Assembly (NCBI RefSeq): GCF_020166435.1
Contig: NZ_JAINZP010000006.1
Location: 124,001-188,000, forward strand
DNA from: Pectobacterium versatile
GTDB taxonomy: Bacteria > Pseudomonadota > Gammaproteobacteria > Enterobacterales > Enterobacteriaceae
Direction of reading: 5' to 3'
DNA length: 64,000 nucleotides
Below the pieces are notes generated by a model. It was not told the DNA's origin. It did no database searches and saw only the letters and a program-made list of their open reading frames with translations. Shown here piece after piece: positions 1-64,000 of this stretch. Every line of letters starts with the position of its first letter. Within the stretch, counting starts at the first letter, position 1. A program made the position numbers and the translations under genes.

Positions 1-1257
1 TTTAAGGCGCAGGTTGAGCAGAAATGGCCTGGCGATCGGCAGGTATGGGCGAAGCTCGCGATTCGCCATCAGCGCCAGATTCGCATGGCAAACCTGTGCG
101 TCGTCAGTTGCTTTGCGGTCAACGGCGTGGCGGCGCTGCACTCGGAACTGGTGGTGAAAGATCTGTTCCCGGAATACCACCAGCTGTGGCCGACCAAATT
201 CCATAATGTCACCAACGGCATTACGCCACGCCGCTGGCTAAAACAGTGTAACCCGGCGCTGTCCGCGCTGATCGACGACACGCTGCACACGCCGTGGGTG
301 AATGATCTGCCTGCGCTGCAAGGGCTGGAACCTTACGCTGACGATGCTGGCTTTCGTGAGCGCTATCGACAAATCAAGGCCGATAATAAAACGCAGTTGG
401 CGACCTATCTCCGCCAGCAGTACGACATCGTCATCGATCCGCAGGCGTTGTTTGATGTGCAAATCAAGAGATTACATGAGTACAAACGCCAGCATTTGAA
501 TCTGCTGCATATCCTCGCGCTATATCGTCAATTGCGTGACAATCCGCATCTGGATATAGTGCCGCACGTCTTTTTGTTCGGTGCCAAAGCGGCACCGGGC
601 TATGTATTAGCGAAAAACATCATTTATGCCATTAATCGGGTCGCTGCGGTCATTAATCAGGATCGCCGCGTTAACGATCGCCTGAGGGTTGTCTTCCCGT
701 CGGACTATCGCGTCTCGCTGGCTGAACGGATGATTCCTGCTGCGGATGTCTCTGAGCAAATTTCGACGGCAGGTAAAGAAGCGTCTGGCACGGGCAATAT
801 GAAGCTGGCGCTGAACGGCGCGCTGACCGTCGGCACGCTGGACGGGGCGAATGTAGAAATGGCGCAGCAGGTCGGTGAAGACAATCTGTTCATTTTCGGT
901 CACACCGTCGAACAGGTCAAAGCGCTACAGACACAGGGCTATGAGCCGTCTGACTACCTCGCCGTGACGCCGCTGCTACGTGAAGTACTGAACGAGCTAG
1001 CGAGCGGTGCGTTCAGTCAGGGGGATAAAAACGCGTTTGCCCCGCTGTTGGATAGCCTGCTGAAGCTGGGCGATCCCTATATGTTAATGGCCGATTTTGC
1101 ACCGTATTGTGAGGTGCAGCAGCGTGTTGATGCGCTTTACCGTGAGCCGGATGAATGGACGCGCCGCTGTGTGCTGAATACCGCCAGAATGGGGATGTTC
1201 AGTTCAGACCGGGCGATTCATGATTACCAGACGCGCATTTGGCAGGCGCATCGTTAG
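1..1257 (+). CDS. malP: Maltodextrin phosphorylase, C-terminal part (5' end outside window)
   Basis: The reading frame is open from base 1, so the gene is cut by the window edge; 418 residues remain of a protein that is usually about 800. It removes glucose 1-phosphate from maltodextrin ends in the cytoplasm. The pyridoxal-phosphate lysine lies in the family motif [10 protein letters not shown] (bases 775-804), followed by [13 protein letters not shown]. The family segment [13 protein letters not shown] is also present. malQ starts about 20 bases after the stop, so the two form the usual malPQ operon. Glycogen phosphorylase GlgP is the only real alternative, and the adjacent malQ argues against it. 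Confidence 0.93.
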
Positions 1258-1278
1258 GAAAAGGAGAGGGTGTTCAAG

Positions 1279-3354
1279 GTGGATAAACTGGCAAGCCAGC
1301 AGACAGGCATCGCGGAAAGCTATACCGATGCGTATGGCAAAGAGCACATGGTTGCGGCCGCAATCAGAAACCAGATTCAGGCAATGATGGACGTTTCTGA
1401 TAGCGGTAATGCACCCTTGCCGCCCGTTCGTGTCTTTTTGCAAGGCCGGGATGCGGTCATCGAGCTTGCTGGTCACGGTGAATTCCTCTGGACGCTGATG
1501 TATGAAAACGGCGGTCAAATTCAAGGGCAGATCACAGGCGGTTCAACGCTGGCTCTGCCGGGTGTGCTGCCGCTGGGTTATCACTACCTGACGTTGACGC
1601 AAGCCGACCAGCGCTGGAGCTGCCGGATTATTGTCGCGCCGCACCGCTGCTATGAACCCGAAGCCTTACTACAGGGTAAACGCTGGTGGGGCGTTACCGT
1701 CCAGCTTTACACCTTGCGCTCGCAGAATAACTGGGGCGTAGGGGATTTTGGCGATCTGCGCCAACTGATAGAACAGATAGCCCGGCGCGGCGGTGCCTTT
1801 GTGGGGCTGAACCCGCTGCATTCGCTGTATCCCGCGCTGCCAGAGGCCGCGAGCCCTTACAGCCCTTCCTCCCGGCACTGGCTGAACATTATTTATATCG
1901 ATGTGAATCGGATCGATGATTTCCAGCAGAGCAGTGAGGCGCAGGAATGGTGGCATCGTGAGGATACACAAAGCGCGGTTTCTGCGCTGCGGGCAGGGCG
2001 CTGGGTCGATTATGAACCGGTGACGTCGCTTAAGCTGACTGCTTTGCGGCTGGCTTTCCGCTACTTTACGACGCGCAGCGCGCTGGATCCGCGCATTAGT
2101 GCCTTTCGCCAGTTTGTCGTTAGCGGCGGGCAGAGCCTGCAACTTCAGGCGACGTTTGATGCGCTGCAGGCTTACCTGAAAAAACAGGGTGAGAATTACG
2201 CGGACTGGCACCAATGGCCTGCCAGCTATCATGATGTACACAGTGAAACCGTGAAGTCATTCCGCCGTGAAAACAGCGAGGAAATTACGTTCTACAGCTG
2301 GCTGCAATGGGTGGCGCATGAGCAACTTGCGGAGTGCTACGCGCACAGTAAACAGCTTGGTCTGCCGCTTGGTCTGTATCGCGATTTAGCCGTTGGCGTT
2401 GCACAGGGTGGCGCGGAAACCTGGGACGAACGTCAGCTCTATTGCCTTGATGCCTCTATCGGCGCACCACCGGATCCGCTTGGGCCGCAGGGACAAGACT
2501 GGCAGCTTGCGCCGATGAACCCCACCATGCTTCAACTACGCGGCTATCAGCCTTTTATCGACGTACTGCGCAGCAACATGGCGCATTGTGGTGCCCTGCG
2601 TATCGATCATGTGATGGCGCTCTTGCGTCTGTGGTGGATACCCAAGGCGGAATCGGCGGGCAACGGGGCTTACGTGCATTATCCGGTCGACGATCTGCTG
2701 GCGGTGCTGGCGCTGGAAAGTCAGCGTCATCGCTGCCTGATTATCGGTGAGGATTTAGGCACAGTGCCGCCGGAAATTATCAGTAAGCTACATGACTTCG
2801 GTATTTATTCTTACAAGGTGCTGTTCTTTGAAAAAGACGACGAGAACCACTTCCGTGCACCGGAAGACTATCCGCGTCAGGCGATGACAACCATTACCAC
2901 GCACGATCTCCCAACGCTGCGCGGCTACTGGCAGACCGTGGATTTATCACTGGGGCGGGAATTGGGGCTGTATCCGACGGAAGCATTACTGCAAGAACAA
3001 ATGCAGCAGCGTGAGAAAGCGAAACAGGGGCTGCTCAACGCGTTGCACGAATTCGGATTATTGCCGCAGCGGGTTGGCCGCAACTCGGCGCTGACGACAA
3101 TGGGTGCACCGCTAAGCCGCGGCGTTCACCGCTATGTCGCCGATAGCGCAAGCGCACTGGTGGGATTCCAATTGGAAGACTGGCTGGATATGGCGACACC
3201 GGTCAATGTGCCGGGCACCAATCGTGAATACCCTAACTGGCGGCGTAAGCTCACGCGTCCGCTGGAGTCGATCTTCGCTGACCGCTGCCTTGAACGATTG
3301 GTTCGGGATATGGATTTGCGTCGTGGCGCGCCGATGAAAGCGCAGAAAGCCTGA
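1279..3354 (+). CDS. malQ: 4-alpha-glucanotransferase (amylomaltase)
   Basis: A glycoside hydrolase family 77 enzyme of 691 residues that disproportionates maltodextrins and releases glucose for the maltose pathway. The three catalytic motifs are visible: ALRIDHVMAL (nucleophile Asp), IIGEDLGTVP (acid/base Glu) and TTHDLPTLRGYW (second Asp). Two GTG starts are in frame, at 1270 and 1279. The AAGGAGAGG at 1261-1269 directly abuts the first and is properly spaced from the second, so I chose 1279. It follows malP in one operon. The length agrees with the enterobacterial enzyme (about 694). Confidence 0.93.
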   Translation: MDKLASQQTGIAESYTDAYGKEHMVAAAIRNQIQAMMDVSDSGNAPLPPVRVFLQGRDAVIELAGHGEFLWTLMYENGGQIQGQITGGSTLALPGVLPLGYHYLTLTQADQRWSCRIIVAPHRCYEPEALLQGKRWWGVTVQLYTLRSQNNWGVGDFGDLRQLIEQIARRGGAFVGLNPLHSLYPALPEAASPYSPSSRHWLNIIYIDVNRIDDFQQSSEAQEWWHREDTQSAVSALRAGRWVDYEPVTSLKLTALRLAFRYFTTRSALDPRISAFRQFVVSGGQSLQLQATFDALQAYLKKQGENYADWHQWPASYHDVHSETVKSFRRENSEEITFYSWLQWVAHEQLAECYAHSKQLGLPLGLYRDLAVGVAQGGAETWDERQLYCLDASIGAPPDPLGPQGQDWQLAPMNPTMLQLRGYQPFIDVLRSNMAHCGALRIDHVMALLRLWWIPKAESAGNGAYVHYPVDDLLAVLALESQRHRCLIIGEDLGTVPPEIISKLHDFGIYSYKVLFFEKDDENHFRAPEDYPRQAMTTITTHDLPTLRGYWQTVDLSLGRELGLYPTEALLQEQMQQREKAKQGLLNALHEFGLLPQRVGRNSALTTMGAPLSRGVHRYVADSASALVGFQLEDWLDMATPVNVPGTNREYPNWRRKLTRPLESIFADRCLERLVRDMDLRRGAPMKAQKA

Positions 3355-3370
3355 CAACAGAACGAATACT

Positions 3371-3396
3371 CTTCCTCCCCTGAGTCGGGGAGGAAA
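3371..3396. terminator. Hairpin between convergent malQ and nfuA
   Basis: A 9-bp perfect stem, TTCCTCCCC (3372-3380) paired with GGGGAGGAA (3387-3395), with a 6-base loop. It lies between the convergent malQ and nfuA ends. There is no good T-tract on either side, so calling it a terminator rests on position and stem strength. Confidence 0.5.
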
Positions 3397-3424
3397 AGCA
3401 CAGAGAAATCAGCAGGGGAGACGA

Positions 3425-4000
3425 TTAATAGTAGGAGTGCTCGCCGCGCTGGTGTTCGGTGAGGTCTCTCACACCTTTCAGCTCAGGGAAGGTTTGCAGC
3501 AGCTCTTTCTCAATCCCTTCTTTCAGCGTGACGTCAACCATAGAACAGCCGTTACAGCCGCCGCCAAATTGCAGAATCGCCAGACCGTCATCGGTAATTT
3601 CCATCAGCGTCACACGGCCGCCGTGGCCTGCCAGCTGTGGGTTGATCTGCGATTGCAGCACATACTCCACGCGTTCCATCAGCGGGGCGCTGTCGTCCAC
3701 TTTACGCATTTTGGCGTTCGGCGCTTTCAGCGTGAGCTGAGAACCTAGCTGGTCGGTCACGAAGTCGATTTCAGCGTCTTCCAAATAAGGTGCGCTGAGT
3801 TCGTCCACGTAGGCGGAAATCTTTTCAAACTTCAGTACGGTATCGCTGGCTTCTACGGCATCCGGCGGGCAATACGACACGCCACACTCGGCGTTTGGCG
3901 TACCTGGATTGATAACAAATACGCGAATCTGTGTGCCTTCTTCCTGTTTTGCCAACAGTTTCAGGAAATGCTCCTGAGCAGCATCGGTAATACGGATCAT
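3425..4000 (-). CDS. nfuA: Fe/S biogenesis scaffold-carrier protein NfuA
   Basis: A protein of 191 residues that carries 4Fe-4S clusters to apo-targets, important in iron starvation and oxidative stress. The N-terminal half is a degenerate A-type carrier domain; the C-terminal NifU-like domain contains [12 protein letters not shown], whose two Cys bind a cluster at the dimer interface. The open frame extends upstream to 4027, but the family start MIRITDAAQ corresponds to the ATG at 4000. gntX lies upstream on the same strand. It is a near-exact match to the E. coli protein in length and sequence. Confidence 0.95.
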
Positions 4001-4060
4001 AATAGTAAGCTCGATAGTTGACTGCACTTATCGGTTATAATACGCCCATCCTCCCCCCGA

Positions 4061-4762
4061 CTACAAGGTTCGGCACAAACACCAGACCTGAACGCCCGCT
4101 GCACCTTGGGCCAGCAGCAGCCTGCTGATTTCGGCTGCGGTACTACCCGTCGTAACCACATCATCCAGTAAAACCACCTGTTGCCCAGACAGCGAGACAT
4201 CACAGGAAAACGCGCCCCGTAGGTTTCGCCGCCGCGCGCTGGCGCTGAGCGTTTGCTGTAGCGGCGTGCGTCGGGTGCGCTGCAATTCGCGTGGCTCGTA
4301 AGTACAGTTCAGCCAGCGGGCGAGAGGCCGAGCGAGCAGCTCGGTCTGGTTGAAGCCACGCCGCCACTGGCGGTTCCGGTGCAGGGGAACGGTAAACAGG
4401 CGGTCAGGGCGAAACAGGGGAACGTGTCCGGTGAGCTTTCGTTCGCGGTAGGTCATCTGCCAGCGCAATAACAGCTGTCGGGCGAGTACCGCTGCCAGTT
4501 CGGTTTTACCGTGAAATTTGAAATGCTTCAGCAGCGTGTTGAACGGTGGCGCGTAGTCGCTGATAAAGGTCATCGATTGCCAGGGCGGCGGGTTCTGTAG
4601 GCAGCGTCCGCACTGATGCGTGGTGTCGGCTGAGGGCAAACCACAGCGCGGGCAGCAGATAGGCAAGCGGGGCAAATGGCGCTGGCAGTACGAGCAAATA
4701 CCCTGCTGGCTGTGATGAAGCGGCAATAAGCATAGCCAGCAGCGTGCGGAGATGGTTAACAT
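4061..4762 (-). CDS. gntX: ComFC/GntX family phosphoribosyltransferase-like protein
   Basis: A protein of 233 residues with a Cys-rich N-terminus (CWLC, CSYC, CCPRCGLP, CGRC), probably zinc-binding, followed by a type I phosphoribosyltransferase fold with the PRPP motif VVLLDDVVTTGSTAAE near the C-terminus. The family is linked to use of external DNA (ComF in competent bacteria; needed in E. coli to grow on DNA). The substrate is unknown. It is divergent from bioH and upstream of nfuA, the usual enterobacterial arrangement. Confidence 0.88.
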   Translation of the reverse strand: MLTISARCWLCLLPLHHSQQGICSYCQRHLPRLPICCPRCGLPSADTTHQCGRCLQNPPPWQSMTFISDYAPPFNTLLKHFKFHGKTELAAVLARQLLLRWQMTYRERKLTGHVPLFRPDRLFTVPLHRNRQWRRGFNQTELLARPLARWLNCTYEPRELQRTRRTPLQQTLSASARRRNLRGAFSCDVSLSGQQVVLLDDVVTTGSTAAEISRLLLAQGAAGVQVWCLCRTL

Positions 4763-4861
4763 TGTTTTCCTTAAAGATCGTTTTCCCTAAATACGGTTTT
4801 CCCTGAAATATATTGACCCCATGCAAGCGTTAAGGGGTTCCCTGAGAAAGGAAGATAACTG

Positions 4862-5629
4862 ATGGCGGCGTTGTATTGGCAGACCGAAGGCGCAGGAAAC
4901 ACGGATCTTGTGTTGCTGCACGGATGGGGATTGAATGCGCAGGTATGGCAAAGCATTATTGCGCGACTCGCTCCGCATTTTCGTCTGCATCTGGTCGATC
5001 TGCCGGGCTATGGCAGAAGTCAGGGATTTGGGCCGATGTCGCTGAGCGACATGGCAGACTACGTGCTGGCGCAGGCACCGGAGCGTGCCGTTTGGTTAGG
5101 GTGGTCGCTGGGCGGACTGGTTGCCAGCCAGATTGCACTGAGCGCCCCTGCGCGGGTGGAAAAGCTGATTACCGTGGCGTCGTCGCCCTGTTTCGGCGCA
5201 CAGGATGGCTGGCCGGGAATCAAGCCAGACGTCTTGCAGGGGTTTCAACAGCAGCTCAGTGAAGATTTCCAGCGTACGGTCGAACGGTTTCTGGCGCTGC
5301 AAACACTGGGAACGGAAAGCGCACGGCAGGATGCCCGACTGTTAAAAAGTGTGGTGCTGGAACAGCCGATGCCGTCAGTCGAGGTATTAAACGGCGGGCT
5401 GGCCATTTTGCGTGAAGCGGATTTACGCCAGCCGTTAGCTGACTTGGCCGTGCCGTTCCTGCGGCTCTATGGTGCCTTAGATGGGCTAGTACCACGCAAG
5501 GTGGCTGGGTTGTTGGATGATCAGTGGTCGGACTCAACTTCGGTAGTGATTCCAAAGGCTGCGCATGCACCGTTTATCTCGCATCCTGATGCTTTTATCG
5601 AGCAGGTGATCGCGTTCGCTCAGGCGTAG
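4862..5629 (+). CDS. bioH: Pimeloyl-[acyl-carrier protein] methyl ester esterase
   Basis: An alpha/beta hydrolase of 255 residues that removes the methyl group from pimeloyl-ACP methyl ester, ending pimelate synthesis for biotin. The triad is Ser82 in GWSLGG, Asp207 in [10 protein letters not shown] and His235 in AAHAPF, at the same positions as in E. coli BioH. It is divergent from gntX, with the promoters in the 99 bases between. It is the left boundary of the accessory block: in E. coli the neighbourhood differs downstream. Confidence 0.95.
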
Positions 5630-5701
5630 CCGACGATAATTTACATTTTCTCCTCAATTTCTCCACGATTTAGCTGACGTCGGCAGTTAAGGTAACTTGG
5701 C

Positions 5702-5721
5702 ACCCTGTGCGCAGGGTTTTT
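5702..5721 (+). terminator. Rho-independent terminator after bioH
   Basis: The 6-bp stem ACCCTG/CAGGGT (5702-5707 with 5712-5717) has a 4-base loop and runs into a T-tract at 5717-5721. It lies 70 bases downstream of bioH. A second hairpin, GGCTGCT/AGCAGCC at 5761-5779, lies in the leader of the next gene. Confidence 0.65.
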
Positions 5722-5811
5722 CTCTGGGTTGAGTGAATCTATTCCGGTTGATAATAAGTAGGCTGCTCGTGAAGCAGCCACGTCAAAATAGGGCTGAGGA
5801 GTGTAGGAGAG

Positions 5812-8800
5812 ATGGCGAACTTTTTTGTCGACCGTCCCATTTTTGCGTGGGTGCTGGCTATCCTTCTCAGCCTGTGCGGTATGTTGGCCATCAAGTCATT
5901 GCCGCTGGAACAGTATCCCGATCTGGCACCGCCCAGCGTGCGGATCACGGCGAGCTACCCCGGTGCATCGGCGCAGACGCTGGAAAATACCGTTACACAG
6001 GTTATCGAACAGAGCATGACTGGGCTGGATAACCTGATGTACATGTCCTCGGACAGCAGCAACACCGGCCAGTCCCGAATTATGCTGACCTTCGAGGCTG
6101 GCACGGATCCCGATGAAGCCCGCCAGCAGGTGCAAAACCAGCTTCAGTCCGCCATCCGCAAACTGCCGCAGGAAGTCCAGCAGCAGGGCGTCACCGTCAG
6201 TAAAACTGGCGATACCAATATCCTGATGGTCGCGTTTGTCTCTACCGATGGCAGTATGGACAAACAGGACATCGCCGATTACGTCGCAACAAATATTCAG
6301 GAGCCGATCAGCCGCATCAGCGGGGTGGGCGAGGTTTCTGCCTATGGATCGCAGTATGCGATGCGCATCTGGCTGGATCCGGCCAAACTGATGGATTATG
6401 CGCTGACCACCAGCGACGTGGTACGGGCCATCGAATCGCAGAACAGCCAGGTCTCGGTAGGGCAGGTCGGCGGTGTACCGTCGGTGGATAATCAGGCGCT
6501 GAACGCTACGATCAACGCACAATCGCTGTTAGAGACGCCACAGCAGTTTCGTGATATCACGCTGCGCGTCAATCAAGACGGCTCTGCCGTGACGCTCGGC
6601 AATGTCGCAGAAGTCGAGCTTGGTGCCGAACGCTACGATTTTCTCAGTCGTTTCAACGGTCAGTCCGCCTCCGGTCTGGGGGTGACGCTGGCGTCTGGCG
6701 CGAATGAGCTGGAAACGGATAAGCGCGTCAGAGAACGTATCGAGGAGCTGTCGCAATACTTCCCGCACGGGCTAGAAGCCAAAATCGCCTTCGAAACCTC
6801 TCCCTTTGTAAAAGCTTCGATTACCGATGTGGTGAAAACCCTGTTTGAAGCGGTGCTGCTGGTCTTTCTGGTGATGTACCTGTTTTTACAGAATTTCCGC
6901 GCCACGTTGATTCCCACGATTGCGGTGCCGGTGGTGTTGCTCGGCACATTTGCCGTGCTGTATGCCTTCGGCTTTAGCCTGAACACCCTGACGATGTTCG
7001 CGATGGTACTGGCGATTGGCCTGCTGGTCGATGATGCCATTGTGGTGGTGGAAAACGTAGAGCGGGTAATGAGCGAGGAAGGGCTCTCGCCACGCGATGC
7101 GACGCGAAAATCGATGGGTCAGGTGCAAGGGGCACTGGTCGGGATTGCGCTGGTGCTGTCCGCCGTGTTTGTGCCAATGGCCTTCTTTGGTGGCACCACG
7201 GGAGCGATCTACCGTCAGTTCTCTATCACGATTGTGACCTCAATGATCCTATCGGTGCTGGTGGCGATGACGCTGACGCCTGCGCTGTGTGCGACGCTGC
7301 TCAAGCCGCTCGCCAAGGGCCAACACCATGGCCGCAAAGGGTTCTTCGGCTGGTTTAACCAGAGCTTTACCCGCACGTCGCTGAAGTATGAGCGTGGCGT
7401 CGGCAAGATATTAATTAGCAGCGGACGCTGGCTGCTGCTTTATATGGGCATCATCGGGATTATGGCCTTTCTGTTTTTCCGGCTGCCGACCTCGTTTTTG
7501 CCGCAGGAAGATCGGGGCGTGTTCACGACACAAGTACAGCTCCCGCCGGGCTCGACGCAGCAGCAGACCTTACAGGTGGTCAACAAGGTCGAGCAGTACT
7601 ATCTCACGCAGGAAAAAGACACCGTGACGTCTGTGTTTTCCACCATCGGCTCGGGGCCGGGTGGAAATGGGCAGAACGTCGCGCGGCTGTTTGTGCGCCT
7701 TAAAGACTGGAATGAACGCACGACGCCGGAGAGCAGCTCGTTTGCCGTGATCGAACGCGCGACCAAAGCCTTTCGCAAGATTCAGGAAGCGCGCGTGTTC
7801 GCCAGCAGCCCGCCATCGATTAACGGGCTGGGGAGTGCCGCGGGTTTCGGTATGCAGCTACAGGATCGCGGTGGGCTGGGGCACGACGCACTGATGGCAG
7901 CGCGGGATCGGTTGTTAAGTATGGCCGACAGTAATCCTGAGCTGACACGTGTGCGTCACAATGGTCTGGACGACAGCTCGCAGCTGCGGATTCATATCGA
8001 TCAGCGCAAAGCGCAGGCGCTTGGCGTGTCGGTGGATGACATTAACAGCACGCTGAAAACGGGCTGGGGATCGACCTATGTGAATGACTTCCTTGACCGT
8101 GGTCGTGTGAAAAAAGTTTACGTTCAGGCGGCGGCGAAGTTCCGCATGCTGCCGGACGACGTCAGTAAATGGTATGTGCGTAACAACAGCGGTGGCATGG
8201 TACCGTTCAGCGCGTTTGCGCAAACCGTTTGGGAAACCGGATCGCCACGTCTTGAGCGGTACAACGGTTATTCATCGCTGGAGATTGTTGGTGAGGCGAC
8301 ACCGGGTGTCAGTACCGGTACGGCGATGAATATTATGGAATCGCTGGTGGCGCAACTGCCGGAAGGTTTTGGATTGCAATGGACGGGCATGTCGTTGCAG
8401 GAGCGGTTGAGCGGGGCGCAGGCACCAGCGCTGTATGCCATTTCGCTGCTGGTGGTGTTCCTGTGTCTGGCCGCGCTGTATGAAAGCTGGACGGTGCCGT
8501 TCTCCGTCATGCTGGTGGTGCCGATGGGCGTGCTGGGGGCGCTGGTGGCAACCTGGGCACGCGGTCTGGAAAACGATGTCTATTTTCAGGTTGGGCTACT
8601 GACGGTGGTCGGGCTATCAGCGAAGAACGCTATCCTGATCGTGGAATTTGCCAACGAAATGAACCAGAAAGGGAAGGATTTGGTTGAGGCCACGCTGGAA
8701 GCCTCCCGTCAGCGACTGCGGCCGATCTTGATGACATCGCTGGCGTTTATCTTCGGCGTCCTGCCGATGGCGACCAGCAGCGGTGCAGGCTCGGCGAGTC

Positions 8801-8922
8801 AGCATGCTGTGGGAACTGGCGTGATCGGTGGCATGGTAGCCGCGACCTTCCTCGCCATCTTCTTTGTGCCGCTGTTCTTTGTCGTCGTGCGCCGCCGCTT
8901 TCCGTTAAAGGAGAAGGCATGA
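5812..8922 (+). CDS. acrD: RND multidrug efflux permease, AcrD type
   Basis: An inner-membrane proton-drug antiporter of 1036 residues from the HAE1 RND family, expected to work with a periplasmic adaptor (AcrA) and TolC. AcrD exports aminoglycosides and other hydrophilic or amphiphilic compounds. The proton-relay residues Asp407-Asp408 ([11 protein letters not shown]) and Lys938 ([11 protein letters not shown]) are present. The whole sequence follows remembered E. coli AcrD more closely than AcrB, including the C-terminus VRRRFPLK. A good SD (TAGGAGAG) precedes the ATG. No adaptor gene is adjacent, as in E. coli acrD. A decayed second copy of its 3' end lies 2 kb downstream. Confidence 0.85.
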
Positions 8923-9245
8923 TGGGGTCACAGTGGCTGCCTTCGTCATTAATAAAGACGAGTAATGCACTTGTCTGACTATTCTCTTAACGGTGCGTGG
9001 TCAGACAACAATTCCATCGTTTGTGTGTGATGCAATTAACCTGAAACTGGCGAGTACATTCATTACAGCGTGCTACCAAATAAATATGTGTGAAATTATT
9101 TATTCAATATTTCATAATTATGATAATTAAATATGCGACTGATAAGTAAAAGCAGTAATGATATTATCTTTGATCTTTAAAATATTTTATGATGGAAATT
9201 TATTTAGGATGTATTAACTTTCAATGGAATGAATAGGAGTAGTAA
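8923..9245. other. AT-rich spacer between acrD and hcp
   Basis: These 323 bases are much richer in A+T than acrD, especially from about 9050 on, marking the left edge of the hcp cassette. No gene and no clear terminator is visible. An SD (AGGAG, 9235-9239) at the end serves hcp, so its promoter must lie here, but I cannot place it. Confidence 0.6.
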
Positions 9246-9725
9246 ATGGCTAGTATTATCTATTTAAAAATTAACGGTGAGAGACAAGGCCTCATATCGG
9301 CAGGCGCATCCTCGGTAGATTCGATTGGTAATAAATATCAATCAGGGCATGAGGATGAAATTTTCATATATGAGTTAATGAATCAATTTACGCGATTGGA
9401 AAATGTATCTCTTCATCCTGTTGATATAAGAAAACCAATAGATAAATCCACACCGCTTTTAGCTCAGGCTTTGAATGATAAAGAAAAATTAAATTGCGAA
9501 TTTTCATTGTATAGAACGTCATCCTTGGGTGGGCATGAAGTTTTTTTTAAAATATCTTTAAAAGATGCGATTGTTAACGATATTCGTTATTTTTATCCCC
9601 ACTCATTGACGGATAATGATGGTCAACCTCAGGAAAATGTATCATTTAAATTTTCATCAATAACATTGGAGCATGTTATTGCTCGTACGAGTAGTTATAT
9701 GCTATGGAGTGATTCAATTTATTGA
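9246..9725 (+). CDS. hcp: Hcp family type VI secretion tube protein
   Basis: A protein of 159 residues and the usual Hcp length. Family hallmarks are the start MASIIYLKINGE, then GNKYQSGHEDEIFIYEL, SLHPVDIRKPIDKSTP, ENVSFKFSSITLEHV and the C-terminus MLWSDSIY. Hcp forms hexameric rings that stack into the inner tube and carry or chaperone effectors. No other T6SS structural gene is nearby, so this is an orphan hcp whose machine would be encoded elsewhere. The next gene starts 30 bases downstream on the same strand, which fits an auxiliary hcp-effector-immunity cassette. The region is AT-rich relative to the backbone, suggesting acquisition. Confidence 0.9.
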   Translation: MASIIYLKINGERQGLISAGASSVDSIGNKYQSGHEDEIFIYELMNQFTRLENVSLHPVDIRKPIDKSTPLLAQALNDKEKLNCEFSLYRTSSLGGHEVFFKISLKDAIVNDIRYFYPHSLTDNDGQPQENVSFKFSSITLEHVIARTSSYMLWSDSIY

Positions 9726-9755
9726 TTTTTAGAAATCCAAGGACGGATAAAGTAA

Positions 9756-10457
9756 ATGAGTAAGCGATCAGAAATATTGGATGTCAATCAGGTAATATCA
9801 GCGAAGTATGGTATCATTTACACCGAAATATTAGGTTGGGTAGACTTGGGGCATGCATCAGGTGATGATATCAGGAGTGTTTTGTCTCAAATGGAATTAG
9901 GTGAAAGTAAGCTCGATAAGTTTTATCATATTCGTTATGAACAAAACATGTTCGTTAAACGAAAGCTGGCAGGTACTGCTAAGTACAGTCTTTGGAAAAT
10001 ACGCCGAGGACGCTTACTATCTGAACGCCATAGTATCGCTCTTGCTATGATGATGAGAACGGGCATAGCATTTGAAGGAATGCAAGATAGTTGGCCTTTT
10101 AGCTGGGCTACAGACAGTGGCTTTAGTGGAGAAGACCTTGTGTCCGATTTGCTTGGGTTTTATCGAGCAATCCATGGTAAAAATTATCTTTCTGACTTAA
10201 AGCCTGTTAGCAAAAGTGAGTCAATTAAACGATGGGATTATTATGGTGCTATTGGCAACTTTAAGAATAAAGGGTTTAGGCCTTTGTTGTTTCCTGATCC
10301 ATCAAAATCACCAAACGCAAGGCCTTATCTAGGTGAATTACCCAATTTTATGAAATCAGTGAAGCCATATTCAAATTTCGATTCTGGTGATGTCGTAATT
10401 GTAAATGACAGTGATTTTGGAGTATATTTAAACAATGAGAGGGTCTATGGGGATTAA
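9756..10457 (+). CDS. Putative Hcp-associated effector (unassigned; DUF4056-like)
   Basis: A protein of 233 residues with no signal peptide or membrane segment. I do not recognise it with certainty. Two stretches stand out: EILGWVDLGHA (residues about 25-35) and FSGEDLVSDLLGFYRAIHGKN (about 122-142). Both resemble what I remember of DUF4056 proteins. The sequence has no Cys, so it is not a cysteine peptidase or amidase. Position right behind an orphan hcp suggests a T6SS cargo toxin; the activity is unknown. It ends in TAATAA and its last bases overlap an ATG at 10447 in another frame. Confidence 0.55.
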   Translation: MSKRSEILDVNQVISAKYGIIYTEILGWVDLGHASGDDIRSVLSQMELGESKLDKFYHIRYEQNMFVKRKLAGTAKYSLWKIRRGRLLSERHSIALAMMMRTGIAFEGMQDSWPFSWATDSGFSGEDLVSDLLGFYRAIHGKNYLSDLKPVSKSESIKRWDYYGAIGNFKNKGFRPLLFPDPSKSPNARPYLGELPNFMKSVKPYSNFDSGDVVIVNDSDFGVYLNNERVYGD

Positions 10458-10484
10458 TAAGGGGATTGTTTTTTTTTTGCTTTT

Positions 10485-10856
10485 ATGGCGATGGCAATAT
10501 GTGCATTAATTAAACTAATGACTATTGATAGTCTTTCTTATACAAAGGAAAATTGGTTTTATAACCATTTCTTCTCAATGGAAGTTATAAGGGAGGCTCC
10601 CCTTGTCTCTCAGAATTATTACATAACCTATTCAGCCCATGATGGTAACAAACCTGAGACAAATATAATATTTTTTATGGGGGCAGCTGACCAATTAAAA
10701 TTGGAAAGCTATTTAATAGCTAAAGGATTTATTCCTGAAAATATTGATGCTAATACTATCCGCTGGCGTTCGCTGTCTTATAGTGAATATGACGTTTATC
10801 TGAGTGTCTACCCTGATAAAAAAGAAATTATTATGGCGGCAGTCGCTCTTGATTAG
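10485..10856 (+). CDS. Putative immunity protein of the hcp cassette (possibly frameshifted at its start)
   Basis: A small protein of 123 residues from the ATG at 10485, unrecognised. The N-terminus MAMAICALIKLM is hydrophobic but short. An ATG at 10447, overlapping the end of the preceding gene, opens MGINKGIVFF and then enters a run of ten T (10469-10478). One extra T would fuse that start to this frame and give a typical N-terminal membrane anchor, MGINKGIVFFFAFMAMAICA. As given, the 10447 frame ends after about 20 codons. No SD is evident before 10485, because that space is the T-run. Position after the candidate effector suggests immunity; this is inference. Confidence 0.5.
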   Translation: MAMAICALIKLMTIDSLSYTKENWFYNHFFSMEVIREAPLVSQNYYITYSAHDGNKPETNIIFFMGAADQLKLESYLIAKGFIPENIDANTIRWRSLSYSEYDVYLSVYPDKKEIIMAAVALD

Positions 10857-10891
10857 GGGAAATATAACGACAGTGCTGGTTTTTGCTTTTA

Positions 10892-10965
10892 TCCCCGTCA
10901 TACTTGAAGTTGTAGGTTCTCTGAGTTTTCCTGCTTACCCTATATTCTAAATAATTTAAGTTACG
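10892..10965. repeat. Enterobacterial-type intergenic repeat
   Basis: The left end CCCCGTCATACTTGAAGTTG and right end TATTCTAAATAATTTAAGTT resemble the paired ends of a dispersed intergenic repeat I remember from Pectobacterium, Serratia and Yersinia chromosomes. It lies exactly at the junction between the hcp cassette and the acrD remnant. No second copy was seen in this window, so the call rests on memory. Confidence 0.4.
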
Positions 10966-11073
10966 CGATGGCGACCAGCAGCGGTGCAGGCTCAGCCAGT
11001 CAGCATGCTGTGGGGACGGGCGTGATCGGTGGCATGCTAGCCGCCGCTTTCCTCTGAAGGAGAAGGCATGATG
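10966..11073 (+). pseudogene. Decayed duplicate of the acrD 3' end
   Basis: Bases 10966-11046 match acrD 8765-8845 with only a few mismatches (start CGATGGCGACCAGCAGCGG). The match resumes at GCCGCCGCTTTCC (acrD from about 8890) and runs through the SD-like AAGGAGAAGGCATGATGG to 11073. About 45 bases between the blocks are missing, and the C-terminal frame is broken. Together with intact acrD it brackets the hcp cassette as a direct repeat of acrD ends, implying that the cassette came in with, or recombined into, an acrD end. Confidence 0.85.
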
Positions 11074-11104
11074 GAGCCATGTTCATGATGAAAATGGCTC
11101 CATC
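11070..11104. terminator. Hairpin at right edge of acrD remnant
   Basis: The 10-bp perfect stem GATGGAGCCA (11070-11079) with TGGCTCCATC (11095-11104) has a 15-base loop. It sits just past the 3' end of the isochorismatase-like gene, which reads toward it. No T-tract follows, so terminator function is uncertain. Confidence 0.4.
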
Positions 11105-11109
11105 GGGCT

Positions 11110-11655
11110 TTATGCCGAGAGGTAGTCCTCCACAGACTTAACGGTAGCATAGCCGAACTCAAAAGCGGCCATCATCGCCGCATGTGTTTGAGCGGCAGGC
11201 ACGTTCACGCCATTAAACGTAAGATCCAAGGTGGCGCAGGCGTCATGTAGCACAGTAACCGGATAACCCATGTCCGCCGCCGCACGTACTACAGCGTCGA
11301 TGCACATGTGGCTCATTGCTCCTACGACGACGATATCTTGAATATTGAAAGCATCCAACTGCTTCTTGAGATCCGTTTCTCGGAAGGCGTTGATGTATTT
11401 TTTGACGATTACGGGTTCCTTGCCATCCGGGGCGACGGCTGACTGAATCTGGGCGCCGTCGGATCCCTTGAGAAATATCCCAGCATCGTTGCTATCGGCT
11501 TCGTGCCGTATGTGGAAAACGGGAATATCGGTATTTCGTGCATGGGTAATTACCCTGCTAGCATTCGCTACAGCGGCTTCGATACCGGACAACGGCAATT
11601 TTCCAGTAGGCAGATACTCGTTTTGTAGATCAACGACTACAAGGCCTCGTTTCAT
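11110..11655 (-). CDS. Isochorismatase-like cysteine hydrolase
   Basis: A protein of 181 residues from the isochorismatase/nicotinamidase superfamily, probably cytoplasmic. The catalytic triad is Asp9 (VVVDLQNEY), Lys85 (VIVKKYINAF) and Cys118 (SHMCIDAVVRAA), with the cis-peptide region GAMSHMC. Members hydrolyse amides, isochorismate or related small molecules; nothing here fixes the substrate. It reads in the same direction as the metallo-beta-lactamase-fold gene about 175 bases upstream and may share its regulator. I see nothing notable in the spacer at 11656-11830. Confidence 0.8.
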   Translation of the reverse strand: MKRGLVVVDLQNEYLPTGKLPLSGIEAAVANASRVITHARNTDIPVFHIRHEADSNDAGIFLKGSDGAQIQSAVAPDGKEPVIVKKYINAFRETDLKKQLDAFNIQDIVVVGAMSHMCIDAVVRAAADMGYPVTVLHDACATLDLTFNGVNVPAAQTHAAMMAAFEFGYATVKSVEDYLSA

Positions 11656-11830
11656 AAACGATCTCCAGTCAAATTATCAACGTGATGTTTTGTGAAGGCA
11701 GAGACTCGTGCTGGCCCCTCACATAGTGTGTGCAGGAGTGGGTTGTTTACTAATCCATTCTCCAACTGAGCACCGAAGAGTTTGCAGGTCATCACTCGCG
11801 GCTGACTACTACGGTGCAATGTGATTTAAA

Positions 11831-12721
11831 TCAAAACGCCAACGAAGCGCCATCTTCTGGGATATCCACGCGGCTCTCAATACCCTGCTTCTTGACATAA
11901 GCCCGTAATTCTTCACGGGTCAAGGACATGTGATTAACTGCATCCATGTGCACCGCGACGATTTTCGCGTTTTTCGCAGCCTGTGACGCGCGCAGCACGT
12001 CTTCCTCACCCATGATGATTGCACCTTCGTATCCGGTCATTTTTGCTTTCCCGGCGTTGAGTACGATGACTTCGGGGTGATACGTCTCAATGGCCTGGTC
12101 TACCTCTTTACGCCAGATAGTGTCACCGGCCAAGTAAAGGGTCTTATAGCCTTTCGCTTGAAAAACGACGCCCATGGCTTCACCAAGAGGTTTTGCGAGA
12201 GCAGGAACGGCATACATTTCGTCTGTGCCATGCTGACCACCCGTTTTGGTGATTTTTACTCCGCCGAATTCAGCTTCATCAGTCAGTACACGCACGTCTT
12301 TGAAACCTTGAGAGCGAATCAACTGCGCATCCGTCTCATGCTGAGCAAACAACGGTATGTCTTTAGGTAATGCTTTTTGTGCCGCATCGTCCCAGTGGTC
12401 AAGATGGGTATGAGTAACGATGACTGCATCAACACCGGAGATGACTTTATCTGCCGATTCTGGTAAATCCACCAGCGGATTGCGGAGGTTACTGCGATAG
12501 GTACCTTCAAACCCAGGGTAAGCACCCTTTTTAGCTAGCATCGGATCGATCAAGAATGTCGTGCCTGCGTAAGTGATTTTCACTGTTGCATTACGAACCT
12601 GCTGCATTTCTACTTTATGCGTTGCAGCGGAGGCCAGAGTGTCGCTTTCTCCTGCCAACACCGGTGCGGTGACTGTGCCAAAAGCGATGCATAGTACGAG
12701 GGGAAGCGTTTTGAATTTCAT
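11831..12721 (-). CDS. Exported metallo-beta-lactamase-fold hydrolase
   Basis: A protein of 296 residues with a signal peptide (MKFKTLPLVLCIAFGTVTAPVLA, likely cut before GESD), so periplasmic. The metal motif is His104, His106, Asp108, His109 in VTHTHLDHW. Further ligand candidates are GQHG, YLAGDTIW and the late VHMDAVNHMS. The pattern resembles the UlaG/L-ascorbate-lactonase-like branch rather than true beta-lactamases. The substrate is unknown. It is divergent from the GlxA/AraC regulator 122 bases away, which probably controls it. Confidence 0.8.
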   Translation of the reverse strand: MKFKTLPLVLCIAFGTVTAPVLAGESDTLASAATHKVEMQQVRNATVKITYAGTTFLIDPMLAKKGAYPGFEGTYRSNLRNPLVDLPESADKVISGVDAVIVTHTHLDHWDDAAQKALPKDIPLFAQHETDAQLIRSQGFKDVRVLTDEAEFGGVKITKTGGQHGTDEMYAVPALAKPLGEAMGVVFQAKGYKTLYLAGDTIWRKEVDQAIETYHPEVIVLNAGKAKMTGYEGAIIMGEEDVLRASQAAKNAKIVAVHMDAVNHMSLTREELRAYVKKQGIESRVDIPEDGASLAF

Positions 12722-12843
12722 TTGATTAGTCCTGTTGATTATTCAAGGAGTCTATTTTTGCTCAATCCCCAAACGTTAAACAGTGACCTAAATGACATGT
12801 TTAGATAGAATTGGGCCATCAAGATTCAAACAGGGTCTAACCG

Positions 12844-13845
12844 ATGTCCTCCATACGTGTTGCGGTGCTCGCCTTCAATGGTGTAAGCCTGTTCCATCTC
12901 TCCGTGCCTGGGCTGGTATTCGGAACCGTTAAAACCGCGCAGAATGAACCTCAATACGAGGTCAGCTACTGCGCTGAGGTACCTGGCATGATAGAGAGCG
13001 ACCAGGGCATTGCTATAGCCGTTCTGCACGGGCTTGAGCTCATGCGGGAATCTGATGTCATCGTCATTCCGGCCTGGGGCGATCCTGCGGTTGTGGCATC
13101 AACACAACTAGTGGAGGTGCTTCAACTCGCCCATGCCCAAGGCAAGCTGATTGTGGGTTTATGTTTAGGTGCGTTTGTGCTCGGCGATGCCGGTTTACTT
13201 GATGAGAGAGAGGCGACTACGCACTGGATCGCGCGCGATATTTTTGCACAACGATTCCCGAAGGCTCGTTTTCGGCCCGAAGTGCTATACGCCAGTACCG
13301 ACAACATCATGACCTCTGCGGGAACCCTGGCAGCGATTGACTGTTGTTTGCATTTAGTGATGCAGCGGTACGGCGCTGAAACGGCAAATCGCACCGCAAA
13401 GCTCTTGGTGACCCCTCCGCATCGGCAGGGGGGGCAAGCACAATATGTTGAACACTCTGTCCCCCGGCTTGCTACCGAGGCCCATCTGTCTGATGTGTTG
13501 ACATGGGCGAGACAGAATCTGGCCAGCGAGCTTTCACTTGATCTTCTGGCTGAAAGGGCAAAGATGAGCAGGCGAACGTTTACTCGACGGTTCCGCGAAT
13601 CCACTGGCAGTACGGTAACCAAATGGCTAAATGCTGAGCGAGTTGTCAGAGCGCAAGAGCTATTGGAAACGACTGATTTGCCTATTGAATGTATCGCGGG
13701 TGAAGCCGGTTTTGGAACCTCCTTATCTTTAAGGCAACAATTTAGCGCTCAGTTAGGCACGTTGCCCTCTGACTATCGGCGGATGTTCTTTCGTAAAATG
13801 AATCCAAATGTGGAGACGAAAGGCCTTGAACGTTCTGCCAAGTAA
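12844..13845 (+). CDS. GlxA family transcriptional regulator (DJ-1/PfpI domain plus AraC HTH)
   Basis: A protein of 333 residues. Residues 1-190 are a DJ-1/PfpI-like sensor domain with the nucleophile-elbow motif VGLCLGAFVLGDAGLLDE. The C-terminal 100 residues are an AraC DNA-binding domain: first helix-turn-helix SLDLLAERAKMSRRTFTRRF, second PIECIAGEAGFGTSLSLRQQF. It lacks transmembrane segments and acts as a cytoplasmic regulator. The divergent promoter region with the metallo-beta-lactamase-fold gene (12722-12843) is its likely target. The effector molecule is unknown. Confidence 0.85.
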   Translation: MSSIRVAVLAFNGVSLFHLSVPGLVFGTVKTAQNEPQYEVSYCAEVPGMIESDQGIAIAVLHGLELMRESDVIVIPAWGDPAVVASTQLVEVLQLAHAQGKLIVGLCLGAFVLGDAGLLDEREATTHWIARDIFAQRFPKARFRPEVLYASTDNIMTSAGTLAAIDCCLHLVMQRYGAETANRTAKLLVTPPHRQGGQAQYVEHSVPRLATEAHLSDVLTWARQNLASELSLDLLAERAKMSRRTFTRRFRESTGSTVTKWLNAERVVRAQELLETTDLPIECIAGEAGFGTSLSLRQQFSAQLGTLPSDYRRMFFRKMNPNVETKGLERSAK

Positions 13846-13903
13846 GTCGTCTGTGCCGTCTATTTATGGTGAAATTCATCAAACTGTAAAAAAAGGTAAC
13901 TAC

Positions 13904-13940
13904 GTTATGTCCTGCTAAATGACGCAACCAAGGACATAAC
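13904..13940 (+). promoter_or_regulatory. Perfect inverted repeat covering the SD of the phosphatase operon
   Basis: GTTATGTCCT (13904-13913) is matched exactly by AGGACATAAC (13931-13940), with a 17-base spacer. The right arm contains the SD (AAGGA, 13930-13934) and ends one base before the ATG at 13942. In mRNA the arms could pair and hide the SD; in DNA they could be an operator. It does not match the Zur or PhoB consensus I know. Confidence 0.6.
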
Positions 13941-13941
13941 A

Positions 13942-15687
13942 ATGAAAGCTCGCTGGTTACTGCCTTTACTGATTTCTGCTGCTTTACCGGGGATGGTGCA
14001 GGCTCAGGCTATTTATCCCATTGACCGTGCCACCATGCTGGCAGGCGGAAAATTCGATTTTAAAGTCGAGTTTGATGAAGTACTTAAGCCAGAAGATATC
14101 CGTATTCTGATCAACGGCAAGGATTACCAGCAGGTGCTGGGCAAAACGGCCTCGTTTGTTGAGCGTGAAGATGGCGGCAACGCGTCCACGATCTGGCTGC
14201 GCGACGTGAACTTGCCGGAAGCAGGCAAGTATGTGGTAGAGGCGGAAGCCAAAGGTAAAAAGACGCAGGTGAACTGGGAGGTTTATTCGGCGTCTGGTAC
14301 GCGTAAAGCCAAAAACGTGATTCTGTTTATCGGCGATGGCCTGTCCGTTGCGCACCGTACTGGCGCGCGCATCCTGTCCAAAGGGGTGACGGAAGGGAAA
14401 GCGGACGGTCGTCTGGCGATTGATGACCTGCAATATATGGCGTTTGCCGGTACGTCCAGTACCGACTCTATCGCGGCCGACAGCGCCAACACCATGAGCG
14501 CCTACATGACCGGTCACAAATCCGGTGTGAACGCACTGGGTGTGTACGTCAGCCGTAGCAAAAATTCACTGGAACACCCGAAGCAGGAAACGCTGGGTGA
14601 GCTGCTGACCCGTTCTACCAAGATGTCTGTCGGCGTAGTCAGCGATGCTGAACTTCAGGACGCCACGCCAGCGGCAGTTGTCTCTCATACCCGCCGTCGC
14701 GCGGATAAAGCCGAAATCGTCGAGATGTTCTACAACGTGCAGCCTACCGTCATGCTGGGCGGCGGTTCTGCTTACTTCCTGCCGAAAAGCACGCCGGGCT
14801 CGAAGCGTAAAGACGAAACCAACTACGTTGAGAAATTCCAGCAGGCGGGTTATTCACTGGTTACTGACGCAGATTCACTGAAGAAAAACGCGGCACAGGC
14901 TACCAAGCTGCTGGGGCTGTTCCACACCGGCAACATGGATGGCGTGATAGATCGTCGTTTCCTGAAAAACGATGTCGCCAAGAAATTCCCGAACCAGCCT
15001 GACCTGACGGACATGACGCAGGCGGCGCTGGATGTGCTGTCCAAAAACCAAGACGGCTTCTTCCTGATGGTGGAATCTGCACTGATCGACAAAGCGTCTC
15101 ACCCGTTGGATTGGGAACGCGCTTTCACTAACACCATCATGCTGGATCAGTCTGTCGCGATCGCCAAGAAATTCGCCGAGAAAAACCCGGATACGATGAT
15201 TATCGTGACGGGCGACCATACGCATGGTCTGTCTATCATCGGAACCATTGATGACAACAAGCCTGGCACCGAGATGCGTGAGAAGGTCGGCGTGTATGAA
15301 GATGCGGGCTACCCGAACTATAAGGATGCCAACAAAGACGGCTATCCGGATGATCTGAACGTTTCTAAACGTCTGGCCGTGTTCTTCAACAACTTCCCTG
15401 ACTATTACGAGACGTTCCGTCCGAAGCTGGATGGCCAGTTCGTTCCTGCTATCAAGAACGAAAAAGATGAATACGTTGCCAACAAAGCCTACGAGAAAGT
15501 GCAGGGTGCGGTATTCCGCGAAGGGATTCTGCCACGTTCTTCCGATACGGGCGTTCATGCCGTTGACGACATGGTGATTCAGGCGAGCGGCCCAGGCGCA
15601 GAGCGTATCCGTGGTTACATGGAAAACACCGATCTGTTCCGGGTGATTGTTGATGCACTGGCGGTGAAACCGCAGGACAAAAAGTAA
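13942..15687 (+). CDS. Periplasmic alkaline-phosphatase-superfamily enzyme
   Basis: A protein of 581 residues with a clear signal peptide (MKARWLLPLLISAALPGMVQA). An N-terminal beta-rich segment (to about residue 118) precedes an alkaline phosphatase domain: metal motif FIGDGLS with Asp132, nucleophile region AADSANTMSAYMTG with Ser181 aligned to Ser102 of PhoA, GFFLMVESALID, TGDHTHG, and a late DTGVHAVDD. The superfamily hydrolyses phosphomonoesters with two zinc ions and a magnesium. It is the first gene of a four-gene operon with a small exported protein and an ABC transporter, unlike classical phoA. The substrate is unknown. Confidence 0.85.
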   Translation: MKARWLLPLLISAALPGMVQAQAIYPIDRATMLAGGKFDFKVEFDEVLKPEDIRILINGKDYQQVLGKTASFVEREDGGNASTIWLRDVNLPEAGKYVVEAEAKGKKTQVNWEVYSASGTRKAKNVILFIGDGLSVAHRTGARILSKGVTEGKADGRLAIDDLQYMAFAGTSSTDSIAADSANTMSAYMTGHKSGVNALGVYVSRSKNSLEHPKQETLGELLTRSTKMSVGVVSDAELQDATPAAVVSHTRRRADKAEIVEMFYNVQPTVMLGGGSAYFLPKSTPGSKRKDETNYVEKFQQAGYSLVTDADSLKKNAAQATKLLGLFHTGNMDGVIDRRFLKNDVAKKFPNQPDLTDMTQAALDVLSKNQDGFFLMVESALIDKASHPLDWERAFTNTIMLDQSVAIAKKFAEKNPDTMIIVTGDHTHGLSIIGTIDDNKPGTEMREKVGVYEDAGYPNYKDANKDGYPDDLNVSKRLAVFFNNFPDYYETFRPKLDGQFVPAIKNEKDEYVANKAYEKVQGAVFREGILPRSSDTGVHAVDDMVIQASGPGAERIRGYMENTDLFRVIVDALAVKPQDKK

Positions 15688-15699
15688 TCCTACGACGCT

Positions 15700-16179
15700 A
15701 TGAATAATGCGAAATGCAGCAAAGCGGGGGCAACCCCGCTTTTATTCTCTTGGTTGCGTGCGGTGCTGGTGCTCCTCCTCCTTGGTGGCATCACCCCAGT
15801 AAACGCCGCGCAGTCTGAACTCTCCTTCGATAAGCTGTACGCCTCTTACGGCGTGCTGGGTCTGGAATTCTCCAATGACGTCAAAGCGCTCTCCGGTAAA
15901 CGGGTCAAGATGCGCGGCTTTATGGCACCGCCGCTCAAAGCGGAGTCACAATTCTTTGTATTAACCAAAATGCCGATGGCGCTGTGCCCCTTCTGTTCGT
16001 CTGATGCGGACTGGCCTGAAGATATCCTCGTCGTTTACCTTGCCAAACGTCAGACCTTCGTACAGAACAACACCATGATTGAGGTGGAAGGTGTGCTGGA
16101 ACACGGATCGTGGACCGACCCTGAAACGGGTTTTGTCAGCCTGCTGCGACTGCGTGAAGCCACGTTCGATACCCTTTAG
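15700..16179 (+). CDS. Small exported protein of the phosphatase-ABC operon (DUF3299-like)
   Basis: A protein of 159 residues with an N-terminal hydrophobic export signal (LFSWLRAVLVLLLLGGITPV, cut near NAA). The mature part resembles an OB-like periplasmic domain: VKALSGKRVKMRGFMAPPL, then LTKMPMALCPFCSSDADWPED with a CPFC pair, and IEVEGVLEHG. I remember this as DUF3299-like, of unknown function. It starts 12 bases after the phosphatase gene and ends 8 before the ATPase gene, so they are co-transcribed. The Cys pair may bind metal or be redox-active (inference). Confidence 0.75.
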   Translation: MNNAKCSKAGATPLLFSWLRAVLVLLLLGGITPVNAAQSELSFDKLYASYGVLGLEFSNDVKALSGKRVKMRGFMAPPLKAESQFFVLTKMPMALCPFCSSDADWPEDILVVYLAKRQTFVQNNTMIEVEGVLEHGSWTDPETGFVSLLRLREATFDTL

Positions 16180-16187
16180 GAGCGCTG

Positions 16188-16880
16188 ATGGCTGAGTTAT
16201 TGATTCAACACCTGAGTGTGACCTTCCCCGATACGTCCGAGGCGGTGCTGGATATTCCCGCGCTGTCTATTCGTTCTGGCGAGCGAGTCGCGGTGATGGG
16301 GCCTTCTGGCTCCGGTAAGACCACGCTGGTGAATGCCATCACCGGGATGGATCACAGCGGAACGGGCTGTGTGCAGTGGGAAAAGCAGGATATCTGGCAG
16401 ATGAACGAAGCGGAACGCGACCGCTGGCGGGCACAACACATCGGGTTGGTGATGCAGGATTTCCATCTTTTCCCCGGCCTGAGTGCGATAGAGAACGTCT
16501 TACTGCCCGCGCAGTTTCACCACTGGCGGATCCCCGCGGCGCTCAGGCAACGGGCGGCAGATCTGCTGGCGCAGGTCGGGCTGGATACCGCGAACCGTCC
16601 GATTGAAGTGCTATCACGCGGCGAGAAGCAGCGGGTGGCCGTCGCGCGAGCCTTGCTCAGCAAACCAGACATCATCGTCGCCGATGAGCCGACGGCCAGT
16701 CTGGACGCGCAGAGCGGTGAGCAGATTGCCGATCTGCTGGTGACGCTGGCGCGTGATAGCCGGGCGACGCTTATCGCCATTACGCACGATGCGCGTCTGG
16801 CATCGCAGATGTCGCGCCGTATTCAACTGGAAAAAGGACGCCTTGTGGCGGACACGCCGTATCAGGAGGATCGCGCATGA
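16188..16880 (+). CDS. ABC transporter ATP-binding protein, LolD/MacB type
   Basis: A protein of 230 residues. Walker A GPSGSGKTTLVN, Q-loop LVMQDFHLFPGLSA, signature LSRGEKQRVAVARAL, Walker B IIVADEPTASLD and the H-loop ITHD are all intact. It belongs to the subfamily paired with FtsX-type permeases (LolCDE, MacB, YbbAP). It overlaps the permease gene by 4 bases (ATGA), implying coupled translation and a shared complex. Confidence 0.88.
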   Translation: MAELLIQHLSVTFPDTSEAVLDIPALSIRSGERVAVMGPSGSGKTTLVNAITGMDHSGTGCVQWEKQDIWQMNEAERDRWRAQHIGLVMQDFHLFPGLSAIENVLLPAQFHHWRIPAALRQRAADLLAQVGLDTANRPIEVLSRGEKQRVAVARALLSKPDIIVADEPTASLDAQSGEQIADLLVTLARDSRATLIAITHDARLASQMSRRIQLEKGRLVADTPYQEDRA

Positions 16881-18268
16881 TTCCTTGGCGTCTTATCTGG
16901 GTCGACTGGCGTCGGCTCTGGCCGGGAGTGCTGGTCGTGGTGTTGCTGATCGCGACGGCGACAGCGTTAAGTATTTCGGTGAGTTTGCAGGAAAGGGCGC
17001 TGCGCATGGGCAGCGCCAAAGCGGCTGACCGTTTCGATCTAGTGATCGGCGCGCCGGGGAGTGAAACCCAACTGGTGCTGTCGTCCGTGTTCCTACAACC
17101 GTCGGCGCTGACGCTGATTCCTGCGCAGGTGTTGACCGATCTGGAGAAGAACCCGCTGGTCGCCTGGGCGGCACCGGTCGCGTTTGGTGATTTCTATCAG
17201 GGGATGCCGATTGTCGGCACCACGCCGCCGCTGGTCACGGATAACGGTAAGCGACCACTTACCGCCGGACGTGTGTTCAACGACGGTTTTGAAGCCGTGG
17301 TGGGGGCGCAAACGGGGCTGACGGTTGGGAGTACATTTAGCCCAATTCATGGTCAGGTGGGTACGGAAGGGGCGCACGCGCACGATGACGTCACCTACAC
17401 CGTAGTCGGTGTTTTTCCTGCTGACGGCAGCGCGTGGGATAAAGCGATTCTGGTACCGGTGAACGCGGTGTGGCGAGTACACGGCATCCATCCACCGCAT
17501 GGTGCGGACGATGATCACGACCACAATGAGCATGAGGGAGAACATGATCATGAGGGTGAACATGGCGGCCATACGCATGATGAAACCGCGCATGCCGATG
17601 AGCATCACAACGAGTCGCATCCAGCGGAAGGTGCGGAAAGTGATGATCATCATGCTACTGTCGCTCAGCCAGTAACGGTTCCACACGATGACGAGTACGG
17701 CGAAGCAGAAGCCCACGGGCACGCGCATCAGGCTGGTTTGCCCGCGATTGTCGTTAAACCGAAAACGATCGCTGGCGCTTATCAACTGCGTTCGTTGTAT
17801 CGCAGCAACACGACGCTGGCGGTGTTTCCCAGCGAAGTGCTGGTGAAGCTTTACTCGATGCTGGGCGATATTCGTGAACTGCTGACTTATATCTCGCTGG
17901 GTACGCAGGGGTTAGTCGGTGTTGCGGTGGCGATGGTGGCGGTTATCCATCTGCGGCAGCGGCAGAAACAGATTGGCGCACTCCGTGCCTTTGGCGCGCC
18001 GCGCTACGGCATTTTCACGCTGATTTGGAGCGGGTTGATGTCGCTGGTGAGCGTCGGCGTGCTGCTGGGCGTCGGGCTGGGTTATCTTGCTGCCCGTGCG
18101 ATTGCGGTGGTCATGAGCGAGAAAAGCGGCTTCGTCCTGCCAGTGACGCTGGAATGGGAGGATATCCACTTCGTCCTGCTCCTGTTGCTGGTTGCCGCCG
18201 TGGTTCTCACCATCCCCGCGATGCTGTCTTACCGCCAATCTCCTGCTACGGCGCTGCGTGGCGAGTAA
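16877..18268 (+). CDS. FtsX-type ABC permease with a histidine-rich periplasmic loop
   Basis: A protein of 463 residues. TM1 is at about 14-34, followed by a MacB-like periplasmic domain (to about 330), then three TMs in the C-terminal 130 residues (LVGVAVAMVAVIHL, IWSGLMSLVSVGVLLGVGLGY, FVLLLLLVAAVVLTIP) and the end YRQSPATALRGE. Residues 202-284 are an acidic His-rich insert with 21 His in 83 residues, expected in the periplasm. Such loops bind zinc, copper or nickel. With the metal-dependent phosphatase gene in the same operon, a role in metal handling is plausible but inferred. Alternatives are lipoprotein or peptide release by a mechanotransmission mechanism. Confidence 0.85.
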   Translation: MIPWRLIWVDWRRLWPGVLVVVLLIATATALSISVSLQERALRMGSAKAADRFDLVIGAPGSETQLVLSSVFLQPSALTLIPAQVLTDLEKNPLVAWAAPVAFGDFYQGMPIVGTTPPLVTDNGKRPLTAGRVFNDGFEAVVGAQTGLTVGSTFSPIHGQVGTEGAHAHDDVTYTVVGVFPADGSAWDKAILVPVNAVWRVHGIHPPHGADDDHDHNEHEGEHDHEGEHGGHTHDETAHADEHHNESHPAEGAESDDHHATVAQPVTVPHDDEYGEAEAHGHAHQAGLPAIVVKPKTIAGAYQLRSLYRSNTTLAVFPSEVLVKLYSMLGDIRELLTYISLGTQGLVGVAVAMVAVIHLRQRQKQIGALRAFGAPRYGIFTLIWSGLMSLVSVGVLLGVGLGYLAARAIAVVMSEKSGFVLPVTLEWEDIHFVLLLLLVAAVVLTIPAMLSYRQSPATALRGE

Positions 18269-18536
18269 CGTACGGCGAAATGCGGCGGGCTAAATCGTTA
18301 AGCTAAGCCGTCTGGGTATCGGGCGTGTCGTTTCTGCGTCCGATGCTTTCGTCCTTGCCTTATTACTGAGCGCCCGCTGGTTTCCTTTATGGAGGAATAG
18401 AAAGAGTCTGAGACGCGTGGCGTATCTCGAGGTATTTGGTCTAGCCTCTTTGAAAGATAAACGCTAACGTTTGGTAAAAATTCGAATTGCGTAGGGTATA
18501 AGTGAAATTTTGGTCTGCAATACTTACTCAGTTATA
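18269..18536. other. Spacer after the ABC operon
   Basis: I see no credible gene, terminator or repeat here. Base composition falls from the GC-rich operon into the AT-rich car region. Confidence 0.5.
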
Positions 18537-18921
18537 TAAAGTTGGATTTGCTGCTTCGGTATATCAATTGCACTAGCCACATTTTCAAAAAGACGAATCT
18601 GTCGCGCCGAACCTTGAACTCATACGCTATTGGTTGTGGAGTACGCCACAATTACATACTGAGTATTCGTGTCAATGGTCATGCGGGCGTCTGCAGTTGC
18701 TACGCGATTACCTCCGTTTCCACATAGACTGGTGGCCCAGAAACATAAAATGCCCCTGTCTGCCGATTAAAACGTAATGAAAAATGTGTCTCATAAAGGC
18801 CTGAAGACTTAAAATAAGCAACCAGTGATCGAAGGAGGTATAGGCTAAATAACTTCGCACATTGATACTTCACTTCTCTCATCGCGCGAGGCCAGTGCTG
18901 ACGGGGTGCAACTTCCTGCAA
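18537..18921 (-). pseudogene. Possible degraded gene, minus strand
   Basis: On the minus strand two adjoining frames have protein-like composition. One (18921 to 18700) ends in YETHFSLRFNRQTGAFYVSG. The other (about 18735 to 18537, with one internal stop) contains GNGGNRVATADARMTIDTN and then IRLFENVASAIDIPKQQIQ. A frameshift near 18725 would join them. I recognise neither, and the assignment as one broken gene is tentative; it could be chance open sequence. Confidence 0.3.
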
Positions 18922-19289
18922 GTATAGCGTTATTATGCAAAATCATTTAGGGGGAACTCGATTTATCACAAAAAATATTGTAAATAAATTTGAATAATTC
19001 CAGGGAATTTATTTTTTTAAAATAAATCAAAAATAAATCAAGAAAAATTCAAGGAGTGTAATTGAATTAAAAAAAATCCCAATCTATAGTCCTCCGGTTG
19101 TAGCTTAAGATTTAGTGAATGCTGATACAGCACCGATTTTTCATTGATTATCAATGAAGTAGTGGTGATTGAGCTTAAAAATCATAAAGCGGTTCATTAT
19201 GTAAGTGCCAAAATGAAAGGAAAATGAAGATACACCACGAAAATATAATTAATTTATCGTGTAAATTATTGACTCTTTTAATAAGAAGA
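18922..19289. other. AT-rich region upstream of the carA fragment and carR
   Basis: This stretch is very AT-rich with no open frame of note. An imperfect dyad CACGA...TCGTG spans about 19237-19260. The transcription start for carR probably lies here or in the following carA-derived segment, but I cannot place a promoter with confidence. Confidence 0.5.
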
Positions 19290-19452
19290 GAGTATCACTA
19301 TGAGTGATAATTTTCGCATTATTTACAATGGCTGTGACGCCTGTTTGAATAATGTTCAATACTACTTGGGTGGAAAATTCGAGGCATTATGTAATGGTTA
19401 TCTTTTTATTTAAAAGAATAGCCATTATCAGAAATGTTTGATCGATAAGATA
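19290..19452 (+). pseudogene. Truncated duplicate of the carA 5' end
   Basis: An ATG at 19300 opens 37 codons of which 26 match the start of CarA (both contain YNGCDA and EALCNGYLF), then a TAA at 19411. DNA similarity continues past the stop (CATTATCAGAAATG against GATTATCAGAAATG) to about 19452, and begins before the ATG (AGAGTATCACT against AGAGTATTACT). The copy ends right at the carR SD. It may be only a fossil, or a short translated leader in front of carR. Confidence 0.88.
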
Positions 19453-19462
19453 AGAGGAGAAT

Positions 19463-20155
19463 ATGGATAACGAAATCTATTCATTTATAAGAAAGAGGCT
19501 AAAGGAGGTTGGAGATGTATGGTTTTCTTATTCCATGGTGAGAAAATTTTCTGCCGATCAACCTTATATTATATCTAATTATCCGGAGTCGTGGATTAAT
19601 GAGTATCGAAGAAAAAAAATGTTTCTGGACGACCCCGTGATTGTTGCTTCATTGTCGCGCATTGCACCATTTTCTTGGGATGATAATGATCTTGTTACGT
19701 TAAGATCTAAGAATCCGGATGTCTTTATTTCTTCCGTACAGCACGATATAAACTCAGGCTATACTTTTGTCTTGCACGATTGTGATAATAATATGGCGAC
19801 CCTGAGTATCGCTAATCATTTGGAAGAGGCAAGTTTTGAAAAATGTATGAAGAATCATGAAAATAATTTGCAGATGCTGCTAATGAACGTGCATGAAAAA
19901 GTTATGGCCTACCAGCGTGCTATCAAAGATCAATCCAAGTCACCTGATAATCCAAAAAATGCTTTACTCTCCCCGCGAGAAACTGAAGTACTTTTCTTGG
20001 TTAGTAGTGGACGAACTTACAAAGAAATCTCCCGTATATTAGGTATTAGTGAAGTCACCGTTAAATTCCATATTAACAATTCAGTCCGAAAGTTGGGCGT
20101 TATTAATTCCCGCCATGCTATAGCTAAAGCTCTTGAGTTAAACCTTTTTCGGTAA
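19463..20155 (+). CDS. carR: CarR, LuxR-type quorum-sensing activator (C-terminally truncated)
   Basis: A protein of 230 residues that activates car transcription with N-3-oxohexanoyl-homoserine lactone. The ligand-domain residues of the family are present: Trp44, Tyr48, Asp57, Pro58, Trp72, Gly99. The C-terminal GerE-type HTH spans about 167-226 (LLSPRETEVLFLVSSGRTYK...). An SD (AGAGGAGA) precedes the ATG at 19463. The stop codon lies inside the end of an IS1-family remnant: after Leu-Phe the frame runs into the element (CGG TAA). Joining the sequence beyond the element restores a tail HSLCESMMIKHVGVH and a length of 244, the length I remember for published CarR. The HTH is intact, so activity may survive. 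Confidence 0.93.
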   Translation: MDNEIYSFIRKRLKEVGDVWFSYSMVRKFSADQPYIISNYPESWINEYRRKKMFLDDPVIVASLSRIAPFSWDDNDLVTLRSKNPDVFISSVQHDINSGYTFVLHDCDNNMATLSIANHLEEASFEKCMKNHENNLQMLLMNVHEKVMAYQRAIKDQSKSPDNPKNALLSPRETEVLFLVSSGRTYKEISRILGISEVTVKFHINNSVRKLGVINSRHAIAKALELNLFR

Positions 20156-20566
20156 CACCTCCAATTAGTTGAGGCTGATGCATAATGTTCGTTTTTGAGG
20201 CTTCTCTCATGGCCAGCATTGATGTTCATTGCCCCGTTTTCAGTCTGCTTTGGTTTACCGCTGTGACCGGCCATGGCAGATTTCGCTGCTGTAGCTGCCA
20301 CCGAGTGTTTCTGCTTACAAAACCTGTAAGCCAGGTGTCAAAGAGCGGATAACTCAAAGAGTTTTAAACGATGTACGGTACCGCAAGGACGCTGAAAATT
20401 GTGCATTAACACCATCATTCGCAATTTAAAAAACTCGTGCCACGATGAATAGCGACCTTATCTGGTCGCTGACGCTTATCTGCCTTTCACATTCGATTGC
20501 GTTGCATGAAAAAGTCATTGGAGCCTTCATTAAAAAATATATTCTCTACATATTGGAATAATTACC
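20151..20566 (+). mobile_element. IS1-family remnant inserted in the 3' end of carR
   Basis: The left end GGTAACACCTCCAATTA and right end TATTGGAATAATTACC are IS1-type inverted repeats. Inside is a decayed insA (20209-20452). It starts MASIDVHCPV, keeps FRCCSCHRVFLLT and, after frameshifts, CKPGVKERITQ and INTIIRNLKNSCHDE before a stop. A C-terminal insB fragment SIALHEKVIGAF follows, ending at 20561. Most of insB is missing (416 bp against about 770 for IS1). Flanks CCTTTTTC (20143-20150) and TATTTTTC (20567-20574) look like an imperfect 8-bp target duplication. It cannot transpose on its own. Confidence 0.9.
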
Positions 20567-20574
20567 TATTTTTC

Positions 20575-20621
20575 ATTCTCTCTGTGAATCCATGATGATA
20601 AAACACGTAGGTGTCCACTAA
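20575..20621 (+). pseudogene. Displaced 3' tail of carR
   Basis: Beyond the IS1 remnant and its target duplication the sequence reads, in the carR frame, HSLCESMMIKHVGVH and then TAA at 20619-20621 (the first base of the His codon is 20574). Joined after the Leu-Phe codons before the element it gives a 244-residue CarR. This is now untranslated. Confidence 0.8.
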
Positions 20622-20650
20622 TGTTAATTTTTTTATCATATCTTCGGTAT

Positions 20651-20697
20651 GTGATAGTTACCTATCTAAAAGGATAGTATCTCCCTATCTAAAGGAA
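20651..20697 (+). promoter_or_regulatory. GATAG/CTATC repeat cluster upstream of carA
   Basis: Alternating GATAG and CTATC blocks: GATAG (20653-20657), CTATC (20662-20666), GATAG (20673-20677), CTATC (20685-20689). CCTATCTAAAAGGA at 20661 recurs almost exactly at 20684, 23 bases on, about two helical turns. It lies about 120-160 bases upstream of carA and is a candidate site for CarR. The spacer from 20698 to 20815 is AT-rich and must hold the carA promoter. Confidence 0.45.
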
Positions 20698-20815
20698 ATT
20701 GAACAGCCTAATCTTTTATGTGGTTAATATTTTTATTTATCTTGCTTATTGTATGTGATGACTTTTAAAAATAATTTCTTCCCATGTATTTATTAGGCTA
20801 AAGAGTATTACTATT

Positions 20816-22327
20816 ATGAGTAATAATTTCTGCATTGTTTATAATGGCTGTGACGCAGATATAAATAATATTCAACACTACTTCGATGGAAAAGGCGAAG
20901 CATTATGTAATGGTTATCTTTTTTTTGAACAAAATAGCGATTATCAGAAATGTGAGATAGAAAAAGGATCGGCCTATCTGCTCGGTACGTTGTACAACCG
21001 GGCGTTTCTGGCAGGGCTGGCTGGGATGTGGGAAGGTGGGGCTTATCTAGCCAATGATGCCGAGCTGTTGGCGTTACTGTTTACCCGTTTGGGAGAAAAC
21101 GCACTCGTACTGGCTGAGGGGAACTTCTGCTTTTTTATTGACGAACCGGGAGGTGGGCTTACGGTGATCACCGAGTCTCGCGGTTTCTCACCCATTCATG
21201 TCGTGCAGGCGAAGAAAACGTGGATTACTAACAGCCTGAAGCTGGTTACTGCGGCAGAAGGCGAAGATGCATTGTTGTTCGAAAGTGAAGCATTGGTGTG
21301 CCAGTCACTGATGCGGGCGGATAATTACACGCCAGTGAAAAATGCACAGCGCCTGAAACCGGGTGCGATGCATGTGTTTACACATGATAGCGAAGGTTAT
21401 TCTTTCGTCGAGAGTCGCACACTCACCACACCTGCTGGCAATAAACTATTAGCTTTGCCGCGCGAACCGCTGTTGACGTTAATTGAACGTTACCTGACTG
21501 CACCACTTGGGGATATGGCGCAGCGCTTTGATACGGTCGGTATTCCACTTTCTGGCGGGCTGGATTCAAGTCTGGTTACAGCACTCGCTAGCCGCCATTT
21601 CAAACAGTTGAATACGTATTCGATTGGTACGGAATTCAGTAATGAGTTTGAGTTTTCTCAGCAGGTTGCCGAGGTGCTCGGCACGCATCATCAGGTGCGA
21701 ATTCTTTCCGAAGCTGATGTCATTAACGGCATTATCGAGTCCATCTATTACAACGAAATATTTGATGGTTTATCTGCTGAAATCCAGTCGGGATTGTTCA
21801 ATGTGTATCGTCAGGCTGAGGGACAGGTATCTTGCATGCTTACTGGCTACGGTTCCGATTTGCTATTTGGCGGCATACTGAAACCGGGAGCGCATTATGA
21901 TAATCCTAATCAACTCCTTGCTGAGCAAGTATACCGCACGCGTTGGACGGGGGAATTCTCTACTCAAGGGGCTTCCCACTACGGCATCGATGTTCGTCAC
22001 CCGTTTTGGACCAGCGCTTTAATTACGCTGTGCCATTCTCTAAACCCCGCATACAAGATTTACGATAACGAGGTCAAAAACATCCTGCGTGAATATGCCG
22101 ATTCGCTCCAATTGCTGCCTAAAGACATCGTCTGGCGCAAGAAAATCGGTATTCACGAAGGTTCTTCTGTTAATCAGGCATTCGCTAATGTACTCGGCTC
22201 AAGGGTTGATAATTACCAGACCAAAAGCTGCTTTACCTACCGTGTCTATCAAGCTTTCCTACGCGGACGACTCTCTATTAATGATGTCACCTCATATCAG
22301 CTTAAAAAATTGATCAATAAGGATTAA
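20816..22327 (+). CDS. carA: CarA, carbapenam synthetase
   Basis: A protein of 503 residues, homologous to class B asparagine synthetases and beta-lactam synthetase. It uses ATP to adenylate carboxymethylproline and close the beta-lactam ring, giving (3S,5S)-carbapenam-3-carboxylate. The N-terminal domain lacks the catalytic Cys of glutaminases (MSNNFC...), as expected. The pyrophosphate loop is SGGLDS at 246-251. The catalytic residues Tyr345, Glu380 and Lys443 sit exactly at published CarA positions. It is first in the car operon; carB follows after 2 bases. Confidence 0.97.
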
Positions 22328-22329
22328 TT

Positions 22330-23917
<1,588 letters not shown>

Positions 23918-23927
23918 CCTTCATGAT

Positions 23928-23949
23928 TCTGGCACGGAAACGTGCCGGA
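23928..23949 (+). promoter_or_regulatory. GAAA-tetraloop hairpin between carC and carD
   Basis: The stem TCTGGCACG (23928-23936) with CGTGCCGGA (23941-23949), 9 bp with one G-U pair, encloses a GAAA tetraloop. It sits in the 54-base gap between carC and carD, the only sizeable gap in the operon. No T-tract follows, so it more likely protects the upstream carABC message or tunes read-through than terminates fully. Confidence 0.55.
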
Positions 23950-23971
23950 TTGCCACTAATCTGGAACCATC

Positions 23972-25102
23972 ATGCCTAACGATCTTTACGCTACCTACAA
24001 TCGTTACACGTCAGGGACATTGTTTTTTAAATACTGTGCGACAGCGGTCCTGACCCATAAGCTGACACGCAGACTGTCACTTTTTATACTAAAGAAATGC
24101 CTCACACGGCCGCAGGGGTGGCTTTTCTCTCTAATTAACAGCATCTACTTTGGTGGGGAAACATTGGAGGAAGCTCAGAGCACGGCAACTCTTTTGGCAC
24201 GCGCAGGAATTGCCAGCGTGCTGGACTATGCCGTGGAAGGAGAAAATGATGAGGTACAGTTCGATAATGCGATGGAGAATACGCTACGCCTTATCGAGAT
24301 GTCTCAACAAACGGATAGCCTGCCTTTTGTCGTGATCAAACCATCCTCATTGGGCAGTGTTGCCGTATATACCCAACAAAGCGAAGGATTAGCGCTGGAT
24401 AACGCATCGGCTAGTGCTTGGTTGCGTATTGTGGCGCGTTTCTCACACCTATTCGATTATGCCCGTACTCATGGAGTGAGAGTGATGGTGGACGCTGAAC
24501 AAACGGCGATTCAGCCAGCGGTAGATTGTCTGATCCTGAAAATGATGTGCAAGTTTAACTGTGATAGCGCGGTAATAACGCTGACGCTGCAATTCTATTT
24601 GAAAGATCAGCAGCGTTTCCTCGCTGAATACTATCAGCAGGCCTGTCAGGATGACTTTATGCTCGGAGTGAAAGTTGTGCGTGGTGCTTATCTGGAAGAA
24701 GAGAAAAAAGTGAACGGCGGTGAACGCTGTTTTGCGACCAAACAGGAAACGGATCGTAGTTATAACGCTGCGGTGGACTATATTGCACAACGTTTGGATC
24801 GAATCGTCCCGTTTTTTGCTACGCATAACGAAGAAAGCCTCGCAATAATTATGAAGAGCAAGCCGTTGCGTGCCGGACGTATCTGGGTAGGGCAGCTTTA
24901 CGGACTGGGCGATCATATTACTTATTCGTTATTGCAAACCGGCCTTCGTGTATGCAAATACCTGCCTTATGGCCCCCTCGACAAATCGTTGCCGTATTTA
25001 CTTCGACGGATTGAAGAGAACGCGGTTGCTACAGCAACATTCAAAAAAGAAAATAAACTCTTGCGGAAGGAGTTACTGCGCCGTCTGGTGGGCGGAATAT
25101 AA
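23972..25102 (+). CDS. carD: CarD, proline dehydrogenase-like enzyme
   Basis: A protein of 376 residues related to FAD-dependent proline dehydrogenase. It is believed to oxidise proline to pyrroline-5-carboxylate, the CarB substrate, with electrons passed to CarE. Family features visible: VMVDAEQTAIQPAVD, QFYLKD, KVVRGAYLEEE (the flavin and substrate region), ATHNEES, and the C-terminal VCKYLPYGPLDKSLPYLLRR that holds the substrate-binding arginines. It is not strictly needed for production in reported work but raises yield. The stop overlaps the carE ATG by one base. Confidence 0.93.
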   Translation: MPNDLYATYNRYTSGTLFFKYCATAVLTHKLTRRLSLFILKKCLTRPQGWLFSLINSIYFGGETLEEAQSTATLLARAGIASVLDYAVEGENDEVQFDNAMENTLRLIEMSQQTDSLPFVVIKPSSLGSVAVYTQQSEGLALDNASASAWLRIVARFSHLFDYARTHGVRVMVDAEQTAIQPAVDCLILKMMCKFNCDSAVITLTLQFYLKDQQRFLAEYYQQACQDDFMLGVKVVRGAYLEEEKKVNGGERCFATKQETDRSYNAAVDYIAQRLDRIVPFFATHNEESLAIIMKSKPLRAGRIWVGQLYGLGDHITYSLLQTGLRVCKYLPYGPLDKSLPYLLRRIEENAVATATFKKENKLLRKELLRRLVGGI

Positions 25103-25374
25103 TGTCAAAATTTAACTGTCATATTCGTAATACCACCATCGATTTTACGGTGTTGGCGAATGAAAATGTGCTGAGTGCTGCTCATGAAGCTGATATCAAG
25201 CTGCCTTATCGCTGTGCTTCTGGCTATTGTGGCGTGTGCAAAATGCGTCTAACGTCTGGTCAAGTCAACATGAATCATTCTGGCGGGATTTCACGCCAGG
25301 AGATTGCCGATGGCTATATTCTGCCATGTTGCTCTGTGCCGCTTTCTCACCTCGAAATTGAGCCTATCTCATGA
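25102..25374 (+). CDS. carE: CarE, 2Fe-2S ferredoxin
   Basis: A plant-type ferredoxin of 90 residues. Cluster ligands are Cys38, Cys43 and Cys46 in CASGYCGVCKM, and Cys76 or Cys77 in YILPCCSVP. Likely role: electron acceptor for CarD or donor to an oxidative step of carbapenem synthesis. It starts in the stop codon of carD and overlaps carF by 4 bases (ATGA). Confidence 0.93.
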   Translation: MSKFNCHIRNTTIDFTVLANENVLSAAHEADIKLPYRCASGYCGVCKMRLTSGQVNMNHSGGISRQEIADGYILPCCSVPLSHLEIEPIS

Positions 25375-26240
25375 TGTTGAAGACGTACTTTATCGTTGGG
25401 CTATGCTGCATTTTCCCCTTTTTATCCGCGCAGGGAGAGATCCTAGCCTCCGATGAGGTTGTTGTCAGAGGCGGCAATTTCTATGTGGGCTCCGTATTTG
25501 GTCCAGAAGACTATGTCGCCAATGCCAATACCTCCATCGCGCCTTTTGCCATGACGAAAACGGAAATTACCTATCAGCAGTATCATGCGCTGCAAAAATG
25601 GGCGGAAGCACACGGTTATCAGTTAAACGGTGGCTGTAATGGTGCCACCTTTGAGGATTGCTTACCACCAGAACAAGATGATGGGAAGCACCCAGTTACC
25701 AATGTTTCATGGTGGGACGCGGTGATTTTTGCCAATGCACTCAGTGAACGGCAGCGGCTGCAACCCTATTACCTCACGATCGACGGTAAGACGCTAAAAG
25801 CTGTGCCGGAGGACGATAGCATCAATCTCATACGCGAGAATCAGCAGGCTTCGGGTTATCGTTTGCCGACGCTTGCCGAGTGGCAAATGGCAGCCAGAGG
25901 CGGGGAGAAGGGATTGGCAGATGCCACGTATGGTTATCGTTATGCGGGCAGCGAAAAGCCGGGTAGTGTGGCGAACTTTCCCTCTTGCTCATCGTCGTTC
26001 GGCACGATGTCCGTGGCGTCGAAGCGCCCTAATTCACTCGGCCTTTACGACATGAGCGGCAATGTATCTGAGTGGTTAAATGAGTCCTACGTAGTGGAAG
26101 GCGGAAAAACCATGTACTACTTTTGCGGTGGAAGCTATATGGAACGGACGCATAGCCTGGCAAGCTGCGATCTGCATACGCCTGGTTTTTTTATGTCTGA
26201 CATCGGCTTTCGATTGGTAAGGGCACTCGATGATAAATAA
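25371..26240 (+). CDS. carF: CarF, carbapenem self-resistance protein
   Basis: A protein of 289 residues with a signal peptide (MLKTYFIVGLCCIFPFLSAQG), so periplasmic. The mature part is a formylglycine-generating-enzyme-like (SUMF1) fold: GGNFYVGS, VTNVSWWDAVIFANALSER, GYRLPTLAEWQMAARGG, LYDMSGNVSEW, GFRLVRA. The catalytic Cys arrangement of true FGEs is not evident, so it is probably non-enzymatic. With CarG it gives the producer resistance to its carbapenem by a mechanism other than beta-lactamase action. It overlaps carE by 4 and carG by 11 bases. Confidence 0.92.
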   Translation: MMLKTYFIVGLCCIFPFLSAQGEILASDEVVVRGGNFYVGSVFGPEDYVANANTSIAPFAMTKTEITYQQYHALQKWAEAHGYQLNGGCNGATFEDCLPPEQDDGKHPVTNVSWWDAVIFANALSERQRLQPYYLTIDGKTLKAVPEDDSINLIRENQQASGYRLPTLAEWQMAARGGEKGLADATYGYRYAGSEKPGSVANFPSCSSSFGTMSVASKRPNSLGLYDMSGNVSEWLNESYVVEGGKTMYYFCGGSYMERTHSLASCDLHTPGFFMSDIGFRLVRALDDK

Positions 26241-26763
26241 ATTCATTGGATGGTTGGCGCTTTATGCCATTAGCAGCACTGCCTCTGCACTATCTTCAGT
26301 CGTGTTGAAAGATGGAATTAACCGGTTGGATCTCAATCAGGGCGGCGGGAAAGACTATGTCGTTGTCGCCCAGTTTGACAATAATACCTCGCATCCCAAT
26401 CTCGGGATGACCTTCTTTGTACGACGCCCAGACGGCGGATACAGTATTATGCCAGTTGCCAACAACAATACGTTTACCTGGTTTGATTACCGGCTATCCG
26501 CGGCGGCGGATTTTCTGGTGCAGGATAATCGACTGTTCCTATCTGGAAAGCGTTACTTCCTAGTGACGGCAAGAAAGCAGGGAGAAAACGTCTTTGAGCC
26601 CACAAAAGTCATGTTAACGATTTACGACTTTAAAACATCGCTGGATGATCCAGGAGTGCCGCTGTACGAATGGTCTGAGCGGAAGAGAGTAGTGACGCAG
26701 AATACTTACCAGTCGGTTGATTGCGCTTACAAGGAAGTGAATGAGGCGGTGCTGACAAAATGA
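26230..26763 (+). CDS. carG: CarG, carbapenem self-resistance protein
   Basis: A protein of 177 residues with an N-terminal signal peptide (MINKFIGWLALYAISSTASA), so periplasmic. The mature protein is beta-rich with no recognised enzyme motif. It is the second immunity factor with CarF in Pectobacterium and Serratia car clusters. Immunity genes in this cluster are reported to be expressed also without CarR. The gene overlaps carF (11 bases) and carH (4 bases, ATGA). Confidence 0.92.
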   Translation: MINKFIGWLALYAISSTASALSSVVLKDGINRLDLNQGGGKDYVVVAQFDNNTSHPNLGMTFFVRRPDGGYSIMPVANNNTFTWFDYRLSAAADFLVQDNRLFLSGKRYFLVTARKQGENVFEPTKVMLTIYDFKTSLDDPGVPLYEWSERKRVVTQNTYQSVDCAYKEVNEAVLTK

Positions 26764-27314
26764 AAACGTCCTTTTTGATCGTATGCGGGTTGTTATTATC
26801 CTTTGGTGTACTGGCACAGCTCAGCGAGCAGGATTACCAGCAACGGATGCAGGATTTTTTTGATGCAGAGCCGCCGCTATGTCTGGGAGAAAAGCAGTGG
26901 CCTGCATACAGCCCTAAAGATGATGCCCCTTGGAGTAGTAGCCGCCTACACGCGCTGGTGAAGGCTGGGCTGGCATACGCCACGTCTAAAGGAACCGATA
27001 CGGTATACCGTCTATCTCCCGTGGGTGAGAAGAGCTGGCGTCAGTATGGCGACCTGTGTTACGGCCGAATGCAGGTTAACAGCATTGAGAAAATCGATCG
27101 CGTAAATCAGGAACTGACGGTGGTGTACTTCACTTACCGCCTAACGCCATTGGAAAGTTGGGCGCATAATCGTTCGTTACGCTTTGCCTTTAGCGAACTG
27201 GATAATCTTGTTAGAGGAATGGAAACCACGCTCTATTCGGCCACGCTTCGTGAGACGCTGGGCGGAGCGGCCAAATTGCAAGATTACCCCGTGCCGGTAG
27301 AGCTGGATTACTGA
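26760..27314 (+). CDS. carH: CarH, exported protein of the car operon, unknown function
   Basis: A protein of 184 residues with a signal peptide (MKTSFLIVCGLLLSFGVLA). The mature part has two Cys (PPLCLGEKQW and YGDLCYGRMQV) that could form a disulfide. It is reported as not needed for synthesis or resistance; its role is unknown. It is the last gene before the strong hairpin at 27346. Confidence 0.88.
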   Translation: MKTSFLIVCGLLLSFGVLAQLSEQDYQQRMQDFFDAEPPLCLGEKQWPAYSPKDDAPWSSSRLHALVKAGLAYATSKGTDTVYRLSPVGEKSWRQYGDLCYGRMQVNSIEKIDRVNQELTVVYFTYRLTPLESWAHNRSLRFAFSELDNLVRGMETTLYSATLRETLGGAAKLQDYPVPVELDY

Positions 27315-27345
27315 TCAGATATATTACTGATACTACAGAAAGAAA

Positions 27346-27368
27346 CAGGGTGAACATCGTTCACCCTG
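27346..27368. terminator. Bidirectional terminator between carH and kduI
   Basis: The perfect 10-bp stem CAGGGTGAAC/GTTCACCCTG has a 3-base loop (27356-27358). On the minus strand it is followed by TTTCTTTCT, a good terminator for kduI; on the plus strand the T content is low, but it closes the car operon by position. Confidence 0.8.
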
Positions 27369-27403
27369 CTGCATCTTACGTTATCGGTATAACGCCAGAG
27401 GGA

Positions 27404-28240
27404 TTAGCGTAAATCCAACATCGCGATATGGTCCATATCGTCAAACGTCAGGTTTTCGCCGATCATGCCCCAAATAAAGGCATAGTTTTTGGTGCCGACG
27501 CCGGTGTGAATCGACCAGCTAGGGGAGATCACCGCCTGTTCGTTATGCATCACCAAATGACGCGTTTCATGCGGTTCACCCATCATATGGAAAACAATGG
27601 TGTCTTCCGCCATATCAAAATAGAAGTACACTTCCATTCTGCGCTCATGGGTATGCGTCGGCATGGAATTCCAGTTGCTGCCTTCCGCCAGACGCGTTAA
27701 TCCCATACTCAGTTGGCAGGTTTCCACCACTTCCGGCACCAGATATTTGCAAATCGTCCGTTTGTTGCAGGTCTTGACGTCGCCCAGCGGTGCTTTGATC
27801 GCATCGTCTTGCGTAATGATACGTGTCGGGAAAACGGCATGCGCTGGTGCGCTGTTATAATACAGTTTCGCTGGCTTGGCGCTGTCCAGGCTGCTGAACG
27901 CTAAGGCTTTGGCTCCCTTTCCGACATAGAGCGCTTCCTCATTGCCAACCTCGTAGCTTGTACCGTCGATGACAATTTTTGCCGGGCCACCGATATTGAT
28001 AAGCCCCAGCTCGCGACGCTCAAGAAAATAGTTCACGCCAAATTGTTTGCCGATGCCATCATCAAACGTTATCTCGCCATCCACCGGCATGATCCCGCCC
28101 ACCACAATACGGTCAATGTGGCTGTAGGTCATGGTGTATTGGTTTGGCGTAAATATCTGCTCAATAAGAAATTTCTTTCTCAGCTCTGTGGTATCAAGCG
28201 TTTTCGCATGTTCACTGTGAACACTTTGTCGTACGTCCAT
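27404..28240 (-). CDS. kduI: 5-keto-4-deoxyuronate isomerase
   Basis: A protein of 278 residues, the family length. It converts 5-keto-4-deoxyuronate to 3-deoxy-D-glycero-2,5-hexodiulosonate in the breakdown of pectin (unsaturated galacturonate), in the cytoplasm. Zinc ligands are the two His and Glu of [14 protein letters not shown] plus the His of [11 protein letters not shown]. It is 12 bases downstream of kdgT-like on the same strand, but kdgT has its own SD. Consistent with a pectinolytic plant pathogen. Confidence 0.95.
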
Positions 28241-28252
28241 TTTGCTACCTTC

Positions 28253-29209
28253 TTATGCGGTTTTAGGTGAAAAGCGTTTTGCCCATACTGCCGTAAGGAT
28301 GGGTACCAGTACTGATGTCACGATCACACTGGTGGCGACTAACGCTGTTGCCTGTTGAGCGACCGGAGCGAATTCCGGAGCCATATTCGCGATCAACAGG
28401 GGAGTGGCGACGGCGGCACCGGCGCTGCTGGATGCGGCCACGCCTGCGGTGCCATTACCACCGCCGATAAATTTATCCGCCAGAATCAACGGGATGCCTG
28501 TAACAACAATCACCAACAGGCCGAGGAAGATACCTGCGAAGCCGGTCTGGAGGATCACTGATAAATTAATGGTGTTACCTAACGCAAAGGCAAAGAAAGG
28601 AATCAGCGTTTGTACTGAATTACCGAACAGCTTTCTCAAGTCCGGGTCCAGGTTGCCCAATGCAAAACCAATCAGGAAAGGCAGTACGGCACCGACGAAT
28701 AACTGAGGTTCAAAGGTAGCGATACCGCTGGCACCCAGAATGACCATGGTCATCAACGGGCCGGATTCCAGAGACATCAGTACGAAGGCGCCCGCTTCTT
28801 CTTTCGAACCGTATTGGTTCATCAATGCAGCGTACAAACCACCGTTAGTCATGTCCATTGCTGCGACCAGCGCCAGTACGGAGATCCCAGCCAGCATCCC
28901 GTTTTGGATGCCGTCTCCCGGCAATAATGTGCCAGCGATCAGCGCCACAATCCAGGCGGTGGCGATTTTGGTGACCACCAGAACGCCTGATTTTCTCAGC
29001 ATCGTTCCTGTTGCTTTAAATTCAATAGACGCGCCCATGCAGAAAAACCATACTGCCAGAATCGGGATTGTTCCAGTAATCAGGCCGTTACTGAAAGAAC
29101 CTAAAAATTTCCCGGCTCCTGGCGTAAAGGTATTACAGAGTGCGCCCAAAAAGAGCGGCACTAGCATTAATCCCCCAGGGATTTTATCAATAGCTTGTTT
29201 GATTTTCAT
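28253..29209 (-). CDS. kdgT: 2-keto-3-deoxygluconate permease
   Basis: A protein of 318 residues with about ten hydrophobic segments, an inner-membrane proton symporter that imports 2-keto-3-deoxygluconate from pectin degradation. It closely follows E. coli KdgT ([61 protein letters not shown]). The frame extends to 29221, but the ATG at 29209 with SD TGAGGT matches the family start MKIKQ. It pairs with kduI in an operon. Confidence 0.94.
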
Positions 29210-29549
29210 AAAAGACCTCATTAAAAGATAAAAGCATGTTCAGCCCGCTTTCAGTGAAAGCAGATGGAGTATTGGTATTCAGTAATAAATAGGGGGAATA
29301 AAACCCAAGGGGTTATTACCCGATTTCATTAACTAGTGAAGATGGTTGTCCCCATTATAAAATTGATAATTAATATTCTTCGTTGTTTTGATATTTATGG
29401 CCATTCCTCTATTTTTAGTTATAGGTGGCCTTCCCGTAACACTTGATTAGCGTTTACAGGTATTTATGTCGTGAAATATCCGTCATGCTGATTTTTTCAT
29501 GACTGTATTCACAAATTAAAATTTACTCTGGTTATTTTCGATAAATATA
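29210..29549. other. Non-coding region between kdgT and the IclR-type gene
   Basis: About 340 AT-rich bases upstream of kdgT. It contains the exact odd palindrome GCTTTCA-G-TGAAAGC (29247-29261) and an imperfect dyad around 29297-29318 (AATAAAACCC...GGGGTTATT) that faintly recalls a KdgR box. The kdgT promoter must be here. No ORF is credible. Confidence 0.5.
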
Positions 29550-30338
29550 TTATCTACTATCAATATTCCGACTGTTAATATGAGCGGTAATCGCTTTGCT
29601 GGTTTTAATCAGGCTTGCCAGATGCTTTTCTTTTTTTCCATTAGCATATTGCGACTGCATACCGTTAACGCCGATAGCGGCGATGACTTCACCATTTTGG
29701 TTAAAGATTGGCGCGGCCATGCAGCAGATCTCTTCTATATCTTCGCCGTCGTCTATTGCCCAGCCCTGTTCCTTGACGATTTTCAGATGTTGTAGGAAAT
29801 CTTCTTTGTTGGTAATCGTCCGGGGCGTCAAATACTCAAAGGTGCAATCGGCAATCAGTGATTCAATTCTTTCCTGTGGCAGCCAGGCGACGAGCACTTT
29901 CCCCAGAGACATACGGTTAAATACAATTTTCTTACCTTCCCAGGATGTTTTTACAATGGCCTTGGGAGATTCCACTTTACTCAGGAAGAAACCGTTATCG
30001 CCGTCCATAATACCAAGATGGCAGGTCAACTCCGTCTCTTTGACTAATTCATGCATAAAGTTAATCGTGTCTTTACGCAGATCAATATTCTTTATTACCA
30101 AACCGCCAAGCTCAAACAGTCTTAACCCCAAAACATAACGACCGTCAGCGCGCTGACGTAACAATTGCGTCACCACCAGCACTTCCAGTAGATGATGTAC
30201 GCTGCTTTTAGGTATAGACAAATCAGTGCAAATCTCAGTGAAGCTGGCTTCGTCATGTTTGGCGATGTAGTCAATAATCATCACTAAACGAACGGCTGCC
30301 GGCGCTTTACTGTGTTCGAGCTGTTGGAATATATTCAT
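29550..30338 (-). CDS. IclR family transcriptional regulator
   Basis: A protein of 262 residues. The N-terminal winged HTH (residues about 10-75; ASFTEICTDLSIPKSSVHHLLEVL) is followed by an IclR effector domain (FELGGLVIKNIDLRKDT, HLGIMDGDNGFFLSKVES, SLGKVLVAWL, EEICCMAAPIFNQNGEVIAAIGV). It is not KdgR, whose sequence differs clearly, although it lies next to kdgT-kduI and probably regulates them or itself. The effector may be a pectin-derived keto-sugar acid (inference). Two palindromes upstream of its ATG are candidate self-operators. Confidence 0.85.
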   Translation of the reverse strand: MNIFQQLEHSKAPAAVRLVMIIDYIAKHDEASFTEICTDLSIPKSSVHHLLEVLVVTQLLRQRADGRYVLGLRLFELGGLVIKNIDLRKDTINFMHELVKETELTCHLGIMDGDNGFFLSKVESPKAIVKTSWEGKKIVFNRMSLGKVLVAWLPQERIESLIADCTFEYLTPRTITNKEDFLQHLKIVKEQGWAIDDGEDIEEICCMAAPIFNQNGEVIAAIGVNGMQSQYANGKKEKHLASLIKTSKAITAHINSRNIDSR

Positions 30339-30341
30339 GGT

Positions 30342-30377
30342 GTTCTATATATAAAACTATGGTTTCCTATATAGAAC
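30342..30377 (-). promoter_or_regulatory. Tandem 16-bp palindromes upstream of the IclR-type gene
   Basis: GTTCTATATATAAAAC (30342-30357) and GTTTCCTATATAGAAC (30362-30377) are two near-palindromes exactly 20 bases apart, about two helical turns, on the same face. Their outer halves GTTCTATATA and TATATAGAAC form a perfect 10-bp inverted repeat. The first begins 4 bases before the start codon, as expected for an autorepression operator. Confidence 0.6.
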
Positions 30378-30504
30378 AATAATAACGCAACGGTAATTTA
30401 TTTACCTAGATGCAGATCACAAAACACTCGCGAAGTGGTTGAATATTTCAATATAAATGAAACGTGGTTTTATTAGGGAAACAGGATGGCGATATTTTGG
30501 CAGG

Positions 30505-30544
30505 AAAGATGCCTGACCTTATGAAAACGAGGTCAGGCATCTTT
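30505..30544. terminator. Terminator downstream of tex
   Basis: A perfect 15-bp stem, AAAGATGCCTGACCT (30505-30519) with AGGTCAGGCATCTTT (30530-30544), with a 10-base loop. On the minus strand it ends in TTTCC just after the tex stop; on the plus strand it ends in TTTT. A strong bidirectional terminator. Confidence 0.85.
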
Positions 30545-30565
30545 TAAATAATAGTGAGGGCTGCG

Positions 30566-32899
30566 TTAACGCTTTTTAAAGGCGGCGGCCAGGGCGTCGC
30601 CCATCGCGCTGTTGCCTGCGACAGGGGCGCTAGCGGGACGAGGACGTGATTTACCGGCTGGCTGACGCGATGACGTATTGCTATCGCCACGCGCATTGCC
30701 ACCGCCACGACGTGATGCGGTGTCGCCCGGCTGTTCATCAAGGCGCATGGTCAGCGCGATACGCTTACGTTGCAGATCCACTTCCATCACTTTCACTTTG
30801 ACGATATCGCCTGCTTTCACGACTTTGTGCGGATCGTCGACGAAATGGTCGGCCAGTGACGAAATATGTACTAAGCCATCCTGATGGACGCCGATATCCA
30901 CAAACGCGCCAAAGTTGGTGACGTTGGTGACCGCGCCTTCCAGAATCATGCCCGGCAGCAGATCGTTTAAGGTTTCCACGCCGTCGGCGAAGCTGGCGGT
31001 TTTGAACTCAGGGCGCGGATCGCGACCCGGTTTTTCCAGCTCTTTGATGATGTCGGTCACTGTTGGTACGCCGAAACGCTCGTCGGTGAAATCTGAGGGT
31101 TTCAGGTTACGCAGTGCGTTAGGGTTCCCCATTAGCTCCTGCAACGCCTGTTCGGTCGCGGCCAGAATGCGCTCTACGATCGGATAGGCTTCCGGGTGAA
31201 CGGTAGAGGCATCCAGTGGGTTATTGCCGTGGTTGATGCGCAGGAAGCCTGCACACTGTTCAAAGGCTTTTGGCCCCAGACGGCTGACTTTCAGCAGCTG
31301 TTCGCGGTTATGGAAGCGGCCATTCTCATCACGCCAGGTCACAATATTTTGCGCCATCATGCGCGTCAGCCCGGCGACACGCGTTAACAGCGCCACGGAG
31401 GCCGTGTTCAGATCAACGCCCACGGCGTTTACGCAGTCTTCGACCACCGCATCTAGCTTCTTCGCCAGCAGGCTTTGGCTTACGTCATGCTGATACTGAC
31501 CTACGCCGATGGATTTCGGATCGATCTTCACCAGTTCCGCCAGCGGATCCTGCAAACGACGGGCGATAGACACCGCACCACGCAGCGAGACATCCAGATC
31601 GGGGAATTCCAGCGCGGCCAGTTCGGACGCGGAGTACACCGACGCGCCCGCTTCGCTGACGATCACTTTCTGTGCTTTGATATCTGGGAACTGCTTCTGC
31701 GTGTCGAGGAAGAAACGCTCGGTTTCACGTGAGGCGGTGCCGTTGCCAATTGCCACCAGCTCAACCTGATATTTGAGGCACAGTGCGGCCACAATGGGAG
31801 CGGCTTTCGCAGCCTGACCGGTATGCGGATAAATCGTGTCGGTTGCGACCAGCTTGCCGGTAGCATCCACCACCGCCACTTTTACGCCAGTACGCAGGCC
31901 GGGATCGAGACCCATCGTGGCGCGCATGCCCGCCGGAGCGGCCATCAGCAGATCGTGCATATTGCGGGCGAAGACGTTGATCGCTTCGTCTTCGGCCTTT
32001 TCACGCACGCTGCCCATCAGTTCGGTTTCAAGGTGCAGCAGCACTTTAATGCGCCATGTCCAGCTAATGACGGCGCGTCGCCAGCTGTCTGCTGCGGCAT
32101 TCCCTAAACGTAGGTTCAGGTGGTCGATAATAATCTGTTCGCAGTAGCTCTCGCGTGGCGCTTCTTCGTGCTGCGGATCGGCGTTCAGCGCCAGTTGCAG
32201 CACGCCTTCGTTACGGCCACGGAACATCGCCAGCACGCGGTGTGAAGGCACCTGAGCAATCGGTTCATGGTGATCGAAATAGTCACGGAACTTCGCGCCT
32301 TCTTCCTCTTTCCCTTCCACGACGCGGGAAACCAGATGGGCATTTTTCCACAGGTAGTTACGCACTTTTGCCAGCAGCGTGGCGTCTTCGGCAAAGCGTT
32401 CCATCAGAATGTAACGTGCGCCGTCCAGTGCGGCTTTCACGTCTGCTACGCCTTTCTCGGCATCGACATAAGCCTGTGCCGTCAGCTCCGGCTCCTGGCT
32501 CGGGTCTTGCCATAGGCTATCGGCCAGTGGTTCCAGACCGGCTTCAATCGCGATTTGTCCACGCGTGCGGCGTTTAGGTTTGTACGGCAGGTAGAGGTCT
32601 TCCAGCTCGGTTTTGCTCAGCGTACCTTTTATGGCGGTAGCGAGCTGCGCGGTTAACTTTCCCTGATCGTCGATGGATTTCAGAATAGTCTGGCGTCGGT
32701 CTTCCAGTTCACGCAGGTAACCGAGGCGTGTTTCGAGCTGGCGCAGTTGGGTGTCATCCAGCCCGCCGGTCACTTCTTTACGGTAACGGGCGATAAAAGG
32801 GACGGTGTTTCCTTCGTCCAGCAGGCGGACTGCCGCGTCTACCTGCTCCGTACGCGCCTGCAATTCGCTGGCGATAATGTGGCTTAATGAATCATTCAT
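30566..32899 (-). CDS. tex: Tex family transcription accessory protein (YhgF)
   Basis: A protein of 777 residues. Order: N-terminal helical region, YqgF/RNase H-like domain ([18 protein letters not shown]), helix-hairpin-helix segment ([17 protein letters not shown]), and a C-terminal S1 RNA-binding domain ([28 protein letters not shown]), then a basic Arg/Gly-rich tail. It binds nucleic acid and acts with the transcription machinery. The frame extends to a TTG at 32923; I chose the ATG at 32899 by homology ([12 protein letters not shown]). No strong SD is visible for either. It marks the right boundary of the accessory block. Confidence 0.92.
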
Positions 32900-33213
32900 G
32901 GGTCTGATATCAATCGTCATCAAGTGAATTAAATAAGTGGGGACAGTTATACGGATTGAGCGTGCAAAATGCCAGCCGCTGCCGTCTGGAAAACGCGGAT
33001 GATCTCGCGTTGTTCAGTGCAACAAAATTTACCTACATCAATTTTCCGTCAGATTCTTGCAACCCACTCACGATTTTAGCGTATGACATACGTTGGCTTT
33101 ATGCCGTTGTAAATCGAGTATTACTCTACATTGAGTGCCGCACGGGATGACCTATCCAGAAGCCCGTGAGAGCGGACGGGAACAACATCACTATTCGGGC
33201 AGGAGAACGGTTC
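32900..33213. other. Divergent spacer between tex and the citrate synthase paralogue
   Basis: 314 bases that must contain both promoters. I see no gene, repeat or convincing palindrome. The SD AGGAGA (33201-33206) for the next gene is at the right end. Confidence 0.5.
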
Positions 33214-34500
33214 ATGACAGTCAGAACGTCCACGTTGACGGCAGAAGGGCAGGCGGATATCACGCTGGATATGCGCTCCGGCGTACTGGGGAAAACGGCG
33301 GTGGATATTCGTCCACTCGGTGAACATGGGCTGTGCAGTTATGACCCCGGTTTTGCCAATACGGCAGGGTGCGAGTCGGCGATTACCTATATTGATGCGG
33401 TGAATAGCGTGCTGCTGCATCGGGGCTTCCCTGTCGAACAGCTCGCTGAGCAGTGTGACTTTACTGAAGTCTGTTACATCCTGCTGCATGGCGAAGCGCC
33501 TTCGGCGGAAGCGTATGCGAAATTTGCCGACAACATCACTCGCCATACGCTGGTTCATGAGCAAATTGCCCGGATGTTCAGCGGCTTTCGTCGCGATTCC
33601 CACCCGATGGCGCTGATGTGCGCGGTGGTGGGCGCGCTGGCCGCGTTCTATCACGATGTCTTGGACATCCATAATGCGGAACACCGTGAGCTGGCGGCAG
33701 TGCGACTGCTGTCGAAAATGCCGACGCTGGCGGCGATGTGCTACAAATATTCCATCGAACAGCCGTCCGTGTACCCCCGTAATTCGCTTTCCTATACGGG
33801 CAACTTCCTGCACATGCTGTTTTCGATTCCGGCAGAGAAGTATGAAGTGAATCCGGTGCTGGAACGGGCGATGAATCGCATCCTGATTTTGCATGCCGAT
33901 CATGGTCAGTGTCCGTCTACGATGGCAGTCAGAGCGTCAGGTTCTTCCGGTGCGAACCCGTTTGCCTGCATTGCGGCTGGGCTGGCATCGATGTGGGGGC
34001 CGTTACACGGTGGGGCGAACGAAGCCTGTATGCGCATGCTGGAAGAGATTAAAACGGTCGATCGCGTCCCTGAATTCGTACGACGCGCGAAAGACCGCTG
34101 TGATTCATTCCGCCTGATGGGATTCGGTAACTCGGTCTACCAGCATTTCGACCCACGCGCGGCGATTCTGCGTAAAACCTGTTATGAAGTGCTCAATGAA
34201 CTCGGCACGGAAGACAGCCTGTTGCAGGTGGCGATGGAGCTGGAACATATCGCCATGACCGATGCCTATTTTCTGGAGAATAAACTCTACCCGAGCGTCG
34301 ATTTTTATACCTCGGTCATTCTCAAAGCGATGGGGCTGCCGTCGTCGATGTTTACAGTTATCTCCACCGTTGGCAGAACGATCGGCTGGGTTGCGCATTG
34401 GGATGAGATGCATAAGCAGGAAGACATCAGCATCTACCGTCCGCGCCAGATTTATACCGGGCAGCCGCGTCGTGACTATGTTTCCTCGTTGACAGATTGA
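33214..34500 (+). CDS. Citrate synthase paralogue with an altered active site
   Basis: A protein of 428 residues, colinear with hexameric GltA (427) but clearly divergent. Numbering is +1 relative to E. coli. His227 and His230 (HADHGQ), His265 ([10 protein letters not shown]), Arg315 (FDPRA) and Asp363 (SVDFYT) are kept. The position of catalytic His305 is Asn306 and the next Arg is Ser307 (MGFGNSVYQ instead of GHRVYK). His305 binds oxaloacetate and assists catalysis, so the enzyme may be weak, use another acceptor, or have lost synthase activity. It stands alone, with its own SD. The frame extends to 33166, but the ATG at 33214 fits the family. Confidence 0.85.
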
Positions 34501-34508
34501 TGTGATTG

Positions 34509-34548
34509 TCACCATGCTGCCTATGTCTCGGCATAGGCAGCATGGTGA
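34509..34548. terminator. Long perfect hairpin between convergent genes
   Basis: The 17-bp perfect stem TCACCATGCTGCCTATG (34509-34525) with its complement at 34532-34548 has a 6-base loop. It sits 9 bases after the citrate synthase paralogue and before the end of the convergent chemoreceptor gene. No T-tract is visible on either strand, so it may block transcripts by structure or protect 3' ends. Confidence 0.6.
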
Positions 34549-34565
34549 TCGCAGGCCGGATAAGC

Positions 34566-36233
34566 CTAGAATTTTTCCCAGTTATCCTGTGTGTTGCCGA
34601 CCGGCGCGAGCGCTAAACGAGTCGGTTGGGTTTTCTTCGCCATCGGCGCTGGGCGGGCTGCTGGTGTGCCGCGCAGGTGGAAATGGTTCATGAGCGTAAC
34701 CAGATGAGATGACTGTTCGCGCAGGCTGGTTGCCGCATTCGCGGACTCTTCTACCAGCGTGGCGTTCTGCTGGGTGACCTGATCGAGCTGGTTCACGGCA
34801 TCATGAATTTGCGAAATACCGGATTCCTGCTCCTGCGTGGTCGTCCCGATCTCGCTGATTAAATCTGCCACGCTGCGCGCCTGACGTACCAGCTCATCAA
34901 TAGTGCTGCCGGTGTCTTCAACCAGACGATTCCCCGCTTCCACTTTTTCGACGCTAGTGTTGATCAATACCGCGATTTCTTTCGCGGCAGAGGCGGAACG
35001 CTGTGCCAGCGAACGCACTTCTCCAGCCACCACGGCGAAGCCGCGACCTTGCTCACCCGCGCGTGCCGCTTCGACCGCCGCATTCAGCGCCAGAATGTTA
35101 GTCTGGAAAGCGATACCATCAATGACGCTGATGATATCGCGGATTTTGTGTGAGCTGTCGGAGATCTCTTTCATGGTAATCACCATATCGCCGATCGCCT
35201 CGCCGCCCTTGGTCGCCGTTTCGCTGGCCTGGCTAGCAAGTTGAGTGACGCTGCGTACGGTATGCGCATTCTGACGAATTGCCTGACTCATCTGTTCCAT
35301 TGAGGCGGCCGTTTGTTGCAGGCTGGCAGCTTGCTCTTCCGTACGCTGGCTCAGGTTTTCACTGCCCGCGGCGATTTGGCTAGAACCGGAAGCGATAGCT
35401 TCGCTGCTTTGCCGCACCTGTTCGACGATATCGCCCAGGTTATTACTCATGTGACGCATGGTCGCTAGCAGGCTGCTATGGTCGTTCGGCTTGATGTTGA
35501 TATCGACAGCCAGATCGCCATCGGCCACCTGTCGGGCAACGTGGGTGGCGTAGAGCGGTTCTCCCCCCAGCTGGTTTTTCAGCGTGCGGGTAATCAACCA
35601 GGCCACGACCGCAGCCATGGCAGCGGCGGCAAGCGCGAGAATCAGCATGATGACGCTGCCGGACTGCGCCCCCTGCTGGGCGTGGCTGACAATCTCGTTG
35701 GTATCCTGCTGCTGCGAGGCCATCATCGCATCCAGCACTTTGAACAGCGCGTTTTGCGCGGTCTGCATCTCATTGAGAATAATGGTATTACCCTGTAGGC
35801 GCTGCTGTGGATCGGTGGATTGCACCAGCTCCATGGCTTTCAAAAAGGCCGCAAGGTACGGCGGACGGGTGTCCTGAAACTGTTTCAGCAGTGCGCTGGT
35901 GCCTTCGGTATCGAGTTGTTGCCCCAGCTTTTTCAGATTGGCGGTATTGCGGGCGATTTGCTCGTCGACGAACTGCTTTTCCTGCCTGATTTGCGCAGGA
36001 TCGGTGCTGAGTGCCATGTTACGGATCAGACGGGCATTGGCGTCAAAACCGGCTTTAACTTCCTGAATCAATAACATATTCGCTAACGTGGTACCGGAAA
36101 GCCGGTTGATGTCGTTACCCAGCCCAACCAGTTGGAGCCGTCCGAAGAATGCCACCATCAGGCTGATGATGATAACCAGAGAAAATCCCATACCCAGCAT
36201 CTTGCCGAGTTTGATTCTGTTCAGCATATTCAT
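34566..36233 (-). CDS. Methyl-accepting chemotaxis protein
   Basis: A transmembrane chemoreceptor of 555 residues. TM1 is near the N-terminus ([17 protein letters not shown]), then a periplasmic four-helix sensor of about 155 residues, TM2 ([23 protein letters not shown]), a HAMP linker, methylation helices, and the conserved tip [20 protein letters not shown]. The C-terminus NWEKF is a variant of the CheR/CheB-docking NWETF. SD AAGGA is adjacent to an ATG at 36239 and 5 bases from the ATG at 36233, so I chose the latter. The ligand is unknown. Confidence 0.9.
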
Positions 36234-36549
36234 AAACATCCTTAATTTTTTGACATGCTATGAAGGCATAACGGAGGGGGCTTGCCATCGTAATCGATGC
36301 AAGTAATGACAAGGGATTATAGCTATGTTTCGCATTTTCGGGATACATCGTTAACTCCCGCGTTCAAAAACATATAGATAAGAATATCTTTAATATCGGC
36401 AGGAAAAGCGTTCAGTTGATCACGTAAATTACGGCAAATGGGATTTCGTATGAAATGTGTGATCTGAGAGACAAAATATGCGGGGCTATGGTGTTGATGA
36501 ATAGAAGTGTGATGCATTAACCCCTTTAGAGGGCTAACGCATCGATCAA
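36234..36549. other. Spacer between the chemoreceptor and the acyltransferase gene
   Basis: Contains the chemoreceptor promoter region and the end of the olsF-like transcript. An imperfect dyad CTTGCCATCG...CGATGCAAG lies around 36281-36303. A 76-codon minus-strand frame with a TTG start overlaps the preceding stop; I do not consider it established. Confidence 0.45.
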
Positions 36550-38265
36550 TCAAGAAACGCTGTCGCTGGTAAAAGGGGCGATATAGCGCTGATAGCGTGA
36601 TGCTTTCAACTGCTTCAGATCGACGAGCACCAGACCGTCGATGCAGTTATTGAAATCTGGATCGATGCCAAAGTCGATGAACCGCACGCCTCCCGGCTCA
36701 CACAGCTCCGAATACTGCTTGTAGAGTGTGGGGATCGCACAGCCCATGTTGCTGAGCATGCTTTTCAACCGCGTGAGATCCTGCTGGTAGTCTGTTCCCT
36801 CAAACTGTTTCAGCACGTCAGGCAGCGAGGCTGGATAAGGGCGACGCGACGTTGCCAGCGGCTGATCGGGCGTGAAATGCAGGCGATAAAACGCAACCAG
36901 CAAATCGCGAGCATGCGGCGGCAAGGTGCCGGAAAGCGACACCGGGCCGAACAGATAGCGGTGTTCCGGATAACGCGCCAGATAGGCACCAATTCCCAGC
37001 CAGAGATAATCCAGTCCGCGTTTACCCCAGTATTTGGGCTGAATAAAACTGCGTCCCAGCTCAATGCCTGACGCCAGTATCGGGTCCATTTCGTCGCCGT
37101 ACTGGAACAGGCTGTGGCTGTAGAGGCCACTTTTCCCTTTCTCTGCGATCAGGCTTGCCGTCGAGACAAAGCGATAGGCACCGACAATCTCCAGTTCACG
37201 GTCATCCCACAGGATCAGGTGCAGATAGTCATCGTCATAGCTGTCCAGATCGCGGCGTTGGCCGGACCCTTCGCCCACCGCGCGGAAGGCGATTTCGCGC
37301 AGGCGCCCGAGTTCACGCAGCAGCGGCACGTAATCTTCTTCGCCGCGTCGATACAGATAGACAACTTTGCCATCCGGCGTGGTGCCCAGCGTTTCACACT
37401 CAGACAGCGCACGCTTCAGCAACACGCGGTCTTCGGCCAGTGCGATGGGCTTTTCACTGGAAAAGCAGCCGGGTTTGCCTTGACCCAGCCGATAAACATG
37501 ACGCCGGAAACGGGCCGCCAGATCGTTGGCGTTCCACTCGCCCTGACTCCAGGATGTATAGGGAATTCTGGCACCGATGCGTAGTTTGAGGGTTTGATCG
37601 CGCTGGCCGAACATTTCTCTCACCAACAGGAGGGTGGACAGCGGGCGATAAACCATGGAGGAGAGATAGAACAGCGCGCTGTTGCGTCCGCCGATATGAA
37701 TCGGAACCACAGGCGCGCGGGCTTTGCTCGCCATGCGGATAAAACCATTATGCCAGTGACCGTCGCGAATCCCTTGCAGGCTGACGCGTGAAACCTCACC
37801 CGCTGGGAAGACGATGATTGCGCCGTCTCCTTCCAAATGCTGCTGGATGGCGTTGACCTGTTGGCGTTTGGTGCGGTTATTGAAGTTATCGACGGAAAAA
37901 AACAGATTTTTGAGCGGGGCGACATAAGAGAGTAGTTGGCTGGCGACGATGCGGACATCGGGCCTGACGCTGGCGACGGTGCGGAGTAGCGCCAGACCGT
38001 CCAGTGAGCCAATGGGGTGGTTGGCAACCAACACCACCGGCCCCTGACTGGGGATATTTTCTAAATCCCCTTCGACCATTTCACAATTGAAGTTGAAGTA
38101 ATCAAGAATCTGTTCGACCAGATCCAATCCTTTCAAATGCGGGTAACGCCGCGCAAATTGCTGCATTTCATTTTCAAATAGCAGAGAACGCAAAACCGTT
38201 TTCTGCCAGGGTGGCGTATGGCGATGCGGGACAAGATCTTGCAGAATGGCGTCTAAGCTAAACAT
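36550..38265 (-). CDS. olsF: OlsF-like bifunctional ornithine lipid acyltransferase
   Basis: A protein of 571 residues with two parts. Residues about 1-270 are a PlsC-type O-acyltransferase: NHPIGSLDG with His83 and Asp89, and VFPAGEVSR at 152-160. Residues about 290-540 are a GNAT/hemolysin-type N-acyltransferase like OlsB (ELEIVGAYRFV, ELGRSFIQPKYWGKRGLDYLWLGIGAYLARYPEHRYLFGPVSLS). This order and length match OlsF described in Serratia, which makes phosphorus-free ornithine lipids in one protein, acting at the inner membrane. If it is not OlsF, a hemolysin-like acyltransferase fusion is the alternative. Confidence 0.75.
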   Translation of the reverse strand: MFSLDAILQDLVPHRHTPPWQKTVLRSLLFENEMQQFARRYPHLKGLDLVEQILDYFNFNCEMVEGDLENIPSQGPVVLVANHPIGSLDGLALLRTVASVRPDVRIVASQLLSYVAPLKNLFFSVDNFNNRTKRQQVNAIQQHLEGDGAIIVFPAGEVSRVSLQGIRDGHWHNGFIRMASKARAPVVPIHIGGRNSALFYLSSMVYRPLSTLLLVREMFGQRDQTLKLRIGARIPYTSWSQGEWNANDLAARFRRHVYRLGQGKPGCFSSEKPIALAEDRVLLKRALSECETLGTTPDGKVVYLYRRGEEDYVPLLRELGRLREIAFRAVGEGSGQRRDLDSYDDDYLHLILWDDRELEIVGAYRFVSTASLIAEKGKSGLYSHSLFQYGDEMDPILASGIELGRSFIQPKYWGKRGLDYLWLGIGAYLARYPEHRYLFGPVSLSGTLPPHARDLLVAFYRLHFTPDQPLATSRRPYPASLPDVLKQFEGTDYQQDLTRLKSMLSNMGCAIPTLYKQYSELCEPGGVRFIDFGIDPDFNNCIDGLVLVDLKQLKASRYQRYIAPFTSDSVS

Positions 38266-38439
38266 AAATCGTTCTCCGTAGCTCTCCGTGGCTAAAAGTA
38301 CGGGATAGAAATGACATATTTATGTCTGTCGATAGATTATTAGCCAAAACTGTAAATCTGTGTAATGAACGCGCGATTTTTTTCGTGCGGGGATAGTGAA
38401 GAACATGGTACGCGCTAAGCGCCTAACGGGGTTAACGAC

Positions 38440-38922
38440 TTGAAAACCAATCTGATTACCCGCGAGGGGTATGACACACTGCGGGCAGAGCATGATCATC
38501 TCTGGAATGTAAAGCGCCCGGAAATTACCAAGATTGTCTCCTGGGCGGCCAGCCTGGGAGATCGCTCAGAAAATGCGGACTACACCTACAACAAGCGTTT
38601 ATTGCGCCAGATCGATAGGCGTGTGCGCTACTTGAGAAAATGCCTGACGGAATTGAAAATCGTTGATTATTCGCCGCAGCAGGATGGCAGCGTATTTTTT
38701 GGTGCCTGGGTTGAGATCGAGAATGAACAAGGTGATGTGAAGCGCTTGCGGATTGTCGGCCCGGACGAGATCTACGGCGACAATAAAGACTATATTTCGA
38801 TCGACTCCCCCATGGCGCGTGCGATGCTGAAAAAAGCAGTTGATGAGGAGTTCACTGTAAACACGCCAGACGGTCCACGCGAGTGGTGCGTTAACGCGAT
38901 TGATTACGTTAAATCGTCGTAA
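38440..38922 (+). CDS. greB: Transcript cleavage factor GreB
   Basis: A protein of 160 residues that enters the RNA polymerase secondary channel and stimulates cleavage of backtracked RNA. The N-terminal coiled coil has the acidic tip ASLGDRSENADY; the C-terminal globular domain contains FFGAWVEIENEQGD and YISIDSPMARAML. The start is TTG at 38440: the peptide MKTNLITREGY matches E. coli GreB from its first residue, and no in-frame ATG is suitably placed. It lies upstream of ompR in the conserved order. Confidence 0.94.
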   Translation: MKTNLITREGYDTLRAEHDHLWNVKRPEITKIVSWAASLGDRSENADYTYNKRLLRQIDRRVRYLRKCLTELKIVDYSPQQDGSVFFGAWVEIENEQGDVKRLRIVGPDEIYGDNKDYISIDSPMARAMLKKAVDEEFTVNTPDGPREWCVNAIDYVKSS

Positions 38923-39121
38923 ACGACAATCCTCGCTAACCACAACCTGTGTAAATCGCCGATGGTTTTATGACTGACAGCAAAGGAAATGATTGATTAC
39001 ACGAATTTTAATATGCTTTGTAACAATTTTGCCTAGAATGTATACCAGAAACGACTGTCAGTAATTCGTGTGTTTCTGAACAATAGCAGCGTCGGCGCTA
39101 TTACGCCTTTGGAGAAAGAGA

Positions 39122-41199
<2,078 letters not shown>

Positions 41200-41247
41200 G
41201 TATGTTGGGCAGTACTGGCATTAAAGCTGTTCAGATATGAATAAAAG

Positions 41248-41272
41248 AAAGGCGCGGAATCCGCGCCTTTTT
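41248..41272. terminator. Terminator between envZ and pckA
   Basis: The 10-bp GC-rich stem AAAGGCGCGG/CCGCGCCTTT (41248-41257, 41261-41270) with loop AAT continues into TTTT on the plus strand and has A-rich sequence before it, so it serves both convergent genes. Confidence 0.85.
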
Positions 41273-41294
41273 CGTAATCGATTCTCTTCAACGT

Positions 41295-42914
41295 TTACCG
41301 CTTCGGCCCTGCTTTCACCAGCGCTGCACCTGCCGGAGCATCGGTGTATTTATCGAAGTTAGTGATAAAGCGCTGTGCCAGATCGTCCGCTTTTTCCTGC
41401 CACTGTTCGACGCTCGCGTAGGTATCACGTGGGTCGAGAATGTCAGGATTGACGCCGGGCAGCGAGGTTGGGATTGCCAAGTCGAAGACAGGCAGCGTTT
41501 GCATTTCAGCCTCATCAATACTGCCGTTCAGAATGGCGTCAATAATCCCGCGCGTATCCTTAATAGAGATACGTTTGCCGCTGCCGTTCCAGCCGGTGTT
41601 CACCAGATAGGCCTGTGCGCCAGCCGCCTTCATGCGTTTCACCAGCACTTCAGCGTACTGCGTCGGGTGCAGCATCAAGAATGCCGCGCCAAAGCAGGCG
41701 GAGAAGGTCGGTGTTGGTTCCGTCACGCCGCGCTCGGTTCCCGCTAGCTTGGCGGTGAAGCCGGACAGGAAGTGATACTGCGTCTGATCGGACGTCAGGC
41801 GAGAAACGGGAGGCAACACACCGAACGCGTCCGCCGTCAGGAAGATCACTTTCGTTGCGTGACCTGCTTTGGATACCGGTTTAACGATATTCTGGATGTG
41901 GTAGATCGGGTAAGAGACGCGGGTGTTCTCGGTTTTGGAACCGTCGTTGAAGTCCACGTTGCCGTCTGCCAGCACGGTGACGTTCTCCAGCAGCGCATCG
42001 CGTTTGATGGCGCTGTAGATATCCGGTTCTGCTTCCTTAGACAGCTTGATGGTTTTGGCATAGCAGCCGCCTTCAAAGTTGAAGACGCCGTCGTCGTCCC
42101 AGCCGTGCTCGTCATCGCCAATCAACTGACGTTTCGGGTCGGTGGACAGCGTAGTTTTACCCGTACCGGACAGACCGAAGAAGACCGCCACATCACCTTT
42201 TTCACCGACGTTTGCCGAACAATGCATGGAAGCGATGCCTTTCAGCGGCAGCAGGTAGTTCATGATAGAGAACATCCCTTTCTTCATTTCGCCGCCGTAC
42301 CAAGTGCCACCAATCAGCTGGATGCGCTCCGTTAGGTTGAACGCGACAAAGTTCTCGGAGTTCAGCCCCTGTTCCTGCCAGTTCGGGTTGGTGCATTTTG
42401 CGCCGTTCATCACGATGAAATCCGGCTCAAAGCCTTCCAGTTCTTCATCGCTTGGGCGGATAAACATGTTTTTGACGAAATGCGCCTGCCAGGCCACTTC
42501 CGTCACAAAACGCACGCTGAGGCGGCTGTCTGGGTTAGCACCGCAGAAGGCATCGATGATGAACAACCGCTTGCCGGACAGCTGTGTGGTAACGAGCTGC
42601 TTCAGGTGTGTCCAGGTTTCCTGGCTCAACGGGTGGTTGTCGTTCTTACCTTTGCCTTGATCGGACCACCACACGGTGTCGCGGGTCACGTCATCGCGCA
42701 CGATGTATTTGTCTTTCGGGGAACGGCCGGTAAAGATGCCGGTATCGACGGCTACCGCACCCAGTTGGGTTTCGATGCCACGTTCATAGCCTTGTAGGGT
42801 AGGAGAGAGTTCTTCTTTAAAAAGCAGTTCATAGCTGGGATTGTAGACAATATCGCGGACATCATGGATTCCATAAGCAGCCAGGGCTTGCGGGGTAATA
42901 CCGTTGATCTGCAT
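41295..42914 (-). CDS. pckA: Phosphoenolpyruvate carboxykinase (ATP)
   Basis: A protein of 539 residues that converts oxaloacetate and ATP to phosphoenolpyruvate, the first committed step of gluconeogenesis from TCA intermediates. Walker [14 protein letters not shown], kinase-2 region [23 protein letters not shown], and metal/substrate residues in GAWYGGE-like [14 protein letters not shown]. The open frame begins at 42929, but the ATG at 42914 has a good SD (TTGAGGAG) and matches the family start [11 protein letters not shown]. Confidence 0.96.
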
Positions 42915-43083
42915 GTTGCTACTCCTCAAGTTATAGTCGTACTACTAAACATTGTAGGGAGTGAGCTTATTTTAACCGCGATAACAATCATAAAATTAAA
43001 TAAATTCATTAATAACTTTGCTTATTTAGGGTGTTTGAAAAATAATCACGGTGGTTTACTGGTGGGGAAAATAAGCAAAATAA

Positions 43084-43105
43084 AACGGGTACTTTCGTAC
43101 CCGTT
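43084..43105 (-). terminator. Terminator of hslO
   Basis: The 9-bp stem AACGGGTAC/GTACCCGTT with loop TTTC is followed on the minus strand by TTTATTTTGC, just after the hslO stop. The remaining spacer to pckA (43106 and 42915-43083) holds the pckA promoter and no gene. Confidence 0.85.
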
Positions 43106-43112
43106 AGAAAAA

Positions 43113-43982
43113 TTAATGCAACAGATTCCCTGATGAATCCTGCCGGATCGCGCGGATGTCCAGCGAATTAAACAGGTAGTGCGTACCGCAATAATCACAG
43201 TGCATATCGATTTCACCGTCCTGCTCGATCATCTCATTCACTTCCTGATCGGACAGCGTCATTAATGCATCTGCGCAACGATCGCGCGAACAGTGACAGC
43301 GGAACTCGACATCCTGCGGCTCATACACGGTTACCTCTTCCTGATGGTACAGGCGGTACAGCACCTCGGTGGCAGGCAGGGTAAACAGCTCGTCGGCTTT
43401 GACCGTTGTGGTGAGCTGGGCCAGATGATCAAAATCATTACGGTCGGTATCCTGTGCGGGCAATACCTGTAGCAGCATGCCAGCGGCGGCCTGCTTGCCC
43501 TCGTGCTGTCCGGTACGGATAAACAACCGTGTCGGCAACTGCTCGGACTGCTGGAAATAGCTCTCCAGACATTCGGCAACGGTTTCACCTTCTAAACCGA
43601 CGACGCCTTGATAACGTTCACCATCAGTCGGCGTAATGGTAATGACCAGATAGCCATTGCCAACCATCTCTTTCAGCGAACTCCCCGGAGTGATATCCCC
43701 TTGCAGACGGGCAACGCCGCGCATCTGCTGCTGGTGATTACCGTTAATCACCGCCAGTTTCAGTGGGCCATCGCCCTGAAGCTGAACGGTAATATCGCCG
43801 CTGAATTTCAGCGTGGCCGTCAACAGGCTGGTGGCAACCAGCATTTCGCCTAGCAGCGTTTGTACCGCAGCTGGGTAGTCGTGGTTGGTTAAAATACGTT
43901 GATACGTTTCGTTAACTGTCACCAATTCGCCACGAACGGCATAATTTTCAAACAGATAACGATGTAGTTGGTCGTGAGCCAT
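43113..43982 (-). CDS. hslO: Redox-regulated chaperone Hsp33
   Basis: A cytoplasmic holdase of 289 residues activated by oxidation. The C-terminal zinc/redox switch is visible: CHCSRDRC and HCDYCGTHY. The N-terminal domain matches E. coli Hsp33 ([61 protein letters not shown]). It lies downstream of hslR in the conserved yrfG-hslR-hslO order. Confidence 0.95.
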
Positions 43983-44067
43983 AATGTTTTCTCGTTGTAG
44001 TGCGCGATGAGTGGTACGGCGAATGAGTTGTGCGGCGATCGCTGGGTCTTCTCTGAAGAGCGGAGTG

Positions 44068-44478
44068 CTATTCCTGATCGCTGTATTTAAATTTAATCAG
44101 ATCGCGTCGCTCTTTTTTATCAGGGCGGCGATCGGGGTGTGGCATCGTCAGCGCATTCATTTTCCGCGCCTGCGCCAGCTTTTCTCGTTTCTCAATGCTT
44201 GTGGCCGTTTCCTGATACAGCGCCTGCGCCTCTGTTGCGCTTCTACGCTGGCCGCTGATGGCCAAAATGACCACGGTGCGTTCCTCATTGCCCTGACGCA
44301 GTTTGATCTCGGCATTCAGTTCGACCTGTTTGCTCGGCTTACCGCGTTGCCCGTTATAGTGCACTTTGCCGCCGTCGATCATCTCGCGAGCCATCGCTCG
44401 GGTTTTATAGAAACGGGCGGCCCAAAGCCATTTGTCCAGACGAACGGCGTCGTCGGCTTGCTCGGTAGCTTTCACCAT
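44068..44478 (-). CDS. hslR: Ribosome-associated heat shock protein Hsp15
   Basis: A protein of 136 residues with an N-terminal S4 RNA-binding domain ([33 protein letters not shown]) and a basic Lys/Arg-rich C-terminal tail. It binds free 50S subunits carrying nascent peptidyl-tRNA and helps rescue them. yrfG ends 12 bases upstream, so the two are co-transcribed. Confidence 0.95.
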
Positions 44479-44490
44479 AAATCCCCCTGA

Positions 44491-45177
44491 TTACCCTGCG
44501 TTAACGGAGCGACGCAGGGCTGGTAGCAGCGCAAGATAGTCGTTCATTGACGGATGTTGCAGGAATGCCTTCTCCTGCTGGCCAGAATCCGGATTACGCA
44601 CGCCCAGACAGTAATGGATGCCGAAGGTTTTCGCGGCATCCAGAATCGGTTCGCTGTCATCCACGAACAGGGTTCTGGCGGGATCGAAGCCGGTTTGCTG
44701 CTGTACTGCCTGCCACAAGCGCTGATTCTCTTTCGGATACCCATAGGTATGGGTGGAAAGCAATAAATCAAGGTGCTGATCCAGCCCCGTGTGTTCGATT
44801 TTTACCGCCAGACTGTGCGGATGGGCGTTGGTCAGCAACATTGTCTCTTTGCCACATTCGCGCAGTGCGGCTAAAAATGGTGTGGTGTCATCACGCAGAC
44901 GAGCGCGTGTGCCGATATCCGTCGTCATTTGATAGATATCCAGATCCAAGCGTTTTGTCCAGTAATCGAAACAGTACCAGTTCAGCGTATGTTGAACGGC
45001 CTGATACTCCTGTTGGATAAGTTGATGCGCCTGTTCAAGGCTGATATGACGTTTTTTACTGAGCGACTGCGGTACCAGTTGAAGCCAGAAATAGCTGTCA
45101 AACGCCAGATCGAGCAGCGTGCCATCCATATCCAGTATCACGGTGTCGATGTCGTGCCAGTTAACGTGGGGATTCAT
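44491..45177 (-). CDS. yrfG: GMP/IMP nucleotidase (HAD family)
   Basis: A HAD-superfamily phosphatase of 228 residues: motif I VILDMDGTLLDL, motif II LLTNAHPHSL, and motifs III/IV YPKENQRLW and LFVDDSEPILDAAKTFG. E. coli YrfG prefers GMP and IMP. The frame extends to 45231, but the ATG at 45177 has an SD (TGGAG) and matches the family start. It is the first gene of the yrfG-hslR-hslO group. Confidence 0.92.
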   Translation of the reverse strand: MNPHVNWHDIDTVILDMDGTLLDLAFDSYFWLQLVPQSLSKKRHISLEQAHQLIQQEYQAVQHTLNWYCFDYWTKRLDLDIYQMTTDIGTRARLRDDTTPFLAALRECGKETMLLTNAHPHSLAVKIEHTGLDQHLDLLLSTHTYGYPKENQRLWQAVQQQTGFDPARTLFVDDSEPILDAAKTFGIHYCLGVRNPDSGQQEKAFLQHPSMNDYLALLPALRRSVNAG

Positions 45178-45298
45178 AACGACTCCAGATGTCGCGCTGT
45201 GCCATAGGATGATGAAGTAGGCAGCGCGCAATACAATTGTGACGGGAAACCGATTCCGCTACGTTAGCATACATACCCGCAGGAAGGGCACGATGCCA

Positions 45299-47446
45299 TT
45301 AGCGGGGGAGCAGGGGATGATTATCCGAGAACGAATTCGTCATCATGTTGAACCGTGAAGTGTAATAACGCTGAATATCAGTAACTCGCTTCTGATTTTT
45401 TCGTATTTTAATGCTGGTCAGAACCGCGTTAATGATAAACGTCGCGGAAAAGAGCAGGAGCAGCAGGCAACTACCAAGATAGCGCCAGATGGTAATGACA
45501 TCAGGTTCGCTGTGCAGGCTGATATGCTGCGTCCCGTTGGCATCAGTATTGAGCTGAGTGATGACGCCCGTGGCATTAAACGGCGTATGCAAGAGCATGG
45601 TTGAAAGCCGCTGGAGTTCCTGCCACTGATCCGATGGGCGGTATTCATTGAGCGGCATCGGGGGGAGAGGATGGTTAACAAACTGCCGGCCTTCGTCGCT
45701 GCGAATCAAGAATCCACCAGGCGGCGGACTGTTTAGTGAATCTGCTGCGTTATTGATTTCCTGATAGAAGAATTGATCGGTGGAACTGTTGACCAATGAC
45801 TCCAGTGTGTCTGCACTGACGGTGGGCAACACCACATTCATGCCTTTCAGCTTGCCGGAGTTTGCGTCTTTTACCAATGTATTCCAGTTTTTGACGTCGC
45901 TCAGATTCACCAGCGCATTTTTTAGGCGGGAGCAATCGTTTTCCTGCTTACACAAATCTTGTGTTCTCAGGACAATATCAGCGAAGTTCTTCATCAGAAT
46001 CAGCCCTGACTTCTGAATCGTGGACGCTAATTGAGAGTTGATCTGACCTTCTTTGTCTGTTTGTGGATTGAGTTGGCTATTGACCGATTTAAGCAAAGCA
46101 GAGGCTTTTTCAATTGTTTCGGACTCCGGCAACGGCAACGGTGCGGCTTTGTTCCAGTAAATGGCGGAGCAATCGAAAGGGCTGAACGCATAGGATGATG
46201 GTGCGGAGACGGGATGGATTCTTGCGGGTACGTAACACATGCCGTTACCGCGAACAACCAGCGTGTCGCCAATGTGGAGAGGCGCTTTTTCCAGATCGCT
46301 GACCTGCGTTACTTGAATGCGTTCTGCACCCTGAAGCCAGGCTAAACTGAGCTTTAACGGCAGTTCTAGCTGTACGTTAGTGACCAGCAGAATCAAGCTG
46401 AGTAGTGAACCACTGGCCAGCAGCAGATTCCTGCCCCAGCGCTGTAGCGGGAAATTTTTCACTTCATCATGCAGCGAAAGATACTCTCCCTGGCGGAGCA
46501 CTTGCCGGTTGAGATAGATCTCTACGTCCGTTTTTCGCCCCAGATCCTGTGTGATATAGGGCTGCCAGTGAGGCGGGTAAATCAGATCGATGTTGCCAAG
46601 AGAGATATTGCCAAGCGGCCCCTGGTTGGATTCGCCAAACAGTCCCAAACCTTGCGGTGTGCCGTGAAGGCAATGTACGTCCCGCAGTTCCTGAGAGGAC
46701 GGCGACCGGAAAAGCTGCCACAGGCTCCAACCTGCTAATAATGATGCGGTGCCAATCAGCCAGGGTAGTAGGACGATAGGGCTATTTAGGCTGATGAACA
46801 GGAGCAAAAAAGAGAGGCAGAGCACGGCCGTTTCTTTCAACCCTTTGGAATGGTGTATGGCGTGTTCTTCACGCGTTTCTTTGCGGATGGTGACCAGCTC
46901 GACATGTTCACTACCTTCCTGACGGATTGAGGCATTTGGCACGGGAACTTCAGCAGGTCGCGGGGCCAGCGGACGATTGTCGAAGCACTCTGTCAGCGAG
47001 TGCCCGTTGAGAGAAATAACCAGCGGGATCGAGCGTGTCTTAATCAGTTCGACGGTATTGTTCTCGGTAATGAACTGTTCCCAACTGGGCGGTAGATGGA
47101 TTTCTTGTGTATCAATATAGTAGCGCCACTTATTCTGAACATTGGTGCTCAGGCCATAGCGTGTAATCGTATGGGTGATGGGGTAAACCCGATTACTTTG
47201 CAGGGAACGCGGTAGTTTTGGCTGCGCATTGGGGGTATCAAGTGGCGTAGTTTGCTGGCTGTTTTCCTGAGCCAGATAACGTTCGACGGCGATCCGTTCA
47301 TCTTCAGTTAACCGTCGGGGCAGAGATTGCAAAACAGGTAACGGCGGAGCGGACAGAAAACGGTGTCGCATACGGTAGCCGACAAGACCTCCGATAACGA
47401 TCAGACAGGCAAGCAATATCGCCAATAGGATAAATATTGTGCTCAT
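45299..47446 (-). CDS. igaA: Rcs regulator, intracellular growth attenuator IgaA
   Basis: An inner-membrane protein of 715 residues with an N-terminal TM (IFILLAILLACLIVIGG), a TM pair near 200-240, further TMs near 340 and the C-terminal region (YLGSCLLLLLFSATFII), and a large periplasmic domain containing paired Cys (RTQDLCKQENDCSRLKNALVNL). It restrains RcsC-RcsD signalling and is usually essential when Rcs is intact. I chose the ATG at 47446 (MSTIFILL) with SD GGAG. Confidence 0.94.
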   Translation of the reverse strand: MSTIFILLAILLACLIVIGGLVGYRMRHRFLSAPPLPVLQSLPRRLTEDERIAVERYLAQENSQQTTPLDTPNAQPKLPRSLQSNRVYPITHTITRYGLSTNVQNKWRYYIDTQEIHLPPSWEQFITENNTVELIKTRSIPLVISLNGHSLTECFDNRPLAPRPAEVPVPNASIRQEGSEHVELVTIRKETREEHAIHHSKGLKETAVLCLSFLLLFISLNSPIVLLPWLIGTASLLAGWSLWQLFRSPSSQELRDVHCLHGTPQGLGLFGESNQGPLGNISLGNIDLIYPPHWQPYITQDLGRKTDVEIYLNRQVLRQGEYLSLHDEVKNFPLQRWGRNLLLASGSLLSLILLVTNVQLELPLKLSLAWLQGAERIQVTQVSDLEKAPLHIGDTLVVRGNGMCYVPARIHPVSAPSSYAFSPFDCSAIYWNKAAPLPLPESETIEKASALLKSVNSQLNPQTDKEGQINSQLASTIQKSGLILMKNFADIVLRTQDLCKQENDCSRLKNALVNLSDVKNWNTLVKDANSGKLKGMNVVLPTVSADTLESLVNSSTDQFFYQEINNAADSLNSPPPGGFLIRSDEGRQFVNHPLPPMPLNEYRPSDQWQELQRLSTMLLHTPFNATGVITQLNTDANGTQHISLHSEPDVITIWRYLGSCLLLLLFSATFIINAVLTSIKIRKNQKRVTDIQRYYTSRFNMMTNSFSDNHPLLPR

Positions 47447-47883
47447 GTCATCTCCATTCCAAAACACGATGCTCCTTGTTCTCGTCGGAGTTTAACAAAA
47501 TTATACAATTGATGATAATCCGTATGGCATTGTTTTCTTAGATTAATAACGCAATTGTGAATGGAATTAATCGTATAAGGCGACGATAGTAACAAGCAAA
47601 AAGAGTCTCTTGAATGAGGATAATCCTATTTTTTTTAAGTTATTGACTTTTACTGGTGGTTTCTCATTTAGGATGTGTCTTGCATGTTGCCCACACGTAA
47701 ATTCATCGTCACGATAGTTGCAGCGAGGGTGAGTGTTAACGCACAATGTGAACAGAATCAAAAAAGAATATTTACGATCTCTTCTTACTTCAACAGCATG
47801 CCATATTCAGATTGCGGTAAACGCCGTCTCTCATGCGCGTTGGGTTAAGGTGCTGTTCTGGTCGTAACTCTCTGGGGGCATCA
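47447..47883. other. Divergent spacer between igaA and nudE
   Basis: 437 AT-rich bases containing promoters for igaA and nudE. A 64-codon minus-strand frame is present but has no homology I know. No repeat or RNA gene is recognised. Confidence 0.5.
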
Positions 47884-48441
47884 ATGAGCCATAACCTGCA
47901 AAAACCTAAAATCCTCAAGGTGGAAACAATAGCGCGTTCGCGCTTGTTCAATGTGGAATCCGTCGATCTTGAATTTAGCAACGGGGTACGTCGGGTTTAT
48001 GAACGGATGCGTTCAAGCGGTCGGCAGGCGGTGATGGTTGTCCCGATCATTGACGATGGACTGTTGTTGATCCGCGAATACGCCGTCGGTATTGAGGAAT
48101 ACGAACTGGGATTCCCCAAGGGGTTGATCGATCCCGGTGAAACGGTCTTTGAAGCCGCTAACCGCGAACTGATGGAAGAAGTCGGTTTTGGGGCGGAAAA
48201 ACTGGAGTTGCTGGCGACGTTAACCATGGCACCCTCCTATTTTTCCAGCCAGATGAATATTGTGGTGGCGCGTGGGCTGTATCCGCAAAGTCTGGAAGGC
48301 GATGAGCCGGAGCCGATGCCACAAGTCCGCTGGCCGATAGGTAACATGATGTCGCTGCTGCAAGAGCCTGATTTCCGTGAGGCACGTAATGTCAGTGCGC
48401 TGTTTCTGGCCCACGATTGGTTGCGTCGTACACCCCGCTAA
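47884..48441 (+). CDS. nudE: ADP compounds hydrolase NudE
   Basis: A Nudix hydrolase of 185 residues acting on ADP-ribose, NADH and Ap3A. The Nudix box GETVFEAANRELMEEVGFG is complete (GX5EX7REUXEEXGU). The open frame starts at 47833, but MSHNLQKPKILKVETIARS from the ATG at 47884 matches the family. It is divergent from igaA as in E. coli. Confidence 0.95.
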   Translation: MSHNLQKPKILKVETIARSRLFNVESVDLEFSNGVRRVYERMRSSGRQAVMVVPIIDDGLLLIREYAVGIEEYELGFPKGLIDPGETVFEAANRELMEEVGFGAEKLELLATLTMAPSYFSSQMNIVVARGLYPQSLEGDEPEPMPQVRWPIGNMMSLLQEPDFREARNVSALFLAHDWLRRTPR

Positions 48442-48486
48442 TTTTTAATAAACGGACCTGTTTTTAATGAGCCAACATAGCAAACG

Positions 48487-48514
48487 AAGAAGGCGCAGTT
48501 TCCTACGCCTTCTT
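48487..48514. terminator. Terminator between nudE and mrcA
   Basis: The 9-bp stem AAGAAGGCG/CGCCTTCTT with a 10-base loop, in the gap between the convergent nudE and mrcA. A short T-rich stretch follows on the plus strand. Confidence 0.7.
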
Positions 48515-48542
48515 TGTCTCGTCTGATGTTATCGAACGCTGA

Positions 48543-51098
48543 CTAGAATAACTCTTCGCTTTGTCCGTTATCCATCAGTGTGGTGCCCACTTCATGCACT
48601 TCGTATTCTTTCGGCTGCGTCCCGTCGATGAAGTACTCGGAGCGACTATTCCCGCCACCATTGGACAGCTTACCGCTGCTGCGGTCAATGACCACACTGA
48701 CGACGCCAGACGGCGGCGTCAGTGGTTGTTCCGGTACGCCATCCAGCGCGGCTTTCATGAAATCATCCCACGCAGGCTGCGCTGATTTCGCCCCGCCTTC
48801 ATAGCCGGAGATCTGATCTTTGATGGCTCCAGATGCGCTGCTGGCACCCAGATCGCGGCGGTGATCGTCGAAGCCGATCCAGACAGATGTCACTAGATTT
48901 GGGCCATAGCCAGAGAACCAAGCGTCTTTAGAACTGTTCGTTGTACCGGTTTTACCGCCGATATCACGACGTTTTAAATCACGGCCTGCGCGCCAGCCTG
49001 TTCCCATCCAACCTGGCTCGCCAAAGACGTTGCTGTTCAGAGCGTCTTTAATCAGGAATGACAATGGCGTACTGATAACGTGCGGTGCGTAAGGCTGCGC
49101 GGCGTTTTGCTGTGCTGCCTCTGGCGTGACAGGCTCCAGCTCTGGCTGCGGCAGGCCTAGCAGCGGTGCTTCGTTTGACGTGGCAACATCTTCAACGTTA
49201 GTGGTTGCTAATACTGGAGAACGCGGCGTTTCACCGTAGACCAGCGGCAGATTACAGGTATCACAGACCACTTTCGGCGTAGCAGTAAAGACTGTACCAC
49301 TCGCTTCATTCTCTATCCTGCTAATCAGATAAGGGTCGACCAGATAGCCGCCGTTTGCCATGACGGCATAACCACGTACGACCTGTAGTGGCGTAAACGA
49401 CGCTGCGCCCAGCGCCAGAGATTCGGTATGGACGATATTTTGTGCTGGGAAACCGAAACGTTGTAGGTATTCCGCCGCATAGTCGACGCCCATCGCACGC
49501 ATGGCACGTACCATGACCACGTTTTTGGATTGACCCAGCCCCTGACGCAAACGGATCGGGCCATCATAGGTTGCCGGTGAGTTTTTCGGCCGCCAGTCAG
49601 ATCCTGCACCGGCATCCCAGCGGGTGATGGGTACATCGTTCAGAATCGTTGCTAGCGTTAAACCTTTGTCCATTGCCGCGGTGTACAGGAACGGTTTGAT
49701 GTTGGAACCAATCTGACGCAGTGCCTGCGTCGCGCGGTTGAATTTGCTTTGGTTAAAGTCAAAACCACCAACCAGTGCTTCTATCGCACCGTTTTTCGGG
49801 TTGAGCGAGACGATGGCAGAGTTGACGTCCGGCACCTGTGCTAGCCACCAGTCATCGTTCACTTTACGCACCCAGACCTGCTGGCCTGCTTGTACAACGT
49901 CCGTTACGCGCTTCGGTGTTGGTCCTTGTTGCGTATCGGAACGGTAAGCGCGTGCCCAGCGCATACCCGCCATCGGCAGGGCAATGTTGCTGCCGTCAGA
50001 AAGGAGCACAATCGCGTTGTCCGACGTTGTGCTGGTGACGATGGCCGGATAAAGCGGGCCATAGACTGGCAACGCTTTCAGGGCAGCAAGCATCTTCGCC
50101 TGATCCCAGACGCCTTCACCCACTTTCCACAGCACTTTGCTCGGGCCGCGATAACCGTGGCGCATGTCATAGGCGAGAATGTTATTACGCAATGCATCCT
50201 GCGCGGCAGTTTGCAATTTCTTAGTGACAGTCGTGTAGACCTTGTAACCATCGTTATAAGCATCTTCGCCGTAGCGTTTGATCATCTCCTGTCGTGCCAT
50301 TTCTGCCACATACGGAGCGGAGAACGAAATTTCTGGGGCGTGGTAATTCGCGACCAGCTTTTCGTTACGTGCTGCATCATACTGTGACTGCGTGATGTAG
50401 TTTTCATCCTTCATACGTGCAAGTACTACGTTGCGGCGGGCAACGGCACGGTCATAGGAATAGAGCGGGTTGAACGTCGATGGCGCCTTCGGCAGACCCG
50501 CAACCATCGCCATTTCGCTGAGCGTTAACTGGTCAACAGGGCGGCCAAAGTAAACCTGCGCTGCTGCGCCAACGCCATAGGCGCGATAGCCGAGGTAAAT
50601 CTTGTTTAGATAGAGCTCAAGGATTTCATCTTTGGTCAGCAATTGCTCAATGCGGATAGCCAGAAACACTTCCTTGATCTTACGAGTCAGGGTGCGCTCT
50701 GGGCTCAGGAAAAAGTTCCTGGCGAGCTGTTGCGTAATGGTACTCGCCCCTTGGGAGGCGTGACCAGACGTCAGCGCGATAGACGCAGCGCGGATAATCC
50801 CGACGGGATCGACGCCGTGGTGATCATAAAAGCGGCTGTCTTCGGTCGCGATAAAGGCATGCACCAACTCAGGGGGAACCTGGTCCAGTTTGAGTGGGAT
50901 ACGGCGCTTTTCACCAAACTGAGCGATCAGTTCGCCATCGGCACTGTAGACCTGCATAGGCGTTTGCAGCCGGATGTCTTTCAGCGTGGCGACATCGGGC
51001 AGTTGGGGTTCGATATAGCGGTACAAACCATATATCGAGGCAGCTCCCAGCAGAATGCAAGAGACTGCAAGGATGAATAAATACTTTACGAACTTCAC
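48543..51098 (-). CDS. mrcA: Penicillin-binding protein 1A
   Basis: A bifunctional peptidoglycan synthase of 851 residues anchored by an N-terminal TM (FILAVSCILLGAASIYGLY). The glycosyltransferase domain has catalytic Glu86 (IATEDSRFYDHHG) and GASTITQQLARN. The transpeptidase domain has SNIK (active-site Ser, QIGSNIKPFLY) and GGKTGTTN. An OB-like ODD domain lies between them. It is the target of beta-lactams and hence of the carbapenem made by the car cluster. It is divergent from hofM. Confidence 0.96.
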   Translation of the reverse strand: MKFVKYLFILAVSCILLGAASIYGLYRYIEPQLPDVATLKDIRLQTPMQVYSADGELIAQFGEKRRIPLKLDQVPPELVHAFIATEDSRFYDHHGVDPVGIIRAASIALTSGHASQGASTITQQLARNFFLSPERTLTRKIKEVFLAIRIEQLLTKDEILELYLNKIYLGYRAYGVGAAAQVYFGRPVDQLTLSEMAMVAGLPKAPSTFNPLYSYDRAVARRNVVLARMKDENYITQSQYDAARNEKLVANYHAPEISFSAPYVAEMARQEMIKRYGEDAYNDGYKVYTTVTKKLQTAAQDALRNNILAYDMRHGYRGPSKVLWKVGEGVWDQAKMLAALKALPVYGPLYPAIVTSTTSDNAIVLLSDGSNIALPMAGMRWARAYRSDTQQGPTPKRVTDVVQAGQQVWVRKVNDDWWLAQVPDVNSAIVSLNPKNGAIEALVGGFDFNQSKFNRATQALRQIGSNIKPFLYTAAMDKGLTLATILNDVPITRWDAGAGSDWRPKNSPATYDGPIRLRQGLGQSKNVVMVRAMRAMGVDYAAEYLQRFGFPAQNIVHTESLALGAASFTPLQVVRGYAVMANGGYLVDPYLISRIENEASGTVFTATPKVVCDTCNLPLVYGETPRSPVLATTNVEDVATSNEAPLLGLPQPELEPVTPEAAQQNAAQPYAPHVISTPLSFLIKDALNSNVFGEPGWMGTGWRAGRDLKRRDIGGKTGTTNSSKDAWFSGYGPNLVTSVWIGFDDHRRDLGASSASGAIKDQISGYEGGAKSAQPAWDDFMKAALDGVPEQPLTPPSGVVSVVIDRSSGKLSNGGGNSRSEYFIDGTQPKEYEVHEVGTTLMDNGQSEELF

Positions 51099-51198
51099 CT
51101 GGGATTTTCCATTCAGTAGCGTTTGGACAGTTTATAAACAATCGGGCGCTAGTATAAAGGTAAGCCAGCACTGTGGATATAAGGACATCGGGTTGAAC

Positions 51199-52050
51199 AT
51201 GGCTTATCACATCTGGCGGGTTGGATTAGATATACAAAACGGCTTCATGCGTGCGCTGGCGGTTCAGCGCCGTCGCGATGGTTGGCAACTTCGTCACTGG
51301 TGGCAATGTCCGCTACCAGACGACACGTTACGCGAGGGTAGTCTACACCATACTGGGATGCTTTGTGAGGCCTTGCGCACATGGCGTCGTTTGCTACCTA
51401 GACACATTTCGCTACGGGTGGGGTATCCTGCTCAGCTGATTTTGCAGCAGCATTTACCGCTGCCAGACCGGCGTTTACAGGAACCGGAACGCAGCCTCTA
51501 TATCGAAACCATGGCGGTGCGTCAACTGCCGATCGGTAGCGAATCGCTGGCGATAGATTATCGGGAAGACCCGCAGAGGCAGGGGACGCTGTTGGTGACG
51601 GCCGCGCGTCGACAGGAAGTTGATAATTGGCTGACATGTCTGAATAACGCGGGGCTGCGCCCTGATATTCTTGAGGTCTCAACGTGTGCGCTTCGAGTGA
51701 TGGCACAGCGGTCAGGGCTTGAATCTAACCGCTTGTTTCTGCATCGCCTGTTGGATAGCTGGCTGTGGATATCCCCGCTGAACCACGCTTTCCACTCGGG
51801 CGTGGTACACCTTGATGAGCTGAATGGCGAGGCTGATATCTTATCAATTGTGAGCACTCGCTATCAGCATGACGTCGATGACATAGCCTATTACTCTAGC
51901 ATCTCGCCTGATTTACCCAGTCAGCAGACCGATGTATTACAGACGTGGTCGCCGTTAACGGTGTTTAATCACATGCAGCCGCCTCTGCCGAGTTTCCCTT
52001 CGGCTTTTGCGATCGCGGGTGGGTTGGCATTGCGTCCTGAGGATGTCTGA
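51199..52050 (+). CDS. hofM: PilM-like DNA utilisation protein HofM
   Basis: A protein of 283 residues, an actin-fold PilM homologue and first gene of hofMNOPQ, homologous to competence/type IV pilus comABCDE and pilMNOPQ. In enterobacteria the set is needed to use DNA as a nutrient. It starts YHIWRVGLDIQNGFMRALAV; the frame extends to 51055, but the ATG at 51199 gives the family start. SD AAGGA is 13 bases upstream, somewhat far. hofN follows after 2 bases. Confidence 0.85.
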   Translation: MAYHIWRVGLDIQNGFMRALAVQRRRDGWQLRHWWQCPLPDDTLREGSLHHTGMLCEALRTWRRLLPRHISLRVGYPAQLILQQHLPLPDRRLQEPERSLYIETMAVRQLPIGSESLAIDYREDPQRQGTLLVTAARRQEVDNWLTCLNNAGLRPDILEVSTCALRVMAQRSGLESNRLFLHRLLDSWLWISPLNHAFHSGVVHLDELNGEADILSIVSTRYQHDVDDIAYYSSISPDLPSQQTDVLQTWSPLTVFNHMQPPLPSFPSAFAIAGGLALRPEDV

Positions 52051-52052
52051 CT

Positions 52053-52622
52053 ATGCTGCTGATTAATCTTTTACCCTGGCGCAAAACCCAGATGCGCCAG
52101 CGGGCACGTCGTTGGTTAGGGCTGCTGTGGCTACAGACGGGGTTGATGCTATTCCTTATCGCCGCGAGCTATCTGTTTTGGCAGCACAGACAGCAACGTG
52201 CGCAGGATGAGCTCAATGTAGCGCTGGCCCAGCAACAGCAACTGGCGGCGTTGTACCAGCAAACGTATCAGGCGCGTGAAACGCTACGCCGCTATCAGGC
52301 GCAAGAACGCGCCGAGGTGATGGTCCGGCATGACAATCGTCGTAGCCTCCACTTGCTCGATCAGCTTGCTGGTATGATGCCTGCGCGTCTGTGGCTGACG
52401 GAAATCGCCGACCGTGGCTCGTATCTGCTGCTTTCCGGCGTGAGTGAAAACTATCACGATATCATTACGCTACAGCACGCGTTATTACGCCATGTTTCCA
52501 TCGAACGCGTACAACTGCTGCAGACGTCCCGAGAGCGCGGAGTGAATACCGGGCTGCGCTTTTCCTTTCAGGCTAACTGGCGCGATACAGGCGCTTCCCT
52601 GCGGGAGGAAGGCCATGATTAA
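52053..52622 (+). CDS. hofN: PilN-like protein HofN
   Basis: A protein of 189 residues. It starts MLLINLLPWRKTQ, the short PilN peptide that contacts PilM, then one TM (LWLQTGLMLFLIAASYLF), a coiled-coil stretch rich in Gln (RAQDELNVALAQQQQLAALYQQ), and a PilN fold (LLDQLAGMMPARLWLTEIADRG). It is part of the inner-membrane alignment complex. It overlaps hofO by 8 bases. Confidence 0.87.
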   Translation: MLLINLLPWRKTQMRQRARRWLGLLWLQTGLMLFLIAASYLFWQHRQQRAQDELNVALAQQQQLAALYQQTYQARETLRRYQAQERAEVMVRHDNRRSLHLLDQLAGMMPARLWLTEIADRGSYLLLSGVSENYHDIITLQHALLRHVSIERVQLLQTSRERGVNTGLRFSFQANWRDTGASLREEGHD

Positions 52623-53202
52623 TCCATCGGTTTTGACTGATGTCGTGCTGAATCAGCCTGGGCTAGTGAATAAACCGCTCTGGCAGCAGTTGGCGCTTCA
52701 ACTGGCGTTTGTCGCCGCTGCTGGGCTGCTATCTGGTTGGTTCCTCATCGGTGAAGTTCGTAGGGCCGTGATTGGCATAGAAAAGCAAACCGTTCAGGCG
52801 CGTCTGGATAGACAGGACGTTCAACAAAAGCTCGATGCGATGCCGTTACTGTCGGTGCTACGCGAGCAATTAGCGGAGAAAACCGCGCAAAACGATCCCT
52901 TTCAGCCTGACAGGCTGGCACAGCTTATCGTCGAGCCTCTGTCGCAGGCAGGGGCTTCGCTTCTATCCTGGCAGCCCGCTCCGCCTCATGCGGGAGCATC
53001 TCATCAGGAACGTTGGCAATTGGCATTTAGCGCGAATTACACGGGCGTGTTGCAGGTGCTTCGTGCGCTGGCGGGGTTACCTTATGTGCTGCGAATTGCG
53101 CAGTTGACCATAAAGCCGGATACCGCGCCAACCGAGCCATTGTCTGAAGCACTGTGGCTACAGGTTGAATTATCGCTAATCGGGCCAGAGGGGGTGCCAT
53201 GA
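52615..53202 (+). CDS. hofO: PilO-like protein HofO
   Basis: A protein of 195 residues with one N-terminal TM (LQLAFVAAAGLLSGWFLIG), then coiled coil and a PilO-like periplasmic domain. It probably pairs with HofN. It overlaps hofN by 8 and hofP by 4 bases. The sequence is poorly conserved; the assignment leans on position. Confidence 0.8.
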   Translation: MINPSVLTDVVLNQPGLVNKPLWQQLALQLAFVAAAGLLSGWFLIGEVRRAVIGIEKQTVQARLDRQDVQQKLDAMPLLSVLREQLAEKTAQNDPFQPDRLAQLIVEPLSQAGASLLSWQPAPPHAGASHQERWQLAFSANYTGVLQVLRALAGLPYVLRIAQLTIKPDTAPTEPLSEALWLQVELSLIGPEGVP

Positions 53203-53576
53203 GTCATCCCCCATTGCGTATCGTATTAATGTTGATCTTCGCGTCACATAACGTTCAGGCAGAAAAACTTGCAGAACGCATCGACCCTTTTCAGCCTCTG
53301 ACTACTACGCGTTGTCTGCCCTCCGCGACATTGCCACCGTGGCAGCTAAAAGGCGTGATTGGCTCTGGCGATCGCTGGATTGGTTGGCTAGCACAGCCGG
53401 AGGTCGGTTGGATCAAGCTGACAAGTGGCGAAACGATTCCCCCAGGGTATTGGCTAGTCAGCCAATTGGATCAATCAGGGGCCAAACTTGTCCCGACAGC
53501 ACGTGAGGCAGGCTGTGATGGCCTGCCAGATAGCCTGCTGCTGGCTTCTCCGTTTATCAATAAGTCAGTGGAATAG
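53199..53576 (+). CDS. hofP: PilP-like protein HofP
   Basis: A protein of 125 residues with an N-terminal export segment (IVLMLIFASHNVQA) and a small beta domain (WQLKGVIGSGDRWIGWLAQPEVGWIKLTSG) like PilP, which links the inner-membrane complex to the secretin. Two Cys (RCLPSATL and EAGCDGLP) may form a disulfide. It overlaps hofO by 4 bases. Confidence 0.8.
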   Translation: MSHPPLRIVLMLIFASHNVQAEKLAERIDPFQPLTTTRCLPSATLPPWQLKGVIGSGDRWIGWLAQPEVGWIKLTSGETIPPGYWLVSQLDQSGAKLVPTAREAGCDGLPDSLLLASPFINKSVE

Positions 53577-53676
53577 GTGAAGTCTGCCTGACGACACGTA
53601 TTTTGAACGCAGTCTTTGGACAATCGTTCTTTGAAAACAACGCTGGCAACAGCATATCTCGATAACAAGGAAGGTT

Positions 53677-54951
53677 ATGAATATGAGGATGTTATGTCGG
53701 GTAGTGGCGTGGAGCGGGTTGCTTCTTCTCGCCGCGCCGTTTCAGGCCAGTGCGGAAAGTTCGGTATCGATGGCGTTTGAAGATTCACCGATACCTCGGG
53801 TGCTACAGGCGTTAGCGGATCACCAGCAGCTCAATGTGGTGATCGCACCGGGTGTGACGGGGAATCTGAGCCTGAGGCTGGCAGATATTCCCTGGCAGCA
53901 GGCACTGGATATTGTTTTACGCATGGGGAAGCTCAGCGTCGAGCGTAACGGAAACGTGCTGATGGTTTTCCCTGCCGAACACCTTGAATCCTTGCAGAAG
54001 GAACGAGACGATCGTTTAGCTGAGCAGGCGCAGAAATTGCCGCTGCATAACCTTTCTGTGGCGTTGCAATATGCTGATGCAACGGGAGTGGCGGCCAGTG
54101 TTCTGGCTCAACGCGGGACGCTGCTGTCTACACGTGGCAGCGTAACCGTGGATAAACGGACGAATACTTTATTGATTCGCGATACGGAAGAGGCTCTGGC
54201 GCAGCTCGAACCGTGGGTGAAGGAACTTGATCTACCCTTGGCGCAGGTACAGCTGGCGGCGCATATCGTCACTATCAGCAGCGAGCACCTGCAAGCGTTG
54301 GGCGTAAACTGGGGGCTGGGAGAAGGGGATGCGGCGAACAAGGCGCTCAGGTTGAATAATTTTAACGTTGGCCTGCCAGTGGATACGCCAGCGATCAATG
54401 CTGGGTTCCATTTGGCGCGACTGAATGGCCGCCTGCTGGATCTGGAGTTAATGGCGCTGGAACAGGAAAGTCAGGTCGAGATTATCGCCAGCCCTCGCTT
54501 GTTTACTGCGCACCAGCAGACCGCCAGTATTAAACAAGGCACGGAAATTCCGTATCAGGTATCCAGCGGTGCCAGCGGATCGACGTCTATCGAGTTCAAA
54601 GAAGCGGTATTAGGGATGGAAGTTACACCTGACATTCTGCGTGCCGGACGGATTACGCTGAACCTGAAAATCAGTCAAAACATGCCGGGACAAACGATCA
54701 AACAGGGCGACAATGGTGAAGCGTTAGCAATCGATAAACAGGAAATCCAAACCCAGGTGACAGTCGCTGATGGAGAAACCATCGTATTAGGTGGTATTTT
54801 CCAGCAGCAAAAAAAGAACAGCGACAGACAGGTGCCAATATTGGGTGAGGTTCCCATATTTGGTCATCTGTTCAGAAACCATACTCAGCAGCATACACGA
54901 CGAGAATTGGTCATTTTTATTACGCCGACGCTGATCCCTGCATCATCGTGA
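53677..54951 (+). CDS. hofQ: Outer membrane secretin HofQ
   Basis: A secretin of 424 residues with a signal peptide (VVAWSGLLLLAAPFQASA), secretin/TonB-short and N1 domains (MAFEDSPIPRVLQALADHQQLN; ASVLAQRGTLLSTRGSVTVDKRTNTLLIRDTEEAL) and the C-terminal secretin domain (VEIIASPRLFTAHQQTASIKQGTEIPYQ, VLGGIFQQQKKN, VPILGEVPIFGHLFRN). It forms the outer-membrane pore for DNA uptake. It starts 100 bases after hofP, with SD AAGGAAGG. Confidence 0.92.
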   Translation: MNMRMLCRVVAWSGLLLLAAPFQASAESSVSMAFEDSPIPRVLQALADHQQLNVVIAPGVTGNLSLRLADIPWQQALDIVLRMGKLSVERNGNVLMVFPAEHLESLQKERDDRLAEQAQKLPLHNLSVALQYADATGVAASVLAQRGTLLSTRGSVTVDKRTNTLLIRDTEEALAQLEPWVKELDLPLAQVQLAAHIVTISSEHLQALGVNWGLGEGDAANKALRLNNFNVGLPVDTPAINAGFHLARLNGRLLDLELMALEQESQVEIIASPRLFTAHQQTASIKQGTEIPYQVSSGASGSTSIEFKEAVLGMEVTPDILRAGRITLNLKISQNMPGQTIKQGDNGEALAIDKQEIQTQVTVADGETIVLGGIFQQQKKNSDRQVPILGEVPIFGHLFRNHTQQHTRRELVIFITPTLIPASS

Positions 54952-55302
54952 GTAAACTCAGGCTCGCTCTGATGTTATAAAGTGTTTTTTTCTCGGGTTG
55001 GGGGCAATATTTTGTCACGTTTGGCGCTTATGAGTTTGACGCTGCGGCGGATTTAGCTTACAAGGGTTAGCGAATTGAGCACTGAAGTGTTGTTCCACCG
55101 AAAATGTCTATAAAACATACTGCATTGACCACCTGTGGTCAGTGTGACATTTTATTCGGTTGCCAAACTACCCTGAGTCTTGAGATAATTTTTTGTCTGA
55201 TTCTCGCACTATCGCTCATGAGGTTTCAGTTTAGGTCCCGCCGCTGGGTTGATTGGCGGGGCGGGTTATCATTAACGAATTGTCTTAGTAATACCAAAAA
55301 AC
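54952..55302 (+). promoter_or_regulatory. aroK leader region with a perfect palindrome
   Basis: 351 non-coding bases. TGACCACCTGTGGTCA at 55126-55141 is a perfect dyad of 7+7 with a 2-base centre. A second stem, CCCGCC/GGCGGG (55237-55242 with 55255-55260), lies 40 bases before aroK. They could be an operator and leader structure for the aroKB-damX-dam transcript. No terminator of hofQ is obvious. Confidence 0.45.
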
Positions 55303-55824
55303 ATGGCAGAGAAACGCAATATCTTTCTGGTTGGGCCTATGGGTGCCGGCAAAAGCACTATTGGCCGTCAGTTAGCTCAGCAACTCAATATGGAGTTTTT
55401 CGACTCCGATCAAGAAATTGAGCGACGCACTGGGGCTGATGTGGGCTGGGTATTCGATGTGGAAGGCGAAGAAGGCTTCCGCGATCGTGAAGAGAAAGTC
55501 ATTAATGAATTGACGGAAAAGCAAGGCATCGTACTGGCGACAGGCGGTGGCTCAGTCAAATCACGTGAGACGCGTAACCGTCTTTCCGCGCGCGGCGTTG
55601 TCGTTTATTTGGAAACGACAATCGAGAAACAACTAGCCCGCACGCAGCGTGACAAAAAGCGTCCGTTACTTCAGGTTGAAACCCCTCCACGTGAAGTATT
55701 GGAAGCGTTGGCGAGAGAGCGGAACCCGCTTTATGAAGAAATCGCTGATGTGACCATTCGGACTGACGAGCAAAGTGCCAAGGTCGTTGCTAACCAGATT
55801 ATCAATATGCTGGAAAGTAACTAA
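55303..55824 (+). CDS. aroK: Shikimate kinase I
   Basis: A protein of 173 residues that phosphorylates shikimate at the 3-hydroxyl in the aromatic amino acid pathway. Walker A is [15 protein letters not shown]; shikimate and nucleotide residues lie in [33 protein letters not shown] and [10 protein letters not shown]. It lacks a clear SD. aroB follows after 51 bases. Confidence 0.96.
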
Positions 55825-55875
55825 GAGCATACCTTATCCGCATTGAGCGGATCCTGAACGGGTTGTTTAACGAGC

Positions 55876-56961
55876 ATGGAAAGAATTACCGTAACACTAG
55901 GGGAACGTAGTTACCCCATTACGATAGCCGCTGGATTATTTGATGATTCGGCTTCTTTTATGCCGTTGAAAGCGGGGGAGCAGGCCATGCTGGTGACGAA
56001 CCAGACGTTGGCTCCTCTGTACCTTGACCGCGTTCGTGGTGTGTTGGAAAACAATGGCGTGCATGTCGATCAGGTGATTTTACCTGATGGCGAGCAGTAC
56101 AAATCGCTGGCCGTATTGGATCAGGTTTTTACCGCGCTGCTGGCGAAGCCGCATGGTCGTGATACAACGATTGTTGCTTTGGGTGGCGGTGTCATCGGCG
56201 ATTTAGCCGGTTTTGCCGCGGCCAGTTATCAGCGTGGTATCCGATTCATTCAGGTGCCGACAACGCTGTTATCGCAGGTAGATTCTTCCGTCGGTGGTAA
56301 AACCGCCGTCAATCACCCATTGGGTAAAAACATGATCGGGGCGTTCTACCAGCCCGTATCGGTCGTGATCGATCTGGACTGCCTGAAATCTTTACCGGCA
56401 CGGGAATTGTCATCCGGGCTGGCGGAAGTCATCAAGTACGGCATTATTCTGGATCGCGATTTCTTTCTTTGGCTCGAAGAAAACATTGAAGCCGTGCGTG
56501 CGCTACAGCATGACGCGCTGGCTTACTGCATTCGTCGCTGCTGCGAGATTAAAGCGGCGGTGGTTGCAGCAGATGAACGTGAAAGTGGCATGCGTGCGTT
56601 GCTCAATTTGGGCCATACTTACGGGCATGCCATTGAAGCAGAAATGGGCTACGGTAACTGGCTTCACGGCGAAGCGGTTGCGGCTGGCATGGTGATGGCT
56701 GCGCATACGGCACGTCGTCTCGGGCAGCTCTCCGCTGAGGATGTCGAGCGAGTCAAGTCTTTGCTGATCCGCGCTGGCCTGCCGGTAAACGGTCCGACGC
56801 AAATGACACCTGAATCCTATCTTCCTCATATGATGCGTGACAAGAAAGTACTGGCGGGTGAGTTACGCTTGGTGCTGCCAACGGCGATTGGTCAATCAGA
56901 AGTCCGTGGTGGCGTCGCGCATGACATGGTGTTGGCTTCGATAGCTGATTGTCTTGCCTGA
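55876..56961 (+). CDS. aroB: 3-dehydroquinate synthase
   Basis: A protein of 361 residues that cyclises DAHP to 3-dehydroquinate with NAD and a divalent metal. It has an NAD site ([27 protein letters not shown]), [33 protein letters not shown], and the metal-binding [12 protein letters not shown] and [10 protein letters not shown]. It is in the aroKB operon. Confidence 0.96.
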
Positions 56962-57144
56962 TGCGTAATGCTATCGGGTGATGAAAGACAATCCGTTATG
57001 AAAGACTATCCGTTATGAAAGATAAGTATTAACGACAGACACGCCCTGATGGGTTATGGTTAATAAAATACAATGCGTTACGATTCAATGATTCGCCTTG
57101 GCGACCGCGTGGCGAATTCGAGCTTTTTAGTGGGGAGATGTTAA

Positions 57145-58152
57145 ATGGATGAGTTCAAGCCGGAAGATGAGCTGAAGCCTGATACCAGTGACCGTCGACC
57201 TACTCGTCAGCAGAAAAGCAGCAACTTCGCGGTACCTAAGATCGCGCTTTCCAGACAGCACCTGATGATTGGTATCGGGATCGTGGTGCTGGTGTTGCTG
57301 ATCGTAGGTATTGGATCGGCTTTGCAGGCACCTTCTCAGCCACAAACGTCACAGACGCAGAATCAAGCGGGTGGCGAGCGAAATATCGATCTCTCTTCAT
57401 CGTCTTCCATGACACAAAGCGGACAGCCTTCCTCACTGGGTGAGAGCCCAGTGGCGGTTTCCGACGATGGCCAAACATCAGCACAGGCATCTTCTCAAGC
57501 GCCGATGTCGCCCCAAACATTAAGCGCCCCACCGATTTCTGGTACGCCGACGGATGCGCAGGTTCAAGCGCCAGTGGCAGGCCAGCAGCGTATTGAGCTG
57601 CCGGGAAATATCACCGATGCGCTGTCGCAACAGCAAGGGCGCGTGAGCGAATTCTCTCAGGGAGCGACAGGAAACTCGACGCTGCCGACAGCGCCTGCGA
57701 CGGTAGCTCCGATGGGGAAAACGCCGACGACATCACCAGCTAAAAACACGCATAGTACGGCACCGACACACGGTAGCAATGCTAAGCCTGTTGCGAACAA
57801 TGCGCCAAAAGCGCCAGTAGCAAGCAAGCCCGCAGCTAATGCAAAAACTGCCCCAGTGACCGCCGGACAGAGCGTATCCGTACAGAATGCGCCTGCTAGC
57901 CACTTTACTTTGCAACTGAGCAGTGCTTCACGCTCGGACACGCTGAAAGCCTACGCGAAACAGCATAATCTCGCCCATTCGTGGGTGTATGAAACGAAAC
58001 GAGATGGAAAATCCTGGTATGTGTTAGTGACCGGAGTCTATGCTTCTTCTGCGGACGCGAAACAGGCGATTGCCGCGTTGCCCGCAGAGGTACAAGCGAA
58101 AAAACCATGGGTTAAGCCGATCCGCCAGGTGAAGCAGGACTTGAATAAGTAA
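57145..58152 (+). CDS. damX: Cell division protein DamX (SPOR domain)
   Basis: A protein of 335 residues with a cytoplasmic N-terminus, one TM (LMIGIGIVVLVLLIVGIGSAL), a long Pro/Ala/Ser/Gln-rich periplasmic linker, and a C-terminal SPOR domain (SHFTLQLSSASRSDTLKAYAKQHNL ... WYVLVTGVYASSADAKQAIAALP split here for length) that binds denuded septal glycan. It is shorter than E. coli DamX (428); the difference lies in the linker. It sits between aroB and dam. Confidence 0.93.
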   Translation: MDEFKPEDELKPDTSDRRPTRQQKSSNFAVPKIALSRQHLMIGIGIVVLVLLIVGIGSALQAPSQPQTSQTQNQAGGERNIDLSSSSSMTQSGQPSSLGESPVAVSDDGQTSAQASSQAPMSPQTLSAPPISGTPTDAQVQAPVAGQQRIELPGNITDALSQQQGRVSEFSQGATGNSTLPTAPATVAPMGKTPTTSPAKNTHSTAPTHGSNAKPVANNAPKAPVASKPAANAKTAPVTAGQSVSVQNAPASHFTLQLSSASRSDTLKAYAKQHNLAHSWVYETKRDGKSWYVLVTGVYASSADAKQAIAALPAEVQAKKPWVKPIRQVKQDLNK

Positions 58153-58231
58153 CACCAATTTTAGCCCTGATGTGCTGTCTGACACAGAGTACAATCCGCG
58201 GCTCTGAAACGTATGAGTAACTAACGACGGC

Positions 58232-59044
58232 ATGAAGAAGAACCGCGCTTTTTTAAAATGGGCTGGTGGTAAATATCCGCTGGTAGAAGAAATTCGTCGC
58301 TATTTACCCGCAGGAGACTGTCTTATTGAGCCCTTTGTTGGTGCGGGTTCCGTATTTCTGAATACGGAATACGAGCGCTACATACTGGCTGATATTAATA
58401 GCGACCTGATTAATCTCTACAATATCGTTAAATCGAATGCAGATGAGTTTGTTACCGACGCCCGTAAACTTTTTACGGATGAGGTCAACACGTCTGAGAC
58501 ATTCTATTTACTGCGTGAAGAATTTAACCTTTGCAGCGATGCCTATCGGCGCGCGCTGTTGTTTCTCTATTTGAATCGCCACTGTTATAACGGCCTGTGC
58601 CGTTATAACATGCGCGGCGAATTCAATGTTCCTTTCGGGCGCTATAAAAAGCCCTATTTTCCTGAAGAAGAGATTCGCTGGTTCGCCTTCAAGGCGAAAA
58701 ATGCCACTTTCGTCTGTGAGCATTATCAGGACACGCTGGAAAAAGCAGAGAAAGGGTCGGTCATTTATTGCGATCCGCCTTATGCGCCGCTGTCTGCGAC
58801 CGCGAATTTTACGGCCTATCACACCAATAATTTCAGTCGTGCCGACCAGCAGAGTTTGGCGCAATTGGCGCGCCGTTTGTCAGCAGAAAGCCAGATTCCG
58901 GTACTGATTTCTAATCATGACACGTTACTGACTCGTGAGTGGTATCAGGAAGCTGTGCTGTATGTTGTTAAAGCGCGCAGAACGATTAGCCGTAATATTT
59001 TAGGGCGTAGTAAAGTAAACGAGTTATTAGCCCTATATCGGTAA
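58232..59044 (+). CDS. dam: DNA adenine methyltransferase
   Basis: A protein of 270 residues that methylates adenine in GATC for mismatch repair strand choice, replication timing and gene control. SAM-binding residues are in FLKWAGGKYPL and IEPFVGAGSVFLN; catalytic motif DPPY begins at Asp181, as in E. coli. C-terminal SNHDT and SRNILGRSKVNELLALY. It follows damX by 79 bases. Confidence 0.96.
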   Translation: MKKNRAFLKWAGGKYPLVEEIRRYLPAGDCLIEPFVGAGSVFLNTEYERYILADINSDLINLYNIVKSNADEFVTDARKLFTDEVNTSETFYLLREEFNLCSDAYRRALLFLYLNRHCYNGLCRYNMRGEFNVPFGRYKKPYFPEEEIRWFAFKAKNATFVCEHYQDTLEKAEKGSVIYCDPPYAPLSATANFTAYHTNNFSRADQQSLAQLARRLSAESQIPVLISNHDTLLTREWYQEAVLYVVKARRTISRNILGRSKVNELLALYR

Positions 59045-59156
59045 TACCGTTTGGGGTAAACAGAGCGCGGTGAATCGGTTAATGCCGTCTGAGAGGCGTC
59101 ATTAGCCGGGAATAGGTTACCCGCAGGCATTCAGACTTTACCGTTTGGAGAAATGA

Positions 59157-59834
59157 ATGAAACCGTTTTTAATCGCGCCGTCCATTTTGTCGGCTGATTT
59201 TGCCCGTCTTGGTGAAGATACCGCTAACGTATTGGCTGCCGGGGCTGATGTGGTCCATTTTGATGTCATGGATAACCACTATGTGCCAAATTTGACGATT
59301 GGCCCACTGGTCCTGAAATCCCTGCGCGATTACGGCATTACCGCGCCGATTGACGTTCACCTGATGGTGAAACCGGTCGATCGTATCATCCCGGATTTCG
59401 CTAACGCAGGTGCCAGTTTCATTACCTTTCATCCCGAAGCCACGGATCATCTCGATCGTTCACTGCAACTGATCAAAGATCACGGCTGCAAAGCCGGGCT
59501 GGTGTTTAACCCGGCTACACCGCTGAGCTATCTCGATTACGTCATGGATAAGCTGGACATCATTCTGCTGATGTCGGTTAACCCTGGATTTGGCGGCCAG
59601 TCCTTTATTCCCAGCACGCTGGATAAACTGCGTCAGGTTCGTCGCTTGATCGACGACAGCGGTTACGACATTCGACTGGAAGTCGATGGCGGCGTAAAAG
59701 TAGAAAATATCGGCGCGATTGCTGAAGCAGGCGCAGATATGTTTGTGGCGGGATCGGCTATTTTTGGTCATCCAGATTACCGTGCCGTCATTGATCAAAT
59801 GCGTAGTGAAATTTCAAGGACGACACATGACTGA
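59157..59834 (+). CDS. rpe: Ribulose-phosphate 3-epimerase
   Basis: A TIM-barrel enzyme of 225 residues that interconverts ribulose 5-phosphate and xylulose 5-phosphate. Active-site regions: [57 protein letters not shown]. It overlaps gph by 8 bases, so rpe-gph-trpS form one transcript. Confidence 0.96.
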
Positions 59835-60531
59835 ATTCACCGCGATTCGCGGGTTGGCTTTTGATTTGGACGGGACGCTGGTTCACAGTGCTCCGGGTCT
59901 GGCGGCGGCGATCGATCAGGCCTTAGTGGCGCAGTCGTTGCCTGCTGCGGGCGAAGCCCGTGTCGCAACCTGGATTGGTAACGGTGCGGATGTGATGGTT
60001 GAACGGGCGCTGCGCTGGGCTGGCGTTGAGCCAACTGCTGCACGCTTGCAGGAAACCCGTGAGCGGTTCGATAGCTATTACGCGCAGACGGTGGATAGCG
60101 GCAGCACGCTGTTCCCACAGGTAAAAGAGACGCTGGCGCAGTTGGCGCAGCAGGGCATTCCGATGGCAGTGGTGACCAATAAACCCACGCCGTTCGTTGC
60201 GCCGTTGCTGGCAGGATTAGGGATCAGCGACTATTTCTCGCTGATCATCGGTGGTGATGACGTCATTGTGAAAAAGCCGCATCCTGCGCCGCTCTATTTG
60301 GTGCTCGGTAAGCTGGGGCTGCGTGCCAGCGAACTCCTGTTCATCGGCGATTCCCGCAATGATATTCAGGCGGCACAGGCGGCGAGCTGCCGCAGTGTCG
60401 GCATGACGTATGGTTATAACTATGGTGAAGCGATCGAGCTGAGTCAGCCGGATGTCGTTCTGGATCGTTTTGCCGATATTTTGCCCCTGATCGGGCATTC
60501 TTCTTCACACAATCAGGAACCCTTAGTATGA
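59827..60531 (+). CDS. gph: Phosphoglycolate phosphatase
   Basis: A HAD phosphatase of 234 residues that removes 2-phosphoglycolate formed in DNA repair. Motif I is [11 protein letters not shown], motif II VVTNKP, and motifs [12 protein letters not shown] and FIGDSRND. The open frame starts at 59719 inside rpe, but the ATG at 59827 with SD AAGGA matches the family start. It overlaps trpS by 4 bases (ATGA). Confidence 0.95.
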
Positions 60532-61532
60532 GCAAGCCCATTGTATTTAGCGGTGCGCAGCCGTCTGGTGAATTGACCATTGGTAACTACATGGGGGCGT
60601 TACGTCAGTGGGTCAACATGCAGGACGATTATGACTGCATCTATTGCATTGTGGATTTGCATGCCATCACGGTACGTCAGGATCCGCAGGCGCTGAGAAA
60701 AGCGACGCTGGATACGCTGGCGTTGTATCTGGCCTGTGGCATCGATCCGAAAAAGAGCACCATTTTTGTTCAGTCGCACGTGCCTGAGCACAGCCAACTG
60801 AGCTGGATACTGAACTGCTACGCGTATTTCGGCGAACTGAGCCGCATGACGCAGTTCAAGGATAAATCCGCACGTTATGAAGAGAACATCAACGCCGGTC
60901 TGTTTAGTTATCCGGTGCTGATGGCGGCGGATATCCTGCTGTACCAAACGAATCAGGTGCCAGTGGGTGAAGATCAGAAGCAGCATTTGGAACTGAGCCG
61001 CGACGTCGGTCAGCGCTTCAACAGCCTGTATGGCGACATTTTCAAAGTACCAGAGCCGTTCATTCCGAAATCGGGTGCCCGCGTGATGTCGCTGCTGGAA
61101 CCGACCAAGAAGATGTCCAAGTCTGACGATAACCGCAATAACGTTATCGGGCTGCTGGAAGATCCGAAAGCGGTGGTGAAGAAGATCAAACGCGCGATGA
61201 CGGATTCCGACGAGCCACCCGTCATTCGCTATGACGTGGCGAATAAAGCTGGGGTATCAAACCTGTTGGATATTCTGTCTGGCGTGACGGGAAAACCCAT
61301 CCCTGAGCTGGAGCAGGAATTTAACGGCCAGATGTATGGTCACCTGAAAGGCGCGGTGGCGGATGCCGTATCCGGTATGCTGTCTGAGCTGCAAGAACGT
61401 TATCACCGCTACCGTAACGATGAGGCTTTCCTGCAACAGATCATGCGTGAAGGGGCTGACAAAGCCAGTGCTCGCGCACAGGAAACGTTGAAGAAAGTCT
61501 ACGACGCTATCGGTTTTGTTGGCCGCCCGTAA
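60528..61532 (+). CDS. trpS: Tryptophanyl-tRNA synthetase
   Basis: A class I aminoacyl-tRNA synthetase of 334 residues. The HIGH-like motif is in [18 protein letters not shown] and the KMSKS motif in [14 protein letters not shown]; Trp pocket residues lie in DLHAIT and [14 protein letters not shown]. It is the last gene of the rpe-gph-trpS group, followed by a strong terminator. Confidence 0.96.
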
Positions 61533-61541
61533 GTCTTAATT

Positions 61542-61568
61542 ACCGTCAGGAGACTCTCTCCTGACGGT
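61542..61568. terminator. Terminator after trpS
   Basis: The perfect 12-bp stem ACCGTCAGGAGA (61542-61553) with TCTCCTGACGGT (61557-61568), loop CTC, leads into TTTCC. It lies between trpS and the convergent amidohydrolase gene. Confidence 0.85.
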
Positions 61569-61607
61569 TTCCTGCTACTGCTTATCTATCCCTTCGAATC
61601 CGCTACC

Positions 61608-63065
61608 TTATCCCTGTGGGATAGGCGGAAACACGTCGTCTGGAATCGGGTTCTCAAACGGTGTCTGCTGCAATCTTTCCTGATGGTCGGCTTTTGCCTG
61701 TGCAATCAGTTCGGGCGTGACCAGCAGGTCGATAGCCAGTGAGGCCATCGCTTTCGCCGCGTATTCCGTGCCCTTGTGTGCGGCACCGGTTTTTCCCTGT
61801 GCGACCAACTGCCACGAATGCGCTGGTGTGCCGATGGCGTAAGTGGCGCTGCGAATCTGCACGGTCGGCACAACCCAACTGACCGTCCCCACGTCGGTAG
61901 AGCCGATGAAGGCGTCATTCGGGCTATACAGCGGATAAATTCCGTCGTGTAGCGTTAAACCCGGCTGCGGTTTAACGCCGAAACGCGCGTAGGATTCGGC
62001 AATGTCTTCGGCGCTCAGCGCGGTCTGGAACATCGCTGCCATTTTGCGGTCTTCGTCATCGAACGGTATCGGGCCGAGCGCCAGCAGATGTTCGTGCATA
62101 CGCGCTTCCAGCGGCGGGTTCGCCAGCAGATTGGCATCACCGCTAATCACTTCGCTGCTGACTTCGGTTTCCGTCATCAGCGCTGCACCTTCGGCAATTT
62201 TCTTCACGCGTTTGACCAACTGGTGCAGTTCCGGCAACTGACGTGCCCGTACGAGGTAACGCACGGTGGCGTTGGCCTGAACGACGTTCGGGGCGTGGCC
62301 ACCGCTGTCGGTAATCGCATAGTGGATGCGGGCAGAGGACGGCATGTGTTCGCGCATGTAATTCACGCCAACGTTCATGAGTTCCACGGCATCCAGCGCG
62401 CTGCGTCCCAGATGTGGGCTGCTGGCGGCATGAGCCGCACGACCTTTGAAGTAAAAATTCAGTTCGTTACAGGCCAGCGATACCGGGCTGTTGACGCCGG
62501 TGAAGGTCGCCGGGTGCCAGCAGAGGGCGATATCGACATCGTTAAAAACGCCTTCCTTGACCATAAAGCCTTTGGACGATCCGCCTTCTTCCGCAGGGCA
62601 GCCGTAAAAGCGTACGGTTCCAGCCAGAGCGTGCTTTTGCAGATAATCTTTCACTGCCGTAGCCGCCTGTAGTGCCGCGGTGCCGAGCAGGTTATGTCCG
62701 CAGCCGTGGCCGTTGCCACCGTTTTCCAGCGGTTTTGGTTCAGCGACATTCGCCTGCTGGCTCAGGCCCGGCAGCGCATCGTATTCACCCAGAATGGCGA
62801 TAATCGGCAGACCTTCGCCGAATTCACCCAGCAGTGCGGTCGGCATGTCGGCGATGCCTTTCGTCAGACGGAAGCCTTCTGCTTTCAGGATGGCTTCGTG
62901 CTGTGCCGCCGAACGATGCTCTTCGTAGTTCAGTTCCGGCGTATCCCAGATGCCGTCGCTCAGCGTACAGAACTGCTGTCGCTTGGTGGCAATCAGATCG
63001 CAGATCTCTTCCACGTTCTGGCGATTAACGGCCGGCAGCGTTCCTTCAGTGTGTGTTGCATTCAT
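61608..63065 (-). CDS. AbgB-like M20 family amidohydrolase
   Basis: A zinc-dependent amidohydrolase of 485 residues resembling E. coli AbgB (481), a subunit of p-aminobenzoyl-glutamate hydrolase. Family stretches: LGEYDALPGLSQQA, NGHGCGHNLLGTAALQAA, RFYGCPAEEGGSSKGFMV, AAHAASSPHLGRSALDAV, STDVGTVSW, GTPAHSWQLVAQGK. Metal ligands are expected in HGCGHN, EEGG and the late His. No abgA is adjacent; instead a solute-binding protein gene lies about 95 bases upstream on the same strand, so the pair may import and cleave an amide or dipeptide. The substrate is unknown. Confidence 0.82.
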   Translation of the reverse strand: MNATHTEGTLPAVNRQNVEEICDLIATKRQQFCTLSDGIWDTPELNYEEHRSAAQHEAILKAEGFRLTKGIADMPTALLGEFGEGLPIIAILGEYDALPGLSQQANVAEPKPLENGGNGHGCGHNLLGTAALQAATAVKDYLQKHALAGTVRFYGCPAEEGGSSKGFMVKEGVFNDVDIALCWHPATFTGVNSPVSLACNELNFYFKGRAAHAASSPHLGRSALDAVELMNVGVNYMREHMPSSARIHYAITDSGGHAPNVVQANATVRYLVRARQLPELHQLVKRVKKIAEGAALMTETEVSSEVISGDANLLANPPLEARMHEHLLALGPIPFDDEDRKMAAMFQTALSAEDIAESYARFGVKPQPGLTLHDGIYPLYSPNDAFIGSTDVGTVSWVVPTVQIRSATYAIGTPAHSWQLVAQGKTGAAHKGTEYAAKAMASLAIDLLVTPELIAQAKADHQERLQQTPFENPIPDDVFPPIPQG

Positions 63066-63159
63066 GCGTGGTGTGCTCGTTTGATTTTTCTGATGGCATT
63101 GGCGAGGGGCGTGTCACAGCCAGTCAGCCATGACACGCGATTTAGCGATTGGGTAACGC

Positions 63160-64000
63160 TTAGAGCGGTGTGGTGTCCATGCCGAACCATTTTTCGCTCA
63201 GCTTTCTGATGGTACCGTCTTGTTTAGCCTGATCGATTGCCTTGTCGAACATAGCTTTCAGCTCAGGATCGCTTTTACGCAGGCCAACGGAAGAGCCGCT
63301 GCCCAGAATGCCGCCGATGAACTGTGGCCCTGGCATCACGATGTTCTCATTGCCCGGTTTGTCCGTTGTGCTTTTCAGGTAAGGCGCGGAAGCGATGACC
63401 AGATCCACACGGCCTGCTTTCAGATCCAGATCGTGTTCCTGTGTGGTTTTATATTCGCGTACTTTCATCACGCCTTTCATGTATTTATCCAAAAAGGCGC
63501 TGGCGATAGAAGCAGATTGCACGCCAATAGTTTTGCCTTCCAGCAGCGGTTTCAGCTTCTCAACCTCTGCCAGTGCTTTCGCTTCATCGGCGGGCTCAAT
63601 GGAGAAACGTACACCCGCGTCTGGGAAATCTTTGGCGAGTGAGCTGGATTTCAGCACGGCGAAAGTCTGCCCTGCCTGCGTGTACGGCTGGCTGAAATCG
63701 ATCACTTCACGACGTTTCGCTGTGGCGGACATGCCTGCAATGATCGCGTCATATTTACCCGCGTTCAGCGCAGGAATAGCACTGGCGAAGGGCTGAACCA
63801 TGATCTCGCATTTCACCTGCATGTTGTTACACAGCACTTTGTACAGCTCGATCTCCATACCATCCAGCGTACCGTCTGGTTTGGTGAAGTTATACGGGTG
63901 GTAAGCGCCTTCGGTCGCGATGCGGACGGTCGTCCATTTTTTCTCTTCCGCTGAGGCGGTGAATGAGGCAGCCAGCGTTCCTGCCATACACAGCGAGCAG
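63160..64000 (-). CDS. Periplasmic amino-acid-type solute-binding protein (5' end outside window)
   Basis: A family 3 solute-binding protein. The frame stays open to the window edge; an internal ATG at 63987 is probably inside the signal peptide (CSLCMAGTLAASFTASA, then EEKKW), so the true start lies beyond 64000. Mature features: RIATEGAYHPYNFTKPDGTLDGMEIELYK, QPFASAIPALNAGKYDAIIAGMSATAKRR and AKQDGTIRKLSEKWFG, typical of lysine/arginine/ornithine or other polar amino acid binders. The 94-base gap to the amidohydrolase holds no feature I can name. ABC partner genes would be outside the window. Confidence 0.85.
   Translation of the reverse strand, partial: CSLCMAGTLAASFTASAEEKKWTTVRIATEGAYHPYNFTKPDGTLDGMEIELYKVLCNNMQVKCEIMVQPFASAIPALNAGKYDAIIAGMSATAKRREVIDFSQPYTQAGQTFAVLKSSSLAKDFPDAGVRFSIEPADEAKALAEVEKLKPLLEGKTIGVQSASIASAFLDKYMKGVMKVREYKTTQEHDLDLKAGRVDLVIASAPYLKSTTDKPGNENIVMPGPQFIGGILGSGSSVGLRKSDPELKAMFDKAIDQAKQDGTIRKLSEKWFGMDTTPL

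What the first reader, a model, noticed from the sequence alone, without database searches (positions are those of the whole stretch)
20140..20621. IS1-family remnant truncates CarR and supplies its stop codon; the lost 15-residue tail is still readable
carR reads ...Leu-Phe-Arg-stop, with the last Arg and TAA made from the element end (GGTAACACC...). Removing bases 20151-20566 and one copy of the imperfect 8-bp flank (CCTTTTTC against TATTTTTC) restores ...NLF-HSLCESMMIKHVGVH-stop, giving 244 residues. The element has both IS1-type ends but has lost most of insB. So the quorum-sensing activator of carbapenem synthesis is a shortened allele, and an element also separates carR from carA. Whether the strain still makes carbapenem on cue is open. 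The HTH is intact; the tail effect is unknown.
Basis: partly seen in the sequence, partly recalled or inferred. Interest (0 to 1): 0.8.

Follow-up and report, generated by a model that had tools for sequence, protein, structure and literature searches.

The report
Old IS1 scar shortened carbapenem regulator
A long-dead piece of a jumping gene cuts the last 15 amino acids from the switch protein of an antibiotic gene cluster in a soft-rot bacterium, and sequence decay suggests that the shortened switch has been kept in working order while its own upstream control DNA was also replaced.

Summary
Window 20151-20566 is an internally deleted IS1-family remnant in an imperfect 8-bp duplication; it supplies the stop of a 230-residue CarR. 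In 6 of 6 other car-positive Pectobacterium genomes CarR has 244-245 residues and no insert.

Most likely the cut is old and tolerated. First and second codon positions changed at 33/194 in the remnant (18/878 in full-length copies) and 6/26 in the stranded tail, but only 33/424 in the CarR body and 6/131 in its DNA-binding domain; CarR has no indel. The tail lies beyond the last HTH helix; LasR, RhlR, QscR and a genus-wide paralogue end within 1-5 residues of that point. carA-H are intact, and the best-conserved spacer block still adjoins carA.

Beyond the finding: (1) carR has lost its ancestral upstream region, replaced by mosaic DNA and a stray, drifted copy of the carA start. (2) The whole car island is a divergent allele (mostly 79-87% identical to P. 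carotovorum) in flanks mostly 95-99% identical.

Whether carbapenem is still made on cue is untested. The event type is ordinary; the replaced upstream region may matter more than the lost tail.

The parts
19463..20155 (+). carR, 230-residue LuxR-type regulator with Autoind_bind and GerE domains
   Evidence: ORF; Pfam PF03472 1e-25 and PF00196 3e-16; 81-83% identical to six Pectobacterium CarR
20151..20566 (+). IS1-family remnant, insA sense on +, about 324 bp internal deletion and small indels
20143..20150 (+). left copy of the 8-bp target duplication (also carR codons)
20567..20574 (+). right copy of the 8-bp target duplication
20574..20621 (+). stranded remains of the carR tail, no longer translated with carR
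   Evidence: codon register against relatives; 6/26 first and second positions changed
20657..20700 (+). best-conserved block of the carR-carA spacer, candidate carA promoter/CarR site (function inferred)
   Evidence: 34 of 40 columns invariant in all 7, median window 23
19289..19450 (+). drifted copy of the carA 5' end (short leader and about 46 codons, stop after 37) directly upstream of carR
   Evidence: 82% to own carA; shares 18 of 23 lineage-specific bases with own carA
18269..19288 (.). mosaic DNA between the permease gene and the carA copy: drifted pieces of a type III secretion secretin gene, a dispersed repeat, unknown AT-rich DNA; stands where relatives have their carR upstream region
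20816..22327 (+). carA, intact
22330..23082 (+). carB, intact
23096..23917 (+). carC, intact
23972..25102 (+). carD, intact
25102..25374 (+). carE, intact
25371..26240 (+). carF, intact
26230..26763 (+). carG, intact
26760..27314 (+). carH, intact

Best explanation
An IS1-family element inserted near the 3' end of carR long ago and decayed in place. It removed a 15-residue, probably disordered tail and supplied a new stop one codon after the last shared residue. The shortened CarR has been kept under purifying selection since, so it most likely still binds the AHL signal and activates carA-H from a site next to carA that the insert did not displace. In the same lineage carR also lost its ancestral upstream region, so its transcription must come from replacement DNA. 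The scarred car island differs from the car allele of P. carotovorum although the flanking chromosome is nearly the same, so it probably moved by homologous replacement. Shown: anatomy, relatives, decay pattern, island divergence. Inferred: function of the 230-residue form, the promoter, the transfer.
For: Decay clock: at sites invariant in the comparators, first and second codon positions changed at 33/194 in the remnant, 18/878 pooled over four full-length IS1 copies, 6/26 in the stranded tail, 33/424 in the carR body and 6/131 in its HTH. Had carR drifted at the remnant's excess rate, about 63 changes would be expected in the body (33 seen, P 5e-6) and about 20 in the HTH (6 seen, P 2e-4). 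By eye on the alignment the remnant has 7 small indels; at that rate carR would have 11.6, and it has none (P 1e-5). A second scar, the carA copy, shows fragment-specific drift of 13/81 at first and second positions (10/39 and 3/42; third 4/32). LasR, RhlR and QscR chains end 1-3 residues after the residue aligned with CarR 228, and a genus-wide paralogue 5 residues after residue 229 (14 of 14 translated). The P. carotovorum CarR tail 231-244 has pLDDT near 30; the window CarR HTH is mostly 84-91 with the same four helices. carA-H: no gap in 24 of 24 comparisons; dN/dS 0.02-0.15 for window pairs in the seven operon genes measured. An AHL synthase gene with an open frame lies elsewhere in the genome.
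Against: No phenotype or expression data. carR dN/dS with relatives is about twice that among relatives (0.105-0.126 against 0.050-0.059), so some relaxation, or a shift in the signal domain, is possible. The clock assumes that the remnant's drift followed insertion; three other short IS1 deletion derivatives in the genus show that such elements can arise and perhaps move already shortened. The tail count is small (26 sites). CviR and SdiA, also solved, run several residues past the window CarR end. No carR promoter was identified: 3 promoter-like sites where 8.8 are expected by chance. Both models rest on 7 sequences (mean pLDDT 66 and 70).
Confidence: 0.64

Rival explanations
1. The cluster is cryptic: the tail cut or the lost promoter disables CarR supply, and carA-H are intact only because the loss is recent or the immunity genes are still selected.
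For: Cryptic car clusters ascribed to defects in CarR or its production are on record in Pectobacterium (review PMC3376562, passages, citing Holden 1998, not read). The ancestral carR upstream element is gone. carR dN/dS is raised.
Against: A drifted insert, a drifted tail and a drifted carA copy beside an unbroken, more constrained carR. carA-E, not only carF-G, are intact, and those measured are constrained.
Confidence: 0.22
2. The element arrived already shortened or decayed, mobilised in trans, so its drift does not date the cut; the cut may be recent and its effect unknown.
For: The remnant cannot encode a transposase. Three other IS1 derivatives of about 405-415 bp occur in two other genus genomes, so short forms are recurrent.
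Against: Those three have other breakpoints, and only the window copy matches over 1-416 in 25 genomes. The 8-bp flanks already differ at 2 of 8 positions, and the stranded tail has drifted.
Confidence: 0.25
3. The 15-residue tail tunes CarR, and its loss changed signal dependence or stability and was adopted by selection.
For: The tail is well conserved in six Pectobacterium CarR.
Against: Unrelated tail sequence in Prodigiosinella CarR; absent in a genus-wide paralogue; predicted unordered.
Confidence: 0.1

Closest known systems
Cryptic carbapenem clusters of Erwinia/Pectobacterium (Holden et al. 1998, as cited in PMC3376562, passages seen; original not read)
   Same: car biosynthetic genes intact, lesions confined to carR and its surroundings
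   Different: Here carR is unbroken up to the HTH end and constrained; a defect is unproven; upstream region replaced and tail cut by a decayed insert
CarR of P. carotovorum DSM 30168, P. aroidearum L6, P. betavasculorum NCPPB 2795 and three unnamed Pectobacterium genomes
   Same: 81-83% identity over 229 residues; carR followed by carA in all six, by carA-H in the three checked
   Different: 244-245 residues, no IS1 insert, and a shared upstream region that the window lacks
IS1 family insertion sequences (insA/insB)
   Same: ends, insA and insB traces, 8-bp flank duplication
   Different: about 324 bp internal deletion, several frameshifts, not mobile on its own

Membership tests
IS1 family | IS1-type terminal sequences at both ends | tested here: met
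   aligned with ends of full-length copies
IS1 family | insA and insB coding content | tested here: inconclusive
   only pieces; Pfam hits below cut-off, but nucleotide match E 1e-44 to a full-length copy
IS1 family | short direct target duplication | tested here: met
   8 bp, 6 of 8 identical; each copy departs once from relatives at the two differing positions
IS1 family | active transposition with insA-insB frameshifting | not testable with these tools
   region deleted in the remnant
CarR (LuxR-type AHL activator) | autoinducer-binding plus GerE HTH domains | tested here: met
CarR (LuxR-type AHL activator) | gene next to and upstream of carA-H | tested here: met
CarR (LuxR-type AHL activator) | 15-residue C-terminal extension of Pectobacterium CarR (typical, not defining) | tested here: not met
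   absent here, present in 6 of 6 relatives; its sequence differs in Prodigiosinella CarR
CarR (LuxR-type AHL activator) | AHL-dependent activation of carA | not testable with these tools
   needs an experiment
Cryptic car cluster | car genes present without carbapenem production because of carR | not testable with these tools
   no phenotype; sequence evidence leans against

The most novel reading that the evidence does not exclude
This is a rewired car allele. It combines a promoter-swapped, tailless CarR with an intact carA site and was exchanged as a unit into a P. carotovorum-like chromosome, so carbapenem here answers to different upstream inputs (for example without those acting on the ancestral carR promoter) or is partly released from quorum control.
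Probability: 0.25. Interest if true: 0.55.

Novelty: new variant of a known kind. Interest (0 to 1): 0.4.

Why it matters
It is a natural experiment on which parts of a well-studied quorum-sensing activator can be lost, with drifting DNA beside the gene as a yardstick. It also shows that car islands in Pectobacterium differ in regulatory wiring, so finding carR-carA-H in a genome does not by itself predict when carbapenem is made.

Tried and rejected
Assembly artefact: not favoured, since the scar lies inside a 241-kb contig and no other copy matches it over its whole length; no reads were seen. The carA copy as remnant of a P. carotovorum-type car locus: rejected, it shares 18 of 23 lineage-specific bases with the window's own carA (three named relatives only). 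The carA copy bringing the carA operator to carR: not found; similarity begins 10-15 bp before the start codon. A shared miniature IS1 family: checked late. Three other derivatives of about 405-415 bp exist (G014:C31, and G002:C1 twice) but with other internal deletions; this raised the 'arrived already shortened' rival from 0.20 to 0.25 and lowered the best explanation from 0.68 to 0.64. An Rfam element in 18000-21000: none at gathering score. A close car allele on plasmids: none; best of 3 records is Pantoea at 54%. carA in 295 family genomes: 5 with a match at E 1e-60, none nearer than 73% outside the own genome (that sample did not report the six car-positive genus-mates, and at least two genus-mates in it had no match). 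A printed report of IS1 or another insert in carR: none noticed in five search listings (one search had zero papers; two searches listed only part of their hits). carF was left out of the dN/dS table. In one search my first reading of the right flank was one base out of register and showed stops; one search uses the relatives' register and drops one of six relatives (L043, one codon longer) from the tail count. The four full-length IS1 comparison copies are not all intact: insA is open in 4 of 4, insB in 2 of 4, which makes the contrast with the remnant conservative. ExpR2, for the paralogue, is a recalled label.

Full report
What is there. carR at 19463-20155 encodes 230 residues and stops inside the first bases of a 416-bp stretch, 20151-20566, flanked by CCTTTTTC and TATTTTTC. 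The stretch matches IS1-type copies in its own genome (9 matches including itself, best other 71% identity, E 1e-44) and in 14 of 25 genus genomes, own included. Aligned with full-length copies it has lost about 324 bp, including most of insB, and by eye carries seven small indels. Its protein pieces hit the IS1 Pfam models only weakly; pieces of a full-length copy from the same genome hit them strongly.

Relatives. Of 25 genus genomes, 7 including the window's own hold a CarR above 80% identity. In the six others CarR has 244 or 245 residues, carA follows, and no insert is present. The two positions at which the flank copies differ are T and C in all six; each window copy departs at one of them.

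Is the cut harmful? The P. carotovorum tail is predicted unordered (pLDDT near 30 for 231-244), past the last HTH helix at 216-225, which the window CarR keeps. Both models rest on seven sequences, with mean pLDDT 66 and 70. Solved RhlR, LasR and QscR chains end one to three residues after the residue aligned with CarR 228; CviR and SdiA run several residues longer. A LuxR paralogue found across the genus (ExpR2 by recall) ends five residues past the shared point in 14 of 14 translated. Prodigiosinella CarR, 60% identical, has a tail of the same length but unrelated sequence.

A yardstick at the locus. At sites invariant among the comparators, first and second codon positions differ at 33 of 194 in the remnant, against 18 of 878 pooled over four full-length copies. 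In the four copies insA is open in all and insB in two. Third positions in the insA part of the remnant are hit about equally (9 of 44), as expected of neutral drift. The stranded tail differs at 6 of 26, the carR body at 33 of 424 and the HTH at 6 of 131. Tail against body gives P 0.018, tail against HTH 0.005, remnant against body 7e-4. CarR has no indel. So the body stayed constrained while its neighbours drifted. This assumes that the decay followed the insertion; the differing flank copies and the drifted tail speak for that independently but with few sites. Against it, three other short IS1 derivatives of about 405-415 bp, with other breakpoints, occur in two other genus genomes, so an element could arrive already shortened. 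Also, carR dN/dS with relatives is 0.105-0.126, twice the 0.050-0.059 among the relatives.

The operon. carA to carH align without a gap to three relatives, 24 of 24 comparisons. dN/dS for window pairs lies between 0.02 and 0.15 in seven of the eight genes; carF was not measured. The carR-carA spacer keeps its best-conserved block, 20657-20700, on the carA side of the insert (34 of 40 columns invariant, median 23). Published work places CarR binding in this intergenic region (PMC3376562, passages); that this block is the site is my inference. An AHL synthase gene with an open frame lies elsewhere in the genome.

A second lesion. The 200 bp upstream of carR are 77-92% identical among the six relatives and have no match at E 0.01 in the window's 18269-19462. 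Part of that region is shared with Prodigiosinella (40-65 bp, 78-81%, E 5e-7 to 9e-10 against three relatives), but not with the window (best E 0.5), so the window state is probably the derived one. In its place stands a copy of the carA start (19289-19450, 82% to the own carA) behind mosaic DNA. The copy shares 18 of 23 lineage-specific bases with the own carA and has drifted at 13 of 81 first and second positions, a level close to the IS1 remnant. No convincing promoter was found (3 candidates over 18269-20830, 8.8 expected by chance). Predicted Fur sites in carR promoters are reported for other strains (PMC6813493, passages); inputs of that sort may be lost here.

A divergent island. Over 13862-18268 the window is mostly 95-99% identical to P. 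carotovorum (one 400-bp chunk at 90%), and right of about 27600 96-99%. Between them car genes are mostly 79-87% identical, with 91% at the end of carR and 76% in the spacer. dS in four flanking genes is 0.06-0.16, and 0.73-0.98 in eight car genes against the same strain. carR and the operon are of similar divergence, so the island appears to have moved as one. No nearer car allele turned up in the collections searched. Horizontal acquisition of carR is proposed for P. brasiliense 1692 (PMC6989131, passages).

Verdict. The event type is ordinary. The best reading is an old tolerated truncation in a functional, rewired and horizontally exchanged car allele. The chief alternatives are an insert that does not date the cut and a cryptic cluster, a condition on record in these bacteria.

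Noticed in passing
19289-19450: Drifted copy of the carA 5' end directly upstream of carR, where six relatives have a shared carR upstream region.
   Followed up: yes
18538-18848 and 19008-19092 (possibly to 19241): Drifted pieces related to a type III secretion secretin gene (open on contig C28 of the own genome) and to DNA upstream of its neighbouring InvF-like regulator gene; not joined.
   Followed up: partly
18845-18950: About 105-bp repeat found at many places in Pectobacterium genomes; no Rfam match.
   Followed up: no
18269-27400: Whole car island is a divergent allele inside flanks mostly 95-99% identical to P. carotovorum.
   Followed up: yes
L013 (G014:C31:26471-26880), L165 and L169 (G002:C1): Three further IS1 deletion derivatives of about 405-415 bp, each with its own internal deletion but of nearly the same length as the window's 416-bp remnant; chance or a preferred size is open.
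   Followed up: partly
10893-11061: Short stretch that matches more than one place near the car locus of P. carotovorum, probably a small dispersed repeat.
   Followed up: no
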